From the NCBI GenBank assembly GCA_003331305.1, contig QOQB01000003.1, positions 1 through 64,000 of the forward strand: DNA of 64,000 nucleotides, read 5' to 3'. The translations under genes were made by a program, and so were the position numbers. The first letter of the stretch is position 1. Each line of letters begins with the position of its first letter. The notes below the pieces were generated by a model, which was given only the letters and a program-made list of their open reading frames with translations, had not been told where the DNA came from and did not search any database. This DNA comes from Flavobacteriales bacterium (GTDB taxonomy: Bacteria; Bacteroidota; Bacteroidia; Flavobacteriales; Flavobacteriaceae). This document shows, piece by piece, positions 1 through 64,000 of the stretch.

Positions 1-75
1 ATCCAAATTTGTTCTATTTTAGGTCATTTTATATAAAAAAACGGTCACAGTAAATCAATACTTATAAAAAATAAT

Positions 76-2280
76 TTAAAAATTAAGTTCGAAACCAGCG
101 TAAACACCAAAAGGGTGACCAGGTCTTAGTCCAGCTGGTGCTCTTGAAACGGCATAGCCCTCGTCTAAAAGATTTAAAAATTTTGTTTTCAGCTTAAGGT
201 TAGAACGTAATTTATAAATCATGGAGGCATCTAAAATAAAATACGCAGGAATTTCTACTGAACCATTAGCGGTAGTTGAAAACTTCCCGTTGTAGTTAGA
301 ATTTAAATGGAACTCAAATTTATTAGTTTGTATGCTGATGGCAGTATTTAAACGGTGTTTTGGGATATAGGGGATGCGGTCTCCATTATTAACTTCACCC
401 CAAATATCTTGGGTGCTACCAAAATCAGTTAAAAACTTGGCATTGGTTAGCGTATATGAAATTGAGAAAGGAATTTTTATATCTCCATTTTCCATTAAGT
501 CAGTTGTTATCAGCATTTCTAGCCCGTTGACCAAGGCCTCGCCAGCATTAAACGGATCTAGCTCACCTAATCCACCCGTAGCAGCAAGATCATTTCCTAA
601 AAGATTACTGTAATCATTTTGATATGCTATCAATTCAGCATTAAATGTGTCTACCGAAAATCTAATTCCTGCTTCCAGATTTACACTCTCTTCGGGTTTT
701 TGTCCAACTGAATTTCCTGGTGGTGAAAACCCTTTGTGAATACCACTAAAGACAGATAATTTGTTGTTAAATGTATAGTTGAAGCCAATCCCGGGAATGA
801 GTACAGAAACCTTATTTTCTCTTGATGAAACGTCATTAAGACTCCTCAATGGATTTGATTTCCCAAAATCATCTCTAGACAATTTAATGTTTTCATATCT
901 AATTCCTGGGGATATGGTAAGCCCATTGAATTTATACTTATACATCACGTATGACGCAAATGTGTTTGCTGAACTAATTCTGTTCCCTTGCGCTCCTTTT
1001 TCTCCGTAAGTTTCTAATGACATAAATCCATTAGTTATGGCATAGGTGTCTTCCCATTGGAATCGATCCTCCTCGTCGTAATGGAATCTAAATCCAATTT
1101 CAAGATCATGAAATGAATCATTTTTACCATACCAGTGGTAATCAATTTTTGTTTGTGCTCCTTTAGATAGGTATTTTCTGTTGTTTGCCTTTACTTTCAA
1201 AGCACTTTCTGAATCTAATTCTCCTTTAACGACAGCTATATGCCCTGCGTATTGAGCTGGATTTGATAGTATTTCCGATATTTTTTGCGAGCTGCCATCA
1301 AATACAACGTCATCAAGCTTGTACCAATTTCTTTTAAATTCATTGTGGTAAAAATTGGATGTTATTTTAAAATTTTCTGTAAAGTTAATTTCGTGTGTAA
1401 GCACATATTGAATCTGTTCAGCATCCATTTTGTCTTTTTCTGACCCGCTATATCTCATATAGGGAGCTTTTTCAAAATCGGCTGTTGTTAAGCCTAAATA
1501 CGTTTCGTTAGAAACCTCATCGTAATGATGAAATTTTAACTCCACAACCTGTTTTATTTTAGCATCTTCAGAGGTTTTATACCGAATTTTTGATGATATT
1601 TCGTTAATATCAAATCCTGTATTTAAATTATTTCCAAGCGTTTTAAAACCGTTGGAATTAAAATTTAAGTATTCCAACGAGTAGCCAAAATTTTCAAAGC
1701 TATCTCCAATGGATGTATGAAGCTGACCCGTGTGGAAACTTCCATAAATGCTTCTTACTTTTCCTTCAAATGAGTCGGGAATCCCTGTAGAGACAAAGTT
1801 TATAGCTCCACCTGAAGTATAAGGCCCGTATTGAATTTGACTACTGCCCTTTAAGACCTCTAATGCTTCCATTCTGGCAATGGATGGAAAATAATATGCT
1901 GATGACGCACTGTATGGTGCAGGCGATATTAAAACACCATCCTCCATAATGGCTATTTTAGAACTTCTTTCAGGTGAAGTTCCCCGGATGCTTATATTAG
2001 GTCTCAATCCAAAGCCATCTTCCTCAAAAAAATTGATTCCAGGAATTTTATTTAACGCCCTGTTGATATCCACATAATCAAATTGCGCTAATTCTTCCTT
2101 TGAAAGAAAGTAGGCTGCCCCTGTTCTGTTTTTTGCAACAAACTTGTTACCCAATATCGTATTCCCTTTAATAATAACTTCATCTAGAGGGAAAATAGAA
2201 TCTTTTAAAACTACAGGTTGATTTTGAGCGTTTAACGAAACACAGAATAAAATGGTTAGAAGCAGTAAGGGCTTTTTCAT
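76..2280 (-). CDS. TonB-dependent outer-membrane receptor (FecA-like, siderophore/metal uptake)
   Basis: 734 aa, signal peptide, plug motifs (RGTSPERSSKIAIMEDGVLISPAPYS; EVLKGSSQIQYGPYTSGGAINF), C-terminal beta-barrel ending in aromatic residue (F). Confidence 0.92.
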   Translation of the reverse strand: MKKPLLLLTILFCVSLNAQNQPVVLKDSIFPLDEVIIKGNTILGNKFVAKNRTGAAYFLSKEELAQFDYVDINRALNKIPGINFFEEDGFGLRPNISIRGTSPERSSKIAIMEDGVLISPAPYSASSAYYFPSIARMEALEVLKGSSQIQYGPYTSGGAINFVSTGIPDSFEGKVRSIYGSFHTGQLHTSIGDSFENFGYSLEYLNFNSNGFKTLGNNLNTGFDINEISSKIRYKTSEDAKIKQVVELKFHHYDEVSNETYLGLTTADFEKAPYMRYSGSEKDKMDAEQIQYVLTHEINFTENFKITSNFYHNEFKRNWYKLDDVVFDGSSQKISEILSNPAQYAGHIAVVKGELDSESALKVKANNRKYLSKGAQTKIDYHWYGKNDSFHDLEIGFRFHYDEEDRFQWEDTYAITNGFMSLETYGEKGAQGNRISSANTFASYVMYKYKFNGLTISPGIRYENIKLSRDDFGKSNPLRSLNDVSSRENKVSVLIPGIGFNYTFNNKLSVFSGIHKGFSPPGNSVGQKPEESVNLEAGIRFSVDTFNAELIAYQNDYSNLLGNDLAATGGLGELDPFNAGEALVNGLEMLITTDLMENGDIKIPFSISYTLTNAKFLTDFGSTQDIWGEVNNGDRIPYIPKHRLNTAISIQTNKFEFHLNSNYNGKFSTTANGSVEIPAYFILDASMIYKLRSNLKLKTKFLNLLDEGYAVSRAPAGLRPGHPFGVYAGFELNF

Positions 2281-2404
2281 TTAGTTATTTAGAATAGTTT
2301 CAAATTAGGCGCAAACATAGAGTAGAAATTCAATAAAACCAAATTATTTATATTCAATCTAAATAAATATTATTAACATATATTAGCTTAAAATTACATG
2401 ACAT

Positions 2405-2641
2405 ATGAAATCCAAAATAAACGCTGTGTTAACTATCATTTTAGCTCTTTTCTTCATTTTTAAAGGAATAGATAAAATTCCAATTAAATTAAAACCTATT
2501 ACCCAAAAAGAAATCGTGGAAACTATAGTTGAAAAGGGTTCTTATGAAGCTCCAGTTGGCTATATAATTACCATGAACACAATGCGTCAATCAGGATTTT
2601 TAAGGCTCATAGCTTTTTTTCAAATTTTAGCTGGATTTTGA
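2405..2641 (+). pseudogene. Truncated DoxX-like membrane protein (N-terminal part only)
   Basis: 78 aa; N-terminal TM 'VLTIILALFFIFKGIDKI' and '..LIAFFQILAGF' resemble DoxX family, but the ORF stops at the second TM segment. Confidence 0.5.
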
Positions 2642-2870
2642 CTTCCTGAAAATTTCTGAAAACCCTGGTCAATTCTACGAATCACTCGAATACCAGAGCA
2701 AAAGGGTGTTCCAGAATATACTATTTCCCGAAGGCTTTAGATTTTCAATGAAAAACAAGGAATGTCGAACCAGTAAATTGAACATTTTATTCGACTTAAC
2801 CAGTTCTTTTTCAAAAACTTACGACACTAAAAAAGAAAAGACCCAAACACAAAAATTGCTTGAGTCTCAT
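2634..2870 (+). pseudogene. C-terminal remnant of a resolvase/invertase-type serine recombinase
   Basis: Open frame reads DFLKISENPGQFYESLEYQSKRVFQNILFPEGFRFSMKNKECRTSKLNILFDLT, typical of the tail of Bacteroidota serine recombinases; no catalytic domain present. Confidence 0.6.
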
Positions 2871-2874
2871 TTAG

Positions 2875-2947
<73 letters not shown>

Positions 2948-2957
2948 ATGTGGAGGG

Positions 2958-2987
2958 CAAAAATACAAAACTTACCTGATTTGACAA
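2958..2987 (-). promoter_or_regulatory. Bacteroidota-type promoter for tRNA-fMet
   Basis: On minus strand TTG-N19-TATTTTTG (TAnnTTTG -7 at 2965..2958), just upstream of the tRNA. Confidence 0.5.
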
Positions 2988-3017
2988 TACCTCTTTAGCA
3001 ATCATTACCTTTGTAAC

Positions 3018-3890
3018 ATGCATAAAGCTGGTTTTGTAAATATTATTGGTAGTCCAAATGTGGGTAAGTCTACCCTGACCAATGCTATTTTGGGTCAAAA
3101 ATTAGCTATTACTACTGCCAAAGCACAAACTACCCGTCACAGAATCTTAGGCATACGCAATTCCGATGATTATCAGCTTATTCTTTCCGACACACCCGGA
3201 ATTATAGATCCTGTATACAAATTGCAAGAAAGTATGATGGAGGCTATGCAAACCGTTTTTGACGATGCTGATGTGTTAATTTATTTGGTTGAAATCGGTG
3301 AAAAGAAGGGTAAAAGCGAAGATGTAATGAGCCGCTTATCCAAAACAAACAAACCTCTAATTCTTGCCATTAATAAAATTGACACGGGTAATCAAAAGCT
3401 CCTTGAAGAAACGGTTGATGCATGGAAATTGCAATTACCCAATGCGGATATCTGGAGCATATCTGCATTGGAAAAATTTCAAGTAGATACGCTCATTGCA
3501 AAAATAGTGCAGCTGCTTCCCGAACATCCGCCATATTTTCCTAAAGATCAACTAACCGATAGGTCTGAACGCTTTGTTGTTAATGAGGTAATTCGTGAGA
3601 AGATTTTACTCTCATACGACAAAGAAATACCATATGCTGTGGAAGTCGAAACAGAATCATTTAAAGTAAACGAAAGCATCATCAAAATTAGTGCTATCAT
3701 TTATGTGGAGCGTTCTTCGCAAAAAGGAATACTGATTGGACACAAAGGCGCGTCACTTAAAAAAGTAGGCACGCTTGCAAGAAAAGAATTAGAACAGTTT
3801 TTTGATAAAAAAATACACCTCGAGCTTTTTGTGAAAATAAACAAAGATTGGCGCTCAAACCCCAATGCACTAAAACGTTTTGGTTATTGA
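3018..3890 (+). CDS. era: GTPase Era
   Basis: GSPNVGKSTLTN, DTPGI, NKID, C-terminal KH domain (ILIGHKGASLKKVGTLARKELEQFF). Confidence 0.97.
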   Translation: MHKAGFVNIIGSPNVGKSTLTNAILGQKLAITTAKAQTTRHRILGIRNSDDYQLILSDTPGIIDPVYKLQESMMEAMQTVFDDADVLIYLVEIGEKKGKSEDVMSRLSKTNKPLILAINKIDTGNQKLLEETVDAWKLQLPNADIWSISALEKFQVDTLIAKIVQLLPEHPPYFPKDQLTDRSERFVVNEVIREKILLSYDKEIPYAVEVETESFKVNESIIKISAIIYVERSSQKGILIGHKGASLKKVGTLARKELEQFFDKKIHLELFVKINKDWRSNPNALKRFGY

Positions 3891-3922
3891 CCTCAGACTA
3901 AGTTACCTTTGCACCCATTATT

Positions 3923-5227
3923 ATGAGAAACCTAGTAGCTATTGTTGGCAGGCCTAATGTAGGAAAGTCCACCCTTTTTAATCGATTAGTACAACGTAGA
4001 GAAGCTATTGTTGACTCCTCAAGCGGCGTTACCCGCGACAGGCATTATGGAAAGTCCGATTGGAACGGTCACGAGTTTACCCTTATAGATACGGGCGGCT
4101 ACGTGATTGGAGGCGATGACGATTATGAGAAAGAAATTGATCAGCAAGTCGAAATTGCCATTGAAGAAGCAGATGCTATTATATTTATGGTAGATGTAGA
4201 AACAGGTGCTAATTTGATGGATGAGGAAGTTGCCAAACTACTTCGCAAATCTAACAAGCCTGTTTTTTTAGTTGCGAATAAGGTTGATAATGCTCTTCGT
4301 ATCCCAGCTACGGTTGAGTTTTATTCTATGGGAATGGATAATTTGTTTCATATCTCCGCCATAAATGGAGGTGGTACAGGCGAGTTGTTAGACGCATTGG
4401 TTGAGGCACTTCCGCAACAAACTACCAGCCTGAGAGATGACCTTCCTCGATTTGCGGTGGTAGGAAGACCCAATGCGGGAAAATCTTCATTTGTGAATGC
4501 CCTTATTGGCGAGCCTAGAAACATTGTAAAAGACGAAGCAGGTACAACACGCGACAGCATTGACACGGTATATAACCGTTTTGGATTTGAATTTTGTTTG
4601 GTAGATACTGCAGGAATTCGACGAAAAGCAAAAGTAAAAGCCAACATAGAATTTTATTCTGTGATGCGTGCTTTGCGTTCTATTGAGCATTCAGATGTTT
4701 GTATGCTGGTATATGATGCTACTCGGGGTTTTGACGCACAGGTAAAAAACATTTTTTGGCTAGCAGCACGCAATCATAAAGGAGTGGTGATTTTAGTAAA
4801 TAAGTGGGATTTGGTCGATAAAACCACGCAAACTACCAAGCAAGTTGAAGAACAAATCCGAGCTGAAATAGCGCCTTTTGTCGATGTGCCGATTGTATTT
4901 ATTTCATCCCTAACAAAACAACGCGTATTTAAGGCAATTGAATCAGCAGTTGATGTATATAAAAGACGTTCACAACGCATAGCAACCCGAAAACTAAACG
5001 ATTATATCCTTCCTGTAATTGAAAAAAACCCACCCCCAGCACTAAAAGGGAAATATGTCAAAATTAAATTTGCAACTCAATTACATTCCGCACACCCACA
5101 GTTTGCCTTTTTCTGCAATTTACCCCAGTACGTAAAAGACCCCTACAAGCGATTTCTGGAAAACAAACTTCGCGCCGAATACAATTTTAACGGAGTAACA
5201 ATTGATGTTTTTATTCGAAAAAAGTAG
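3923..5227 (+). CDS. der: Ribosome biogenesis GTPase Der
   Basis: Two tandem GTPase domains (GRPNVGKST; GRPNAGKSS) plus KH-like C-terminus. Confidence 0.97.
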   Translation: MRNLVAIVGRPNVGKSTLFNRLVQRREAIVDSSSGVTRDRHYGKSDWNGHEFTLIDTGGYVIGGDDDYEKEIDQQVEIAIEEADAIIFMVDVETGANLMDEEVAKLLRKSNKPVFLVANKVDNALRIPATVEFYSMGMDNLFHISAINGGGTGELLDALVEALPQQTTSLRDDLPRFAVVGRPNAGKSSFVNALIGEPRNIVKDEAGTTRDSIDTVYNRFGFEFCLVDTAGIRRKAKVKANIEFYSVMRALRSIEHSDVCMLVYDATRGFDAQVKNIFWLAARNHKGVVILVNKWDLVDKTTQTTKQVEEQIRAEIAPFVDVPIVFISSLTKQRVFKAIESAVDVYKRRSQRIATRKLNDYILPVIEKNPPPALKGKYVKIKFATQLHSAHPQFAFFCNLPQYVKDPYKRFLENKLRAEYNFNGVTIDVFIRKK

Positions 5228-5548
5228 TCACAACTCAGCCTTGATACGCAGTAGCTCTTGACGTATTTTTTGTAGTTTTTTAAGTACGTCCAAGTTCCCT
5301 TTTTTCCCTTTTGTTAGTTGCTTTTTAGCACCTTCTAAAGTAAAACCCCGTTCCTTGACTAAAGCATGTATCAGTTCAAACTTTTCTATGTCTTTGGCGG
5401 AAAATTTGCGAGTACCGCTTTGCGTTTTTTTTGGGCTTATGATTTGAAATTCCTTTTCCCAAAACCGAATAAGTGATGGCTTAACGTCAAAGGCCTCGGC
5501 TACTTCTCCAATGCTGTAATATAGTTTTTCGGATAACTGATGGCGCAT
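5228..5548 (-). CDS. MerR-family transcriptional regulator
   Basis: YYSIGEVAEAFDVKPSLIRFWEKEF winged-helix MerR signature. Confidence 0.9.
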   Translation of the reverse strand: MRHQLSEKLYYSIGEVAEAFDVKPSLIRFWEKEFQIISPKKTQSGTRKFSAKDIEKFELIHALVKERGFTLEGAKKQLTKGKKGNLDVLKKLQKIRQELLRIKAEL

Positions 5549-6525
5549 TAGTCAAGTGATTGATTTTCCTTATTGGCAGCTTCTAACATCGCTTCAAACT
5601 CCACAGGATTTAAATCACCAGAGTAAAAATTAATTGGATTAACCGCTTTGCCGTCTTTGTGAATTTCATAATGAAGGTGAGGTGCTTGTGAGCGCCCCGT
5701 ATTTCCTACGTATCCAATAATGTCACCGCGTTTAACACGTTGACCTCTTTTTACGTTGTACCCGCTCAAGTGTGCATACAGCGTCACATAACCAAACCCA
5801 TGGTCAATACGGATGTGTTTTCCATAGCCAAGCGCCCTTGCATCAGCACGTTTAACCTTTCCATCGCTTGTGGCATAAATGGGTGTTCCTCGAGGTGCGG
5901 TAAAATCCATTCCTTTGTGCCGCCTACGGGCCTTGGTGAAGGGATCTGTTCGCCAACCAAATCCAGAAGCCATACGCGTCAAATCGTCGTTTGCAATGGG
6001 CTGAATAGATGGTATGGCTGCTAAAAGTTTCTCTTTATCAACCGCTAAGCGTTGTATTTCGTCAAACGATTTAGACTGCACTACCATTTGCTTAGATAGT
6101 ATGTCAAGTCTTTTAGTGGTGCTAATGATCACATCAGAATTGGTAAAACCATCTAAGTTTTTATATCTGTTGGCACCTCCAAATCCAGCTTTTCGAACAT
6201 CCTCAGAAATGGGATTTGTTTCAAAAACTACTCTGTATATTTGGTTATCACGCTCTTGCAAATGCTCCAAAACTTCCTCTACTTGGCCCATTTTGCGTTG
6301 TAATTGCTCGTAGTTGAGTTTATAGTTTTCTAATTCACGTGCTTGAGAAATTTCTGTTGGGGTGCTTAGCATAGGCGTAGAAAGTAAAATCAAAACAAAA
6401 CCTACACCAAAGATGGCAGATGCCGCGATAAACGCCAACACATTGCGTACTTTACGTCTGTTTTTAACCTCTATCTTTCTGTACGAAAGACTATCTTGAT
6501 CGTAGTAATACTTAACCTTTGCCAT
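5548..6525 (-). CDS. M23-family metallopeptidase (LytM/peptidoglycan hydrolase)
   Basis: GFGWRTDPFTKARRRHKGMDFTAPRGTPIYA...HLHYEIHKDG; N-terminal TM. Confidence 0.95.
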   Translation of the reverse strand: MAKVKYYYDQDSLSYRKIEVKNRRKVRNVLAFIAASAIFGVGFVLILLSTPMLSTPTEISQARELENYKLNYEQLQRKMGQVEEVLEHLQERDNQIYRVVFETNPISEDVRKAGFGGANRYKNLDGFTNSDVIISTTKRLDILSKQMVVQSKSFDEIQRLAVDKEKLLAAIPSIQPIANDDLTRMASGFGWRTDPFTKARRRHKGMDFTAPRGTPIYATSDGKVKRADARALGYGKHIRIDHGFGYVTLYAHLSGYNVKRGQRVKRGDIIGYVGNTGRSQAPHLHYEIHKDGKAVNPINFYSGDLNPVEFEAMLEAANKENQSLD

Positions 6526-6607
6526 TCAGTAAAATGTACTATTTTTACCCCGTCGAAATGAGTATTAAACAAAGATACATAATTCGCACCAACCATTAAA
6601 CGGTTTC

Positions 6608-9223
6608 ATGAAAGCACAACAAATCCGCGCACAATTTTTAGACTTTTTTGCTGCTAAAAACCATAAAATCGTTCCTTCTGCACCTATGGTGATGAAAGAC
6701 GACCCGACCCTAATGTTTACCAATGCTGGCATGAATCAGTTTAAAGAGTATTTCTTAGGGAATAAAAAAGCAAAAGATACGCGCATTGCAGACACCCAAA
6801 AATGCCTTCGGGTTTCGGGCAAACACAACGATTTGGAAGAAGTAGGAAAAGATACCTACCACCACACCATGTTTGAGATGCTCGGCAATTGGAGTTTTGG
6901 TGACTATTTCAAGAAAGAGGCCATTGCATATGCATGGGAATTTCTGACTGCTGTCATGAAAATTGATAAAAACGATTTGTATGTTACTGTTTTTGAGGGA
7001 GATCAAACAGAGGGGTTAGAAACTGATAATGAAGCCATCGAATTTTGGAAAGCGCATATCGATTCAGAGCGTATTTTGATGGGTTCCAAAAAGGACAACT
7101 TTTGGGAAATGGGCGATCAAGGACCTTGTGGTCCATGCTCCGAAATCCATGTTGATATTAGAAGCGCCGAACAAAAAGTAAAAATTTCAGGGGCCGATCT
7201 TGTCAATCAAGATCACCCTCAAGTGGTCGAGGTGTGGAATTTGGTGTTTATTGAATTCAACCGAAAAGCAAATGGGTCACTAGAAAAACTACCCGAAAAA
7301 CACGTAGATACCGGGATGGGTTTTGAGCGCCTTTGTATGGTAGTGCAAGAAGTACAGTCCAATTATGATACAGACGTGTTCACCCCCCTTATTCGGGAAA
7401 TAGAAACACGCACAGCTACTGCTTACGGGAAAAACGAAGAAATCGATATCGCCATACGTGTCATTGCTGACCACCTTAGGGCAGTCTCCTTTTCCATTGC
7501 CGACGGGCAGTTGCCCTCCAACAATGGTGCAGGCTATGTGATTCGTCGTATTTTACGTCGTGCCATTCGTTATGGCTATACTTTTTTAGACCAAAAAGAA
7601 CCCTTTATTTTTGCGTTAGTAGATACGCTTACCGATCAAATGGGTGCTGCTTTTCCAGAACTTAAGGCACAGCAAAACCTAATTCAAAATGTAATTAAAG
7701 AAGAGGAACAGTCGTTTCTTAAAACCTTGGCTCAAGGTTTGGTGTTGTTGAATCAATTGATTGCTAGTAACAAAGGAAAAGAGCTTTCGGGAGCAAAGGC
7801 GTTTGAGTTATACGACACCTTTGGATTCCCCGTTGACCTTACTGCACTTATTCTTTCGGAAAATAATATGACACTCAACGAAGCTGATTTCAACTCCCAA
7901 ATGGAACAGCAAAAAGCACGTTCTCGTGCTGCTGCACAAGTTGAAACTGAAGATTGGATTGAGCTCCGAAGTGACGATGAGGAAGAATTTGTTGGCTACG
8001 ATACCCTCAAAACCGCCGTCCGTATTGTCCGTTACCGAAAAGTAACGACCAAAAGCGGCGCCTCATTTCAACTGGTGTTTAATCTAACACCGTTCTATCC
8101 AGAAGGGGGAGGACAAGTAGGCGACAAAGGCTACTTGGAAGCACCAAATGGAAATGTTACCTACATCACTGATACCAAACGTGAAAATAATCTTATTGTG
8201 CATGTAGCTAATCAACTTCCTGCAAATCTAAATGCTACATTTACCGCAGTTGTAGATGCTCAAAAGCGTACCGCAACTGCGTGTAACCATACGGCAACAC
8301 ACCTATTGCACCAAGCTTTACAAGCCATTCTTGGCGACCATATTTCCCAAAAGGGATCTATGGTACGTTCGGGATATTTACGCTTCGATTTTTCGCATTT
8401 TGCCAAGCTTACACAAGATGAACTTACGTCTGTTGAGGCATTTGTCAATGCCCGTATTCAAGAGCAAATCGATTTAGAAGAACACCGCAATGTGCCTTTT
8501 CAGCAGGCAATGGATAGCGGAGCCACAGCATTGTTTGGCGAAAAATATGGCGATACGGTACGTACCATTCGTTTTGGTGAATCAATGGAATTGTGCGGGG
8601 GAACACACGTGGCCAATACAGCTGAACTTTGGCATTTTACGATTACTTCCGAGTCGGCAGTAGCTTTTGGAATTAGACGTATTGAAGCCGTTACTTCTGA
8701 CGAAGCTAAAAAACTGGTCTACGACCAAGCTGCCATGGTAGACGAGCTTAAAGTACAGTTGAAAAACCCAAAAAATCTGGTTCAGTCCGTACAGGCTTTA
8801 CAAGACGAAAACACCAAACTACGCAAAGAAATAGAGCAGCTAAATAAGCAATTCGTGCAACAGCTTATTTCAGAACTGGAAAGCAATATTGTTACCCACA
8901 ATGGGAGATCTGTACTACTACAAGAAGTGGCGTTGGATGCTGCTGGAATGAAAGATGCCTTATTCCAATTGGGGAATAATCGCGATGATTTGGTGGCTGT
9001 TCTCGCAAGTCGCAAAAATGACAAACCTATTTTATCTTGCTATGTGTCTAAAGCAATTGCCCAAAATGGAACGATAACTGCGAATGCAATTATCAAAGAA
9101 ATTGGTCAGCACATTCAAGGTGGTGGGGGCGGACAACCGTTTTTTGCTACCGCAGGAGGAAAAAATCCCGACGGCATTCCCAAAGCTTTGGAAGCAGCAA
9201 AAGCCCTTATCGCAGCGGAATAG
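6608..9223 (+). CDS. alaS: Alanine--tRNA ligase
   Basis: 871 aa; full-length AlaRS incl. HxxxH and CxxxH editing motifs ([19 protein letters not shown]) and [15 protein letters not shown]. Confidence 0.98.
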
Positions 9224-9238
9224 TTCAATTACATTTTG

Positions 9239-9784
9239 CTATTCATTGGCATTTGGCGGGTATGCAGCCAATATCTCGGTGACAAACACACGAATGCGTT
9301 CCTCGCGTTCTTGCGGCGTTCCTTTGCTTAAACTCCCAGTGCCTTTGCCCTGCCATACTAGTTTTTTGCTAGTGGCATCAATAATATCAATATAAAGTAG
9401 TCCTGTTGTAGTGGTATTCACATTATACGGCCTGTTAAAACCCCAGCCCCAGCCCCAACCGCCGTAAGGACCGTAAAATGGACTGCCCCAACCCAAATAA
9501 CTTTCGCTAACACGTACATTTTTTTCTGCTTTGGTATGAAAACTGATAAGAACATCTGGTGTTTCAGAAGCACTAAATCCTTTGGTGGGAAGCGTGCTTT
9601 CGAGAGCCCTTAACACACGACGTTTATCCAAATCTGAGATTTCAACCTTGTCTATTCCAGGTTTAAAAAAAGCATAGGTGGTATAGGTGCTAAAGTCTAC
9701 ATTCGTATCATAATCGCTAGAAATTCGAATGGAAGCACATGACGTTAAGATTAGCGCAGTGGCAAAAAGAATAAACCGTTTCAT
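9239..9784 (-). CDS. DUF4136-type lipoprotein
   Basis: Lipobox (ILTSCAS), SDYDTNVDFSTYTTYAFF..LLYIDIIDATSKKLVWQGKGTGSL. Confidence 0.85.
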   Translation of the reverse strand: MKRFILFATALILTSCASIRISSDYDTNVDFSTYTTYAFFKPGIDKVEISDLDKRRVLRALESTLPTKGFSASETPDVLISFHTKAEKNVRVSESYLGWGSPFYGPYGGWGWGWGFNRPYNVNTTTTGLLYIDIIDATSKKLVWQGKGTGSLSKGTPQEREERIRVFVTEILAAYPPNANE

Positions 9785-9884
9785 TGTATAATTTTTTTAA
9801 AATTACACAAAAAATATGCCGAAAACACGTTTACATTTTTATGCGTAGCGTTTACATCCTAAAAGCAATACACTACTTTTGAGT

Positions 9885-10787
9885 ATGGAATTTCCTGTTG
9901 CGATAAATCAAAGAATACAGTTGCCTTCGTTTGCATCAGCAGGCATTAGTGTACATATCAAACGCGAGGACTTGGTTTTTCCACTAGGATCTGGTAATAA
10001 ATGGCGCAAACTAAAATACAACCTCAAAGCTTTTCGGGAATCAAATGCCAGCACATTGCTCACTTTTGGCGGTGCATTTTCCAACCATTTAGCCGCTGTT
10101 GCTGCCATGGGTGCACGCTACGGCATTGCCACTATTGGTATTGTTCGCGGGGCTGAATTGGCGAAAAAACCACTCAATCCAACCCTTGCAACATGTCAAC
10201 AAAACGGCATGATACTTAGCTTTGTTTCAAGAGAAGAATACCGTCAAAAAGAACTAGGAGATACCGTTTTAGCACTTCAAAAATCACATGACACATTGTA
10301 TATTCTTCCCGAAGGAGGCACCAATGCCTTTGCAGTAAAAGGCTGTACAGAGATACTAACTCCAGAGGATGAGATGTTTGACACCATTTGTTGCGCTGTA
10401 GGTACTGGAGGAACATTAGCAGGTTTGGCAAATTCGTGCACAACACATCAACATGTAGTGGGGTTTCAAATGGTAAAAGATGTGTCAATCACAGCGCGGA
10501 TTCGTACCTTTGTTAAGCAAAATAATTGGACGCTTGTGCAACACCCCATACATCGTGGATATGCTCAGGTGAACCCGACCTTAGTTGCTTTTGCACATGA
10601 TGTACTGCAACAAACGGGGGTATTGTTAGATCCAATTTATACCGCACCTATGCTGTTTCAGTTGGTGCAAATGATAAAAGACGACATATGGACATTTGGA
10701 ACAAATTTGCTTTTAATTCATACGGGCGGAATACAAGGAATAGCAGGCTTCAATTCACGCGCTGCGCTCCAGTGGCCCGTGGGTTAA
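9885..10787 (+). CDS. 1-aminocyclopropane-1-carboxylate deaminase / D-cysteine desulfhydrase family PLP enzyme
   Basis: IKREDLVFPLGSGNKWRKLKYNL, GGAFSNHLAA, GTGGTLAG; ATG at 9885 preferred over the listed TTG at 9879, which overlaps the -7 element. Confidence 0.88.
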   Translation: MEFPVAINQRIQLPSFASAGISVHIKREDLVFPLGSGNKWRKLKYNLKAFRESNASTLLTFGGAFSNHLAAVAAMGARYGIATIGIVRGAELAKKPLNPTLATCQQNGMILSFVSREEYRQKELGDTVLALQKSHDTLYILPEGGTNAFAVKGCTEILTPEDEMFDTICCAVGTGGTLAGLANSCTTHQHVVGFQMVKDVSITARIRTFVKQNNWTLVQHPIHRGYAQVNPTLVAFAHDVLQQTGVLLDPIYTAPMLFQLVQMIKDDIWTFGTNLLLIHTGGIQGIAGFNSRAALQWPVG

Positions 10788-11545
10788 GGTTGTTTTTTGT
10801 TGCCCTTTTTCTTGTTTCTTGTGGTTCTAAAAAGGTGGTTTATTCTGGAAGCGTGAAGCGCACAGCAAAAAAAATAGAAAACAAATCCCCCAAAAAATCC
10901 GTTAAAAAATTAGCAGAACTCGATGCGCATACCCGTATGAAAGTATATGTGCTACAATATGCCGAAATGGCGCAAAAAGAAATGAAAAAGTACGGTATTC
11001 CGGCAAGTATTACCTTAGCACAAGGCTTATTGGAGTCTCAGGCAGGTATGGGTGAATTAGCGGCCAAGTCCAATAACCACTTTGGAATAAAATGCCATAA
11101 AGGGTGGCGCGGTGCGCGCGTTTCACACGACGACGATGCTAAAGGAGAGTGTTTTCGAAAGTATAAAAAAGTAGAACAGTCGTACCGAGATCACTCCGAT
11201 TTTTTACGGAATCGTGGGCGTTACAGCGACTTGTTCAAAATGAAAAAAACAGATTATATACGCTGGGCTCATGGACTTAAAAAGGCAGGCTATGCTACCG
11301 ATCCACAATACGCATATAAACTTATTTCACTTATTGAGCGCTACGAATTATGGCAATTTGACGGCAGTAAAGCACCTCTAAAGACATCAAAACGGACAAA
11401 GAAAGGGCAAAGTTATGTGGTGCAGCAAGGCGACACGCTGTATTCCATTGCTAAAAAATTTGACCTCTCTGTAGAAAATCTTATAGCGATCAACAGACTA
11501 AATTCAACTGATTTGGCAATAGGTCAACAACTCAATTTAAAATGA
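10772..11545 (+). CDS. Glucosaminidase-domain lipoprotein with C-terminal LysM
   Basis: [31 protein letters not shown]...; Lys[30 protein letters not shown]; listed ORF start 10688 would overlap the previous gene by 100 nt, GTG at 10772 followed by lipoprotein signal is more plausible. Confidence 0.85.
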
Positions 11546-12831
11546 TGCAATATCAACGCAGTAGTACTCTTTTTGCCGAGGCAAAACAAGTTATTCCAGG
11601 TGGAGTGAACTCACCCGTACGTGCATTTAAAGCAGTCGGCGGTACGCCAATTTTCTTGACACATGCCAAAGGGGCGTATTTGTTCGATGAAGATGGGAAT
11701 AGATATATCGATTACATCTCATCATGGGGGCCTATGATTTTAGGTCATGCACACCCAAAAGTGGTCAAAGCCATTCAAAAGCGCGCTGAAAAAGGCACTT
11801 CCTATGGCATCCCAACTGCGTTGGAAACGCAAATTGCCAAACAAGCTTTAGCGATGGTACCACATATGGATCAAATTCGATTTGTGAATTCCGGCACCGA
11901 AGCTTGTATGAGCGCAGTGCGCTTGGCACGCGGATATACAGGGCGCGATAAAATCATCAAATTTGCAGGTTGCTATCACGGACATGCTGACGCTTTTTTA
12001 ATTCAAGCAGGTAGTGGAGCGGTTACTTTTGGTAGCCCAAACAGTCCAGGCGTAACGGCTGGAACAGCACAAGACACTATCTTAGCTGCCTACAACAACC
12101 TAGAACAAGTTGCCGAAATATTTGCTGCAAATCCCGAAAAAATTGCTGCCATTATCGTTGAGCCTGTAGCAGGAAATATGGGCTGTGTTTTACCTAAAGC
12201 AGGTTTTTTGGAAGGACTGAGGCGTTTGTGTGACACACACGGTGCTTTACTCATTTTTGATGAGGTAATGACAGGTTTTCGATTGGCACCGGGTGGGGCA
12301 CAAGAACGTTTAGGCGTACGTGCCGATATGGTTACTTACGGAAAAGTGATTGGCGGAGGACTTCCTGTTGGGGCATTTGCCGCACGAAAAGAAATTATGG
12401 CGTTTTTGGCACCTGTAGGTCCTGTGTATCAGGCGGGCACATTAAGTGGGAATCCTTTGGCGATGACAGCAGGACTTACCATGTTACAGTTGCTGCAAGA
12501 ACACCCACAAACCTATAGCAGCTTAGATGAAAAAACAGCCTATTTGCACAACGAAATGACGCCTATTCTCGAACAAAAAGGGATCCCTTACCAAATCAAT
12601 AGATTAGGGTCAATGCTATCGCTGCATTTTACCAATACCCCTGTGGTAGATTTTGACACCGCAGCTAAAGGCAACAACGAATTCTTTAAAAAGTACTTCC
12701 ATGGCATGCTTAAGCGTGGAGTGTATTTACCGCCAAGCGCGTTTGAAAGCTATTTTTTAAATGATGCCATTAGCCAAGAAGACCTTGAACATACGCTCGA
12801 AGCCTTTTCTGAAACCTTAAAGGAGTTATAA
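11542..12831 (+). CDS. hemL: Glutamate-1-semialdehyde 2,1-aminomutase
   Basis: [60 protein letters not shown]. Confidence 0.96.
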
Positions 12832-15324
12832 TTAGCTCGGGTCTAAAATAGCATCAATGCGCACTACAGATTCTTGTAGGTGGTAACGCGTATTTTGATC
12901 ATTTACCTTAGCTAAACTTCTTGCAATAGCTGTTTTTAAGTTTATCAGTTGCGCACGACTTACAGCACGAATGTCCGACTGACTCACCAACACTCGCGTG
13001 CGGTTGCTATAGCGTCTAGCCGAACCACTTAATGGTTCTTGGCTTTCCGTCATAAGATATTCCAAACGGTCAATATAGGCGCGTTGTAAGTTTCGTCTAT
13101 ACATATCTATGGTATTGTTACTGTACAGCTCTGCCCAAATACCTTTGCGTAATTCGCTCATCATTTGTGTTAAGGCATAGGCCTCCACGCCGTTTAACGC
13201 CTCGTTTTCAAGCATACGCGCCATCCGATCAAAAGTTAATAAACGGTTTAACGTACCCGTTTGTGTACGTCGCATGCGGTCTAAGGCACCTGCAAACTCA
13301 ATCTTATTAAAAATATTTTCGTCAAGCATCCACTTGGGTGTTGCAAATAATTCGTCTTGTAAAAACTCCAGACATGCCTGTTGATGACTTTTATCCACGT
13401 GCGTATAGACAGGTCCTTCTTGGTTGTATGTTTTATAGTATTCATAAACACCACCTACATTAGCTGCCACATGACCCATATAACGATTAAACTGGCTCAA
13501 TACCTGATTATATAAGTCTTGTAAGTCATCATAATTTTTTCCGTCTTCGGCAGTCCAATCTATTAAGTTAGGTACAATACGTTTTAGGTTGGCAATACCA
13601 TATTGACTTGCTTTTATAGCATCATCGCCCAAGTCTTCCGTTTGTGAGCTAGGGTCAATTGGACTTCCAAATTGCTGGCTTCCAAAGCGATACATAGGAT
13701 CATCTTGATGTGCTAAAATCCATTGATCAAGCCTTTCTTTTTCTTCCTCCGCTGACGTTGCAGATGGAATAGGGCGGTAGCCCCAGCGTACGGCGTGTAT
13801 ATCATAGATGCCAATATCAGGCATGAGTGACACATCACCATCACCTGGTTGGGCAATGTAATTAAATCTGGCATAATCCATTATAGAAGGTGCCGTGCCG
13901 TATTTTTTAGTAAATGATGGCGAACGCAACGAATCTACGGGGTAGGCAACGCTACTTCCCATATTGTGCGGCAACCCTATGGTATGTCCAACTTCGTGTG
14001 CGGACACAAATCGGATAAGTCTTCCCATAATCTCATCTTTAAAAGCAACGCCTCGCGCTTCGGGGTTGATAGCTGCGGTTTGTACAAAAAACCAATTGCG
14101 CAATAATGTCATTACGTTATGATACCAATTGATATCAGATTCTAAAATCTCACCAGAACGCGGGTCACTAACGTGCGGCCCGTTGGCATTTGGAATAGGA
14201 GACGCCAAATAGCGCACCACAGAGTAACGCACGTCTTCGGGACTCCAGTCTGGATCTTCTTCTGGCGTTGGCGGGTCTTTTGCAATGATGGCATTTTTAA
14301 AACCAGCAGCCTCAAATGCCACTTGCCAATCTTCAATTCCTTGTTTTAGGTAAGGCGCCCACTTTTTTGGTGTAGCCCTGTCAATGTAGTAAACGATTGG
14401 TTTCTTGGGTTCAACCAATTCGCCTCGCTCAAACTTTTCTAAGTCTTCGTCTTTAACTTCCAAACGCCAGCGGTCCAAATAGCGTACTGTTTTACTTTTT
14501 TGAACATCTAACCCATAATCGGTTTGTCCCCTCGAAAACCATCCCACACGCTCGTCAAAATAGCGGCGTTTCATAGGTTTTTCAGGAAGCAAAATCATAG
14601 AATTACTCATTTCGAAGGAAATAGAACCTGTACTTGAGTTAGACGGTGGATCGCTAGAATTATAAGTCTTTATATGCCTTGCCTCTACATTTAGCGGATA
14701 GCTTTTCAGTGTATTTATGAAAGAGCGTGACTTGTCTAAACTTGAAACCTTATAGGTTTTACGCCTAGATTGCGGAAATCCAATGGCTTTTACATCACTT
14801 TCAAAAAAACTATTTACGTTAATCACCGTAGATATGGAGTCTTTTCCAATGGCTTTGATATCAAAACGATATAATATGGGCTCAAAATTAGAATTTACAA
14901 CTGCCTCGTGTATGGGAAGGGAATCAGCCGCAACTACCTGATGAGATACCACACGCAATAGTACTTTTTTGGTATCTTTTTCCCAACGCAGTACTTGCGT
15001 ATTTTGTTTACCGCCACCAAAACCAATACCAGAGGCAGTTTTAGCAATTCGAGTTACCATGAGCATTTCTTTGCCAAATAGTGAATCGGGAATTTCATAA
15101 AAGTAATCCTCATCAACTTTATGAACATCAAACAAACCTATATCTGAAACCGCTTTTTCAGTAATGACTTCATCGTAAGGCTTAATAGCGTTTTTATCTT
15201 TCTTTTTAGGTTTTGGGGCTTCCACTTTTTCAGGTGCCTTTTTCTTTTTAAATAGCTTCGGAATTTGTGCATTTACATGTGTTACAAAACACAATACAAA
15301 CAGGAATCGGATTAGGTTTTTCAT
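12832..15324 (-). CDS. Zinc-dependent metalloprotease (DUF5117/DUF5118 type)
   Basis: Zn-binding HEVGHTIGLPHNMGSS; large secreted protein of the Bacteroidota metzincin-like family. Confidence 0.92.
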   Translation of the reverse strand: MKNLIRFLFVLCFVTHVNAQIPKLFKKKKAPEKVEAPKPKKKDKNAIKPYDEVITEKAVSDIGLFDVHKVDEDYFYEIPDSLFGKEMLMVTRIAKTASGIGFGGGKQNTQVLRWEKDTKKVLLRVVSHQVVAADSLPIHEAVVNSNFEPILYRFDIKAIGKDSISTVINVNSFFESDVKAIGFPQSRRKTYKVSSLDKSRSFINTLKSYPLNVEARHIKTYNSSDPPSNSSTGSISFEMSNSMILLPEKPMKRRYFDERVGWFSRGQTDYGLDVQKSKTVRYLDRWRLEVKDEDLEKFERGELVEPKKPIVYYIDRATPKKWAPYLKQGIEDWQVAFEAAGFKNAIIAKDPPTPEEDPDWSPEDVRYSVVRYLASPIPNANGPHVSDPRSGEILESDINWYHNVMTLLRNWFFVQTAAINPEARGVAFKDEIMGRLIRFVSAHEVGHTIGLPHNMGSSVAYPVDSLRSPSFTKKYGTAPSIMDYARFNYIAQPGDGDVSLMPDIGIYDIHAVRWGYRPIPSATSAEEEKERLDQWILAHQDDPMYRFGSQQFGSPIDPSSQTEDLGDDAIKASQYGIANLKRIVPNLIDWTAEDGKNYDDLQDLYNQVLSQFNRYMGHVAANVGGVYEYYKTYNQEGPVYTHVDKSHQQACLEFLQDELFATPKWMLDENIFNKIEFAGALDRMRRTQTGTLNRLLTFDRMARMLENEALNGVEAYALTQMMSELRKGIWAELYSNNTIDMYRRNLQRAYIDRLEYLMTESQEPLSGSARRYSNRTRVLVSQSDIRAVSRAQLINLKTAIARSLAKVNDQNTRYHLQESVVRIDAILDPS

Positions 15325-15424
15325 GGAATTTTATAAGTAGTCAACTAAAATCTTAAATAATTTGCACATTACCAACCCTTTTGCTGTTGAACTTGACGAT
15401 AGTTTAAAATTAGGGTTTGATTAG

Positions 15425-17116
15425 CTAACGAAGCGCAATGTGCAACGTCTCGTTTGTCTTTGTTACTTCTGCCACAGATTTACTCGTAAGACCTTTAACC
15501 GCTTTATCCCATTTTTTATTACTAAGTCCTGCTTGTTCTTTCACAGTTGTAAGAGCGGCAGGACTTTCTTTTTTTAGTATATCCATGATAACTTGTTCTT
15601 CTGCGGTAAGTGCAGGACCTTTCTTTTCTGGTCGCATTTGTGGGAAAAATAAGACTTCTTGAATGGAACTGTTGTTGGTTAATAACATCGTTAAGCGGTC
15701 AATACCAATCCCAATTCCCGATGTGGGTGGCATCCCGTATTCCAATGCACGCAAGAAATCTTGGTCAATAAACATGGCCTCGTCATCGCCTTTTTCTGAT
15801 AGCGACATTTGATCCTCAAAACGCTCCCGTTGATCAATTGGATCGTTAAGCTCAGTGTAAGCATTTGCCAGTTCTTTTCCATTGACCATAAGTTCAAAAC
15901 GTTCGGTAAGTCCTGGTTTGCTGCGATGGGCTTTGGTCAGCGGACTCATTTCTTTTGGGTAATCCGTGATAAATGTCGGCTGGATGTAGTGGTGTTCGCA
16001 AAGCTCCCCAAATAACTCATCAATAAGTTTTCCTTTGCCCATGGTGTCATCAACTTCAAGGCCAAGTTTTTTAGCCGTTTCACGTAATGCGGTTTCGTCC
16101 ATTTCGGATACATCAATTCCGGTGTGTTCTTTTATTGCCTCTAAAATGGGAACCCGCGGATAGGGTGCTTTAAAATCAATGGAGTTTTCACCCACTTGCA
16201 CGGCAGAACTGCCGTTGGCTGCCTCCGCTACTTCCTCAAGAAGTGCTTCAGTGGTGTTCATCATCCAATGGTAATCTTTGTATGCAACATAAAGCTCCAT
16301 GACCGTAAACTCAGGATTATGGGTTTTGTCCATACCCTCGTTTCTAAAGTCTTTGGCAAACTCATACACGCCATCAAATCCACCTACAATAAGGCGTTTG
16401 AGGTACAACTCATTTGCAATACGTAAGTAAAGTGGAATGTTTAGTGCATTGTGATGCGTTACAAAAGGCCTTGCGGCTGCGCCACCTGGAATGGGTTGTA
16501 AAATAGGCGTTTCTACTTCTAAGTAACCACGATCGTTAAAAAACGAACGGATGGTGTTTGTAATCTTAGTACGTTTTACGAATGCATCTTTCACGCTGGG
16601 GTTTACAATCAAATCAACATAGCGCTGGCGGTAGCGCTGTTCCGGATCGGTGAAGGCATCGTACGTATTGCCATCGGCATCTACTTTTGGAAGTGGTAAC
16701 GGACGCAACGATTTGCTAAGCACAAAAAGCTTGTGTACTTCAACGGTTTTTTCACCTACTTGTGTGGTAAATAATTTTCCTTCAACTCCAATAATATCCC
16801 CAATATCCAATAACTTTTTATAGACATCGTTATACAAGGTTTTATCGTCATCTGGACACAAAATATCTCTGTTAAAATACAACTGCACTTTTCCAGTAGC
16901 ATCTTGCAATTCGGCAAAACTTGCCTTTCCTTGCACCCGTCTCGACATCAATCGTCCTGCCAAGCAAACAGCACCATCTTCTGTATATTTTTCAGCGACT
17001 TCAGTAGCGTAGTGTGTGGTGTCAAATGCTGCTGCAGGGTAGGGGTTTATGCCCAACTCACGCAGTTTTGTGAGCTTTTCTCTGCGGACAAGTTCTTGTT
17101 CTGATAATTCGTGCAT
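15425..17116 (-). CDS. lysS: Lysine--tRNA ligase
   Basis: Class II LysRS motifs (FRNEGMDKTHNPEFTVMELY; GIGIGIDRLTMLL); ATG at 17116 (MHELSEQELVRR) preferred because a -7 element TATCTTTG (17141..17134) lies inside the listed extension. Confidence 0.96.
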   Translation of the reverse strand: MHELSEQELVRREKLTKLRELGINPYPAAAFDTTHYATEVAEKYTEDGAVCLAGRLMSRRVQGKASFAELQDATGKVQLYFNRDILCPDDDKTLYNDVYKKLLDIGDIIGVEGKLFTTQVGEKTVEVHKLFVLSKSLRPLPLPKVDADGNTYDAFTDPEQRYRQRYVDLIVNPSVKDAFVKRTKITNTIRSFFNDRGYLEVETPILQPIPGGAAARPFVTHHNALNIPLYLRIANELYLKRLIVGGFDGVYEFAKDFRNEGMDKTHNPEFTVMELYVAYKDYHWMMNTTEALLEEVAEAANGSSAVQVGENSIDFKAPYPRVPILEAIKEHTGIDVSEMDETALRETAKKLGLEVDDTMGKGKLIDELFGELCEHHYIQPTFITDYPKEMSPLTKAHRSKPGLTERFELMVNGKELANAYTELNDPIDQRERFEDQMSLSEKGDDEAMFIDQDFLRALEYGMPPTSGIGIGIDRLTMLLTNNSSIQEVLFFPQMRPEKKGPALTAEEQVIMDILKKESPAALTTVKEQAGLSNKKWDKAVKGLTSKSVAEVTKTNETLHIALR

Positions 17117-17194
17117 CCCAAATTTTTCTGTTGCAAAGATAACCAATGCGCATGAGTTCTCAAGAACGCATGAATTTGTATATTTGGCTAACCC

Positions 17195-17362
17195 ATGAGT
17201 CTGTTTCGTGTACTTCTAGCTATTATTTTTCCGCCTTTGGCAGTTATTGACAGAGGCTGTGGATCTGTTGTTATTGTTTTTTTACTCACGCTTTGTGCAT
17301 GGGTGCCCGGAGTTATAGGGGCGCTTATCATTTTGAACAGACCCTTTTATTATGAACCCTAA
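17195..17362 (+). CDS. YqaE/Pmp3-family small membrane protein (55 aa; not in the ORF track)
   Basis: Translation MSLFRVLLAIIFPPLAVIDRGCGSVVIVFLLTLCAWVPGVIGALIILNRPFYYEP*, the two-TM Pmp3/UPF0057 pattern (PPLAV..LLTLxxWxPGxIxAL). Confidence 0.88.
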   Translation: MSLFRVLLAIIFPPLAVIDRGCGSVVIVFLLTLCAWVPGVIGALIILNRPFYYEP

Positions 17363-18056
17363 ACCTGTTGTTCAGGTGCGCAAATTGGGCTTGGCAGCAT
17401 ACGATGCCGTTACCAATTTGCAACAAGAATTGTTTCAACGCACCATTGACCAGAAAATTCACAACCGTAGAAATCCAGATGCGCAAGTGACTACCGAAAA
17501 TCATTTGCTTTTTGTGGAGCATCCGCATGTGTATACCCTCGGTAAAAGTGGCGACGAAAATAACTTACTCATCAACAATGAAACCCTTGCCGAAAAAGGC
17601 GTTTCCTTTTACCCTACAAATCGTGGAGGTGATATTACCTATCACGGCCCGGGGCAGTTGGTTGGCTATCCCATTTTGGATTTGGATTGTTTTTTTACCG
17701 ATATCCATAAATATTTGCGTTTGTTGGAGGAATGTATCATTGCAACACTTGCCGATTTTGGTATTTCTGCCACACGCAGCAAAGGTGAAACAGGGGTTTG
17801 GATTGATGTAGATGGCAACAATCCCCGTAAAATTTGTGCCATGGGAATTCGTACCAGTCGCTGGGTTACCATGCATGGGTTTGCTTTAAATGTAAATACA
17901 GATTTATCGTATTTTAACTATATCATCCCCTGCGGAATTCGCAATAAAGACGTGACCTCTATGCAAAAAGAGTTGGGGAAAACCATTGATATCAAAGAAG
18001 TTAGTACCCTTTTTCAAAAACACTTTGCACATCACTTTGAGGCTGAGGTGCGCTAA
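17352..18056 (+). CDS. lipB: Octanoyltransferase (lipoyl(octanoyl) transferase)
   Basis: NRGGDITYHGPGQLVGYPI, RKICAMGIRTSRWVTMHGFALNVN, FNYIIPCGI. Confidence 0.96.
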   Translation: MNPKPVVQVRKLGLAAYDAVTNLQQELFQRTIDQKIHNRRNPDAQVTTENHLLFVEHPHVYTLGKSGDENNLLINNETLAEKGVSFYPTNRGGDITYHGPGQLVGYPILDLDCFFTDIHKYLRLLEECIIATLADFGISATRSKGETGVWIDVDGNNPRKICAMGIRTSRWVTMHGFALNVNTDLSYFNYIIPCGIRNKDVTSMQKELGKTIDIKEVSTLFQKHFAHHFEAEVR

Positions 18057-20470
18057 GGCATTCGGTAAAATCGCAATTCCTTGTTGTTGTTTTGTGCGGC
18101 TAAATATACAGTCGATCCGGGCGTTCCTTGTCCCAACATGGCCCAACCCTCGCCGATTACGGGAAAGCTATCCAGAAGTTTTGCGTCGCGATTAAACACA
18201 TACACTTTCCCCGACTGATTGTCCCAAATTAAAATATAGGTGCGGTTGTTTACTACCTGAATTTGCGGTGGTGCATATACTCCGAAATCCAATTCTACCA
18301 ACTGGTTGTTGATGGTGATTTTATTTTCGGTTTGGGTAACCAAGGTGTTTTTATTGGCCTCCAACGTATAGCGGGTTTCAAACGGCAACGCTTTTTTGGT
18401 GATTTTCCCCGAAGTGCTGATTTGAATCAACCTGTTTTTGGCATCAATGCTTACAAAACCGCTTTGGTATGGGTAGATGTTTTGCGTGAATTTGATATCC
18501 GTTGGAATTTTAATGCGTGTTTTTCCGGTGCGGTGCAGCAGCTCTGCTTTACCAGATTTTTGAACTATGGCAATATAATCACGGTTTCCAATGCGAATGT
18601 GTTTGGGTGAATATGCCAAACTGCCAGAGAGTCTTGTTTTACGCCAACCGCTTACTTTTTTCATACGGCGGTCATACATGCCTAATGTTTTTCCAGTCGA
18701 TAACACAATGCGGTAGTCCCGTTGATTGTCATAATCAAAAATGCCAAGTGTGCTGGACGTGCTCATCCCCGATTTGCTAAACCCTTTTACGGCGTTTCCA
18801 TTTCGGTCTAAAACTTGAAAACTTTTGGTAGTGGTAAAAGCGAGCTGCAAGCGTTTATTTCGGTATACGTCCACTTGTTGAATAGCTCCTAAAATAGCGC
18901 CATCAAGTTGCTTTTTCCAAAGCAATTTCCCAGTAGAAGTTAACAGGTAAAGTTGATGTTCCTCGTCCTGAACGACCCATTCCAATGCTTTTGTATTGTG
19001 ATTCTGTACGGCATAGGGCCCCCATGCTATGGGTGTGCTAAACGGTGCGGTTCCAGCCGATTCTATCCCTTGCGATTTCCTCCCGCTTTCGCTGGGTTGT
19101 TGTAAGCTTAATGTGATATAAAACACATCGCCTTCTACAACACCTATATAATCGACTTGACGAAAAGCCCCAAAATCGGTTTTCGCCAATTTTTTTACAT
19201 GTTTTTTTAATGTAGATTCAACTTCTGAAGGCGCTGCCCATGCCCACAGGCTACTTTGGCGCGGAAGGGTTTTTACATAGTTTTCAAAGCGGATGTCGTT
19301 GGCAAGCACATCGTCTTTTTCTAACGCATTTAAAAGCGACTCCATCACCGCTTTGGACGTGCCAAAATAGAGATGCTCGTTTAGAAACGCGGCGTATGGA
19401 TAGGTTTCGTTTTTGGCAAGTGGTGCAAGTACGTTTGTCTTTTGGTTTTCTTCCAAAAATTCAAAAATAGTTTGCCCGCTTACACTATGCTGTGCCTTGG
19501 ATTGGCGCGAAAGCGCAGTGCGTAATTCTTCCGCTTCTTGATTTGATTTTAACGCAAATACCACATCATTTCCCAATCCAACTTGCGCCACATAAGCGGC
19601 GTCTAACAGTAGTGAATCGGTGGAGGTTTCGGGTTGGTTGTGGGTAATTTGAAAACGCTTGGCAGCTTTTGAAAACACTTTGTCATCAAAGGCAAAGGCC
19701 TGAATACTTTTCGCACTGCTAGGCAGATGTGCTGCCACGTCTTGCAAGGCTGTCGTTTGGTTTGCCAATGGCGATAAGCGCGACGCACCATTTGCCGGCA
19801 GAACACCATAAGCACGCAGATATACGCCGTTCGTATTGACACTTGGCACAAAGGCAGTCCAGTTGCTCCATTCGCTCCACGGTACAGGAGAAATATCATC
19901 AAAAAGCGAATTAAAAAAGGGTGCAATCTTGTTTTGTACAAAAAAGGTTTGTGGCTCTTTGGTGCTGTTGTAGAGTTGCGTTAGCGTGCTATCGATGCTG
20001 TTGGGTGTGCTGCGCAGGCGAATGCTACTTTCCATCAACAGTTTACTTGACGATTGCATGTGCAAGCTGTCCCAAGTTGCGTAATAGGTGGGCGGGGAAG
20101 TCTTGAATTGCAGCAGTTGTGTTTTGGCATAGCTTAGCGTATCGGCAGCTATGGAATCTAACTGTTGCGGTTTTTGATGCGTAATCCACAGGTAGCTGAG
20201 GTTGTCTTTACCCTCGGGGTGAAAACTCAATTGCCCACTGGTGTTTTCCGCTACGGCATCCATTTGAGCGAAGAAGTCGGGGAATACTTCGGCAAGTGCC
20301 GCCGCTGCGGTATGCTGCGTGGCATAGGATTTCATGGGTCCAAACGACTCACTTTTGACCACTACTACGGCATTGTTGGGCAAATAGTCCAATAATGATG
20401 CTGAATGGGTTTGTTGTTGTTGGCAAGCACCTATACTAAGGCAGAGCGCAAGGAGCAGCAGTCTTTTCAT
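18053..20470 (-). CDS. Large conserved lipoprotein of unknown function, C-terminal beta-propeller/PQQ-like repeats
   Basis: Lipobox LCLSIGACQQQQ; C-terminal half with repeats such as LLTSTGKLLWKKQL, VLDRNGNAVKGF, VFNRDAKLLDSFPV. Confidence 0.7.
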   Translation of the reverse strand: MKRLLLLALCLSIGACQQQQTHSASLLDYLPNNAVVVVKSESFGPMKSYATQHTAAAALAEVFPDFFAQMDAVAENTSGQLSFHPEGKDNLSYLWITHQKPQQLDSIAADTLSYAKTQLLQFKTSPPTYYATWDSLHMQSSSKLLMESSIRLRSTPNSIDSTLTQLYNSTKEPQTFFVQNKIAPFFNSLFDDISPVPWSEWSNWTAFVPSVNTNGVYLRAYGVLPANGASRLSPLANQTTALQDVAAHLPSSAKSIQAFAFDDKVFSKAAKRFQITHNQPETSTDSLLLDAAYVAQVGLGNDVVFALKSNQEAEELRTALSRQSKAQHSVSGQTIFEFLEENQKTNVLAPLAKNETYPYAAFLNEHLYFGTSKAVMESLLNALEKDDVLANDIRFENYVKTLPRQSSLWAWAAPSEVESTLKKHVKKLAKTDFGAFRQVDYIGVVEGDVFYITLSLQQPSESGRKSQGIESAGTAPFSTPIAWGPYAVQNHNTKALEWVVQDEEHQLYLLTSTGKLLWKKQLDGAILGAIQQVDVYRNKRLQLAFTTTKSFQVLDRNGNAVKGFSKSGMSTSSTLGIFDYDNQRDYRIVLSTGKTLGMYDRRMKKVSGWRKTRLSGSLAYSPKHIRIGNRDYIAIVQKSGKAELLHRTGKTRIKIPTDIKFTQNIYPYQSGFVSIDAKNRLIQISTSGKITKKALPFETRYTLEANKNTLVTQTENKITINNQLVELDFGVYAPPQIQVVNNRTYILIWDNQSGKVYVFNRDAKLLDSFPVIGEGWAMLGQGTPGSTVYLAAQNNNKELRFYRMP

Positions 20471-20479
20471 ACGGCAAAG

Positions 20480-21073
20480 TTATAAATCCAATGCCAGTTG
20501 TTTGGGGTATAACGCAAAAGTTTTACGGTGTATTTTAACAGCGCCATGCGTCATAATGGCCTCTCGATGTTTGGCTGTGGGATAGCCCTTGTTGGTGTCC
20601 CAACCGTAGTGCGGATGCTTTTGATGATGCGCTTGCATGACATCGTCACGGGTGGTTTTTGCCAAAATGGACGCTGCTGCAATGTTTAAAAAACGGGCAT
20701 CGCCGCCTACCATACAATGGTGCGGAATGTTGTGGTAGGGTTTGAATTTATTTCCATCTACCAAAATGGTTTCGGGAACTACCTCCAATTTGGCGATGGC
20801 CAGTTGCATGGCTTCTATGGAAGCATTTAAGATATTGATTTTATCAATGCGGGTATGCGACACATGCGCAATGCCATAGGCCAAGGCAACTGTTTTGATT
20901 TCCTCGCGTAGCGCATAGCGTTGGTTGGCAGTAAGTTTTTTGGAATCTGTTAGGAGCGGATGCGTATAGCTGGGCGGCAGGATGACCGCTGCTGCCGTAA
21001 CAGGCCCAGCCAAACAACCCCGACCCGCCTCGTCTGTACCGCATTCTAGCGTTTGCGTAAACTGTGTTTGCAT
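20480..21073 (-). CDS. rnhB: Ribonuclease HII
   Basis: ECGTDEAGRGCLAGPVTAAAVIL, VGGDARFLNIAAASILAKTTRD. Confidence 0.97.
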   Translation of the reverse strand: MQTQFTQTLECGTDEAGRGCLAGPVTAAAVILPPSYTHPLLTDSKKLTANQRYALREEIKTVALAYGIAHVSHTRIDKINILNASIEAMQLAIAKLEVVPETILVDGNKFKPYHNIPHHCMVGGDARFLNIAAASILAKTTRDDVMQAHHQKHPHYGWDTNKGYPTAKHREAIMTHGAVKIHRKTFALYPKQLALDL

Positions 21074-21177
21074 AAAAAGTAAAAATACAAAAGAATGTTT
21101 GTTTTTGGTTTCACAAAAAAGCGTTCTTGGATACGCCCTAATGTATGTGTAAGTAGCTTATTTTTGCTAGGCCACTA

Positions 21178-22125
21178 ATGGCCACACAAACAGTTTCGTA
21201 TATGACCGCATTGACCGACATCAAAGACCTTGAACTTCAACGTATCCTTAATGCGTTTCTTATCGCAGGAGTTCAAGTATATCAAGAGGTTAAAATGGGC
21301 AACGGCCTAGACCTTACTGCTGCGTCAAATGCATCTGGAGACAGTCAGTTGAATCTGGACATCATCGCCGACACCTATTTTCAAGATGCTATTGCCAGCA
21401 CTACCCAAGTGCGCTATATCATTTCTGAGGAACGCCCCAATTTACAATCCTACGGCAAAGGAGAATACAGCGTTTCTCTCGATCCGTTGGACGGTTCTAA
21501 ATCGGCGGCTGTGGGCATTCCACCGGGTGCTATTTTTGGGGTTTTTAAAGACGCACAGCAGATTTCAGATTTTAACGGGAAGCACATCGTTATGGGTGGT
21601 TTTTTTGTTTTTAGCATAAACCTAGAACTCTATTTTTCGCTGCATGGAACCGCCACAAAAGGCGTTTGGGATGCAGATACCAACCGTTGGAAGTTTAGCG
21701 CTCTGCCCGCCATGCCAACTAAAAAAATGATAGCCATTAATGCATCTAACCGAACAAAATGGGACAATTGGCTGCAAGACTACTTTGATAGGCTTATCAA
21801 TAATGAAGATAAAAACGGCACTTCCTTTAACCTAAGGTGGTATGCCTCTATGGTTTCCGAAGTAAAACGGCTTCTTTTAGAAGGCGGTATTTTTGCCTAC
21901 CCCAACGACAACAGACCAGGCTATGCCCACGGGCATTTACGCCTCGTGTATGAAGCCATTCCCATGGCGTATGTATTGGAAGCGGTAGGCGGAACATCGT
22001 CAAATGGCGATACAGCAATCCTTGACCTTGATGTGACCGAACTCCATCAAAAAACACCTGTGTTTTTGGGTGAGGCTGCCTTAATTGCTGAAATGGGAAA
22101 AGCTAAAAAGGGGGTTGGGGTTTGA
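21178..22125 (+). CDS. fbp: Class 1 fructose-1,6-bisphosphatase
   Basis: SVSLDPLDGSKSAAVGIPPGAIFGVF, YASMVSEVKRLLLEGGIFAYPNDNR..GHLRLVYEA. Confidence 0.95.
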   Translation: MATQTVSYMTALTDIKDLELQRILNAFLIAGVQVYQEVKMGNGLDLTAASNASGDSQLNLDIIADTYFQDAIASTTQVRYIISEERPNLQSYGKGEYSVSLDPLDGSKSAAVGIPPGAIFGVFKDAQQISDFNGKHIVMGGFFVFSINLELYFSLHGTATKGVWDADTNRWKFSALPAMPTKKMIAINASNRTKWDNWLQDYFDRLINNEDKNGTSFNLRWYASMVSEVKRLLLEGGIFAYPNDNRPGYAHGHLRLVYEAIPMAYVLEAVGGTSSNGDTAILDLDVTELHQKTPVFLGEAALIAEMGKAKKGVGV

Positions 22126-22183
22126 TTTAGAGGAGGATAACTGTTTGTGGATTTCAAGCAAGTGAAAACATAAAAGAAATGGA

Positions 22184-24181
22184 TTGTGTGATTTCTTTCA
22201 GTTATTCCCGAAAGCTATACCTTTACCAAAATTATCTAAGGTGCTACACAAGCTACTTTTTTTATGTTTTTCGGTGGGTGTTTTGGCGCAAACCAAAAAG
22301 GCGGTCTTCGATTCTATAGCAGAAAACCTACCTGAGTTGCAAGAGTTCCAACAACCTCAAACAGACCCTACGGCTTCTGAAAATACCACGCCCGAAATAG
22401 CCATTACAGACTACCTGATTGTTTCGCAAGCCCGCGACACCACCCATGTGGATACCACGCTTACCATGGCAAAATACTATAAGATGAATTCCCAACGGCG
22501 AGACAATTTTGCGTGGGTATCGCTAAACAATTCGGGGCAGGCGCTTAATCCGCTTTCGTTGGAAGCCTGGCGTAAGAACACTGCTGCCGTTGCTGGTTTT
22601 CGCGCCAAAGAAAGTCAGCGTTTTTTACCGCATCAGCTCGCGTACTACCACGTACCTACACCACTTTCAGAAGTGTTTTATAAAAGCACACAGTCGCAAG
22701 GGCAGTCTTCCGATGCATTGATTACCGCCAACATCCACCCACGGTTAAACTATGCCATTGGCTATCGCGGACACCGTTCATTGGGGAAGTATCAATATCA
22801 AATTTCAGGGCGTAGCCAACTGCGTTTTACTACCCGTTACGAAAACCCAAACGGGCGTTATCGCTTGCGCTTACAAGTTGCCAATCAGAAAATAGAACAA
22901 CAAGAAAATGGCGGTTTAGACGTTGCGTCTATTGAAGATTTTAAATCGGGTGATGATGAATTTTTCGACCGAGATGTGCTAAGTGTCCGATATGAAAATG
23001 CGAATAACAATTTCACCGGCAAATTTTACCTGTTGGAACAAGATTATTTGGTGTTGCGTTCCAAAGATACGCTGCAAACGCCACGATTGCGCGTAGGGTA
23101 TAGGGCGCAAAGTAACATTCACGACAATCGGTTTAGTCAAACCACTGCTTACGAAGGCTACGGCAGCTTGGCAGAAGGCATTTCCAAACCCTACGACAAA
23201 ACACATTACAGCTTACGTCAGTTTGATGTATATACGATACTTACGAATCCTTCCTTGGGGTGGTTTTCGGGCTATGCACGCCACCACAAATACAGCTTTA
23301 CAGAAAAGCATATTGAGGGTAGTGCTGCGCTATCGGAAAATGCCTATTCGGTAGGAGGCGAGTGGCGTAAAAAATTTGGTGCATTGCGCCTTCGTGCTGA
23401 GGCGGAATTTGCCCTTAGCGGTTCGCGCACAGGAGATTTTATACACGGTGAAATAGCATTGCCTTGGTTTAAAACAGGAAGCATCACGGCGGGAATCCGC
23501 ATACAACAACAACATCCGGGGTTTGTCTTTGAACGATTTACCAGTAGCTACGCCGATTACCGATGGAATACATCGCCCAAAATGGAGCAGCGAACGGCCA
23601 TTTACGGAGCCTTACATCATCCGCGTTTTGGAACACTTTCGCTAACGGCAACGAACATCAACAACCACGCCTATTTTTTACAAGCCGATGCCGATGCGCT
23701 AACGGTAACGCCCACACAAACAGAAGAGGCAATAAACCTATTGCAACTCGATTGGGAAGGCGGACTAAAATTTGGTGTGTTTCGTTTCGATGCCAAAGTA
23801 CGTGCCCAGCAACTTAGCGGCGCTACAGACGCCATGCCATTACCCGATCTTATTGGTCGGACGGCCTTGTATTACGAAGATCACTGGTTTGAAAAAGCCA
23901 TGTTTTTACACCTTGGCGTAAGTGCGCATTATTTTTCTGCTTTTAAGATGCGCGCTTATCATCCGCTATTGTCGGATTTTGTGGTGCAAGAGCACGAAGA
24001 ATTGGGCGGTTACCCTGTGGTAAATGCCTTTTTTAATGCCAAAATCAGACAAACACGGTTGTTTTTGGTGGTAGAACACGCCAATGCCAACCGCAAAGCA
24101 CCCGACTATTTTGCTGCTCCTGGTTATCCCTATCGCGATTTATTGATTCGTTTTGGAATTGTGTGGAATTTCTTTCAGTAG
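22184..24181 (+). CDS. Putative porin / outer-membrane beta-barrel protein
   Basis: Signal peptide, alternating barrel-like strands, terminal LLIRFGIVWNFFQ; resembles Bacteroidota 'putative porin' proteins. Confidence 0.7.
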   Translation: MCDFFQLFPKAIPLPKLSKVLHKLLFLCFSVGVLAQTKKAVFDSIAENLPELQEFQQPQTDPTASENTTPEIAITDYLIVSQARDTTHVDTTLTMAKYYKMNSQRRDNFAWVSLNNSGQALNPLSLEAWRKNTAAVAGFRAKESQRFLPHQLAYYHVPTPLSEVFYKSTQSQGQSSDALITANIHPRLNYAIGYRGHRSLGKYQYQISGRSQLRFTTRYENPNGRYRLRLQVANQKIEQQENGGLDVASIEDFKSGDDEFFDRDVLSVRYENANNNFTGKFYLLEQDYLVLRSKDTLQTPRLRVGYRAQSNIHDNRFSQTTAYEGYGSLAEGISKPYDKTHYSLRQFDVYTILTNPSLGWFSGYARHHKYSFTEKHIEGSAALSENAYSVGGEWRKKFGALRLRAEAEFALSGSRTGDFIHGEIALPWFKTGSITAGIRIQQQHPGFVFERFTSSYADYRWNTSPKMEQRTAIYGALHHPRFGTLSLTATNINNHAYFLQADADALTVTPTQTEEAINLLQLDWEGGLKFGVFRFDAKVRAQQLSGATDAMPLPDLIGRTALYYEDHWFEKAMFLHLGVSAHYFSAFKMRAYHPLLSDFVVQEHEELGGYPVVNAFFNAKIRQTRLFLVVEHANANRKAPDYFAAPGYPYRDLLIRFGIVWNFFQ

Positions 24182-24240
24182 ATTCGTTTGTGCGTAAATG
24201 AAATACGCTGTCGCATATTAAATTCTAAATATTTGTAACG

Positions 24241-24266
24241 TTCATTTTGTCTTGAAACAAAACGAA
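24241..24266 (-). terminator. Possible terminator hairpin between gltD and the porin gene
   Basis: TTCATTTTGT-CTTGAA-ACAAAACGAA; pairs fully (one G-U) in the gltD (minus) orientation; weak U-tract. Confidence 0.35.
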
Positions 24267-24306
24267 TCAAAAATTTAGCTTACAAAAAAAGCGAAATAAA
24301 ACGAGC

Positions 24307-25770
24307 TTAGTTTAAAGGTAAATCGCCACCTTCCTTGATAGGAAGTTTAGACGATCCCATCAAAAACGCATCTACGTGGTGTGCCGCTTCACGACCTTCC
24401 GAAATGGCCCAAACAATCAACGATTGCCCACGACGCATATCACCAGCAGTGAATACATGTGGTACATTGGTTTGGTACTTTTCGTTTCCTTTTACGTTAG
24501 AACGATCGTCTTGATCCAAGCCTAATCGCTCGGCTAGTGTTGGCTCAGGACCTGTAAATCCAAGGGCTAACAATGCCAATTCGCATGGCCATTCTTTTTC
24601 AGAATTGGGTTCTTCTACCAAGGTAGGTCTACCGCCTTCTTCGTTCTTTTCCCAGCGCACGTTTACTGTTGTTAAACCTTTTAGCTTACCGTCATTGTCA
24701 GCAACAAATTTTTTGGTCATGATGCTCCACTCACGGTGAATTCCCTCCTCATGCGACGAAGTCGTTTTGAGCTTGAAGGGCCAAAACGGCCATGGGTGAT
24801 CTTCGGTGCGTGTTTCCGAAGGCTTTGGCATAATCTCAAAGTTGGTAACACTAGTTGCCCCTTGACGGTTTGATGTTCCAATACAGTCAGAACCCGTATC
24901 ACCACCACCAATTACCACCACATTTTTGTTGGCAGCGTGGAGTGAATTGTCTATTTCTGTAAGCCCATCTACCCAACGGTTGCTCTTAGGTAAGAAGTCC
25001 ATCGCTTGTACTACGCCTGGCAAGTCTGACCCCGGAATAGGAAGTCTTCTGCGAATGGTTGCGCCGCCACAAAGTACGACAGCATCAAATGCGTTTAGCT
25101 CCTCAACCGGCATATTTTTTCCTACTTCAACACCCATTTTAAACTGGATGCCTTCTTCTTCCAAAATAGTTAAACGGCGATCGATAACGTTTTTTTCCAT
25201 CTTAAAATCTGGAATACCATAACGCAATAATCCACCTACTTTTTCGTCGCGTTCAAAAACTGTCACGGTGTGTCCGGCACGATTTAATTGTTGTGCAGCA
25301 GCAAGTCCAGCAGGTCCAGAACCTATAACGGCAACGGTTTTTCCAGTGCGCTGTGCAGGTGGGTCAGCTTTAATCCAACCTTCTTTAAATCCACGCTCTA
25401 CAATGTATTTTTCAATCATTTCGATAGATACCGGTGGATTGACAATACCTAAAACACAAGCCGCTTCGCAAGGAGCAGGACATAACCGCCCTGTAAACTC
25501 TGGGAAGTTGTTTGTCGAATGTAAAATGCGTAATGCCTTTTGCCACTCATTGCGGTAAACCGCATCGTTAAAATCAGGAATCATATTTCCTAATGGGCAA
25601 CCGCTATGACAAAACGGAACACCGCAGTCCATGCAGCGTGCGCCCTGATCTTGTAGCGTTTCTTCGCTTGGCGTTACTGTAAATTCTTTGTAATTCTTCA
25701 CACGGTCTTCAACAGCAATATTCTGTTCGTTCACGCGCTCATACTCCATAAATCCTCTTAACTTTCCCAT
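24307..25770 (-). CDS. gltD: Glutamate synthase small subunit
   Basis: MDCGVPFCHSGCPLGN, GSGPAGLAAAQQLNRAGHTVTVFE, GGGDTGSDCIGTSNRQGA. Confidence 0.96.
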   Translation of the reverse strand: MGKLRGFMEYERVNEQNIAVEDRVKNYKEFTVTPSEETLQDQGARCMDCGVPFCHSGCPLGNMIPDFNDAVYRNEWQKALRILHSTNNFPEFTGRLCPAPCEAACVLGIVNPPVSIEMIEKYIVERGFKEGWIKADPPAQRTGKTVAVIGSGPAGLAAAQQLNRAGHTVTVFERDEKVGGLLRYGIPDFKMEKNVIDRRLTILEEEGIQFKMGVEVGKNMPVEELNAFDAVVLCGGATIRRRLPIPGSDLPGVVQAMDFLPKSNRWVDGLTEIDNSLHAANKNVVVIGGGDTGSDCIGTSNRQGATSVTNFEIMPKPSETRTEDHPWPFWPFKLKTTSSHEEGIHREWSIMTKKFVADNDGKLKGLTTVNVRWEKNEEGGRPTLVEEPNSEKEWPCELALLALGFTGPEPTLAERLGLDQDDRSNVKGNEKYQTNVPHVFTAGDMRRGQSLIVWAISEGREAAHHVDAFLMGSSKLPIKEGGDLPLN

Positions 25771-25772
25771 GC

Positions 25773-28700
25773 TTATGCGTTTTGTTTTTCGTTTGCCATG
25801 CGCTCAAGTGCTGCCTTGTAATCTGTTGGCATGACTTTGATAAAATGTTTTTGAGTTGTTTTCCAGTCATCTAAAATTTGTTTTGCTAACGGGCTACCCG
25901 TATAGTCGATGTGGTTTTGAATAAACTCCCCAACATGCGTAATGTCTGCATCGCTAAGGTCTTCCAATCCAATCATTTCCATATTGAAATTACGATCGTC
26001 AAACACCCCATTTTCAGCATAAATATACGCAATTCCACCGCTCATTCCCGCTGCAAAATTTCGTCCAATTTGACCTAAAATGATGGCTTCACCACCTGTC
26101 ATGTATTCACAACCGTGGTCACCAACACCCTCAACTACGGCAATGGCTCCTGAGTTACGAACACAGAAACGCTCCCCTGCAATTCCATTGATGTAGGCCT
26201 CACCGCCTGTTGCACCATAGAATGCAACATTTCCAATAATGACGTTTTCTTCTGGTTTAAAGGTTGCTTCTTCTGGAACTTTAGCAACTAAGCGTGCACC
26301 TGAAAGTCCTTTTCCGAAGTAGTCGTTGGCGTTCCCCGTAACTTCCATATGAAGTCCTTTGGTGGCAAAACAGCCAAAGCTTTGACCTGCAGCCCCTCTA
26401 AATAACAGTTTTAGGGTATCGGCTGGTAGTCCATCACGTCCGTGAGCTTTGGAAATTTCGTTACTCAATAATGCACCAACACTTCTGTCGGTATTTTTGA
26501 TATCAAAATGCAGTGTTTGCGGTTCTTTCGAAATAATCGCTTTTTGCGCTTTTGACACAATATCCACGTCAAGTACGTTGTCAAGACCGTGGTCTTGCTT
26601 AGACATATTTCGAACAGGAACATTTTCAGCAACATCAGGCTTGTATAAAATCGCTGATAAATCAATGCCCTGCGCTTTGTAGTGCTCAATGGCAGAGTTC
26701 ATGTTTATCTTTTGGCTTTGTCCCACCATTTCGTCAACACTTCTAAAGCCAAGTTGTGCCATAATAGCGCGCATTTCTTCTGACACAAAGTGCATAAAGT
26801 TAATGACGTGCTCAGGCTTCCCTTTAAAGTTTTTACGTAGTTCTGGGTCTTGCGTTGCAATTCCAACAGGACATGTATTTAGATGACATGCACGCATCAT
26901 GATACAACCAGAAGCAACAAGCGGTGCTGTAGAGAAACCAAATTCCTCAGCCCCTAAAAGACATGCAATAGCAACATCACGTCCCGTTTTCATTTGCCCA
27001 TCACACTCCATAACGATACGTCCGCGGAGGTCGTTCATGACAAGTGTCTGTTGTGCTTCGGCAATACCAAGTTCCCAAGGCAATCCTGCGTGTTTTAATG
27101 AGGTTAGGGGAGATGCGCCTGTACCACCGTCATAACCCGAAATTAAAATTACATCTGCTTTTGCTTTAGCAACACCAGCAGCAATGGTTCCAACGCCTAC
27201 TTCAGAAACGAGCTTTACATTAATTCGCGCTTCACGGTTGGCATTTTTCAGGTCATAAATAAGCTGTGCCAAATCCTCAATTGAATAAATATCGTGGTGA
27301 GGCGGTGGTGAAATGAGCCCAACATAAGGCGTAGAGTTTCGCACCGAGGCGATATATGGATTTACTTTTGCACCAGGTAGCTGACCACCTTCTCCAGGCT
27401 TTGCTCCTTGTGCCATTTTAATTTGAATCTCGCGCGCATTTGTAAGGTAATGTGACGATACGCCAAACCTTCCCGATGCAACTTGCTTAATAGCAGAATT
27501 ACGCCATTCGCCATCTTCGTCGCGAGTAAAGCGTCGTGGGTCTTCACCCCCTTCACCCGAATTACTTTTACCACCAATTCGATTCATGGCTTTGGCTAAG
27601 TTTTCATGCGCTTCCTCGCTGATAGAACCCAAAGACATCGCTCCTGTTTTAAAGCGCTTTACAATAGCCGTCCACGGCTCAACTTCCTCAATTGGAATGG
27701 GGTCTAAGTCAGTGAACTCAAACATACCACGAAGAGTCATCAATTGTTTGGATTGATCGTTTACGAGCGCTGAGTATTCTTCAAAAGTATCGTAATTCCC
27801 TTTGTTTGTGGCGAGTTGTAACTTGGCAATACTAGCGGGATTCAGCATATGCGCTTCCCCGTTTCTACGCCAGCGATAACTACCGCCGATTTCTAAGTCT
27901 AAGTTCTCTCCAGCGGCTTTTTCACCAAAAGCAAAATCATGACGTTTGGCAATTTCTTGCTCTATTTCCTTGAGTCCAATACCCTCAATTCGCGTGGCGG
28001 TTTTGCAGAAGTAGGTATCAATAAATTTTTTGCTTAGGCCAAGTGCTTCAAAAATTTGTGCTCCACGATATGAATGTAGTGTGGAGATACCAATCTTATT
28101 CATGATTTTAACCAATCCTTTGGCAATGGCTTTGTTGAAATTCGCAATGGCATTTTCAGCAGAAAGCCCTTTGATTGCGCCGGTTTCAATTTGCTGCTCA
28201 ATGACTTCATTTACCATATACGGATTGATGGCACTTGCGCCATACCCAAATAGGAGTGCAAAGTGATGCGGTTCGCGAGGCTCAGCAGATTCAACAATGA
28301 TTCCGAATTTGGAACGCAAGCGATGCTTCATCATGCCATGATGTACGTGTGCACATGCTAATAGCATAGGTATTGGAGCTTTTTCGTTGCTTACTCCTCT
28401 GTCTGAAAGGATGATGATGTTTGCACCAGCTTCCACTTGGCTTTTAACTTCCAAAAGCAAAGCATCTAGAGCACGCTCTAGTCCGTTATTTCCCGATTGT
28501 ATGTCATATAACGCGGTGACAGAGCTTGTGCTGAAATTTTCGTGTTCAATGAACTTAATCTTGTCCAAATCTTCATTGGAAATAATAGGATTTTGAATAC
28601 GAAGTTTTTTCGCATGATCGGCGGTAACATCAAATATATTTACGTCACTGCCAACACCCATCGAAGTGTCCGTTACGATTTCCTCGCGAATACCATCTAG

Positions 28701-30275
28701 TGGTGGATTGGTTACCTGCGCAAATAATTGCTTGAAGTAGTTGTAGAGCAACTGTGGCTTGTTGGAAAGCACCGCTAGAGGCGTATCCGTTCCCATCGAG
28801 CCTATCGCTTCTTTACCCTGTGTGCTCATGGGAGTGATCAGTGTTTTGATGTCTTCTTCGGTATATCCAAAGGTTTGTAGACGCTTCATAAAAGGCTCTG
28901 CCTCGACCGGAGTTTTGTTTCCTGTGTACGGTACTTCTTTTAGGGGTAATAAATTTTCTTTGAGCCAATCGCCATATGGGTGTTTGGCAGAAATTTTTTC
29001 TTTTACTTCACGGTCTTCAATAATACGCCCTTCTTCCATATCGACCAAGAACATACGTCCCGGCTCTAAACGTCCGTGCAAAGATACATTGGCAGGGTCG
29101 ATATCAATAACCCCAGTTTCAGACGACATGACAACATAGCCGTCTTTGGTTACCGTGTAACGAGATGGTCTAAGGCCGTTTCGGTCAAGTAATGCACCGA
29201 TGTATTTTCCATCCGTAAAAGGTACTGATGCTGGGCCATCCCAAGGCTCCATAATACAGGCATTGTAAGCATAAAAATCCTTTTTGATTGGCTCCATAGA
29301 TTGATGCTTTTCCCAAGCCTCAGGAACTAGCATCATCATAACCTCAGGAAGCGAACGACCCGTGTGTAAGAGGAGTTCGACTACCATATCCATTGATGAT
29401 GAATCTGATTTTCCTGGCAATACAATTGGAGTAATATGCTTCATTTCCTCTCCAAAAAATTCGTTTGCAAAAAGCTCCTCACGTGCTTTCATCCGGATCA
29501 CATTTCCTCTATAGGTGTTGATTTCACCGTTGTGACACATATAGCGAAAGGGTTGCGCCAAATCCCAAGTGGGGAAGGTGTTGGTGGAAAATCGTTGATG
29601 CACCAACGCTAGACGTGTAACTACTCGTGGATCTTTGAGATCCATGTAGAAGCCTTCAATGTCCTCTGGCATTAAGAGTCCTTTGTAGATTACGGTGCGT
29701 GTAGAAAAACTCGGTAAATAGAAATATTGATTTTGTGACATTTTACTACTAAACACACGGTGTTCTGCACGTTTACGCGCAATAAAGGATTTTGTGTTAA
29801 GTTGGTCCTCTGTGAGGGTTCCCGTGGCATCTTCTACAAAAACCTGCTTTATGTTTGGAAGGGTTTGATTTGCAATTTTTCCAACCACGTCTACATTCGT
29901 GGGTACATCACGCCACCCAATAATACTCAGGTTTTGTCTGCTCAGTTCTTCCTCGAAAATCGCTACGCAGCGCGTACGTTGATTTAATTTTTGTGGTAAA
30001 AATACCATGCCTAGCGCATAGGTTTTTGGTGCAGGGAGTGTAAAAGAGCAAACTTCTTTTAGAAAATCATGTGGGATATCGATAAGAATTCCAGCGCCAT
30101 CTCCTGTTTTACCGTCAGCACTGACCGCACCACGATGTTCCAGTTTCACGAGGATATCCAATGCCTTGTGTATAATATCGTTGGTACGTTTGCCTTCTAG
30201 GCTGCAAATAAAGCCAGCACCACAATTGTCGTGCTCGTTTTCTGGGTGGTATAAACCTTGAGGATTAGGTAGCAT
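25773..30275 (-). CDS. gltB: Glutamate synthase large subunit
   Basis: 1500 aa; GATase class-II N-terminus (NCGAGFICSLEG), FMN/Fe-S region CHLNTCPVGIATQDPELR, GXGXG C-terminal domain. Confidence 0.97.
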   Translation of the reverse strand: MLPNPQGLYHPENEHDNCGAGFICSLEGKRTNDIIHKALDILVKLEHRGAVSADGKTGDGAGILIDIPHDFLKEVCSFTLPAPKTYALGMVFLPQKLNQRTRCVAIFEEELSRQNLSIIGWRDVPTNVDVVGKIANQTLPNIKQVFVEDATGTLTEDQLNTKSFIARKRAEHRVFSSKMSQNQYFYLPSFSTRTVIYKGLLMPEDIEGFYMDLKDPRVVTRLALVHQRFSTNTFPTWDLAQPFRYMCHNGEINTYRGNVIRMKAREELFANEFFGEEMKHITPIVLPGKSDSSSMDMVVELLLHTGRSLPEVMMMLVPEAWEKHQSMEPIKKDFYAYNACIMEPWDGPASVPFTDGKYIGALLDRNGLRPSRYTVTKDGYVVMSSETGVIDIDPANVSLHGRLEPGRMFLVDMEEGRIIEDREVKEKISAKHPYGDWLKENLLPLKEVPYTGNKTPVEAEPFMKRLQTFGYTEEDIKTLITPMSTQGKEAIGSMGTDTPLAVLSNKPQLLYNYFKQLFAQVTNPPLDGIREEIVTDTSMGVGSDVNIFDVTADHAKKLRIQNPIISNEDLDKIKFIEHENFSTSSVTALYDIQSGNNGLERALDALLLEVKSQVEAGANIIILSDRGVSNEKAPIPMLLACAHVHHGMMKHRLRSKFGIIVESAEPREPHHFALLFGYGASAINPYMVNEVIEQQIETGAIKGLSAENAIANFNKAIAKGLVKIMNKIGISTLHSYRGAQIFEALGLSKKFIDTYFCKTATRIEGIGLKEIEQEIAKRHDFAFGEKAAGENLDLEIGGSYRWRRNGEAHMLNPASIAKLQLATNKGNYDTFEEYSALVNDQSKQLMTLRGMFEFTDLDPIPIEEVEPWTAIVKRFKTGAMSLGSISEEAHENLAKAMNRIGGKSNSGEGGEDPRRFTRDEDGEWRNSAIKQVASGRFGVSSHYLTNAREIQIKMAQGAKPGEGGQLPGAKVNPYIASVRNSTPYVGLISPPPHHDIYSIEDLAQLIYDLKNANREARINVKLVSEVGVGTIAAGVAKAKADVILISGYDGGTGASPLTSLKHAGLPWELGIAEAQQTLVMNDLRGRIVMECDGQMKTGRDVAIACLLGAEEFGFSTAPLVASGCIMMRACHLNTCPVGIATQDPELRKNFKGKPEHVINFMHFVSEEMRAIMAQLGFRSVDEMVGQSQKINMNSAIEHYKAQGIDLSAILYKPDVAENVPVRNMSKQDHGLDNVLDVDIVSKAQKAIISKEPQTLHFDIKNTDRSVGALLSNEISKAHGRDGLPADTLKLLFRGAAGQSFGCFATKGLHMEVTGNANDYFGKGLSGARLVAKVPEEATFKPEENVIIGNVAFYGATGGEAYINGIAGERFCVRNSGAIAVVEGVGDHGCEYMTGGEAIILGQIGRNFAAGMSGGIAYIYAENGVFDDRNFNMEMIGLEDLSDADITHVGEFIQNHIDYTGSPLAKQILDDWKTTQKHFIKVMPTDYKAALERMANEKQNA

Positions 30276-30351
30276 ATTGAATTTTTATCAAATATAATTT
30301 TTGACTTTAAATTATTTAAATAAGTGAGAGCTATAACGTTATTCGACTACT

Positions 30352-30386
30352 GTATTGCCAAAATGCACAAGCAGTATTGCCGAAAA
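30352..30386. repeat. Direct repeat GTATTGCC(A/G)AAAA, two copies at 22-bp period
   Basis: GTATTGCCAAAA at 30352 and GTATTGCCGAAAA at 30374 in the gltB-nhaD intergenic region. Confidence 0.6.
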
Positions 30387-30447
30387 AGTAAATTCACCAC
30401 TATATAATTAACAAATTATAAATTTATAAGGGATTAGTGTTACATCT

Positions 30448-30519
30448 CCCCTGTAATTTCAGGGGTCAATTATTTTATTAATGCAAATCTAATACTTTGT
30501 ACCCACAATTTAATGGGGT
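30448..30519. promoter_or_regulatory. Hairpin/alternative-pairing region between gltB and nhaD
   Basis: CCCCTG-TAATTT-CAGGGG (30448..30465) followed by ACCCA..TGGGGT (30501..30519); the C-rich and G-rich arms could pair alternatively. Confidence 0.4.
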
Positions 30520-30613
30520 TTATTGATAAAATATATTAATTTATAACTATTGATGTGGTAGTATTTAAGTGTTGTCACATAAAATTTTTATTTTCCAAAC
30601 CCTATTGCATTAC

Positions 30614-30621
30614 TATATTTG
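30614..30621 (+). promoter_or_regulatory. -7 promoter element for nhaD
   Basis: TATATTTG (TAnnTTTG) 26 nt upstream of nhaD ATG at 30648. Confidence 0.5.
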
Positions 30622-30647
30622 TGCTATATAACGACATACCAAAATTT

Positions 30648-31976
30648 ATGGAAACCATCATATTAGTAGTATTCTTTTTAGGATACCTGTCCATCACCCT
30701 TGAACATAACCTTAAAATAGACAAACTTATTCCTGCGCTTGCCATGATGGCTATTTTGTGGGCGCTTATTGCGTTAGGGCACCTTCCGGTTTTTGATGTT
30801 GATACCGTTTCTAAAAGCTTACACGAAACACATATAGATGAAATTTTGCTGCACCACCTTGGGAAAACTGCTGAAATTTTGGTTTTCCTACTGGGCGCTA
30901 TGACCATTGTTGAAATCATTGATTACTTTGATGGATTTGCAACCATCAAAGGATTTATTCAAACGCGTAGTAAAGTCAAGCTTTTATGGATATTTTCCAT
31001 TTTGGCATTCATCTTATCAGCTATTATTGACAACCTTACCGCCACAATCGTACTCATTACTATTTTACAAAAAGTTGTTAAAGAGCGCGATACCAGGCTT
31101 TGGTTTGCAGGGCTCATTATTGTGGCTGCTAATGCTGGCGGGGCGTGGTCGCCCATTGGAGATGTTACGACAACCATGTTGTGGATTGGCAAAAAAGTGA
31201 CCACACCAGAACTAATTAAATATTTACTCATTCCATCTTTAGTATGTATGGTTATTCCAACGCTGATTGCTAGTAGATACAAAGCCTTTAAAGGAAAAAT
31301 AGATGCTATTGAAGTCAATGAGAATTCCAAAACTCCTTTTGGCGCAACGATGCTTTATTTGGGACTTGGTTCTATTTTATTTGTGCCCGTTTTTAAAACA
31401 GTCACGCACTTACCTCCCTACGTGGGCATGATGCTATCGTTGGCAGTTGTAGCAACGTTTGCAGAGATATACAGCAATTCAAAATTTTCAATGTCATCCA
31501 TAGATGCTGATTCTGACGTGCATGGCTCACACAGTCCTGTTCATAGCGCACTGACCAAAATTGAGTTGCCTAGCATCCTGTTTTTTTTAGGGATTTTAAT
31601 GGCTGTTGCTGCATTAGAATCGTTGGGCTTGTTGTTTAATTTCGCACAAGATTTAACCACTACATTCCCTAATATGGATGTGGTAGTAGCATTGCTTGGC
31701 TCAGGTTCAGCGGTGATTGATAACGTTCCGCTTGTTGCTGCAAGTATGGGCATGTTTTCACAAGGAGTTGACGATCCGCTTTGGCATGCCATTGCCTTTG
31801 CAGCTGGAACAGGTGGAAGTATGTTGGTTTTTGGATCTGCCGCCGGGGTGGTTGCCATGGGAATGGAAAAAATTAACTTTTTCTGGTACCTCAAAAAGAT
31901 TTCACTTTTGGCATTTGTTGGCTTTGTGACAGGGTACATCACCTTTATGCTGATGCGTGATTACTTGTTTGTGTAA
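30648..31976 (+). CDS. nhaD: Na+/H+ antiporter NhaD
   Basis: NhaD/ArsB-type transporter: IIDNLTATIVLITIL, ANAGGAWSPIGDVTTTMLW, GSGSAVIDNVPLVAASMGM; ATG 30648 preferred. Confidence 0.92.
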   Translation: METIILVVFFLGYLSITLEHNLKIDKLIPALAMMAILWALIALGHLPVFDVDTVSKSLHETHIDEILLHHLGKTAEILVFLLGAMTIVEIIDYFDGFATIKGFIQTRSKVKLLWIFSILAFILSAIIDNLTATIVLITILQKVVKERDTRLWFAGLIIVAANAGGAWSPIGDVTTTMLWIGKKVTTPELIKYLLIPSLVCMVIPTLIASRYKAFKGKIDAIEVNENSKTPFGATMLYLGLGSILFVPVFKTVTHLPPYVGMMLSLAVVATFAEIYSNSKFSMSSIDADSDVHGSHSPVHSALTKIELPSILFFLGILMAVAALESLGLLFNFAQDLTTTFPNMDVVVALLGSGSAVIDNVPLVAASMGMFSQGVDDPLWHAIAFAAGTGGSMLVFGSAAGVVAMGMEKINFFWYLKKISLLAFVGFVTGYITFMLMRDYLFV

Positions 31977-33181
31977 TGGATTATGCGGCTACGCTACAAT
32001 GGCTGTACGCCCAACTTCCCATGTATCAAAGGGTAGGCGCAGCAGCACTCAACCCAAATTTAGACCGCATTGCCGTTCTTTCTGCCCATTTGGGTAATCC
32101 TCACCTTAAATTTAAAAGTATCCACGTTGCAGGAACGAACGGCAAAGGATCGTCGTCGCATATGCTAGCTTCTGTATTGCAAGAAGCTGGGTATAACGTG
32201 GGGTTGTATACCTCTCCGCACATAAAAGATTTTAAAGAACGCGTTCGTATAAATGGCACACCAATTACGCAGGAGTTTGTTGTGGATTTTGTAGCGGAAA
32301 ACAAATATTTTTTTGAAGCAAAATCCTTTTCATTTTTTGAAATGACGGTGGCGCTTGCCTTTAATTACTTCGCTTCTCAACAGGTAGATGTGGCAATAAT
32401 AGAAGTTGGTTTAGGTGGTCGATTAGATGCTACAAATATTATTATGCCAGAGGGCTGTTTGATTACCAATATTAGTTTAGACCACCAACAATTTTTAGGA
32501 ACTACTCGTGCCGAAATCGCGCGAGAAAAAGCCGGAATCATCAAGTCTAAAATACCTGTTGTTGTAGTAGAAAATGACGCAGAAACTTTCCCTGTTTTTA
32601 AAACAATAGCGCAAGAGAAAAACGCATCCTTACACTTGGCTTCCCAGCGTCAATTTACCACCGATTTATTGGGTGATTATCAAAAACAAAATATCAACGG
32701 GGTGGTTTCACTATTGCATGTGCTACCACAGTTTTCAGTTTCCGAGCTACACATAATAGATGGACTACAACGGGTTGTCAAAAACACAGGTTTGCGTGGG
32801 CGATGGGAAATACTCGAGAATCAGCCCAAAATTATAGCTGATGTGGCGCATAATCCAGCAGGATTGCAAGCCGTTTTTGCACAATTAAAAAAGGAACAAT
32901 CTGATAAATTGCATATTATTTTTGGAGTAGTTTCTGATAAAAAAGTAAGTGAAATAACAACATTCCTTCCCAAAAAAGCGCATTACTATTTATGTACCGC
33001 AAATGTTCCTAGAGCAATGAATACGTCTGAACTGGCATTTGAATTTATTAAGAATGACTTCAGTTTTAGTACACACGATAGTGTACAACAGGCTTTTGAG
33101 GCAGCCAAAACAGCAGCTTCTAAAAACGATTTGATTTTTGTGGGTGGAAGTTTGTTTGTAGTGGCTGAAATATTGGCCTAA
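31976..33181 (+). CDS. folC: Bifunctional folylpolyglutamate synthase/dihydrofolate synthase
   Basis: HVAGTNGKGSSSHMLASVLQEAGYNVGLYTSPHIKDFKERVRING; start overlaps nhaD stop (TAATG). Confidence 0.95.
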   Translation: MDYAATLQWLYAQLPMYQRVGAAALNPNLDRIAVLSAHLGNPHLKFKSIHVAGTNGKGSSSHMLASVLQEAGYNVGLYTSPHIKDFKERVRINGTPITQEFVVDFVAENKYFFEAKSFSFFEMTVALAFNYFASQQVDVAIIEVGLGGRLDATNIIMPEGCLITNISLDHQQFLGTTRAEIAREKAGIIKSKIPVVVVENDAETFPVFKTIAQEKNASLHLASQRQFTTDLLGDYQKQNINGVVSLLHVLPQFSVSELHIIDGLQRVVKNTGLRGRWEILENQPKIIADVAHNPAGLQAVFAQLKKEQSDKLHIIFGVVSDKKVSEITTFLPKKAHYYLCTANVPRAMNTSELAFEFIKNDFSFSTHDSVQQAFEAAKTAASKNDLIFVGGSLFVVAEILA

Positions 33182-33203
33182 AAAATTGCATTAAAAAGTA
33201 ATT

Positions 33204-33231
33204 TTTGAACGAACGGATTTTTATATATTTG
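33204..33231 (+). promoter_or_regulatory. Promoter of tRNA-Val
   Basis: TTTG-N16-TATATTTG ending 8 nt before the tRNA 5' end. Confidence 0.55.
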
Positions 33232-33239
33232 CAGCCTTC

Positions 33240-33314
33240 GGGCGCTTAGCTCAGTTGGTTCAGAGCACTTGGTTTACACCCAAGGGGTCGGGGGTTCGAA
33301 TCCCTCAGCGCCCA
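33240..33314 (+). tRNA. tRNA-Val(UAC)
   Basis: GGGCGCT TA GCTC..GAGC A CTTGG TTTACAC CCAAG ..GGGGG TTCGAAT CCCTC AGCGCCC A; anticodon TAC. Confidence 0.96.
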
Positions 33315-33324
33315 CATCAAACAA

Positions 33325-33360
33325 AATCCTAATGCAATGCATTGGGATTTTTTGGTTTTT
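33325..33360 (+). terminator. Rho-independent-like terminator of tRNA-Val
   Basis: AATCCTAATGCAATGCATTGGGATT hairpin followed by TTTTGGTTTTT. Confidence 0.75.
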
Positions 33361-33449
33361 AAAATGGGGGAAGCTTGTTTTTTCATTTAAAAGGAAAACT
33401 AATTCTTTTAATTTATCCCGCACAGTAAAGTTCCTTTTAATTATTACAA

Positions 33450-33457
33450 TATCTTTG
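33450..33457 (+). promoter_or_regulatory. -7 promoter element for glmS
   Basis: TATCTTTG (TAnnTTTG) 28 nt before glmS ATG. Confidence 0.5.
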
Positions 33458-33485
33458 TATTAGATATATCTTTAAAAAAACAACT

Positions 33486-35330
33486 ATGTGTGGAATAGTA
33501 GGATACATTGGACATAGAGACGCTTATCCCATCATTATCAAAGGGCTTAAACGTCTTGAGTATAGAGGATATGATAGTGCTGGAATTACGCTTTATGGCA
33601 ATCAAGTAAAGCTTGCAAAAACCAAAGGGAAAGTTTTCGATTTGGAACAGCTTATGTCAACTCAAGATTTGCAAGCAAGTGCCTTAGGTCTTGGCCACAC
33701 CCGCTGGGCTACTCATGGAATTCCATCCAATGTAAACTCTCATCCACATACCTCAAATTCGGGAAATATATCCATTGTTCACAATGGTATAATTGAGAAT
33801 TACGCTGCTATTAAAAAAGTACTGACAGATAACGGATTTACCTTCTCATCTGAAACAGATACCGAAGTTTTGGTAAACCTTATTGAGTTTATTAAAATCT
33901 CACAAAATGTTAAAGTTGGTCAAGCGGTGCAGATTGCACTTAATCAAGTTGTGGGTGCCTACGCCATTGCTGTATTTGACTCCGAAAGACCACACGAAAT
34001 CGTGGTTGCTAAACTTGGAAGTCCACTGGCTATTGGTATCGGAAAAGACGAATACTTTATAGCCTCAGACGCCTCCCCATTCATAGAATATACTAATAGA
34101 ACGATATATTTGGAAGACAATGAAATGGCGGTTATTTCTAGAAAAAAGGGATTTAAGATGTATTCAATAGCGGATGACAAAACCGTAACGCCAAAAATTC
34201 AGGAAATTCAATTGTCGTTGGAAAAGATTGAAAAAGGTGGTTTTGATCACTTCATGCTTAAAGAAATTCACGAACAGCCTACTGCAATCACAGATACATT
34301 CCGTGGGCGTTTATTAGTGAAAGAACAAAAAGTAAATATTTCAGGTATTGAGCAACATTTGGATGTTTTTCAGCAAGCTGACAGAATTACCATAATAGCT
34401 TGTGGTACATCTTGGCATGCTGGGCTTGTAGCGGAATACCTATTTGAAGATGCTGTTAGAATACCGGTTGAAGTGGAGTATGCTTCTGAGTTCCGTTACC
34501 GTAATCCTATAATTAGAAAAGGAGATGTTGTTATTGCCATTTCACAGTCTGGTGAAACAGCAGACACCTTGGCTGCAATTAAGCTTGCCAAAGAAAAGGG
34601 CGCATTTGTTTTCGGAGTTTGCAATGTGGTTGGGTCGTCAATTGCCAGAGAAACGAACTCGGGTGCTTACACACATGCAGGCCCTGAAATTGGTGTTGCA
34701 TCGACCAAAGCTTTTACCACGCAGCTAACCGTGTTTACTATGATGGCATTGCGTTTAGGTCAACTTAAAGGAACTATTGATAAAGACAATTTTAATAGAG
34801 TAGCAACGCAATTGGTATCGCTTCCAAGTCAAGTTCAAACGGTACTTAAATACGATCCACTAATCAAAAAAATCGCTGCGGCCTACAAAGACGCAACCAA
34901 CTTTTTGTATTTAGGAAGGGGATACAATTTTCCAGCTGCCTTAGAGGGCGCACTTAAGCTTAAGGAAATCTCCTATATCCATGCTGAGGGTTATCCTGCC
35001 GCAGAGATGAAACACGGCCCTATTGCACTTATTGATGAAAACATGCCTGTAGTGGTTATTGCCACCAACAAGGGGCATTATGAAAAAATCGTTAGTAATG
35101 TGCAAGAGATAAAATCTAGGAATGCTAAAATTATCTCAATAGTAACCAAAGGCGATGAAAGTGTAAAACTATTATCAGACCATGTGATTGAAATCCCTGA
35201 AGTTACCGAAGCCTTGGTGCCTATTTTGGCTTCTATTCCCCTTCAATTGTTGTCGTACCATATTGCTGTAATGCGTGGCTGCAACGTAGACCAACCCAGA
35301 AATTTGGCCAAGTCGGTCACGGTGGAGTAG
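33486..35330 (+). CDS. glmS: Glutamine--fructose-6-phosphate aminotransferase (isomerizing)
   Basis: MCGIVGYIGHRDAYPIIIKGLKRLEYRGYDSAGI; two SIS domains; C-terminus LAKSVTVE. Confidence 0.98.
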   Translation: MCGIVGYIGHRDAYPIIIKGLKRLEYRGYDSAGITLYGNQVKLAKTKGKVFDLEQLMSTQDLQASALGLGHTRWATHGIPSNVNSHPHTSNSGNISIVHNGIIENYAAIKKVLTDNGFTFSSETDTEVLVNLIEFIKISQNVKVGQAVQIALNQVVGAYAIAVFDSERPHEIVVAKLGSPLAIGIGKDEYFIASDASPFIEYTNRTIYLEDNEMAVISRKKGFKMYSIADDKTVTPKIQEIQLSLEKIEKGGFDHFMLKEIHEQPTAITDTFRGRLLVKEQKVNISGIEQHLDVFQQADRITIIACGTSWHAGLVAEYLFEDAVRIPVEVEYASEFRYRNPIIRKGDVVIAISQSGETADTLAAIKLAKEKGAFVFGVCNVVGSSIARETNSGAYTHAGPEIGVASTKAFTTQLTVFTMMALRLGQLKGTIDKDNFNRVATQLVSLPSQVQTVLKYDPLIKKIAAAYKDATNFLYLGRGYNFPAALEGALKLKEISYIHAEGYPAAEMKHGPIALIDENMPVVVIATNKGHYEKIVSNVQEIKSRNAKIISIVTKGDESVKLLSDHVIEIPEVTEALVPILASIPLQLLSYHIAVMRGCNVDQPRNLAKSVTVE

Positions 35331-35358
35331 GTCCACAACAATAATTAATTCTGAAAGA

Positions 35359-37290
35359 ATGAAAATGGACATTACTAGAATAAGTATAACAATAGGTATA
35401 AAACCCATACATATTGGTCTGTTCTTCATTTTAACTCAGGGTATCATAATCGCACAACACGATAAGCCCAATATCATCATTATAATAAGCGATGACTTAA
35501 ATGATTCTGTGGAGGGTATGGGCGGACATGCACAAGCACAAACGCCAAACATTAATAGGCTAATAGACAAAGGTGTACAGTTTGTAAATGCACATGCAAA
35601 TGCAGCTATTTGCGCGCCATCAAGAGCAAGTCTTTGGACAGGAATGTATCCCAGTAAAACGGGTTTTTATGGGCACAATCAACAACAAAATAGATGGCGT
35701 AGTTTTCCAATTTTAGAGGATGCAGTTACATTAATGGAGTATTTTGCCTCTCATGATTACAAGGTGTATGGCAGCGGAAAAGTGTTTCACAATGGACACG
35801 AAGACAACAGCGTGTTTAATCAACCCCTAGACGGTGGGCCTTCTAGTTTTGGTCCATATCCTTGGGATGGCAATTCCATGCATAATTGGGGCAAACCAAT
35901 TGGTATGGGTCACTCCTCTATGCCACCGAACATTAGAAACAGTAAATGGGGTGGGTTTAGTCCTTTGAGCGATGTGCCAACTGTGGATGGATACACAGGT
36001 TGGGCAAAAGATTGGGAATCGCCTTGGGACTTTCACTATCAAAGCGAAAACGACAGGGATTTTATGCCAGATGAAATTACTTCTCAATGGGTTTCAGAAA
36101 AGTTGAGCGAATCACATGATAAGCCTTTTTTTATTGTTGCAGGAATGAATAGACCTCATGCGCCTCGTTATGTACCCAAACAGTTCTTCGATTTGTTTCC
36201 TATTGAAGGCATAACCTTGCCGCCTTATTTAGAAGGAGATCTAGAGGATACGCCAACTATTTTATGGGAAAATAGTAGCCGTAGTAATGCGTTGCCAAAA
36301 TTTCTTCGCGACACGGAACTAACTGAAATTGGAAGCGATATGTGGTGGAAGAAATGGGTTCAATCCTATTTGGCTAGTGTTGCATTTGTAGACCATCAAG
36401 TTGGGGTCATTTTAGATGGCCTTGATAACAGTGCATATGCCAATAATACCATAGTCATTTTTACTGCAGATCACGGATATCATATGGGAGAGAAAAATCA
36501 CTTGGCCAAGACAACCATTTGGGAAGAATCAACTCGTGTGCCTTTTATTTTTTATGCACCAGGAGTATCAACTGCTGGTGGAAAAGTTTCACACCCAATA
36601 TCACTCATTGATCTTTATCCAACACTGATTGATTTGGCCTCTTTACCCAATAATCCAAATACAAATGGTAACGGACACATCCTAGACGGATATAGCATAA
36701 GACCATTTTTAGAAAATCCTACAAGTGGAACTTGGGATGGACCAGCAGTAGCATTGAATCACCTTCATGGTGAGATCACCCCACAAGATAATATCCCATC
36801 TCCAATTTCTGAAAATCACCACTCCGTGCGCTCAGAACGCTATAGATACACACTCACAAGTGATGGCGCAGAAGAGTTATATGATCATTTAAATGACCCT
36901 AACGAGTGGAATAACTTGGCTAATACAGTAATGAATAACGAAACAAAATCTATCTTGGATTGGCATAATGCGGAATTACTCAAACTACTTAAGAAAAACA
37001 CAATGTCCAATTCAATGCAAGCACAAAACACCAGCTTTAACTTTTCTCAAAATTACCCAAATCCTTTTAAAAAAACGACTAAAATAGAATACACAATACC
37101 CGAAGCGCTTGAAGTTAAGCTAGAAGTTTTAAATGTGGATGGCAAGAAGATTGCTGAACTAATCAATGGCCCTAAACCAGCAGGTAAGCATTCGGTGGTT
37201 TTTAACGGGTCAGAATTACCTAACGGCTTATACTTCTATAAAATATCGACCCCAGTATTTATACAAACCAAAAAAATGCTCCTGCATTGA
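35359..37290 (+). CDS. Type I sulfatase (iduronate-2-sulfatase-like) with T9SS C-terminal sorting domain
   Basis: CxPxR formylglycine motif (AAICAPSRASLWTGMYP), metal site (IIIISDDLN; FTADHGYHMGEKNHL); T9SS CTD FNFSQNYPNPFKKTTKIEYTIP..LPNGLYFYKIST. Confidence 0.93.
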   Translation: MKMDITRISITIGIKPIHIGLFFILTQGIIIAQHDKPNIIIIISDDLNDSVEGMGGHAQAQTPNINRLIDKGVQFVNAHANAAICAPSRASLWTGMYPSKTGFYGHNQQQNRWRSFPILEDAVTLMEYFASHDYKVYGSGKVFHNGHEDNSVFNQPLDGGPSSFGPYPWDGNSMHNWGKPIGMGHSSMPPNIRNSKWGGFSPLSDVPTVDGYTGWAKDWESPWDFHYQSENDRDFMPDEITSQWVSEKLSESHDKPFFIVAGMNRPHAPRYVPKQFFDLFPIEGITLPPYLEGDLEDTPTILWENSSRSNALPKFLRDTELTEIGSDMWWKKWVQSYLASVAFVDHQVGVILDGLDNSAYANNTIVIFTADHGYHMGEKNHLAKTTIWEESTRVPFIFYAPGVSTAGGKVSHPISLIDLYPTLIDLASLPNNPNTNGNGHILDGYSIRPFLENPTSGTWDGPAVALNHLHGEITPQDNIPSPISENHHSVRSERYRYTLTSDGAEELYDHLNDPNEWNNLANTVMNNETKSILDWHNAELLKLLKKNTMSNSMQAQNTSFNFSQNYPNPFKKTTKIEYTIPEALEVKLEVLNVDGKKIAELINGPKPAGKHSVVFNGSELPNGLYFYKISTPVFIQTKKMLLH

Positions 37291-37335
37291 AATCTTTGAT
37301 TAAAACTTTTTGAATTGTGAGATATTACTAATAGT

Positions 37336-37809
37336 TCATTCTACTGTTAACAATGTCCTAAAATACTCACACGAAATCAGCATATCTTCTTTAAAATACG
37401 CGCCCGCCTTTTTCATTTCTCTACTGTAGTAGTCTTGATGTACTTTTCTCCAAAAGGCTAAACTCTTATCTCCCTCGCCTTCAACTTGGGCAAACGCTTC
37501 TGTTACGTCCGTAAAGCGGACTTGTTCCATTTTTGTTATTTCAATAATGGCTTTTGCCACTCCGTGCCAATCGGTGACTATAAACAAATCCCCCACTTTT
37601 GGCATGGGTTCGTTATGATGCTCATACCACCACATAGAGGGTGCAGTAGCCTGTTTTATGTTTTGCATTACTAATGCCGCACATAGGTTAGCATCTTGCT
37701 CGTTGTCACAAAAATGGAAATATGGAGGTGTCGGATTAGTAGCATATTTGGGATTATGCTGAATAAAAGATTTCCAAAGATTAAGCACAGAAAGGTTGGG
37801 TGTATGCAT
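37336..37809 (-). CDS. ASCH-domain protein
   Basis: VGDLFIVTDWHGVAKAIIEITKMEQVRFTDVTEAFAQVEGEGDKSLAFWRKVHQDYY. Confidence 0.82.
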   Translation of the reverse strand: MHTPNLSVLNLWKSFIQHNPKYATNPTPPYFHFCDNEQDANLCAALVMQNIKQATAPSMWWYEHHNEPMPKVGDLFIVTDWHGVAKAIIEITKMEQVRFTDVTEAFAQVEGEGDKSLAFWRKVHQDYYSREMKKAGAYFKEDMLISCEYFRTLLTVE

Positions 37810-37853
37810 AGGCTAAAAATACATATTTCAATAGAAGATTGTATATTCACCCT

Positions 37854-39722
37854 ATGCAACCCAAAACGACTTATCGAATCCGTGAATACACGGCTTTTTT
37901 ACAGCAACACTATGGGCTAAGATTTTCAGATTACGACAGTCTTCACACATGGAGCATTTCTGAACAAGGGATATTTTGGGAAAGTATTGCACGCTTTTTT
38001 GATGTTGATTTTGACAGCCCTTACCAAGAGGTTTTTGTGCCAAGAACACATTTTTGGGAAACCAAGTGGTTTACAGAAGCTACATTAAATTATGCCAAGC
38101 ATATATTTAAAAATGCTTCGTCTGAACGTGCTGCATTGGTGTTTCAAAACGAAACAGAGAAGCTTGTCGAAATTAGCTGGGCGCAGCTTATTTCCAAGAC
38201 ATATGCATTCCAAAAAAAACTTATTGCATTGGGAGTAACTAAGGGTGATGCTGTGGTTTGTTTTGGTACAAATAGTCCCGAGACCATTGCAGCGTTTTTG
38301 GCAACAAATGCGCTGGGCGCAGTCTGGTCTTCTTGTTCGCCAGACTTTGGTGTTGACGCTGTTTACGATCGTTTTAAGCAACTCCAACCTAAAGTATTTT
38401 TTGCGCATCAATCATATCAATACAATGGAAAGCAGCACGATTGCACGGAGCGTATAGCAGCAATTCAAAAGCAAGTTCAGTCCATTACACATACGATTCA
38501 TTTGGATGCACATGCTGTTTTTGACGATGTGTCTGCCCAAATAGACCAACTTCAATTTGTTTCCGTTTCCTTTTCTGACCCCATTTGGGTACTGTTTTCA
38601 TCAGGGACTACTGGAAAGCCAAAAGCACTGGTACATGGCACTGGACATATGCTTCTAGAGCATCTCAAAGCGCTGGCATTACATCAAAATGTCTGTGAAG
38701 GCGACACGTATTTTTGGTACTCCACTACGGGTTGGATGATGTGGAATTATGCGCTGAGCAGTCTTCTCTGTGGTGCTACATTATGTTTATATCAAGGCGC
38801 ACCAAATCATCCTACAAAAGATAGCTTATGGCATTTTGCTAAAGATGCAAAAATTAATCATTTTGGTGGGGGAGCGGTATATTTTCAAAAACAGATGGAG
38901 CAACCTTCGGCATTTTTGCAATCAACTAATTTTCTATTTCTAAAAACAATGGGTTCTACGGGTTCGCCTATGTCGACAGAAGTATGTCAGAAATTGCAAC
39001 AGCAATTTCCAAAAACCCACATTGTTTCGCTTAGTGGAGGCACAGACGTCTGTACAGCTTTTGTGGGCGGTCATCCAGATATGTCCGTTATTCCAGGAGA
39101 AATCCAATGTAAAATGCTAGGTGCATCCGTTGAGGTTTGGAATGCTGATGGGTATGCTGTGAAAGAAACGTCAGGCGAATTGGTTCTTACAGCCCCCTTG
39201 TTATCCATGCCGCTTTATTTGCTTGATGACTCAAATTTTTTACGCTACAGGCAAAGTTATTTCGCCATGTTTGACACTGTTTGGAACCATGGTGACTGGG
39301 CAGCAATAACCCATAATGGCGGCATTGTTGTTTATGGGCGTTCAGATGCAACCCTAAATCGATTTGGAGTGCGGATTGGCACAGCGGAGATTTACGCTGC
39401 TTTGGCTCAATTTCAAGGAATTGATGATGCACTGATGGTGCACTTACAACATGAAGATAAAGACGAGCTTGTGTTGTTTATCCAATCAGATACCGAATGG
39501 GAATATGAAGAAATTAAATCACACATTCGCAAAACATGCTCGCCTCGTCATGTACCAGATCAAATTCTTAGTGCACCCGAAATTCCATACACCATTAGTG
39601 GTAAAAAAGTGGAAATCCCAGTGAAACGATTACTACAAGGAGAAAAATTAGAAAATGTGATTTCATTAGATGCCCTAAAAAACCCAAACGCCATGCAGTG
39701 GTTTTTAAAAGCATTTGGTTAA
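37854..39722 (+). CDS. Acetoacetate--CoA ligase (acetoacetyl-CoA synthetase)
   Basis: AMP-binding motif VLFSSGTTGKPKALVHGTGH, GSTGSPMSTEVCQ, GRSDATLNRFGVRIGTAEIY; length and N-terminus fit AACS; ATG 37854 preferred. Confidence 0.9.
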   Translation: MQPKTTYRIREYTAFLQQHYGLRFSDYDSLHTWSISEQGIFWESIARFFDVDFDSPYQEVFVPRTHFWETKWFTEATLNYAKHIFKNASSERAALVFQNETEKLVEISWAQLISKTYAFQKKLIALGVTKGDAVVCFGTNSPETIAAFLATNALGAVWSSCSPDFGVDAVYDRFKQLQPKVFFAHQSYQYNGKQHDCTERIAAIQKQVQSITHTIHLDAHAVFDDVSAQIDQLQFVSVSFSDPIWVLFSSGTTGKPKALVHGTGHMLLEHLKALALHQNVCEGDTYFWYSTTGWMMWNYALSSLLCGATLCLYQGAPNHPTKDSLWHFAKDAKINHFGGGAVYFQKQMEQPSAFLQSTNFLFLKTMGSTGSPMSTEVCQKLQQQFPKTHIVSLSGGTDVCTAFVGGHPDMSVIPGEIQCKMLGASVEVWNADGYAVKETSGELVLTAPLLSMPLYLLDDSNFLRYRQSYFAMFDTVWNHGDWAAITHNGGIVVYGRSDATLNRFGVRIGTAEIYAALAQFQGIDDALMVHLQHEDKDELVLFIQSDTEWEYEEIKSHIRKTCSPRHVPDQILSAPEIPYTISGKKVEIPVKRLLQGEKLENVISLDALKNPNAMQWFLKAFG

Positions 39723-39764
39723 ATAGGTTTTAATGATTCAAAATAAGTAAAAAAAGAATTTTGA

Positions 39765-40544
39765 TTACCCTTTAAAAATACCTTGCATAAAGGATTCTTG
39801 CTCGTCGGCTAGGTCTTTGTCAACCAAAATACGTCCGCTGTGTTCATCTGTAATGATTTTTTTGCGAGACGCAATTTCCATTTGTACCTGAGGGGGAATG
39901 GTAAAAAACGAACCACCAGAAGCACCACGTTCTACCGAAACGATTGCCAAACCATTTTTAACAGAAGAACGAATACGCTGGTATGCTGTCACTAAACGTT
40001 CGTCGGCTTTCGCAGCAAAATCTTTGGATTTATCAAGAAGTACATCTTCTTCTTTTTGTGTTTCAGCCAAAATAGCATCCAGCTCATCTTTTTTGTGCTG
40101 CAAATGGCTTTTACGCTCTTCGATTTTGGTGGTTGTTTCCGTCACCGTTTCGTTTTTTTGCTCGATAAGCGCTCCAAGCTGCTTAATCTGCTTTTCAGCT
40201 AATTGGATTTCAAGTTCTTGAAATTCCACTTCCTTATTAAGCGATTCGTACTCACGGTTGTTCCGAACACTCTTCTGCTGTTCAGTATATTTTTTTATTA
40301 GCTCTTTAGAAGTCTCAATCCCATTTTTTTTGGTTTTAATCTCGTCTTCATAAGCCGTAACCTCGATTCCTAAATTGTTGAGTCTTTTATCTAAGCCCGC
40401 AACTTCTGCTTCTAAATCCTCAACCTCTAATGGAAGTTCGCCACGAACACTCCTGATTTCATCAATACGCATATCAACGAGTTGGAGGTTATATAAGGCG
40501 CGTAATTTTTCTTCGACAGTAGTTTCCGTTTTCTTTTTAGCCAT
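39765..40544 (-). CDS. Coiled-coil protein of the CT398-like/zinc-ribbon (DUF164-type) family
   Basis: Long coiled coil; KNNREYESLNKEVEFQELEIQLAEKQIK and C-terminal SGRILVDKDLADEQ; canonical zinc-ribbon cysteines not seen. Confidence 0.72.
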   Translation of the reverse strand: MAKKKTETTVEEKLRALYNLQLVDMRIDEIRSVRGELPLEVEDLEAEVAGLDKRLNNLGIEVTAYEDEIKTKKNGIETSKELIKKYTEQQKSVRNNREYESLNKEVEFQELEIQLAEKQIKQLGALIEQKNETVTETTTKIEERKSHLQHKKDELDAILAETQKEEDVLLDKSKDFAAKADERLVTAYQRIRSSVKNGLAIVSVERGASGGSFFTIPPQVQMEIASRKKIITDEHSGRILVDKDLADEQESFMQGIFKG

Positions 40545-40547
40545 AGT

Positions 40548-41642
40548 TTAGAAATAATGAACAGGATTTGTATCCGTTTTAGATGAAATGAACGCAAAAT
40601 TAGGGAAATTTTTGCTAAGAAACTCCATGATTATTTTTTTGGTGTGTTGTTCGCTTTCGTAATGACCAACGTCAACCAGTAGAATGCTATTTTCTGCTTT
40701 AAAAAAATCGTGATATTTTAAATCTGCTGTGATAAAAACATCAGCACCATGGCGTTTGGCAGCATCAATAGCAAAGCTCCCAGACCCGCCCAAGAGGGCA
40801 ACCCGCTCAATTTTTTTTCCTAAAAAACTACTGTGACGAAACATGGGCGTTCCCAGAATATCTTTTAGCTTTTGTATAAAGCCTTCTTCAGCTACTGGTT
40901 TGGGTAATTCTCCAATGCAGCCCATTCCCAAATCGGTTCGACTATTTTCTAGCACGGTTAATTCATAAGCGACCGTTTCGTATGGATGTGATTCTTGTAG
41001 GGCATATATTACCTTGCTTTTGTCATGTTTGGGTAAAACCACTTGCAATTGTGTTTCTGATTCCACATGTCGCTTATCTTTTTCACCCACAAAAGCATTA
41101 CTACCTGCCAACGGCATAAAACTTCCTGCTCCTTCTGACGTAAAACTACATTCGGCATAATTCCCCAAAGCACCAGCGCCCGCAGCAAAAAGTGCTGCTT
41201 GCACATTGCTAAGCTGTGTGTTCGGCACGTAGGTGTTGAGTTTGAGTAAACTCCCTTTTGATGGTACTAAAACACTTCTGTCATTGAGTTGTAGTGCATC
41301 GGCAATTCCTTTATTTACGCCGTGAAGTTGCATGTCAAGAGCCGTATGCAAAGCATAAATCGCAATATCATTTTTGATAGCTTTCGTTACAACTCGTTCC
41401 ACATAGGTACTCGTTGTAATACGCTTAAGTCCTTGAAATATAATGGGATGGAAGCAAATAATGAGATTACACTTTTCTTTTATTGCTTCATCAATAACCG
41501 TTTCAATTGCGTCATGCGTTACCAGTGCACGTTCAATTGTTTGGTCAAAATTACCAACCAATAATCCTACATTGTCAAAGTCTTCGGCATAGGCGAGTGG
41601 TGCCCATTGCTCCAAACATGATGTTATTTCGCGTACTGTCAT
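40548..41642 (-). CDS. Nif3-like dinuclear metal-center hexameric protein
   Basis: WAPLAYAEDFDNVGLLVG, NLIICFHPIIFQGLKRI, ALHTALDMQLHGVNKGIADAL, DVGHYESEQHTKKII. Confidence 0.92.
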   Translation of the reverse strand: MTVREITSCLEQWAPLAYAEDFDNVGLLVGNFDQTIERALVTHDAIETVIDEAIKEKCNLIICFHPIIFQGLKRITTSTYVERVVTKAIKNDIAIYALHTALDMQLHGVNKGIADALQLNDRSVLVPSKGSLLKLNTYVPNTQLSNVQAALFAAGAGALGNYAECSFTSEGAGSFMPLAGSNAFVGEKDKRHVESETQLQVVLPKHDKSKVIYALQESHPYETVAYELTVLENSRTDLGMGCIGELPKPVAEEGFIQKLKDILGTPMFRHSSFLGKKIERVALLGGSGSFAIDAAKRHGADVFITADLKYHDFFKAENSILLVDVGHYESEQHTKKIIMEFLSKNFPNFAFISSKTDTNPVHYF

Positions 41643-41647
41643 AGTTC

Positions 41648-41655
41648 CAAAGATA
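41648..41655 (-). promoter_or_regulatory. -7 element for Nif3-like gene
   Basis: Minus-strand TATCTTTG, 5 nt from ATG at 41642. Confidence 0.55.
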
Positions 41656-41662
41656 AAAGTTC

Positions 41663-41670
41663 TACTTTTG
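41663..41670 (+). promoter_or_regulatory. -7 element for lpxK
   Basis: TACTTTTG, 5 nt from ATG at 41676. Confidence 0.55.
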
Positions 41671-41675
41671 TTTTT

Positions 41676-42680
41676 ATGGCTGTATGGAGAAAAGCATTAT
41701 TTCCGCTTCAAATTGTCTTTGCAGGAGCGGTTTTCTTGCGTAAATCGTTGTATAAAACGGGTTTTTTTTCACGCTACACTGCCCCAGTTCCTGTTATTGC
41801 TATAGGGAATATCTCTACGGGTGGTACTGGAAAAACGCCCATGGTGGATTATTTACTAACTAAATTTTCAAAAAAATACCAACTTGGCGTTCTTAGTCGA
41901 GGCTATGGACGCAGTAGTAAAGGTTATGTTGCCGTTTCCGCAGAAACAACTGCCGATTTGGCTGGCGATGAGCCTAAAATGCTTGCACAAAAGCATCCCA
42001 ACGTAGCGGTATCCGTATGTGAACACCGTCCCAATGGACTTGTTCGAATGCTGCAAGAACATCCTATAATTGATGCCTTTTTTTTGGACGATGCGCTTCA
42101 GCATTTACGTCTAAAACCATCTTTTAAAATGGTATTAACGACGTTTCAAGATCCGTGGTTTTTGGACACACTTCTACCTGTTGGAAATTTACGTGAACCT
42201 GCTTCGGCAGCCCAACAAGCCGATGTGATTGTCGTGACCAAATGCCCAGCAAAACTCCCCGAAAAAACCAAAAAGGCATACACAGCAAAACTGGGTGTCC
42301 TACCAACCCAAAAGTTGTTTTTTACCACGCTCGAGTATGACACTAAGGTTTATGGTGCATCTGAAATACCTTTGGAAGAGTTTATGAAAACTCCCTTTGT
42401 GTTACTTACTGGCATTGCCAATCCAAGTACACTATGTGCTTTTTTGGATGAAAAAAAGGCTACGTATACACATCAATCGTTCCCAGACCACCATGTGTTT
42501 ACCAAAGCAGAAATTGTAGCACTACAAAAAAGCAATACGCCCATTTTGACCACAGAAAAAGACGCGGTACGTCTTGCGCCTTATAACTTACCGCAGCTGA
42601 ATACGTTGGGTGTTCGTGTAAGGTTTTTGGAAGAGGAAGAAAAGTTTATTAGCATTCTTGAGAATGCAATTGAAAATTAA
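41676..42680 (+). CDS. lpxK: Tetraacyldisaccharide 4'-kinase
   Basis: VPVIAIGNISTGGTGKTPMVDYLL, LGVLSRGYGRSSKGY, AFFLDDALQHLRLKPSFKMVL. Confidence 0.95.
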   Translation: MAVWRKALFPLQIVFAGAVFLRKSLYKTGFFSRYTAPVPVIAIGNISTGGTGKTPMVDYLLTKFSKKYQLGVLSRGYGRSSKGYVAVSAETTADLAGDEPKMLAQKHPNVAVSVCEHRPNGLVRMLQEHPIIDAFFLDDALQHLRLKPSFKMVLTTFQDPWFLDTLLPVGNLREPASAAQQADVIVVTKCPAKLPEKTKKAYTAKLGVLPTQKLFFTTLEYDTKVYGASEIPLEEFMKTPFVLLTGIANPSTLCAFLDEKKATYTHQSFPDHHVFTKAEIVALQKSNTPILTTEKDAVRLAPYNLPQLNTLGVRVRFLEEEEKFISILENAIEN

Positions 42681-43556
42681 CTAAAGTATATGCTTGTGCG
42701 CTTTATACGAAGAACGTACTAATGCGCCACTTTCCACGTGGCGAAAGCCCATTTCCTTGCCTAAAATCTCATATTTTTTAAACTGTTCTGGGGTGATAAA
42801 TTCGGCCACAGGCAAATGTTTTTTAGAGGGTTGCAAATACTGACCAAGTGTAATGATGTCCACATTTGCGTTACGTAAATCTTCCATAGATTCAATAACT
42901 TCTTCCTCTGTTTCACCCAAGCCAAGCATTAAGCCAGATTTAGTACGGTGAACACCTTCTTGCTTTAGGTAACGTAGCACTTCTAAACTCCTGTCGTATT
43001 TGGCCTGAATGCGTACTTCACGCGTTAGTCTACGTACGGTTTCCATATTATGTGAAACTACCTCTGGAGCAACAGTAACGATGCGATCAAGTAAATCTTC
43101 TCGTCCTTGAAAATCAGGAATAAGGGTTTCCAATGTGGTGTTTGGGTTCATACGCCGGATGGCCTGTACGGTTTCGACCCAAATAATAGTACCCTGATCG
43201 GGCAAATCGTCACGGTCAACAGAAGTGATTACGGCGTGCTTGATGCCCATGATTTTAATAGAACGCCCCACTTTTTCTGGCTCTGCCCAATCAACCGTAT
43301 CGGGTCTACCTGTTTGTACGCCACAAAAACCACACGAGCGCGTGCAGATGTTTCCTAAAATCATAAACGTCGCTGTTCCTTCGCCCCAACATTCGCCCAT
43401 ATTGGGACAACTGCCCGAGGTGCAAATGGTGTGTAATTCGTATTTGTCAACCAATCCACGAAGCTCTGTGTATTTTTTGCCGGTAGGCAGTTTTACACGC
43501 AACCATTTTGGTTTGGGTGCTCGTACAGGAGCGGTAGTAGTAACAGTATCAGACAT
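42681..43556 (-). CDS. lipA: Lipoyl synthase
   Basis: Radical-SAM [22 protein letters not shown]-terminal cysteine motif, [12 protein letters not shown]. Confidence 0.98.
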
Positions 43557-43597
43557 TCAGCAATTTTAGTATACAAATTTACAAAACAAAAACGGTA

Positions 43598-44806
43598 TCA
43601 AAAAAGTACAGTAAGGTATATAACGCTAAAGCCTATTAGGAACAAAATTCCTAACATACTTGCTATACGAAACCATTTTTTAGGACGATGTTTTTCGGGC
43701 ATGTGACTGCTGGTAACCAATATTAAATTTGCAGCTGCATAGAAAGGCGCTGTTAAAAAGGAAAGTACCGTTGCAATTTTTACGAGCAATCCCATTTCAG
43801 CAGCAAAGACCAAAAAAATAAGACAAGTTCCCATGGTCAGCATAACTATCCACGCGAATTGGTTGTTAGCATATTTCCCTTGGAGTAACGTTGTGGTATG
43901 TGCCATCACGCGCGGTGAGGCATCGAGTGTGGTTAGGGTAGTGCTTATCATAGTAGTGAGCGCAGCAACTGCAATAATCACAAACCATCCATTTCCCATA
44001 AGGGAGGTGTATAACCCAATCAATTGTCCCGCAAAAGTTGCCCCACTTGAAGAAAAAGAAACACCGGATCCAAACATCACCGTCGCGCCCAAAACAATAA
44101 AGCACAAGCCCAAAAAGAGTGTTACGCCGTACCCGATATTAAAATCAAAAAGAGACGATTTTAGTGTTGTTTTTGGATTGATTTTTTTCTTTTCAAGTGC
44201 CCAAAGGGAATGCCAAATCGAAATGTCCAAAGGGCCAGGCATCCAGCCCATAAAGGCAATAAGAAAAACCCACTCAGAAGAAGTTACGGGCAATACTTGT
44301 GTCATTGTGAGATTGGGCTTAGTTCCGAGGGCAAATACCACAGCAATTAGTGTGCTAATACTTAGTGCGAGCACAATAATTTTCATGCTTTTATCTAACC
44401 AACTGTATTTCCCGCGCCACAATACGGCAAAACACAACAGTGCAACTACTACCGATAGCATCGGCGATGATTCAATGCCTAAGAGTCGTGCAGCTATTCC
44501 TGCTGTGACAGCTGTAACGGCAGCCTGAATGGCAAACATTGTCCCTAAATTGAGGATGTAATAGGAAATCAAAATACCTTTTCCCAAGCGGCGATACCCA
44601 TCCAACAGACTTTCTCCAGTGGACAACGCATAGCGTGGTCCAAATTGGAAAAAGGGATATTTTACCAGATTTACAAGAAGAAGTACCCAAACAAGTCCAA
44701 GACCAAAGTCGGCACCTGCGCGGGTAGATTGAACTAGATGAGAAACACCAATGGCTGCTCCTGCAAAAAGTAATCCTGGTCCTAATCTTCTAAAAACAGC
44801 TATCAC
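43598..44806 (-). CDS. Nramp-family divalent metal transporter
   Basis: GPGLLFAGAAIGVSHLVQSTRAGADFGLGLVWVLLLVNLVKYPFFQ; multi-TM; GTG start directly after upstream TAA. Confidence 0.85.
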   Translation of the reverse strand: MIAVFRRLGPGLLFAGAAIGVSHLVQSTRAGADFGLGLVWVLLLVNLVKYPFFQFGPRYALSTGESLLDGYRRLGKGILISYYILNLGTMFAIQAAVTAVTAGIAARLLGIESSPMLSVVVALLCFAVLWRGKYSWLDKSMKIIVLALSISTLIAVVFALGTKPNLTMTQVLPVTSSEWVFLIAFMGWMPGPLDISIWHSLWALEKKKINPKTTLKSSLFDFNIGYGVTLFLGLCFIVLGATVMFGSGVSFSSSGATFAGQLIGLYTSLMGNGWFVIIAVAALTTMISTTLTTLDASPRVMAHTTTLLQGKYANNQFAWIVMLTMGTCLIFLVFAAEMGLLVKIATVLSFLTAPFYAAANLILVTSSHMPEKHRPKKWFRIASMLGILFLIGFSVIYLTVLF

Positions 44807-45367
44807 TTACAGGTTTTGAGTTGCTAAAATTTCTGCCAATAATTTTCTGGCTCGCATCAATTTTACCTTCACGGTACTTTCGCTACTATCCAGTTTTTTT
44901 GCCATTTGTTTGATGCTAAGTTCTTGTAAGTATTTGAGTTGGATAACCTCTCTGTAGTGTGGTTTTAGCGCTTTGATATTATTAAGTAAGGTTTCAAGAC
45001 GTTGTTTTCTAATTAGGTCATCCTCTGGATCAGGCGCATTGTCAGCAATAGCATGTGCTACTTCCTGATTTGCTTCTGTAGTAACTGTAGAAAGATTTTT
45101 TTTTCGCACTTGGTCAATATGTAAATTTTTGGCAATGGTTGTTAGCCATGTTTTAAATCCATATGCTTTATTGTATGTATCAATTTTTTCAAAAGCTTTT
45201 CCAAAACAACGAATAGTAAGCTCTTCTGCCTCGTTCTCATTTTGGGTGCGTTGAATCATGAATCCAAGCACGTCACTCCAAAAAAACTCTAATAAATAGC
45301 GAAAGGCATGTTGATCTCCTTGTTGGGCCAACATAATGTTTTCGTCAAGTGCCGCAGGTTTTGCCAC
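44807..45367 (-). CDS. RNA polymerase sigma factor, sigma-70 (ECF-like) family
   Basis: Region 2 EAEELTIRCFGKAFEKIDTYNKAYGFKTWLTTIAKNLHIDQVRKK; region 4 LKPHYREVIQLKYLQELSIKQMAKKLDSSESTVKVKLMRARKLL. Confidence 0.93.
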   Translation of the reverse strand: MAKPAALDENIMLAQQGDQHAFRYLLEFFWSDVLGFMIQRTQNENEAEELTIRCFGKAFEKIDTYNKAYGFKTWLTTIAKNLHIDQVRKKNLSTVTTEANQEVAHAIADNAPDPEDDLIRKQRLETLLNNIKALKPHYREVIQLKYLQELSIKQMAKKLDSSESTVKVKLMRARKLLAEILATQNL

Positions 45368-45370
45368 GGT

Positions 45371-45580
45371 TTAGTTGTGTTCGGGTTTAGGTAGTTCACA
45401 GTCTGTTTGTTGACTGGGCAGTTTTCCACAGAGACTGCAAGCTTCACCTTCTTTGTTCAGAAATGGACTTTGACTGGCACAAGTACCTGCAAACTCACCT
45501 CCTTTTTTTGCCCAAATTTTAATGGCAATTCCCGCAAAAGCTAATGCAATTAATATGAGGGTGATAATAAAGAGTTCCAT
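45371..45580 (-). CDS. Small Cys-containing membrane protein (69 aa)
   Basis: One N-terminal TM then CASQSPFLNKEGEACSLCGKLPSQQTDC; immediately upstream of the sigma-factor gene in the same direction. Confidence 0.7.
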   Translation of the reverse strand: MELFIITLILIALAFAGIAIKIWAKKGGEFAGTCASQSPFLNKEGEACSLCGKLPSQQTDCELPKPEHN

Positions 45581-45600
45581 GTTATAAAAATAGCTAAAAA

Positions 45601-46617
45601 TTAATTGATGAGGTTTACCTCAGGTGCTAGCTCAATATCAAATTTTGACATTACAGCATCCATGACGCGTTGTGCGTGTTCCCAAAGTTCGGCACCTGTG
45701 GCATTACCGTAATTCACCAACACCAATGCTTGCTTGTTGTGCATGCCGACATTTCCGAAAGTTTTGCCTTTAAACCCCGTTTGCTCTATCAGCCAACCCG
45801 CTGGTATTTTCGTGAACTGATCATCAATGCTATATGAGGGCATGTCAGGGTAAAGCGATGCCATTTGAGCAGCTTTGGTTTTAAGCACCACTGGATTTGT
45901 AAAGAAACTTCCCGCATTGCCCAATGTGCTGGGGTCGGGGAGTTTGGCTCTACGAATACGGATAACAGCTCTTGCCACATCATCTAGGGTAGGGGTTATA
46001 ACACCCATTGCATCAAGTGTTTGTGTAATACCTCCATAATCTAAATGGAGTTGGTGATTTACTTTTGTTAGCGATAAACGCAGGGTAGTAATTACGTATT
46101 CATCTTTTAATTCGTTTTTAAAAATAGAGTCCCGATAGCCAAAGTTACAGTCCTCAGCTTCAAATATTTTTGAATCCCCCGTTTTCCTACCTATCCCGAT
46201 AGCATTATAAAACACATCACTTAGTTCAACGCCATAGGCGCCAATATTTTGAATGGGTGCTGCACCTACCAAACCAGGGATAAGACTTAGGTTTTCGATA
46301 CCGCCTAAATTGTTTACGATACACCACATAACCAAATCGTGCCAAACCACACCAGCGCCAGCCGACACTATAGCAGTTTGCTCGTTTTCCTCTGAAATTC
46401 GAATACCAGGTATGGAAATTTTAATAACAGGTCTGGATAAATCCTGAAGCAATAAAACATTGCTTCCGCCTCCCAAAATAAGCGCGTTCTCAAAGCGGGG
46501 GTCTTTGAGTACTTCTTGTAACGCCAAACTTGTTGTTACTTCCACAAAAAGGGGTGCGTTAACTGAAAGACCAAAGGAGTTGAATTGCGTTAAGGAAACC
46601 TGCTCTTTAATCTCCAT
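45601..46617 (-). CDS. murB: UDP-N-acetylmuramate dehydrogenase
   Basis: NSFGLSVNAPLF, LILGGGSNVLLL, GLVGAAPIQNIGAYGVELSD, AGSFFTNPVV. Confidence 0.96.
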   Translation of the reverse strand: MEIKEQVSLTQFNSFGLSVNAPLFVEVTTSLALQEVLKDPRFENALILGGGSNVLLLQDLSRPVIKISIPGIRISEENEQTAIVSAGAGVVWHDLVMWCIVNNLGGIENLSLIPGLVGAAPIQNIGAYGVELSDVFYNAIGIGRKTGDSKIFEAEDCNFGYRDSIFKNELKDEYVITTLRLSLTKVNHQLHLDYGGITQTLDAMGVITPTLDDVARAVIRIRRAKLPDPSTLGNAGSFFTNPVVLKTKAAQMASLYPDMPSYSIDDQFTKIPAGWLIEQTGFKGKTFGNVGMHNKQALVLVNYGNATGAELWEHAQRVMDAVMSKFDIELAPEVNLIN

Positions 46618-47812
46618 ATCCTTCTTTAATATATCTTACTAAGCCTATTTTTAGAAGTTCTAAAGCTCTTTTTAGCTTATCGACATTAAGCACAAAGGCA
46701 ATGCGAATCATATCTTTACCCGTGGCATCTCCAGAGAAAAAACCGTTGGCAGGAGCCACCATCAGCGTTTCGTTATTGTCCGCAAAAGACTCGAGCATCC
46801 ATTTGGCAAAATGATCGCTATCAGAAACAGGAAGGCGCACCAAACAATAAAATGCCCCTTTAGGTTGCGCGACTTCAACGCCTTTAATCCCATGAAGACA
46901 TTCCATAGCTGTTTGTCGTCTTTTTTGATACTCTTCAACAGCATCTGTTAGGTATTGTTGTGGTTCGTCAAGGGCAGCTTCACATGCGTGAATTGCAATT
47001 GTTGGTGGACATAGCCTAGATTGTGCAAATTTCAAAGCAGCATGCGTAATTTCCTTATTCTTGGTTATGAGGCAACCGATACGCGCACCACACATGCTAT
47101 ATCTTTTAGACATAGAGTCTATCAAAATGGCATGTTCTTCAAGGCCGTCAAATTGTAGTACTGACATATGTGTATGTCCATCGTAAACAAACTCCCTGTA
47201 TACTTCATCTACAATAAAAAAGATATCGTGTTTTAGGGCTATTTGAGCTAAAGCTTCAAGTTCAGACTTGGTATACACATAGCCTGATGGGTTGTTGGGG
47301 TTACAAATAAAAAGGGCGCGTGTTTTAGGTGTAATTGCAGCCTCAATTGTATTAATTGACGGCAAGGCAAATTGATTTTCAAAATCTGAAGGAATGCCAA
47401 TAACATTTACACCACAAGCAGCTGCAAAAGTTTCATAATTGGCATAAAAAGGTTCGGGAATAATGAGCTCGTCGCCTTCGTTTGTAATGCAATCGAGCGC
47501 CATGATAATGGCCTCGCTTGCTCCAGTGGTTACCAAAATATCATCTGTATCAACATCAATATCATGTTGTTTGTAGTATGCCACCAACTTCTCTCGAAAA
47601 GACTGAGTTCCTTCAGAAGGGCCATAAGCAATAACAGTTTCCTCGTAAGATTTTATAGCCTTTAGCGCCTTATTGGGACTCGGCAAATCGGGTTGGCCAA
47701 TATTAAGGTGATATACCTCAACACCTCGTTTTTTTGTCAGGGTAGCTTCACGAGCTAGTTTACGAATAGGCGAGGTGGGTAGATTGGCTCCCTTGCGTGA
47801 AATTTTAGGCAT
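46607..47812 (-). CDS. Class I/II PLP-dependent aminotransferase
   Basis: YHLNIGQPDLPSP, TTGASEAIIMALDCI, NPNNPSGYVYTKSEL, DSMSKRYSMCGARIGCL; ATG 47812 or 47833. Confidence 0.94.
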   Translation of the reverse strand: MPKISRKGANLPTSPIRKLAREATLTKKRGVEVYHLNIGQPDLPSPNKALKAIKSYEETVIAYGPSEGTQSFREKLVAYYKQHDIDVDTDDILVTTGASEAIIMALDCITNEGDELIIPEPFYANYETFAAACGVNVIGIPSDFENQFALPSINTIEAAITPKTRALFICNPNNPSGYVYTKSELEALAQIALKHDIFFIVDEVYREFVYDGHTHMSVLQFDGLEEHAILIDSMSKRYSMCGARIGCLITKNKEITHAALKFAQSRLCPPTIAIHACEAALDEPQQYLTDAVEEYQKRRQTAMECLHGIKGVEVAQPKGAFYCLVRLPVSDSDHFAKWMLESFADNNETLMVAPANGFFSGDATGKDMIRIAFVLNVDKLKRALELLKIGLVRYIKEGYGD

Positions 47813-47865
47813 TGACAAATAATTTGCCTGCAAAGATGCAAAAAATGAGCGTGTTCTCTTAGATT

Positions 47866-48249
47866 TTATTCTTCGATGGGTTCTTGTACTTCCCCTTTAA
47901 TTTTGAGTGCCACCATTCCATTTGAAGCATTCGAGGCCACAGTAATCGTTTTGCGAATCGGTCCAATACGTTCGGTATCATACTTTACTTCAATAACATC
48001 AGATGCGCCAGGTGCTATAGGACCAGACGGTTTTTTGGGGATGGTACACCCACAAGAAGAACGCACTTGTGTTATTTCCAAATCAGCAGTTCCTGTATTC
48101 GTGAATTTAAACTGACGAACGCCATCTTCGCCTTTATTTATAGTTCCATAGTCTACTATTAACGAGTCGAAAGTGATGGTTGCAACTTCTTGAGCTACAG
48201 CAGTAAAACCTAAGCCTACAAAGAAAACGGATAGAAATATTTTTTTCAT
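47866..48249 (-). CDS. DUF1573-domain secreted protein
   Basis: Signal peptide MKKIFLSVFFVGLGFTAVA; DYGTINKGEDGVRQFKFTNTGTADLEITQVRSSCGCTIPKKP. Confidence 0.9.
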   Translation of the reverse strand: MKKIFLSVFFVGLGFTAVAQEVATITFDSLIVDYGTINKGEDGVRQFKFTNTGTADLEITQVRSSCGCTIPKKPSGPIAPGASDVIEVKYDTERIGPIRKTITVASNASNGMVALKIKGEVQEPIEE

Positions 48250-48358
48250 GACATTAAATTTGGTAGTACTAAAGTACACATTCTAATGAACAGAGCAAAA
48301 TTAGGCCTTTCAATTTCACCTTTCGATGCCTACATTTGCGCATATTAATGCGTAACAT

Positions 48359-50977
48359 ATGTCCATTCCTTCAAAGTTTACTCCTTCAGCCATAGAACAA
48401 AAATGGTATGAGTATTGGACTGAACACAATTACTTTCATTCATCTCCTGATGCGCGCAAAGCCTATACTATTGTTATTCCGCCACCAAATGTAACGGGGG
48501 TATTGCATATGGGGCACTTGATGAACAATACGTTGCAAGACGTTCTTATTCGAAGGGCGCGAATGCGCGGTTTTAATGCTTGCTGGGTTCCTGGAACTGA
48601 CCATGCTTCCATAGCCACTGAAGCAAAAGTGGTAAACAAACTCAAAAATGAAGGTATTGACAAAACAGATATTGGACGTGAAGCTTTTTTAGAGAAGGCA
48701 TGGGATTGGACACATGAGCATGGCGGTATTATTCTAGAACAATTAAAAAAATTGGGATGTTCATGTGATTGGGAACGGACAAAATTCACCCTTGACGAGG
48801 ACATGTCCAAATCTGTCATTAAGGTTTTTGTCGACTTGTATGAAAAAGGGTTGATTTACCGCGGTTTCCGCATGGTACATTGGGATCCTGAAGCGCAAAC
48901 TACACTCTCTGACGAAGAGGTTATTTACGAAGAAAAGCAAGGCAACCTATATCATATTGCTTATGCGGTGGAGAATAGTGACGAAAAGGTAGTTGTTGCC
49001 ACTACCAGACCTGAAACACTTTTTGGAGATACGGCAGTTGCCATTCACCCCAATGATGAGCGTTATGCAAATTTTCATGGAAAGAAAGCCATCGTTCCGC
49101 TTGTGAATAGAGTAGTGCCCATTATCAAAGACGACTACGTTAGCCTAGAGATGGGAACCGGATGCCTAAAGGTTACGCCTGCCCACGACGAAAATGACAA
49201 AATGCTAGGCGATAAGCACAAGCTTGAATTTATAGATATTTTTAATTCCGATGGATCCCTTAATCACCAAGGACTTCATTTTGAAGGCCAAGATCGATTT
49301 GCGGTACGAAAAGCTGTTGTAAAAGAACTTAAAACCAACGGAAGCTTAATTAAAGTTACACCACATACACATAAAGTAGGGACTTCGGAGCGAACAAAAG
49401 CAGTAGTAGAACCACGCCTTTCAGATCAGTGGTTCCTGCGCATGGAAAGCTTAGCAAAACCTGCCATTGATGCTGTGGAAAATGAAGATGTACAGCTCGT
49501 TCCTAAAAAATTCATCAACACCTATCGGCATTGGATGAACAACATACGCGATTGGAACATCTCTCGTCAGTTGTGGTGGGGACATCAAATTCCAGCATAT
49601 TATTACGGTACTCACAACGAAAATGTTGTTGTTGCTGACACAAAGCAAGAAGCATTAGAAAAAGCAAAAAAGAAGACGAGCAACAACACTCTTACATTAG
49701 AAGATTTAACACAGGATGAAGATGTGCTTGACACGTGGTTTTCATCCTGGCTATGGCCTATTTCGGTGTTTAATGGCATATTGGAACCTGAAAATAAGGA
49801 AGTTTCTTATTATTACCCCACACAAGAATTAGTAACAGGTCCTGATATTTTGTTTTTTTGGGTAGCACGGATGATTATGTCTGGATACGCACTACGCAAC
49901 GAAAAGCCTTTTTCACACGTGTATTTGACTGGTCTTGTTCGCGATAGTCAAGGACGTAAAATGTCCAAGCAGCTTGGAAATTCGCCCGATGCTATAAAAT
50001 TAATGGACATGTATGGCGCAGATGGTGTTCGAGTTGGATTGCTGTTAAGTGCAGCGGCAGGAAACGATTTGTTATTTGACGAAAATCTATGTCAACAAGG
50101 AAAGAATTTTGCCAACAAAATTTGGAACGCTTTCCGCTTAGTACAAAGTTGGAATGTAGATGAAAATCTTTCCGTTTGTAAAACAGCAGCCGTTGGGTTG
50201 GATTGGTATACAGCGAAGTTCCAGCAAACACTAGCTACTATTGATGATCACTTTAGCAAATATCGAATTTCGGATGCCTTGATGTCAACCTATAAACTGA
50301 TTTGGGACGATTTTTGTTCGTGGTTATTGGAGATTGTAAAGCCTGCCTACGGCGCAAGTATTGATGCAGAAACCTACCAAAAAGTCTGTGTGCTTTTTGA
50401 AGACAATTTAAGATTGTTGCATCCATTTATGCCTTTCTTGTCAGAAGAATTATGGCATGCGTTTACGCCTCGCACCAAAGAAGAGGCGCTTATTGTTTCG
50501 TCTTGGCCAACACAGCAAGACATCGATATTGAGCTATTAGATAAATTTGACTATTCAGCTGAACTAATTTCACAGCTTCGTACCATTCGAAAAAAACAAA
50601 ACATAGCGTTTAAAGAACCTATACATTTATTAGAAACATCTGAAGATAAAATTTCGTTGCGCCTAATTGTACAGAAACTGGTAAATATTTCTTTATGGGA
50701 TTTGACTGACGCGGCACCTGAACAATCACTTTCATTTCGGGTTAACGCACATGAGTATTTCGTTCCTGTGACAGCATCGAATTTAGAAGAAGAGCGCAGT
50801 AAAATGGAAGAAGAACTTAGCTACCAAGAAGGGTTTTTAAAATCAGTACAGAAAAAACTTTCCAACGAACGCTTTGTGGCAAACGCACCTGAGCAAGTGG
50901 TTGATTTGGAGCGCAAGAAAGCTGCTGACGCGGAAGAAAAAATTGCCACCCTCAAATCTCGACTAAACGCATTTTAG
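48359..50977 (+). CDS. valS: Valine--tRNA ligase
   Basis: PPPNVTGVLHMGHLMNN, KMSKQLGNSPD, C-terminal coiled coil. Confidence 0.98.
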   Translation: MSIPSKFTPSAIEQKWYEYWTEHNYFHSSPDARKAYTIVIPPPNVTGVLHMGHLMNNTLQDVLIRRARMRGFNACWVPGTDHASIATEAKVVNKLKNEGIDKTDIGREAFLEKAWDWTHEHGGIILEQLKKLGCSCDWERTKFTLDEDMSKSVIKVFVDLYEKGLIYRGFRMVHWDPEAQTTLSDEEVIYEEKQGNLYHIAYAVENSDEKVVVATTRPETLFGDTAVAIHPNDERYANFHGKKAIVPLVNRVVPIIKDDYVSLEMGTGCLKVTPAHDENDKMLGDKHKLEFIDIFNSDGSLNHQGLHFEGQDRFAVRKAVVKELKTNGSLIKVTPHTHKVGTSERTKAVVEPRLSDQWFLRMESLAKPAIDAVENEDVQLVPKKFINTYRHWMNNIRDWNISRQLWWGHQIPAYYYGTHNENVVVADTKQEALEKAKKKTSNNTLTLEDLTQDEDVLDTWFSSWLWPISVFNGILEPENKEVSYYYPTQELVTGPDILFFWVARMIMSGYALRNEKPFSHVYLTGLVRDSQGRKMSKQLGNSPDAIKLMDMYGADGVRVGLLLSAAAGNDLLFDENLCQQGKNFANKIWNAFRLVQSWNVDENLSVCKTAAVGLDWYTAKFQQTLATIDDHFSKYRISDALMSTYKLIWDDFCSWLLEIVKPAYGASIDAETYQKVCVLFEDNLRLLHPFMPFLSEELWHAFTPRTKEEALIVSSWPTQQDIDIELLDKFDYSAELISQLRTIRKKQNIAFKEPIHLLETSEDKISLRLIVQKLVNISLWDLTDAAPEQSLSFRVNAHEYFVPVTASNLEEERSKMEEELSYQEGFLKSVQKKLSNERFVANAPEQVVDLERKKAADAEEKIATLKSRLNAF

Positions 50978-50982
50978 TTCGC

Positions 50983-51630
50983 CTAATCAGAAATTAGCGT
51001 AATACCACCCTTTACCTTTTGTCCAATTTTTACTTGAATAGGAGTATTTGGTGGCAAAAACACATCAACTCGAGAGCCAAACTTTATAAATCCAGCATCT
51101 GCTCCTTGAATAGCATGCTCACCCACTTCAGCATAATTTACAATACGACGCGCTACCGCACCCGCGATCTGCCTGTACAATACATCTCCGAAAGTTGGAT
51201 TATTAATGACGATTGTAGTGCGTTCGTTTAAAGTAGATGATTTTGGATGCCACGCAACTAAGTATTTTCCAGGATGGTATTTGCTAAAAATAACTTTGCC
51301 CGTAACAGGGTATCGCGTAACATGCACGTTAAGAGGCGACATAAAAATGGAAACTTGTAATCGTTTCCCCTTAAAATACTCAGGCTCCTCTACTTCTTCG
51401 ATAATGACCACTTTCCCATCAACAGGTGCGATTACAGCATCTGGCAAGGCGAGTGGTGGTCGGATTGGATTTCTGAAAAATTGAAGTATGAGTATCAAAA
51501 AAACAAACAGACTTAATTGCAGTACAATGCGTAACCACTTTAGAGTTACAAATTGCTCCACAACTAGTGCTGCAGCTGCAATAAGTACAAAACTTATAAT
51601 AATGATGACAAACCCCTCTTTATGAAACAT
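50983..51630 (-). CDS. psd: Phosphatidylserine decarboxylase
   Basis: IAPVDGKVVIIEEV, FMSPLNVHVTRYPVTG; C-terminal FGSRVDVFLP (short PSD-A type). Confidence 0.93.
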   Translation of the reverse strand: MFHKEGFVIIIISFVLIAAAALVVEQFVTLKWLRIVLQLSLFVFLILILQFFRNPIRPPLALPDAVIAPVDGKVVIIEEVEEPEYFKGKRLQVSIFMSPLNVHVTRYPVTGKVIFSKYHPGKYLVAWHPKSSTLNERTTIVINNPTFGDVLYRQIAGAVARRIVNYAEVGEHAIQGADAGFIKFGSRVDVFLPPNTPIQVKIGQKVKGGITLISD

Positions 51631-52399
51631 ATTCAAATACAAATAAGATTAAAAAATATAGGGGAATCGAAAATAACGAACTATCCAAGCGATCGTATAT
51701 ACCCCCGTGACCTGGTAAAATATTACCGCTGTCTTTGACACCGCACTGACGCTTGAGTTTTGATTGCACCAAGTCCCCCAATCCGCCGCAACTAGCAGTA
51801 ACAACGGCGGTCAAAAGTATAGTATTGGCATCTAACAGGTCAAAATAAGTTCCCAAATACAACATAATGGAAGTTGAAACAACAATACCTCCAATACTTC
51901 CTTCTATGGTTTTGTTTGGAGAAATTGTGGGAGCCAACGCACGTTTACCTACCGAACTACCAACCAAATAAGCACTGGAGTCATTAAGCCATATGATACC
52001 GAAAAAGAACGCAACGTAGTCAGGATTTTGATTCCCTAACACCACTAATAAAATAAGCGGAATACTAACACTAAAAAATCCCAAAACGGTAGCAAAAGTT
52101 TTGCTAAATGGAGTTTTTTGCTTGCTCTTGTAGTAGTAAGTCAACAATAAAGTACCAACAACCCCCAAAACTAGCAGCGGTAAGGTTGTCTGCTCAACAT
52201 AGTGTAGAACTAGTAAAATTGTTGGAAAAAAAATAAAAGCAAGATGTAATTTATGTTTGGTCATGCGTTGGATTTCCAAAACCGATAAAGTAGCCATAGC
52301 AAACACAACCAAAGTAAAAAAATGTGTATTTAAATAGAGACTACCCAATAAAAGAGCAGCATAGCATAACGAGGTGATGGCGCGGACAAAAAGTGTCAT
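51620..52399 (-). CDS. cdsA: Phosphatidate cytidylyltransferase
   Basis: LAPTISPNKTIEGSIGG, GDLVQSKLKRQCGVKDSGNILPGHGGIYDRLDS. Confidence 0.95.
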   Translation of the reverse strand: MTLFVRAITSLCYAALLLGSLYLNTHFFTLVVFAMATLSVLEIQRMTKHKLHLAFIFFPTILLVLHYVEQTTLPLLVLGVVGTLLLTYYYKSKQKTPFSKTFATVLGFFSVSIPLILLVVLGNQNPDYVAFFFGIIWLNDSSAYLVGSSVGKRALAPTISPNKTIEGSIGGIVVSTSIMLYLGTYFDLLDANTILLTAVVTASCGGLGDLVQSKLKRQCGVKDSGNILPGHGGIYDRLDSSLFSIPLYFLILFVFEYVS

Positions 52400-53007
52400 G
52401 AAAAATCCTCAAGCAATAATAAGTATACCTCTTTAACACCGCTTCCGTAGTTCATATAGTTATCCTCATTAAGTGCTTCAGACTTAAATTGCTTTATTGA
52501 AGTTATGTTCAAAGGGATATTATCAGCATAGCGATGCTTAATATTTTTTAATGCATCTGAAACCGTTTTAGAAAATTGGCGAGTTCCTGCCAGAATCACA
52601 AGAGTTTCAGGTAAGTCAGAGAGTTTATTTGCGCCTAATTGATGCTCACATACGACTAAGCTGCCGTCATAGGAAACAAGAGATTCGCAGTTACATAGCA
52701 TTATTTTGGCATTAAGATTTGTTTTGGTCAAGGTAATGCCAACATCGAGTTTTTCCGCTAGTGCAGGGTCTAAGCACAGTAACTCACGGATTTCGGATGG
52801 ATATTCTTTAATAATATCAGCAAAGGCAGTTTTAGCATCTTCAAGTTGCTCGCAGTACACAAATTTTCCACCTCGCTGTGTAAACTTTCCAGCAAAGATT
52901 TGCTCAATTGGAGCCTCCTTTGCGGGCATATGTGGACCACGCTCCTCAGCATCCAATTCTTTAGGGACTGTCTTTTTTCCAAATAATGTTGACCAGAATT
53001 TACTCAC
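52396..53007 (-). CDS. LUD-domain (lactate utilization-like) protein
   Basis: EQIFAGKFTQRGGKFVYCEQ; conserved Flavobacteriia neighbour of ftsH/cdsA. Confidence 0.75.
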   Translation of the reverse strand: MSKFWSTLFGKKTVPKELDAEERGPHMPAKEAPIEQIFAGKFTQRGGKFVYCEQLEDAKTAFADIIKEYPSEIRELLCLDPALAEKLDVGITLTKTNLNAKIMLCNCESLVSYDGSLVVCEHQLGANKLSDLPETLVILAGTRQFSKTVSDALKNIKHRYADNIPLNITSIKQFKSEALNEDNYMNYGSGVKEVYLLLLEDFS

Positions 53008-53043
53008 AAAATTAACTTGTCACACAAAGGTAACAAATCGTAT

Positions 53044-55053
53044 CTATTTCGCATCTTTTAGCGATTCATCTTTGGTTGTTTTTGCTTTGGTTGTTGTGCG
53101 CTTCTTAGGGATTGCTTTCGGCTTTGGAGGGGCTGCTTCAGGCTTTTCAAACGGGCGTGCACCAAAAATTCGTTCCAAATCATCTTTGAAAATCACTTCT
53201 TTTTCTAACAAGTGTTCAGCCAGCTCTGTGAGTTTGTCTTTATGCTTTTTCAACAATTGAATGGCACGTTTGTATTCATGCTCTACGATTGAAGAAATTT
53301 CAGTATCGATTAGTTTTGCCGTTTCTTCAGAATAGGGTTTTGTAAACCCATAATCACCCTCATTTGTTTGGTAATAAGTAATGTTTCCAATTTTTTTGTT
53401 AAGCCCATAGATAGTCACCATAGCTCTGGCTTGTTGGGTAACTTTAACTAGGTCACTCAAGGCTCCTGTAGAAATTTTGTTAAAGATTATATCTTCTGCG
53501 GCACGACCACCAAGTGTGGCACACATCTCATCAAGCATTTGTTCTGTACGAACAATTTGGCGTTCCTCGGGTAAATACCAAGCTGCACCCAAGGATTGCC
53601 CACGTGGCACAATAGTAACCTTTACAAGCGGAGATGCGTACTCCAACATCCAGCTAACAGTAGCATGTCCTGCTTCGTGGAAGGCAATGGTTTTCTTTTC
53701 TTCGGGTGTAATAATTTTACTTTTCTTTTCCAGTCCGCCAACGATTCTGTCAACAGCATCTAAAAAGTCTTGGCGACCTACCTTTTTCTTGTTTTTTCTA
53801 GCGGCAATTAGTGCCGATTCATTACACACATTCGCAATATCTGCACCTGAGAAGCCAGGGGTTTGCTTTGCTAGGAAATCCACATCTAATTTTGTGTCAG
53901 ATTTTAGTGGCTTTAGGTGAACTTTAAAAATTTCTTTTCGCTCGTTTAAGTCCGGCAAGTCCACATAAATTTGACGGTCAAAACGACCAGCGCGCATTAG
54001 CGCTTTGTCTAGAACATCAGCACGATTGGTAGCAGCAATAACAATAACGTTAGTGTTTGTTCCAAAGCCATCCATTTCGGTCAGCAACTGATTAAGCGTG
54101 TTTTCACGCTCATCGTTAGACCCTGTCATATTGTTCTTGCCTCTTGCGCGGCCTATGGCATCGATTTCATCAATAAAAATAATGGCAGGAGATTTGTCTT
54201 TGGCCTGCTTAAATAAGTCGCGAACGCGGGAGGCACCCACGCCAACAAACATCTCCACAAAATCGGATCCAGATAGAGAGAAAAAAGGCACTTTTGCCTC
54301 ACCGGCAACTGCCTTTGCCAAAAGTGTTTTTCCTGTGCCTGGAGGTCCTACCAGCAATGCACCTTTTGGGATTTTTCCACCAAGCACGGTGTATTTTGAT
54401 GGGTTCTTGAGAAAATCCACGATTTCTTGAACTTCCTCTTTAGCTCCCTCAAGACCTGCAACATCTTTGAATGTGATTTTAACATCCGTTTTTTCGTCAA
54501 ATAATTTTGCTTTTGACTTTCCGATGTTAAATATTTGGGCACCACCGCCGCCTCCACCGCCAGCAGACATGCGACGCATGATAAATAACCAAATAGCAAT
54601 AATGAGAATGAGCGGTAAAAAACCAACCAAGACATCTAGCCAACGATTTTCAACCGTTTTAAACTCATAGCTAAACTTCACTCCGTTGGACTCGGCAGCT
54701 TCCAATTTCTTTTGAAACAATTCTAGGTTTCCAACTTCAAACTGATAATGTGGGCCTGCATCATTGCTGCGTCCTAATATATCTGTGCTTTTAGCTTTTT
54801 TGTGTTTGGTTTCTTGCAGTGCTAATTCGGTAAGTGTTACCTGAGCTGTGTTTTTATTCACCACCACCACACGACTAACTTCACCGTCATTTAGAAAGCG
54901 TTCAAAGCTAGATATGTTTATTTGTTGATCTTCGCTGATTCCATTTCCACCGCCAAAAAACGACATTCCCAAAAAGAATAAGACTATTGATCCGTAAAGC
55001 CAGTATGGATTTAGCGCAGGTTTTTTAGGTGGAGTTTTTTCTTTTTTAGCCAT
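53044..55053 (-). CDS. ftsH: ATP-dependent zinc metalloprotease FtsH
   Basis: [31 protein letters not shown]. Confidence 0.98.
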
Positions 55054-55055
55054 AA

Positions 55056-55424
55056 CTAATAATTAGATTCTACGAGGGTTTGTTTGGCATCGCCCCAAAG
55101 CGATTCAATGTCGTAATGTGAACGGGTTTGTTTTTGAAAAATATGCACAACTACATCGACAAAGTCCATTAATACCCACTCACTCGTTTCTTGACCCTCT
55201 ACATGCCAAGGTTTTTCACGTAGTGACTTACTTACAACTTTCTGTACCGAACTTGATATGGCACGGACTTGCGTATTGGAATTACCGGAGCATACTACAA
55301 AATATTTACACACATTGTTATCAATGTCACGTAAATCCAAAATATTGATGTCTTCGCCCTTTACCTCTTCAATACCTTCAATGATAAGCGAAAGAAGAGC
55401 ATCTGTGTTATTTTTCTTTGTCAT
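55056..55424 (-). CDS. rsfS: Ribosome silencing factor (RsfS/Iojap)
   Basis: KYFVVCSGNSNTQVRAIS, PWHVEGQETSEWVLMDFVDVVVHIF. Confidence 0.95.
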   Translation of the reverse strand: MTKKNNTDALLSLIIEGIEEVKGEDINILDLRDIDNNVCKYFVVCSGNSNTQVRAISSSVQKVVSKSLREKPWHVEGQETSEWVLMDFVDVVVHIFQKQTRSHYDIESLWGDAKQTLVESNY

Positions 55425-55481
55425 GCAAATTATGTCTCTGTAAATGTAGTCGATATTTGTGTAACTAATTTACAAAAACCT

Positions 55482-55489
55482 TAGATTTG
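55482..55489 (+). promoter_or_regulatory. Orphan -7 element in front of the birA relic
   Basis: TAGATTTG (TAnnTTTG) 3 nt before the birA-like segment begins. Confidence 0.45.
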
Positions 55490-55492
55490 TAA

Positions 55493-55622
55493 CTAATTAA
55501 TCAAACTTAGTGCCATCTGCCAATTGTATTCTAAAGAGCCCCAATTTTGATTAAAATTGAAAATAACAACTCAATATCAATAAAATAAATAGATCTTGAA
55601 GACATTTTGTCAGCATCCAAAT
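55493..55622 (+). pseudogene. birA: Decayed birA relic, two colinear fragments with internal deletion
   Basis: AAACTTAGTGCCAT (55503..55516) matches birA 57363..57376; GACATTTTGTCAGC (55601..55614) matches birA 57651..57664; flanking protein-level similarity (LIKLSAI; SISIK*..DILSASK vs SLQIKWPNDILSAGK). Confidence 0.72.
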
Positions 55623-55643
55623 TTTAAAATACAATAGCCCGAC

Positions 55644-57293
55644 ATGAAATCTACATTTAAAAAGACTTGCCATACGTTCATTTTTTTGCTTATTGGGTTT
55701 TTTTCAATCGCGCAAGTTTCAGTATCTGTTGATGAAGATTTAGCGCGGATGGGTTATATGCACCGCTTTGAAAATAACAACGGATCAAAAGGATCATACC
55801 TTGAAGGTCAAGTATGGGATAATAAAGCGGACCTTATCGCTTTAATCTCTTCCGATGGATCCCATTCCATTACGTTAAAACCCAATAGCAGTTTATACAA
55901 CTCAAATAACCCTTACTGGTCAAATGGCGCTGGAGATGGAAATAAGTGGTTGGAAGCAAGCACTTATGTTGAGTATGCCGCTGGAGCATATCCAGGTGGT
56001 CCATTATCGTTTGGTGCTAATATTAGTTCGTACACACTTGACAATCGATATACCTTAAAAGCTTTTATTAAAGAGTTTACACAACAATATACCTTAGTAA
56101 ATAGCGAGGAGATTACCATCGAATCAAGCGTCTCAGAGTTCAACATGTCGTACACGCCCTCAAGTAATGCCAATGTGATTCAATACGGTTTTATTCTTGA
56201 GGGATTAAATGCCAATCCTAATAAGGATTGGGGAGCGGTTACGATTTCCTCAACATCAAATGACAATAGCTTAGTCTACCAAGAAGTGTGGGGAGACGAG
56301 TTTAATGACAGCACTATTTATCAAGCAGGTAAGATTAACGTCATTGACGGCACTAAGTGGTTTCATCAAACTAAATTGCCCAACGGCAGGAGCTGGTATA
56401 ATAGCGAAGTGCAACATTATACGGACGAAACGGCTAATAGCTATGTGTCAGATGGAACATTAAAAATTGTCGCTAAGCGGGAAACGTATACAGATCAAGG
56501 TCAAACCAAGGAATTTACCTCAGCCAGATTAAACTCAAAATTTGCATTTACTTATGGAAAAGTTGAAGTGCGCGCAAAGCTGCCAACTGGATCAGGGACT
56601 TGGCCAGCCATTTGGATGCTTGGTAAAAATATTACTGAACCAGGGGCGTATTGGGAGCAAGAGTTTGGAACAACTTCATGGCCAGCATGTGGCGAAATTG
56701 ACATCATGGAGCATTGGGGAAAAAACCAAAACTATGTGAGCAGCGCTATGCATACTCCTTCTTCATATGGGGGCACGATTAATCATGGAGGACAAACCAT
56801 TTCTACTGCATCTTCAAAATTTCATTTATACACACTTGTTTGGACACCTGAAAAAATGGTTTTTTCTGTTGATGGAAACGTACATTATACGTACAATCCT
56901 ACTGAAAAAAATAAGGATACTTGGCCCTTTGACGCTGATCAATACCTCTTATTAAATGTTGCCATTGAACCTTCAATAGTATCTAGCTTTAAAACGTCAG
57001 CTATGGAAATAGATTATGTTCGTATTTATCAACTGGGACAGGCATTAAACTCAAAAACCATTTCAAATCAATCCTCACTTCATGCTTGGGTAAATAGCGA
57101 AGGTCAAATCAAAATTCATTCTACCCTTATGCTTGATGCTATTAGATTATACGATTTTCACGGAAGAGAGTTGATTCATCAAAGACCGTATGCTAAGCAA
57201 ATTGCAGTAGATGGAAATGCATATAGCGGGATACTTATTCTCAAAGCTGAAGCTGAAAATAAGCGTTGGATTCGTAAGATTTTAATAAATTAA
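55644..57293 (+). CDS. GH16-family secreted beta-glucanase (laminarinase-like), T9SS-type C-terminus
   Basis: GH16 catalytic ExDxxE motif GEIDIMEHWG; EVWGDEFN..W; N-terminal beta-rich accessory domain; C-terminal sorting-like domain (IRLYDFHGRELIHQ..YSGILILKAEAENKRWIRKILIN). Confidence 0.92.
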   Translation: MKSTFKKTCHTFIFLLIGFFSIAQVSVSVDEDLARMGYMHRFENNNGSKGSYLEGQVWDNKADLIALISSDGSHSITLKPNSSLYNSNNPYWSNGAGDGNKWLEASTYVEYAAGAYPGGPLSFGANISSYTLDNRYTLKAFIKEFTQQYTLVNSEEITIESSVSEFNMSYTPSSNANVIQYGFILEGLNANPNKDWGAVTISSTSNDNSLVYQEVWGDEFNDSTIYQAGKINVIDGTKWFHQTKLPNGRSWYNSEVQHYTDETANSYVSDGTLKIVAKRETYTDQGQTKEFTSARLNSKFAFTYGKVEVRAKLPTGSGTWPAIWMLGKNITEPGAYWEQEFGTTSWPACGEIDIMEHWGKNQNYVSSAMHTPSSYGGTINHGGQTISTASSKFHLYTLVWTPEKMVFSVDGNVHYTYNPTEKNKDTWPFDADQYLLLNVAIEPSIVSSFKTSAMEIDYVRIYQLGQALNSKTISNQSSLHAWVNSEGQIKIHSTLMLDAIRLYDFHGRELIHQRPYAKQIAVDGNAYSGILILKAEAENKRWIRKILIN

Positions 57294-57350
57294 AATATAT
57301 TTTAAATTTTTATATTACTGCATTGGGAATTAAGCCTGTAATATAATGCG

Positions 57351-58082
57351 ATGCTGATTATTAAACTTAGTGCCATTGACTCCACCAATACTTTTTTAAA
57401 GCAATGGGTGCAGCAGACTAAGGCACATACATCCATAGGTGTATGGGCAAAGCATCAAACTCATGGAACGGGGCGCATGGGTACCAAGTGGCTTTCAGAA
57501 AAAGACCTAAATCTGTTGTGCTCCGTATATTTGGGTGATATTTCGAACCAAAATAACGTCGTATTTGACATAAATAAGCGCGTTTGTTTGGCAATTTTAG
57601 ATACGCTGATACCACTTAACATACCTTCGCTTCAAATCAAATGGCCAAACGACATTTTGTCAGCGGGTAAAAAAATCAGCGGTATATTGGTTGAGCCTAT
57701 CCTTCGTGGAAACAAGGTTACGTCTGTGGTAATTGGGTGTGGAATTAATGTCAATCAGTTAGAGTTCCCTGATTTACCTTTTGCGTCATCAATGCAGGCT
57801 ATGACAGGACAAGAATATGCTATTGATTCTATATTTAACGATTTGGCAAATAATATTGAAAAAACAGTTCGTGCAGATACGACAGATAATGCAAGGTATC
57901 TAGACTCGTTGTACGGATTTAATAAGTCGTGTTCCTTTGAGCGATCAGACGGTTCATCGTTTTCGGCGACCATAGTTGGAGTTGCTGAAGATGGAAAATT
58001 GATAGTCAAACACAACGACGGAACTACAGCGTTTTTTGAGGAAAAAAAAATCAAGTTTAGAGCTTTTTCGCATTCCCAATAA
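57351..58082 (+). CDS. birA: Biotin--[acetyl-CoA-carboxylase] ligase
   Basis: SAIDSTNTFLK, GTGRMGTKW, LQIKWPNDILSAGKKISGILVEP, VVIGCGINVNQ. Confidence 0.95.
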   Translation: MLIIKLSAIDSTNTFLKQWVQQTKAHTSIGVWAKHQTHGTGRMGTKWLSEKDLNLLCSVYLGDISNQNNVVFDINKRVCLAILDTLIPLNIPSLQIKWPNDILSAGKKISGILVEPILRGNKVTSVVIGCGINVNQLEFPDLPFASSMQAMTGQEYAIDSIFNDLANNIEKTVRADTTDNARYLDSLYGFNKSCSFERSDGSSFSATIVGVAEDGKLIVKHNDGTTAFFEEKKIKFRAFSHSQ

Positions 58083-58443
58083 GTGCCTCTAAAAACTGGG
58101 TCAATGGTTTTTTAACCATCATTTGCATCATTGGATTGACGTCTCCCTCAAATACCAATTGAATTTGTGTTTGCCCTTCGACCTGACTTAAATTTGCTTT
58201 AAGTTCAAACGGCACACTTCCGCCATCTGCAGCCAATACAATTTGAGTGTTGGGAGTTTGTCGCTCCATCTTCAGCGGAATAACAGGCATACTACCTAGC
58301 TTAAAGCTAAAGTGTGATTCATCAGTAATTTTAAAACTTGCTTCGTTAGGCATAAGATCTTCGTACGAACTTGCTTTAGTAAGTTTTTCAAAAACATGCT
58401 CTATTGGACTTTCTACTAAAGCCGTGCTACTTTCTATTGTCAT
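58057..58443 (-). CDS. SRPBCC-family protein
   Basis: 128 aa START/Bet v1-like pattern (STALVESPIEHVFEKLTKASSYEDLMP..LTQFLEALI). Confidence 0.78.
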   Translation of the reverse strand: MTIESSTALVESPIEHVFEKLTKASSYEDLMPNEASFKITDESHFSFKLGSMPVIPLKMERQTPNTQIVLAADGGSVPFELKANLSQVEGQTQIQLVFEGDVNPMMQMMVKKPLTQFLEALIGNAKKL

Positions 58444-58446
58444 AAT

Positions 58447-59094
58447 TTATGATTTTGGTTCCCAAAGCTGAGGTGCTTCGCGCCATTTTTTTAACACATC
58501 TTCTTGATCAGGTGCGATGTAGTTTGTGGCAATTGCGGTGTCAATAAGTGCCTCATAGCCTGATAATGTTGTGAGCTCTATGTGGGCATCATGCATGTTT
58601 TTCGTTGCTACTTCAAATTCATAGCTAAAAAGGGCTACCATACCCAAAACGTTGACATTTTCCTTGCGCAACGCATCAACAGCTTGCAGACTACTTTTAC
58701 CCGTGCTGATTAAATCTTCAACCACAACGGTGGGAGCTGAAGGGTCATAATGCCCTTCAATTTGGTTTTGTCTGCCGTGTTTTTTGGGCGCAGGACGCAC
58801 ATACATAAATGGTAGGCCCAACGCGTCAGCAACAAGCATTCCAATGCCAATGGCGCCAGTTGCAACCCCAGCAATAGCTTTCACTTCTGGATACCGTCTT
58901 TTGATTTCATTCGCCATTGAATCGCGCAAAAACGTTCTGATATTTGGATAGGAAAGCGTGATTCTATTATCACAGTAAATAGGGGATTTCCAACCACTTG
59001 CCCAAGTAAATGGGTTTTCTGGTTTAAGCTTTATTGCTTTTATTTGTAATAGGTATTCGGCTACTTTTTGAGCAGTGGAAGATTCCATACGCAT
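58447..59094 (-). CDS. pyrE: Orotate phosphoribosyltransferase
   Basis: FTWASGWKSPIYCDNRITLSYP, PRTase motif TVVVEDLISTGKSSLQAVDALR; ATG 59094 or 59088 preferred over listed 59160. Confidence 0.95.
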   Translation of the reverse strand: MRMESSTAQKVAEYLLQIKAIKLKPENPFTWASGWKSPIYCDNRITLSYPNIRTFLRDSMANEIKRRYPEVKAIAGVATGAIGIGMLVADALGLPFMYVRPAPKKHGRQNQIEGHYDPSAPTVVVEDLISTGKSSLQAVDALRKENVNVLGMVALFSYEFEVATKNMHDAHIELTTLSGYEALIDTAIATNYIAPDQEDVLKKWREAPQLWEPKS

Positions 59095-59103
59095 ATGACG
59101 CAA

Positions 59104-59724
59104 ATGTATAAAGTTTTTGTCAATAAGAAGGAGATAATCCTTACAACTGATGTGCCCCAAAAAATAAAAGCAAAAGTGCTTTCACTACAAAGCATAACGC
59201 TAAAAAAAATCATCCGCATCGTCAGAACTAGCAAAGTTGAAACCCTTTACTTGGTACATCAAAACCCCAAAAAATTACTCCCATTGTTTAAGGAAAAACT
59301 ACCTGTTGTAGTTGCCGCTGGTGGGGTGGTGCAAAATAAAGAAGGCAAATTGTTATTTATTTATCGTAAAAAAAGATGGGATTTGCCAAAGGGGAAAGTT
59401 GAAAAAGGGGAAAGCCTTGAAGAAGGTGCTTTGCGTGAAGTTATGGAAGAAACAGGCGTAAAAAAACTCAAAGTCGGAGATTTGGCAGGGGTTACATATC
59501 ATATTTTTAAACGCAGTAATCGTTACCAACTCAAGGAGTCACATTGGTTTTTTATCAGTTCAAAACATGAGGGTGAGTTGGTGCCTGAAGCCAAAGAAGA
59601 TATCACTAAAGCAGTTTGGAAGGGAAAGAAAAAAACGATAAAAGCACTGGAAAAAACCTATCCAAATATTGCTCATTTATTTGATGAAGCTAAACTTATT
59701 AAATTTTTATTTGAGGAGGAATAA
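59104..59724 (+). CDS. NUDIX hydrolase
   Basis: Nudix box GKVEKGESLEEGALREVMEETGV; ATG 59104 (or 59095) preferred over listed 59068. Confidence 0.93.
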   Translation: MYKVFVNKKEIILTTDVPQKIKAKVLSLQSITLKKIIRIVRTSKVETLYLVHQNPKKLLPLFKEKLPVVVAAGGVVQNKEGKLLFIYRKKRWDLPKGKVEKGESLEEGALREVMEETGVKKLKVGDLAGVTYHIFKRSNRYQLKESHWFFISSKHEGELVPEAKEDITKAVWKGKKKTIKALEKTYPNIAHLFDEAKLIKFLFEEE

Positions 59725-60151
59725 AGGTGCTATAATCACCATTGTTGCGAATAATCTCTCGTACAATACTACTACTGATATAGGACGTTTCTGCAGACGT
59801 AAGTAGGAAAACAGTTTCGATTTCGGACATATGTCTATTGGTTCGGGCAATTGCTTTTTCGAATTCAAAATCTCCGTTGTTACGTATGCCTCGCAAAATA
59901 AAATCTGCTTCAATATCTCTACAATAATCAACGGTTAAGCCTTCGTAAGTGGCAACACGAACACGCGACTCATGCTCAAAACACCTAGTAATAAACGCTA
60001 AGCGTTGTTGCAGTGAAAACATGTATTTTTTTTCGCTATTGGTGCCAATGCCTATTACAATTTCATCAAAAATTTTGATACCTCGCTCCACAATGTCTAA
60101 GTGTCCAACAGTGAACGGATCAAATGAACCGGGAAATAGTGCGCGTTTCAT
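59699..60151 (-). CDS. coaD: Phosphopantetheine adenylyltransferase
   Basis: MKRALFPGSFDPFTVGHLDIVERGIKIFDEIVIGIG, LLTSAETSYISSSIVREI. Confidence 0.97.
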   Translation of the reverse strand: MKRALFPGSFDPFTVGHLDIVERGIKIFDEIVIGIGTNSEKKYMFSLQQRLAFITRCFEHESRVRVATYEGLTVDYCRDIEADFILRGIRNNGDFEFEKAIARTNRHMSEIETVFLLTSAETSYISSSIVREIIRNNGDYSTFIPPQIKI

Positions 60152-61137
60152 GCCCCAAAGGTATTATTTTTTAAACAGCTAAAAATCATGTCTGTAAACA
60201 AGTCTTCGAGTTTAATTCCCACATGACGTGCTTGTTGCGGAAGTAAACTTTCTTCCGTAAGTCCAGGAATACTGTTAAGTTCTAAAAAGTACGGCACATC
60301 GCCCTTAAAAATAAAATCGCTGCGGCTAAACCCTTTAGCCCCTAATAGTATAAATACTTTTTTTGCGGCTACGTTTAGATTTTCTAACTGTACCTCAGAT
60401 AGTCGGGCTGGAGTAATTTCTTGTGAATTCCCTTCATATTTTGCGTGATAATCAAAGAAGTCTCCATTTGCGATGATTTCTGTTGGCGGAAGTACTACAA
60501 TTTCATTTTGGTATTCCACCACGCCAATCGATACCTCGGTGCCATTTAAAAAGCTTTCTACAAGTACATGATCGTCTTCCAAAAGCGCAGTGTTAATAGC
60601 AGCTTGCATGTCGTCGATTTTATGCACCTTCATCACGCCGTAACTACTGCCGGCTTTATTTGCTTTTACAAAACAGGGTAAACCAATTTTTTCCACCAAA
60701 TCTGAGATATTCCATCCCTCGTCTTTACGTAATAATATATGCTGAGCAATATGAATGCCATGTGGGGCAAGAAATTCCAGTGTATCGTGTTTGTTGTAAG
60801 TCAGGCGTGATACTTTAGCAGTACAACCTGTACAAGGGATTCTTGCCTTGTCAAGCATAGCTTGTAACTCACCATTTTCACCTGGAGCGCCGTGAACTGC
60901 ATTAAAAACGACATCAAATGAATAGGTTTGACCTTTAAAAACATAAGATAATGTGCTTTGATCAACAGGGATTTCAAACCCATTGTGATGCGCAAACCAA
61001 TCTGATTTAGTGACTACTACTGCTGTAGCGTCAAATATACTCTTGGGTAGATGCTTTAGCACTACTGCGCCACTTTTCAGAGAGATATCGTGTTCAGACG
61101 TGGTTCCGCCCATTACTACGGCGATGCGTTTTTTCAT
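60148..61137 (-). CDS. ddl: D-alanine--D-alanine ligase
   Basis: VMGGTTSEHDISLKSG, CFVKANKAGSSYGVMKV, FSRSDFIFKGDVPYFLELNSIPGLTEESLLPQQA; ATG 61137 preferred. Confidence 0.95.
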   Translation of the reverse strand: MKKRIAVVMGGTTSEHDISLKSGAVVLKHLPKSIFDATAVVVTKSDWFAHHNGFEIPVDQSTLSYVFKGQTYSFDVVFNAVHGAPGENGELQAMLDKARIPCTGCTAKVSRLTYNKHDTLEFLAPHGIHIAQHILLRKDEGWNISDLVEKIGLPCFVKANKAGSSYGVMKVHKIDDMQAAINTALLEDDHVLVESFLNGTEVSIGVVEYQNEIVVLPPTEIIANGDFFDYHAKYEGNSQEITPARLSEVQLENLNVAAKKVFILLGAKGFSRSDFIFKGDVPYFLELNSIPGLTEESLLPQQARHVGIKLEDLFTDMIFSCLKNNTFGA

Positions 61138-61178
61138 AGTGCAAATATCATTATTTTTGGGGTTCAATATAATTCGAT

Positions 61179-61742
61179 ATGCTTCACTTCTTTCGTTTTT
61201 TGTTTAGCCGTAGCTTTATTTGGCAGCTTTTTTTCTTATTAATTGCCATAGCTTCACTGCTTTTAATCGTTTTTTACGGGCTGCAGTGGCACACCCGTCA
61301 AGGCAATTTTATTGCCGTTCCAAACGTGCAGGCTAAATCTATTGCAGAGGTGAAAATTATCCTAGATGAAAAAAAATTGAATTTTGAAGTTATTGATTCA
61401 GCAAGATTCAACCCTGACTTCCAACCTTTTGCGGTAATTGAGCAGTCACCACTTGCTGGTGAACAAGTAAAAAAAGATCGAAAAATTTACCTAACTCTAA
61501 ACCCAGCCAACTATAATGAGGTTCGAATCCCTGATGTTATCCAAATAACACGGCGCTCGGCAGAGTCTACCCTCCGTGCTGTTGGCCTAGAAATAGGCGA
61601 AATTTCGTACATTGACAATATTGGGAAAGATATGGTTTTGCAGCTTCGCTATGATAATGCACCCATTGCACCCGGAGAAAAGCTGTCGAAAACCTCACGC
61701 GTTGATTTGGTTTTAGGTAACGGTATTAGACCAGAACAATAG
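61179..61742 (+). CDS. PASTA-domain membrane protein
   Basis: N-terminal TM; PASTA-type repeats VPNVQAKSIAEVKIILDEKKLNFEVI and IPDVIQITRRSAESTLRAVGLEIG. Confidence 0.9.
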   Translation: MLHFFRFLFSRSFIWQLFFLLIAIASLLLIVFYGLQWHTRQGNFIAVPNVQAKSIAEVKIILDEKKLNFEVIDSARFNPDFQPFAVIEQSPLAGEQVKKDRKIYLTLNPANYNEVRIPDVIQITRRSAESTLRAVGLEIGEISYIDNIGKDMVLQLRYDNAPIAPGEKLSKTSRVDLVLGNGIRPEQ

Positions 61743-61745
61743 GGG

Positions 61746-62771
61746 ATGGAACACGAAACTGTATTTGATGACCTTCATGAGCATTATGCTTTTACCGCCG
61801 ATTCGGGTCAAGAGCCCCTGCGCGTTGATAAGTTTTTGATGAATCGCATTGAAAATGCAACGCGAAATAAAATACAACAGGCAGCTGTAGCGGGGTCAAT
61901 TTTTGTAAACGATAACGCCGTTAAATCAAATTATCGTGTTAAAGGAGGCGATGTAGTTCGCGTGCTCTTGGCACATCCGCCACACGAGGCGTTACTCACT
62001 CCCGAAGAAATGCCTCTTGATATTGTATATGAAGACGATACACTTTTGGTGGTCAATAAATCCGCTGGCCTTGTTGTGCATCCTGGTCATGGAAATTACT
62101 CGGGAACCCTTATCAACGGATTATTGTATCACTTTGGGCAACTTCCCAAAAACAGCAATAACCGTCCAGGACTTGTACACCGAATTGATAAAGACACTTC
62201 GGGCTTATTGGTGGTTGCCAAAACCGAACACGCTATGGCGCATCTGTCACAACAATTCCACGATAAATCTTCGGAACGTCAATACTTGGCGTTGGTATGG
62301 GGAGATGTAACTGACGAGATAGGAACAGTAGACGGTCATTTGGGACGTGACCCAAAAAACAGATTGCTCATGACTGTTTTTCCAGATGCTGATCTAGGTA
62401 AAAATGCCGTTACTCATTATGAAGTGGTAGAACGATTTGGCTATGTAACCTTAGTGCGTTGTGTTTTGGAAACAGGTCGTACACATCAAATTAGAGCTCA
62501 TATGAAACATATTGGGCACACCCTATTTAGTGATGCGCGCTATGGTGGAGATAAAATTCTAAAGGGTACTACCTTTACTAAATACAAACAGTTTGTAGAT
62601 AATTGTTTTAAGCAAATGTCTAGACAAGCACTACACGCCCAAACCTTGGGTTTTGTACATCCCGAAAGCGGAGAGAAAATGTCGTTTAGTTGCCCGCTAC
62701 CCCCTGACTTTGAAGGCTTAATCTATAAATGGCGCAACTACGCGCAACATCAACGATTGGGGAATTCTTGA
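61746..62771 (+). CDS. rluD: RluD-family 23S rRNA pseudouridine synthase
   Basis: S4 domain, LVHRIDKDTSGLLVVAKT, ETGRTHQIRAHM. Confidence 0.93.
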   Translation: MEHETVFDDLHEHYAFTADSGQEPLRVDKFLMNRIENATRNKIQQAAVAGSIFVNDNAVKSNYRVKGGDVVRVLLAHPPHEALLTPEEMPLDIVYEDDTLLVVNKSAGLVVHPGHGNYSGTLINGLLYHFGQLPKNSNNRPGLVHRIDKDTSGLLVVAKTEHAMAHLSQQFHDKSSERQYLALVWGDVTDEIGTVDGHLGRDPKNRLLMTVFPDADLGKNAVTHYEVVERFGYVTLVRCVLETGRTHQIRAHMKHIGHTLFSDARYGGDKILKGTTFTKYKQFVDNCFKQMSRQALHAQTLGFVHPESGEKMSFSCPLPPDFEGLIYKWRNYAQHQRLGNS

Positions 62772-62848
62772 TAGTACTATTGAGTAGTTTTATGCGTTAG
62801 CGTTGCCAAAGCGCGCAAGAATTGTATTTTTATGTAAAATTTTTGAAA

Positions 62849-63610
62849 ATGAAAATTCTGATTTCTCCAGCCAAATCTTTAGACTTCAAAAGTACACTAC
62901 CAACAAATACGCATACACAGCCTGCATTTTTAAACGAGGCAGTGCAACTCAACGCTTCCTTAAAAACAAAATCCCCTGCCGAACTGCAAAAGTTGATGCA
63001 TATCTCTGAAAAGTTGGCAACTCTAAATTGGGAACGAAATCAACAGTTTACAACACCTTTTACTAATGACAACGCACGTCCTGCTGTATTTGCGTTTAAC
63101 GGAGATGTGTATTCCGGCTTAGATGCGTATTCGTTTAGCGAAAATGCATTAGATATTGCACAACATAACCTCCGTATTTTATCGGGACTTTACGGCATAT
63201 TAAAACCGTTGGACTTGATGCAACCCTACAGGCTAGAAATGGGAACTTCATTTGGTTTGAATGGTCATAAAACTCTTTATGCGTTTTGGAAAGATCAACT
63301 TACGACGCATTTAAAAAACGAACTTTTACCCTCAGAGTTGGTAGTGAATTTAGCCAGTAAAGAATACGCTAGCGCAATTGACTTTGATGCACTCAAAACA
63401 CCTGTTATCCATCCCGTATTTAAAGACTTCAAAAATGGAAAACTTAAGATTATTTCATTCTTTGCCAAAAAAGCACGCGGACTTATGGCGCGCCAATTAA
63501 TAGAGTCAAATGCCAAAACAATTGATGACGTATTGATGTTTGCTGCTGATGGTTATTCGTACAATGAACTGGAAACTGTTGACGCTAATCAACCTGTTTT
63601 CGTTCGGTAG
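62849..63610 (+). CDS. yaaA: Peroxide stress protein YaaA
   Basis: MKILISPAKSLDF, VYSGLDAYSF, LRILSGLYGILKPLDLMQPYRLEMGT. Confidence 0.95.
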   Translation: MKILISPAKSLDFKSTLPTNTHTQPAFLNEAVQLNASLKTKSPAELQKLMHISEKLATLNWERNQQFTTPFTNDNARPAVFAFNGDVYSGLDAYSFSENALDIAQHNLRILSGLYGILKPLDLMQPYRLEMGTSFGLNGHKTLYAFWKDQLTTHLKNELLPSELVVNLASKEYASAIDFDALKTPVIHPVFKDFKNGKLKIISFFAKKARGLMARQLIESNAKTIDDVLMFAADGYSYNELETVDANQPVFVR

Positions 63611-63702
63611 CTTTTTGTTTGTTTTTTTGATCGTGGCCTTCTAACGCCGAAGGATTTATTTACGATTTTACCACGACGTGTTTTTTTATCTCCTTTTCCC
63701 AT
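63589..63702 (-). CDS. 30S ribosomal protein bTHX (37 aa; not in the ORF track)
   Basis: Translation MGKGDKKTRRGKIVNKSFGVRRPRSKKQTKSYRTKTG*, matching the THX signature MGKGDKKTRRGKI...YGVRRPR. Confidence 0.9.
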   Translation of the reverse strand: MGKGDKKTRRGKIVNKSFGVRRPRSKKQTKSYRTKTG

Positions 63703-63714
63703 GTTGATTTGGTT

Positions 63715-63766
63715 TTAACCCAAATCACACATGTGTCCGATTGGACACATTAGATTTGGGAGTTAA
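63715..63766. promoter_or_regulatory. Long inverted repeat between trpA and the bTHX gene
   Basis: CCCAAATC-acac-ATGTGTCC-GATT-GGACACAT-ta-GATTTGGG; no U-tract in either direction. Confidence 0.6.
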
Positions 63767-63784
63767 GCATAAATGTATAAAAAA

Positions 63785-64000
63785 TTAGCGTATTTGCGTC
63801 ACAAAGTCAGAAACACTATCAGCACCGTTTGCTTCAAGATGTTTAATAAACGCTGAGCCAATGATAGCCCCTTTGCTGTGTGCTGTAGCCGCTTCATAGG
63901 TCTCGGCGTTACTGATGCCAAAACCAACCAAAAGTTTTGCGTTAAGATTCATGGCACCAATACGTTTAAAATAGTCAGCTTGCGCATCGCCAAAACTACT
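63785..64000 (-). CDS. trpA: Tryptophan synthase alpha subunit, C-terminal part (gene continues past the window edge)
   Basis: Translation SSFGDAQADYFKRIGAMNLNAKLLVGFGISNAETYEAATAHSKGAIIGSAFIKHLEANGADSVSDFVTQIR*. Confidence 0.93.
   Translation of the reverse strand, partial: SSFGDAQADYFKRIGAMNLNAKLLVGFGISNAETYEAATAHSKGAIIGSAFIKHLEANGADSVSDFVTQIR

Follow-up and report, generated by a model that had tools for sequence, protein, structure and literature searches.

Within the 64,000-nucleotide window of the draft genome G000 (1.46 Mb), the gene rsfS is separated from birA by a gene encoding a glycoside hydrolase of family 16 (GH16), and the spacer between the minus-strand rsfS and the GH16 gene extends over positions 55425-55643. 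The identities of RsfS, GH16, and BirA given in the initial annotation were upheld by Pfam, and the coordinates of the genes and of the elements discussed below are collected in Table 1. At the far end of the locus (58057-58082), the 3' end of birA shares a 26-bp overlap with a convergent coxG-like gene, and synonymous conservation is raised in the final codons of birA. The locus was compared with that of 16 congeners, giving a genus set of 17 genomes.

Table 1. Genes and proposed regulatory elements of the rsfS-birA region of G000 (positions in the window).
Feature	Position	Strand	Basis or remark
ftsH	53044..55053	-	ORF; synteny in congeners by tblastn; presumably transcribed after rsfS in one rsfS-ftsH unit
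rsfS	55056..55424	-	Pfam PF02410, 1.2e-32; would be transcribed first from the proposed sigma-54 promoter
TAGATTTG, left over from the former -7 promoter element of birA	55482..55489	+	Now upstream of GH16
Proposed sigma-54 -24/-12 promoter of rsfS-ftsH, TGGCACTAAGTTTGAT on the minus strand	55500..55515	-	Fragment 1 of the initial annotation; matches exactly the element embedded in birA in congeners
Proposed enhancer (activator site), GACATTTTGTCA	55601..55612	strandless	Fragment 2 of the initial annotation; 12/12 identical in three spacers
GH16 glycoside hydrolase gene	55644..57293	+	PF00722, 1.8e-22; between rsfS and birA; absent there in 11 congeners
Intact birA	57351..58082	+	PF03099, 8.9e-18
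Promoter motif within birA, degenerated, TGGCACTAAGTTTAA	57361..57375	-	-12 box has lost its G
Enhancer palindrome GACATTTTGTCA within birA, codons 101-104	57651..57662	strandless	Retained; second copy besides that of the spacer

birA-like Fragments in the rsfS-GH16 Spacer

In the initial annotation, the spacer was described as holding a decayed copy of birA, represented by two colinear fragments on the same strand. Both exact 14-mers on which this description was based are present on the same strand and with their order kept, AAACTTAGTGCCAT at 55503-55516 with its birA counterpart at 57363 and GACATTTTGTCAGC at 55601-55614 with its counterpart at 57651. They also exceed what is found in shuffled AT-rich sequence: dinucleotide shuffling of the spacer, repeated 20,000 times, gave no colinear pair above 12, and a pair of 13 + 13 was reached in 0 of 20,000. 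The wider claims made for the fragments are not borne out by the alignments. The extension of the first fragment over birA codons 2-17 finds no support past the 14-mer, the best local alignment comprising 24 columns around it, and the reading of the second fragment as 'SISIK*' is likewise unsupported, with nearly no likeness to birA outside the 14-mers.

A birA pseudogene would be expected to display homology along the gene together with neutral decay; what remains here is just two 14-nt segments, both of which are constrained at the DNA level elsewhere. When the spacers of the genomes G000, G001, and G004 are aligned, conservation is confined to the rsfS-proximal ~60 nt, the two elements, and the -7 box TTTTG, which is retained as TTTTG or TTTG in G001 and G004. 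The birA scraps beside rsfS probably match a sigma-54 promoter and an enhancer for rsfS-ftsH, and are not decaying junk. As a caution, short colinear matches of pseudogene-like appearance can be preserved regulatory elements.

Ancestral Gene Order and Gain of the GH16 Gene

Eleven of the 17 genus genomes carry rsfS and birA in divergent orientation, with start codons 67-69 bp apart and no GH16 gene between them (referred to here as empty), and birA does adjoin rsfS in these relatives, as the initial annotation had supposed. The same divergence, at 58-98 bp, is found in all the family genomes fetched from outside the genus, and the empty state is therefore regarded as ancestral. In each of the 11 empty congeners (L063, L067-L075, and L077), a TAnnTTTG box precedes the birA ATG by 3-5 nt; owing to this short distance between the -7 box and the start codon, the birA mRNA of these genomes is probably leaderless or nearly so. 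The element TAGATTTG in the spacer is orthologous to this box, and its earlier assignment to the old birA promoter is supported.

The GH16 gene lies between rsfS and birA in G000, G001, and G004, and the contigs of G003 and G007, also scored as filled, end in a GH16 tail upstream of birA. Both of these contigs (L065 and L066) break at the same place inside that tail, ~130-140 bp upstream of birA, which suggests an assembly break or strain variation at the site. G010, whose contig ends inside birA, was left out of the filled/empty scoring. A concatenated tree unites the filled genomes, the empty G016, and G010 in one clade with a support of 0.999, in which G004 is the first branch of the filled clade and G016 is nested within it. 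Because G016 (L063) possesses a clean empty site despite its nesting among G000, G001, G003, G004, and G007, either a loss or a second gain of GH16 must be invoked. A single gain followed by loss in G016, perhaps via recombination between the remnant and birA, is the simplest account, and two gains are possible.

Regarding the originally proposed arrangement of a relic birA, a cargo gene, and an intact birA, one part stands: the GH16 gene came between, and DNA of the birA 5' end stayed beside rsfS, since the ancestral order is that of rsfS divergent from birA without GH16. The other part, a simple decay of the remnant, was not upheld. Campbell-type integration, tandem duplication, or another route could have led to the present arrangement, the sequences favouring none of them. 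Catalytic domains related to that of this GH16 protein occur widely in Bacteroidota, and the one in the gammaproteobacterium HTCC2207 (L191) is 71% identical to it, which makes lateral transfer of the gene between marine polysaccharide degraders plausible.

DNA-Level Constraint within birA

Within the genus, the two 5-codon windows of birA with the highest synonymous conservation are KLSAI (96%) and NDILS (95%), compared with 56% gene-wide, and these windows are exactly the two fragments found in the spacer. Across 30 empty genomes of the family, and with the two Trp codons excluded from the count, third positions conserved in at least 97% are limited to codons 4, 5, 7, and 8 and codons 100, 101, 103, and 104; the third bases of all eight are conserved at 100%, the gene mean being 0.52. 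At codon 7, the residue can be S, D, N, or H and the third base is always T, and variation within the palindrome falls on the three central bases, the arms being nearly constant. On the basis of these two features, the conservation pattern fits DNA sites rather than codons. Constraint acting on the codons or the protein alone was also considered and was rejected, as third bases are fixed where residues vary and other families retain WPND with different codons.

A broad pattern, consisting of TCAAA-N5-TGCCA followed by CGACA-N3-TGTC at the birA spacing, was searched for in 396 genomes of the order. The pair at this fixed spacing is present in 66 of 77 family genomes and in 0 of 319 genomes of other families, and a reversed control pattern gave 1 match. 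G000 itself fails the pattern, as expected from the loss of the -12 G in its own birA copy. One empty genome of the family, G032, has rpoN and the activator described below and is without both the promoter and the palindrome. In two genomes of another family, G042 and G055 (L147 and L153), TGGCA-N6-TTG is found between rsfS and birA, likewise at -71 upstream of rsfS, possibly representing an independent or an ancestral sigma-54 promoter outside birA.

Promoter-like and Palindromic Elements

Read toward rsfS, the first fragment is TGGCAC-TAAGT-TTGA, which has the -24/-12 layout of a sigma-54 promoter with TTGA replacing the consensus TTGC. The core TGGCAY-N5-TTG is invariant in the 30 empty family genomes, the last base of the -12 box being A where the consensus has C. 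An assignment of the same element as a sigma-A -7 box (TAAGTTTG, minus strand) was examined and rejected, given that the invariant bases also span TGGCA at the -24 spacing and that G001 is without TAnnTTTG at that place.

The second fragment is the palindrome GACA-TTT-TGTC. As TGACA-N3-TGTC, it occurs at six positions in G000, namely in the spacer, in birA, twice upstream of hsp20, upstream of dnaK, and upstream of miaB, the Hsp20 and HSP70 identities of these targets being assigned by Pfam. The hsp20 palindromes are directly followed by TGGTAT-GCATA-TTGC and the dnaK palindrome is followed by TGGCAT-AATGA-TTGT, both conforming to TGGYAT-N5-TTG[CT], and the DNA ahead of groES contains an imperfect palindrome and TGGCAC-AATTG-ATGC. 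In genome-wide scans, the sigma-54 pattern alone was not enriched (40 matches versus 29 for controls) and the palindrome count was not clearly above the control (9 versus 6 matches); only the placement of the palindromes appears striking, not their number.

In the genus, a sigma-A-like TACTTTTG follows the miaB palindrome at a distance of ~17 nt (L122:17175; miaB upstream regions L255-L294), and no sigma-54 promoter was seen at miaB. Across the order, most genomes carry the palindrome ahead of miaB, with variants of the form TG[ACT]CA-N3-TGTCA, unlike the birA-embedded pair, which is confined to the family.

A Candidate Activator Encoded with miaB

The gene following miaB, in the order miaB - activator - lptE - TPR - secG - groES - groEL, encodes a protein of 414 aa with an AAA+ domain (PF00158, 4.8e-68) starting from residue 13 and a Fis-type HTH (PF02954) at 372-410. 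GAFTGA can be read in its translation, and no receiver domain was detected by Pfam. An orthologue is present in 60 of 60 relatives, and rpoN (PF04552) was detected in 16 of the 17 congeners and in all 22 of the other relatives tested. The architecture corresponds to that of PspF-type activators, known from the phage-shock regulator of E. coli, which likewise combine the AAA+ sigma-54 activator domain with a Fis HTH and have no receiver. The protein differs from PspF in being encoded with miaB and groESL, in the sequence of its putative site, and in its predicted targets, which are chaperones and ftsH. This PspF-like protein is likely the activator at the palindrome, and the overlap of the site with the promoter of its own operon suggests autoregulation, as in PspF. 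A second AAA+ response regulator of G000 (L125, G000:C4:30285) lacks an HTH and carries GSFTSA where GAFTGA would be expected; its ability to act with sigma-54 has probably been lost, and a partnership with the palindrome is unlikely.

The Rearrangement as a Natural Experiment

If the sites serve rsfS-ftsH, the displacement of birA should free the birA copy from constraint and keep the constraint on the DNA beside rsfS. The promoter follows this expectation. Within birA, TGGCA-N6-TTG is intact in 30 of 31 empty family genomes and in 0 of 5 filled genomes (Fisher 1.6e-5, uncorrected for kinship). The motif in the filled birA copies has been broken by several different changes, affecting the -12 G in G000 and the -24 GG in G001, and it is more heavily changed in G003, G007, and G004; Ala8 is changed in four of these five copies. 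In the spacer, TGGCA-N6-TTG is kept in all three genomes in which it could be followed (G000, G001, and G004), at 78-94 nt from rsfS, and the palindrome is identical among the three while most of the other spacer DNA has diverged.

The enhancer within the birA copy has remained intact in four of the five filled genomes, being lost only in G004, the deepest branch. The model does not call for this persistence, and the enhancer may have a further role within birA or may be decaying slowly. Promoter and enhancer are separated by about 285 nt within birA, compared with about 100 nt in the spacer. Enhancers bound by sigma-54 activators act at variable distance by looping, and the two spacings are consistent with this property.

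Proposed Mechanism and Alternative Explanations

Based on these comparisons, it is probable that rsfS-ftsH possesses an enhancer-dependent sigma-54 stress promoter that overlaps birA codons and has been kept as a regulatory remnant in the spacer. In Flavobacteriaceae, the -24/-12 boxes of this promoter would lie antisense in the first codons of the divergent birA, and the enhancer GACA-N3-TGTC would be located ~285 nt deeper into birA, within the stretch that encodes the active-site motif NDILS. The PspF-like activator would bind the palindrome and act on RNA polymerase with sigma-54 at the promoter, stress would induce transcription of rsfS-ftsH as the putative target, and the same activator would also serve hsp20, dnaK, and groESL. 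When the GH16 gene came to separate rsfS from birA, a copy of the 5' region of birA, presumably generated by duplication, would have remained beside rsfS and eroded except for the promoter and the enhancer, and the promoter in the distant birA copy would have lost its function.

The explanation offered in the initial annotation, according to which the decaying birA copy in the spacer has no function and stems from single-crossover integration of DNA carrying birA and GH16, accommodates the exact colinear 14-mers, the empty ancestral site, and the retained birA -7 box. It is nevertheless very improbable, for the survivors in three diverged genomes are only the two segments that are DNA-constrained elsewhere, with their surroundings lost, and it is instead the birA behind GH16 in which the promoter motif has degenerated; there is no reason for a neutral relic to retain precisely these two pieces. 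The third-position constraint, the alignment of the three spacers, and the family distribution of the pair led to the rejection of such a relic. That the elements are DNA-level signals for birA itself, in the form of its own operators or mRNA signals, and not for rsfS-ftsH, is suggested by their location inside the gene and by the enhancer remaining intact in four of five birA copies parted from rsfS, but this too is highly unlikely, as the promoter-like element faces rsfS, stays within 78-94 nt of it in filled genomes, and is broken in birA wherever birA has moved away.

The sites could also be real but read by another regulator together with sigma-A, for instance a heat-shock repressor acting on GACA-N3-TGTC. 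This is considered unlikely: the -12 box TTGA in place of TTGC and the sigma-A-like element next to the miaB palindrome, where no sigma-54 promoter was seen, would conform to it, but the invariant bases and spacing match TGGCAY-N5-TTG, hsp20 and dnaK pair the same palindrome with near-consensus -24/-12 boxes, and the palindrome precedes the operon of a sigma-54 activator throughout the order. An origin of the spacer sites de novo after the GH16 insertion, rather than from birA DNA, is similarly improbable; it would be in keeping with the small amount of birA-like sequence outside the two sites, but the birA -7 box is retained upstream, the distance from promoter to rsfS is unchanged, and identity is exact over 14 bases at both sites.

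Relation to Known Systems and Significance

Intragenic sigma-54 promoters have been described in E. coli and Salmonella, some of them antisense to the host gene, and several of these sites are conserved and have been shown to drive the next gene (PMC4591121). The arrangement proposed here, a sigma-54 promoter of rsfS-ftsH embedded in birA, differs from these cases in that the divergent neighbour contains the enhancer as well as the promoter, that the synonymous sites are frozen family-wide, and that a rearrangement indicates which copy is needed. In Flavobacteriia, sigma-54 control of GroEL, GroES, IbpA, GrpE, DnaJ, and DnaK has been predicted (PMC12316311), and the main text of that study is without ftsH, rsfS, and an upstream activator site. 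A survey of the literature on a flavobacterial sigma-54 heat-shock promoter, the palindrome, and birA-ftsH yielded nothing beyond these two reports. The aspects that appear new are the palindrome as a likely activator site, rsfS-ftsH as a candidate target, the embedding of both elements in birA, with codons frozen across the family, and the rearrangement by which regulatory constraint would be separated from coding constraint.

It seems fairly probable, judging from the genome comparisons, that the proteostasis or heat-shock response of the family, comprising hsp20, dnaK, groESL, and rsfS-ftsH, operates via sigma-54 and a single PspF-like activator linked to miaB and groESL, with a promoter and a distant enhancer frozen into the N-terminal and active-site codons of birA, so that the regulation of a neighbour would dictate the codons, and even residues such as Ala8 and Ser104, of an essential enzyme. 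The locus would thereby provide a concrete cis-regulatory code for the stress regulon of a large bacterial family, naming a likely activator, its site, and rsfS-ftsH as a new target. It would also be a clear example of an essential enzyme whose codons and residues seem to be fixed by regulatory DNA and not by the function of the protein, for which a natural rearrangement serves as the control.
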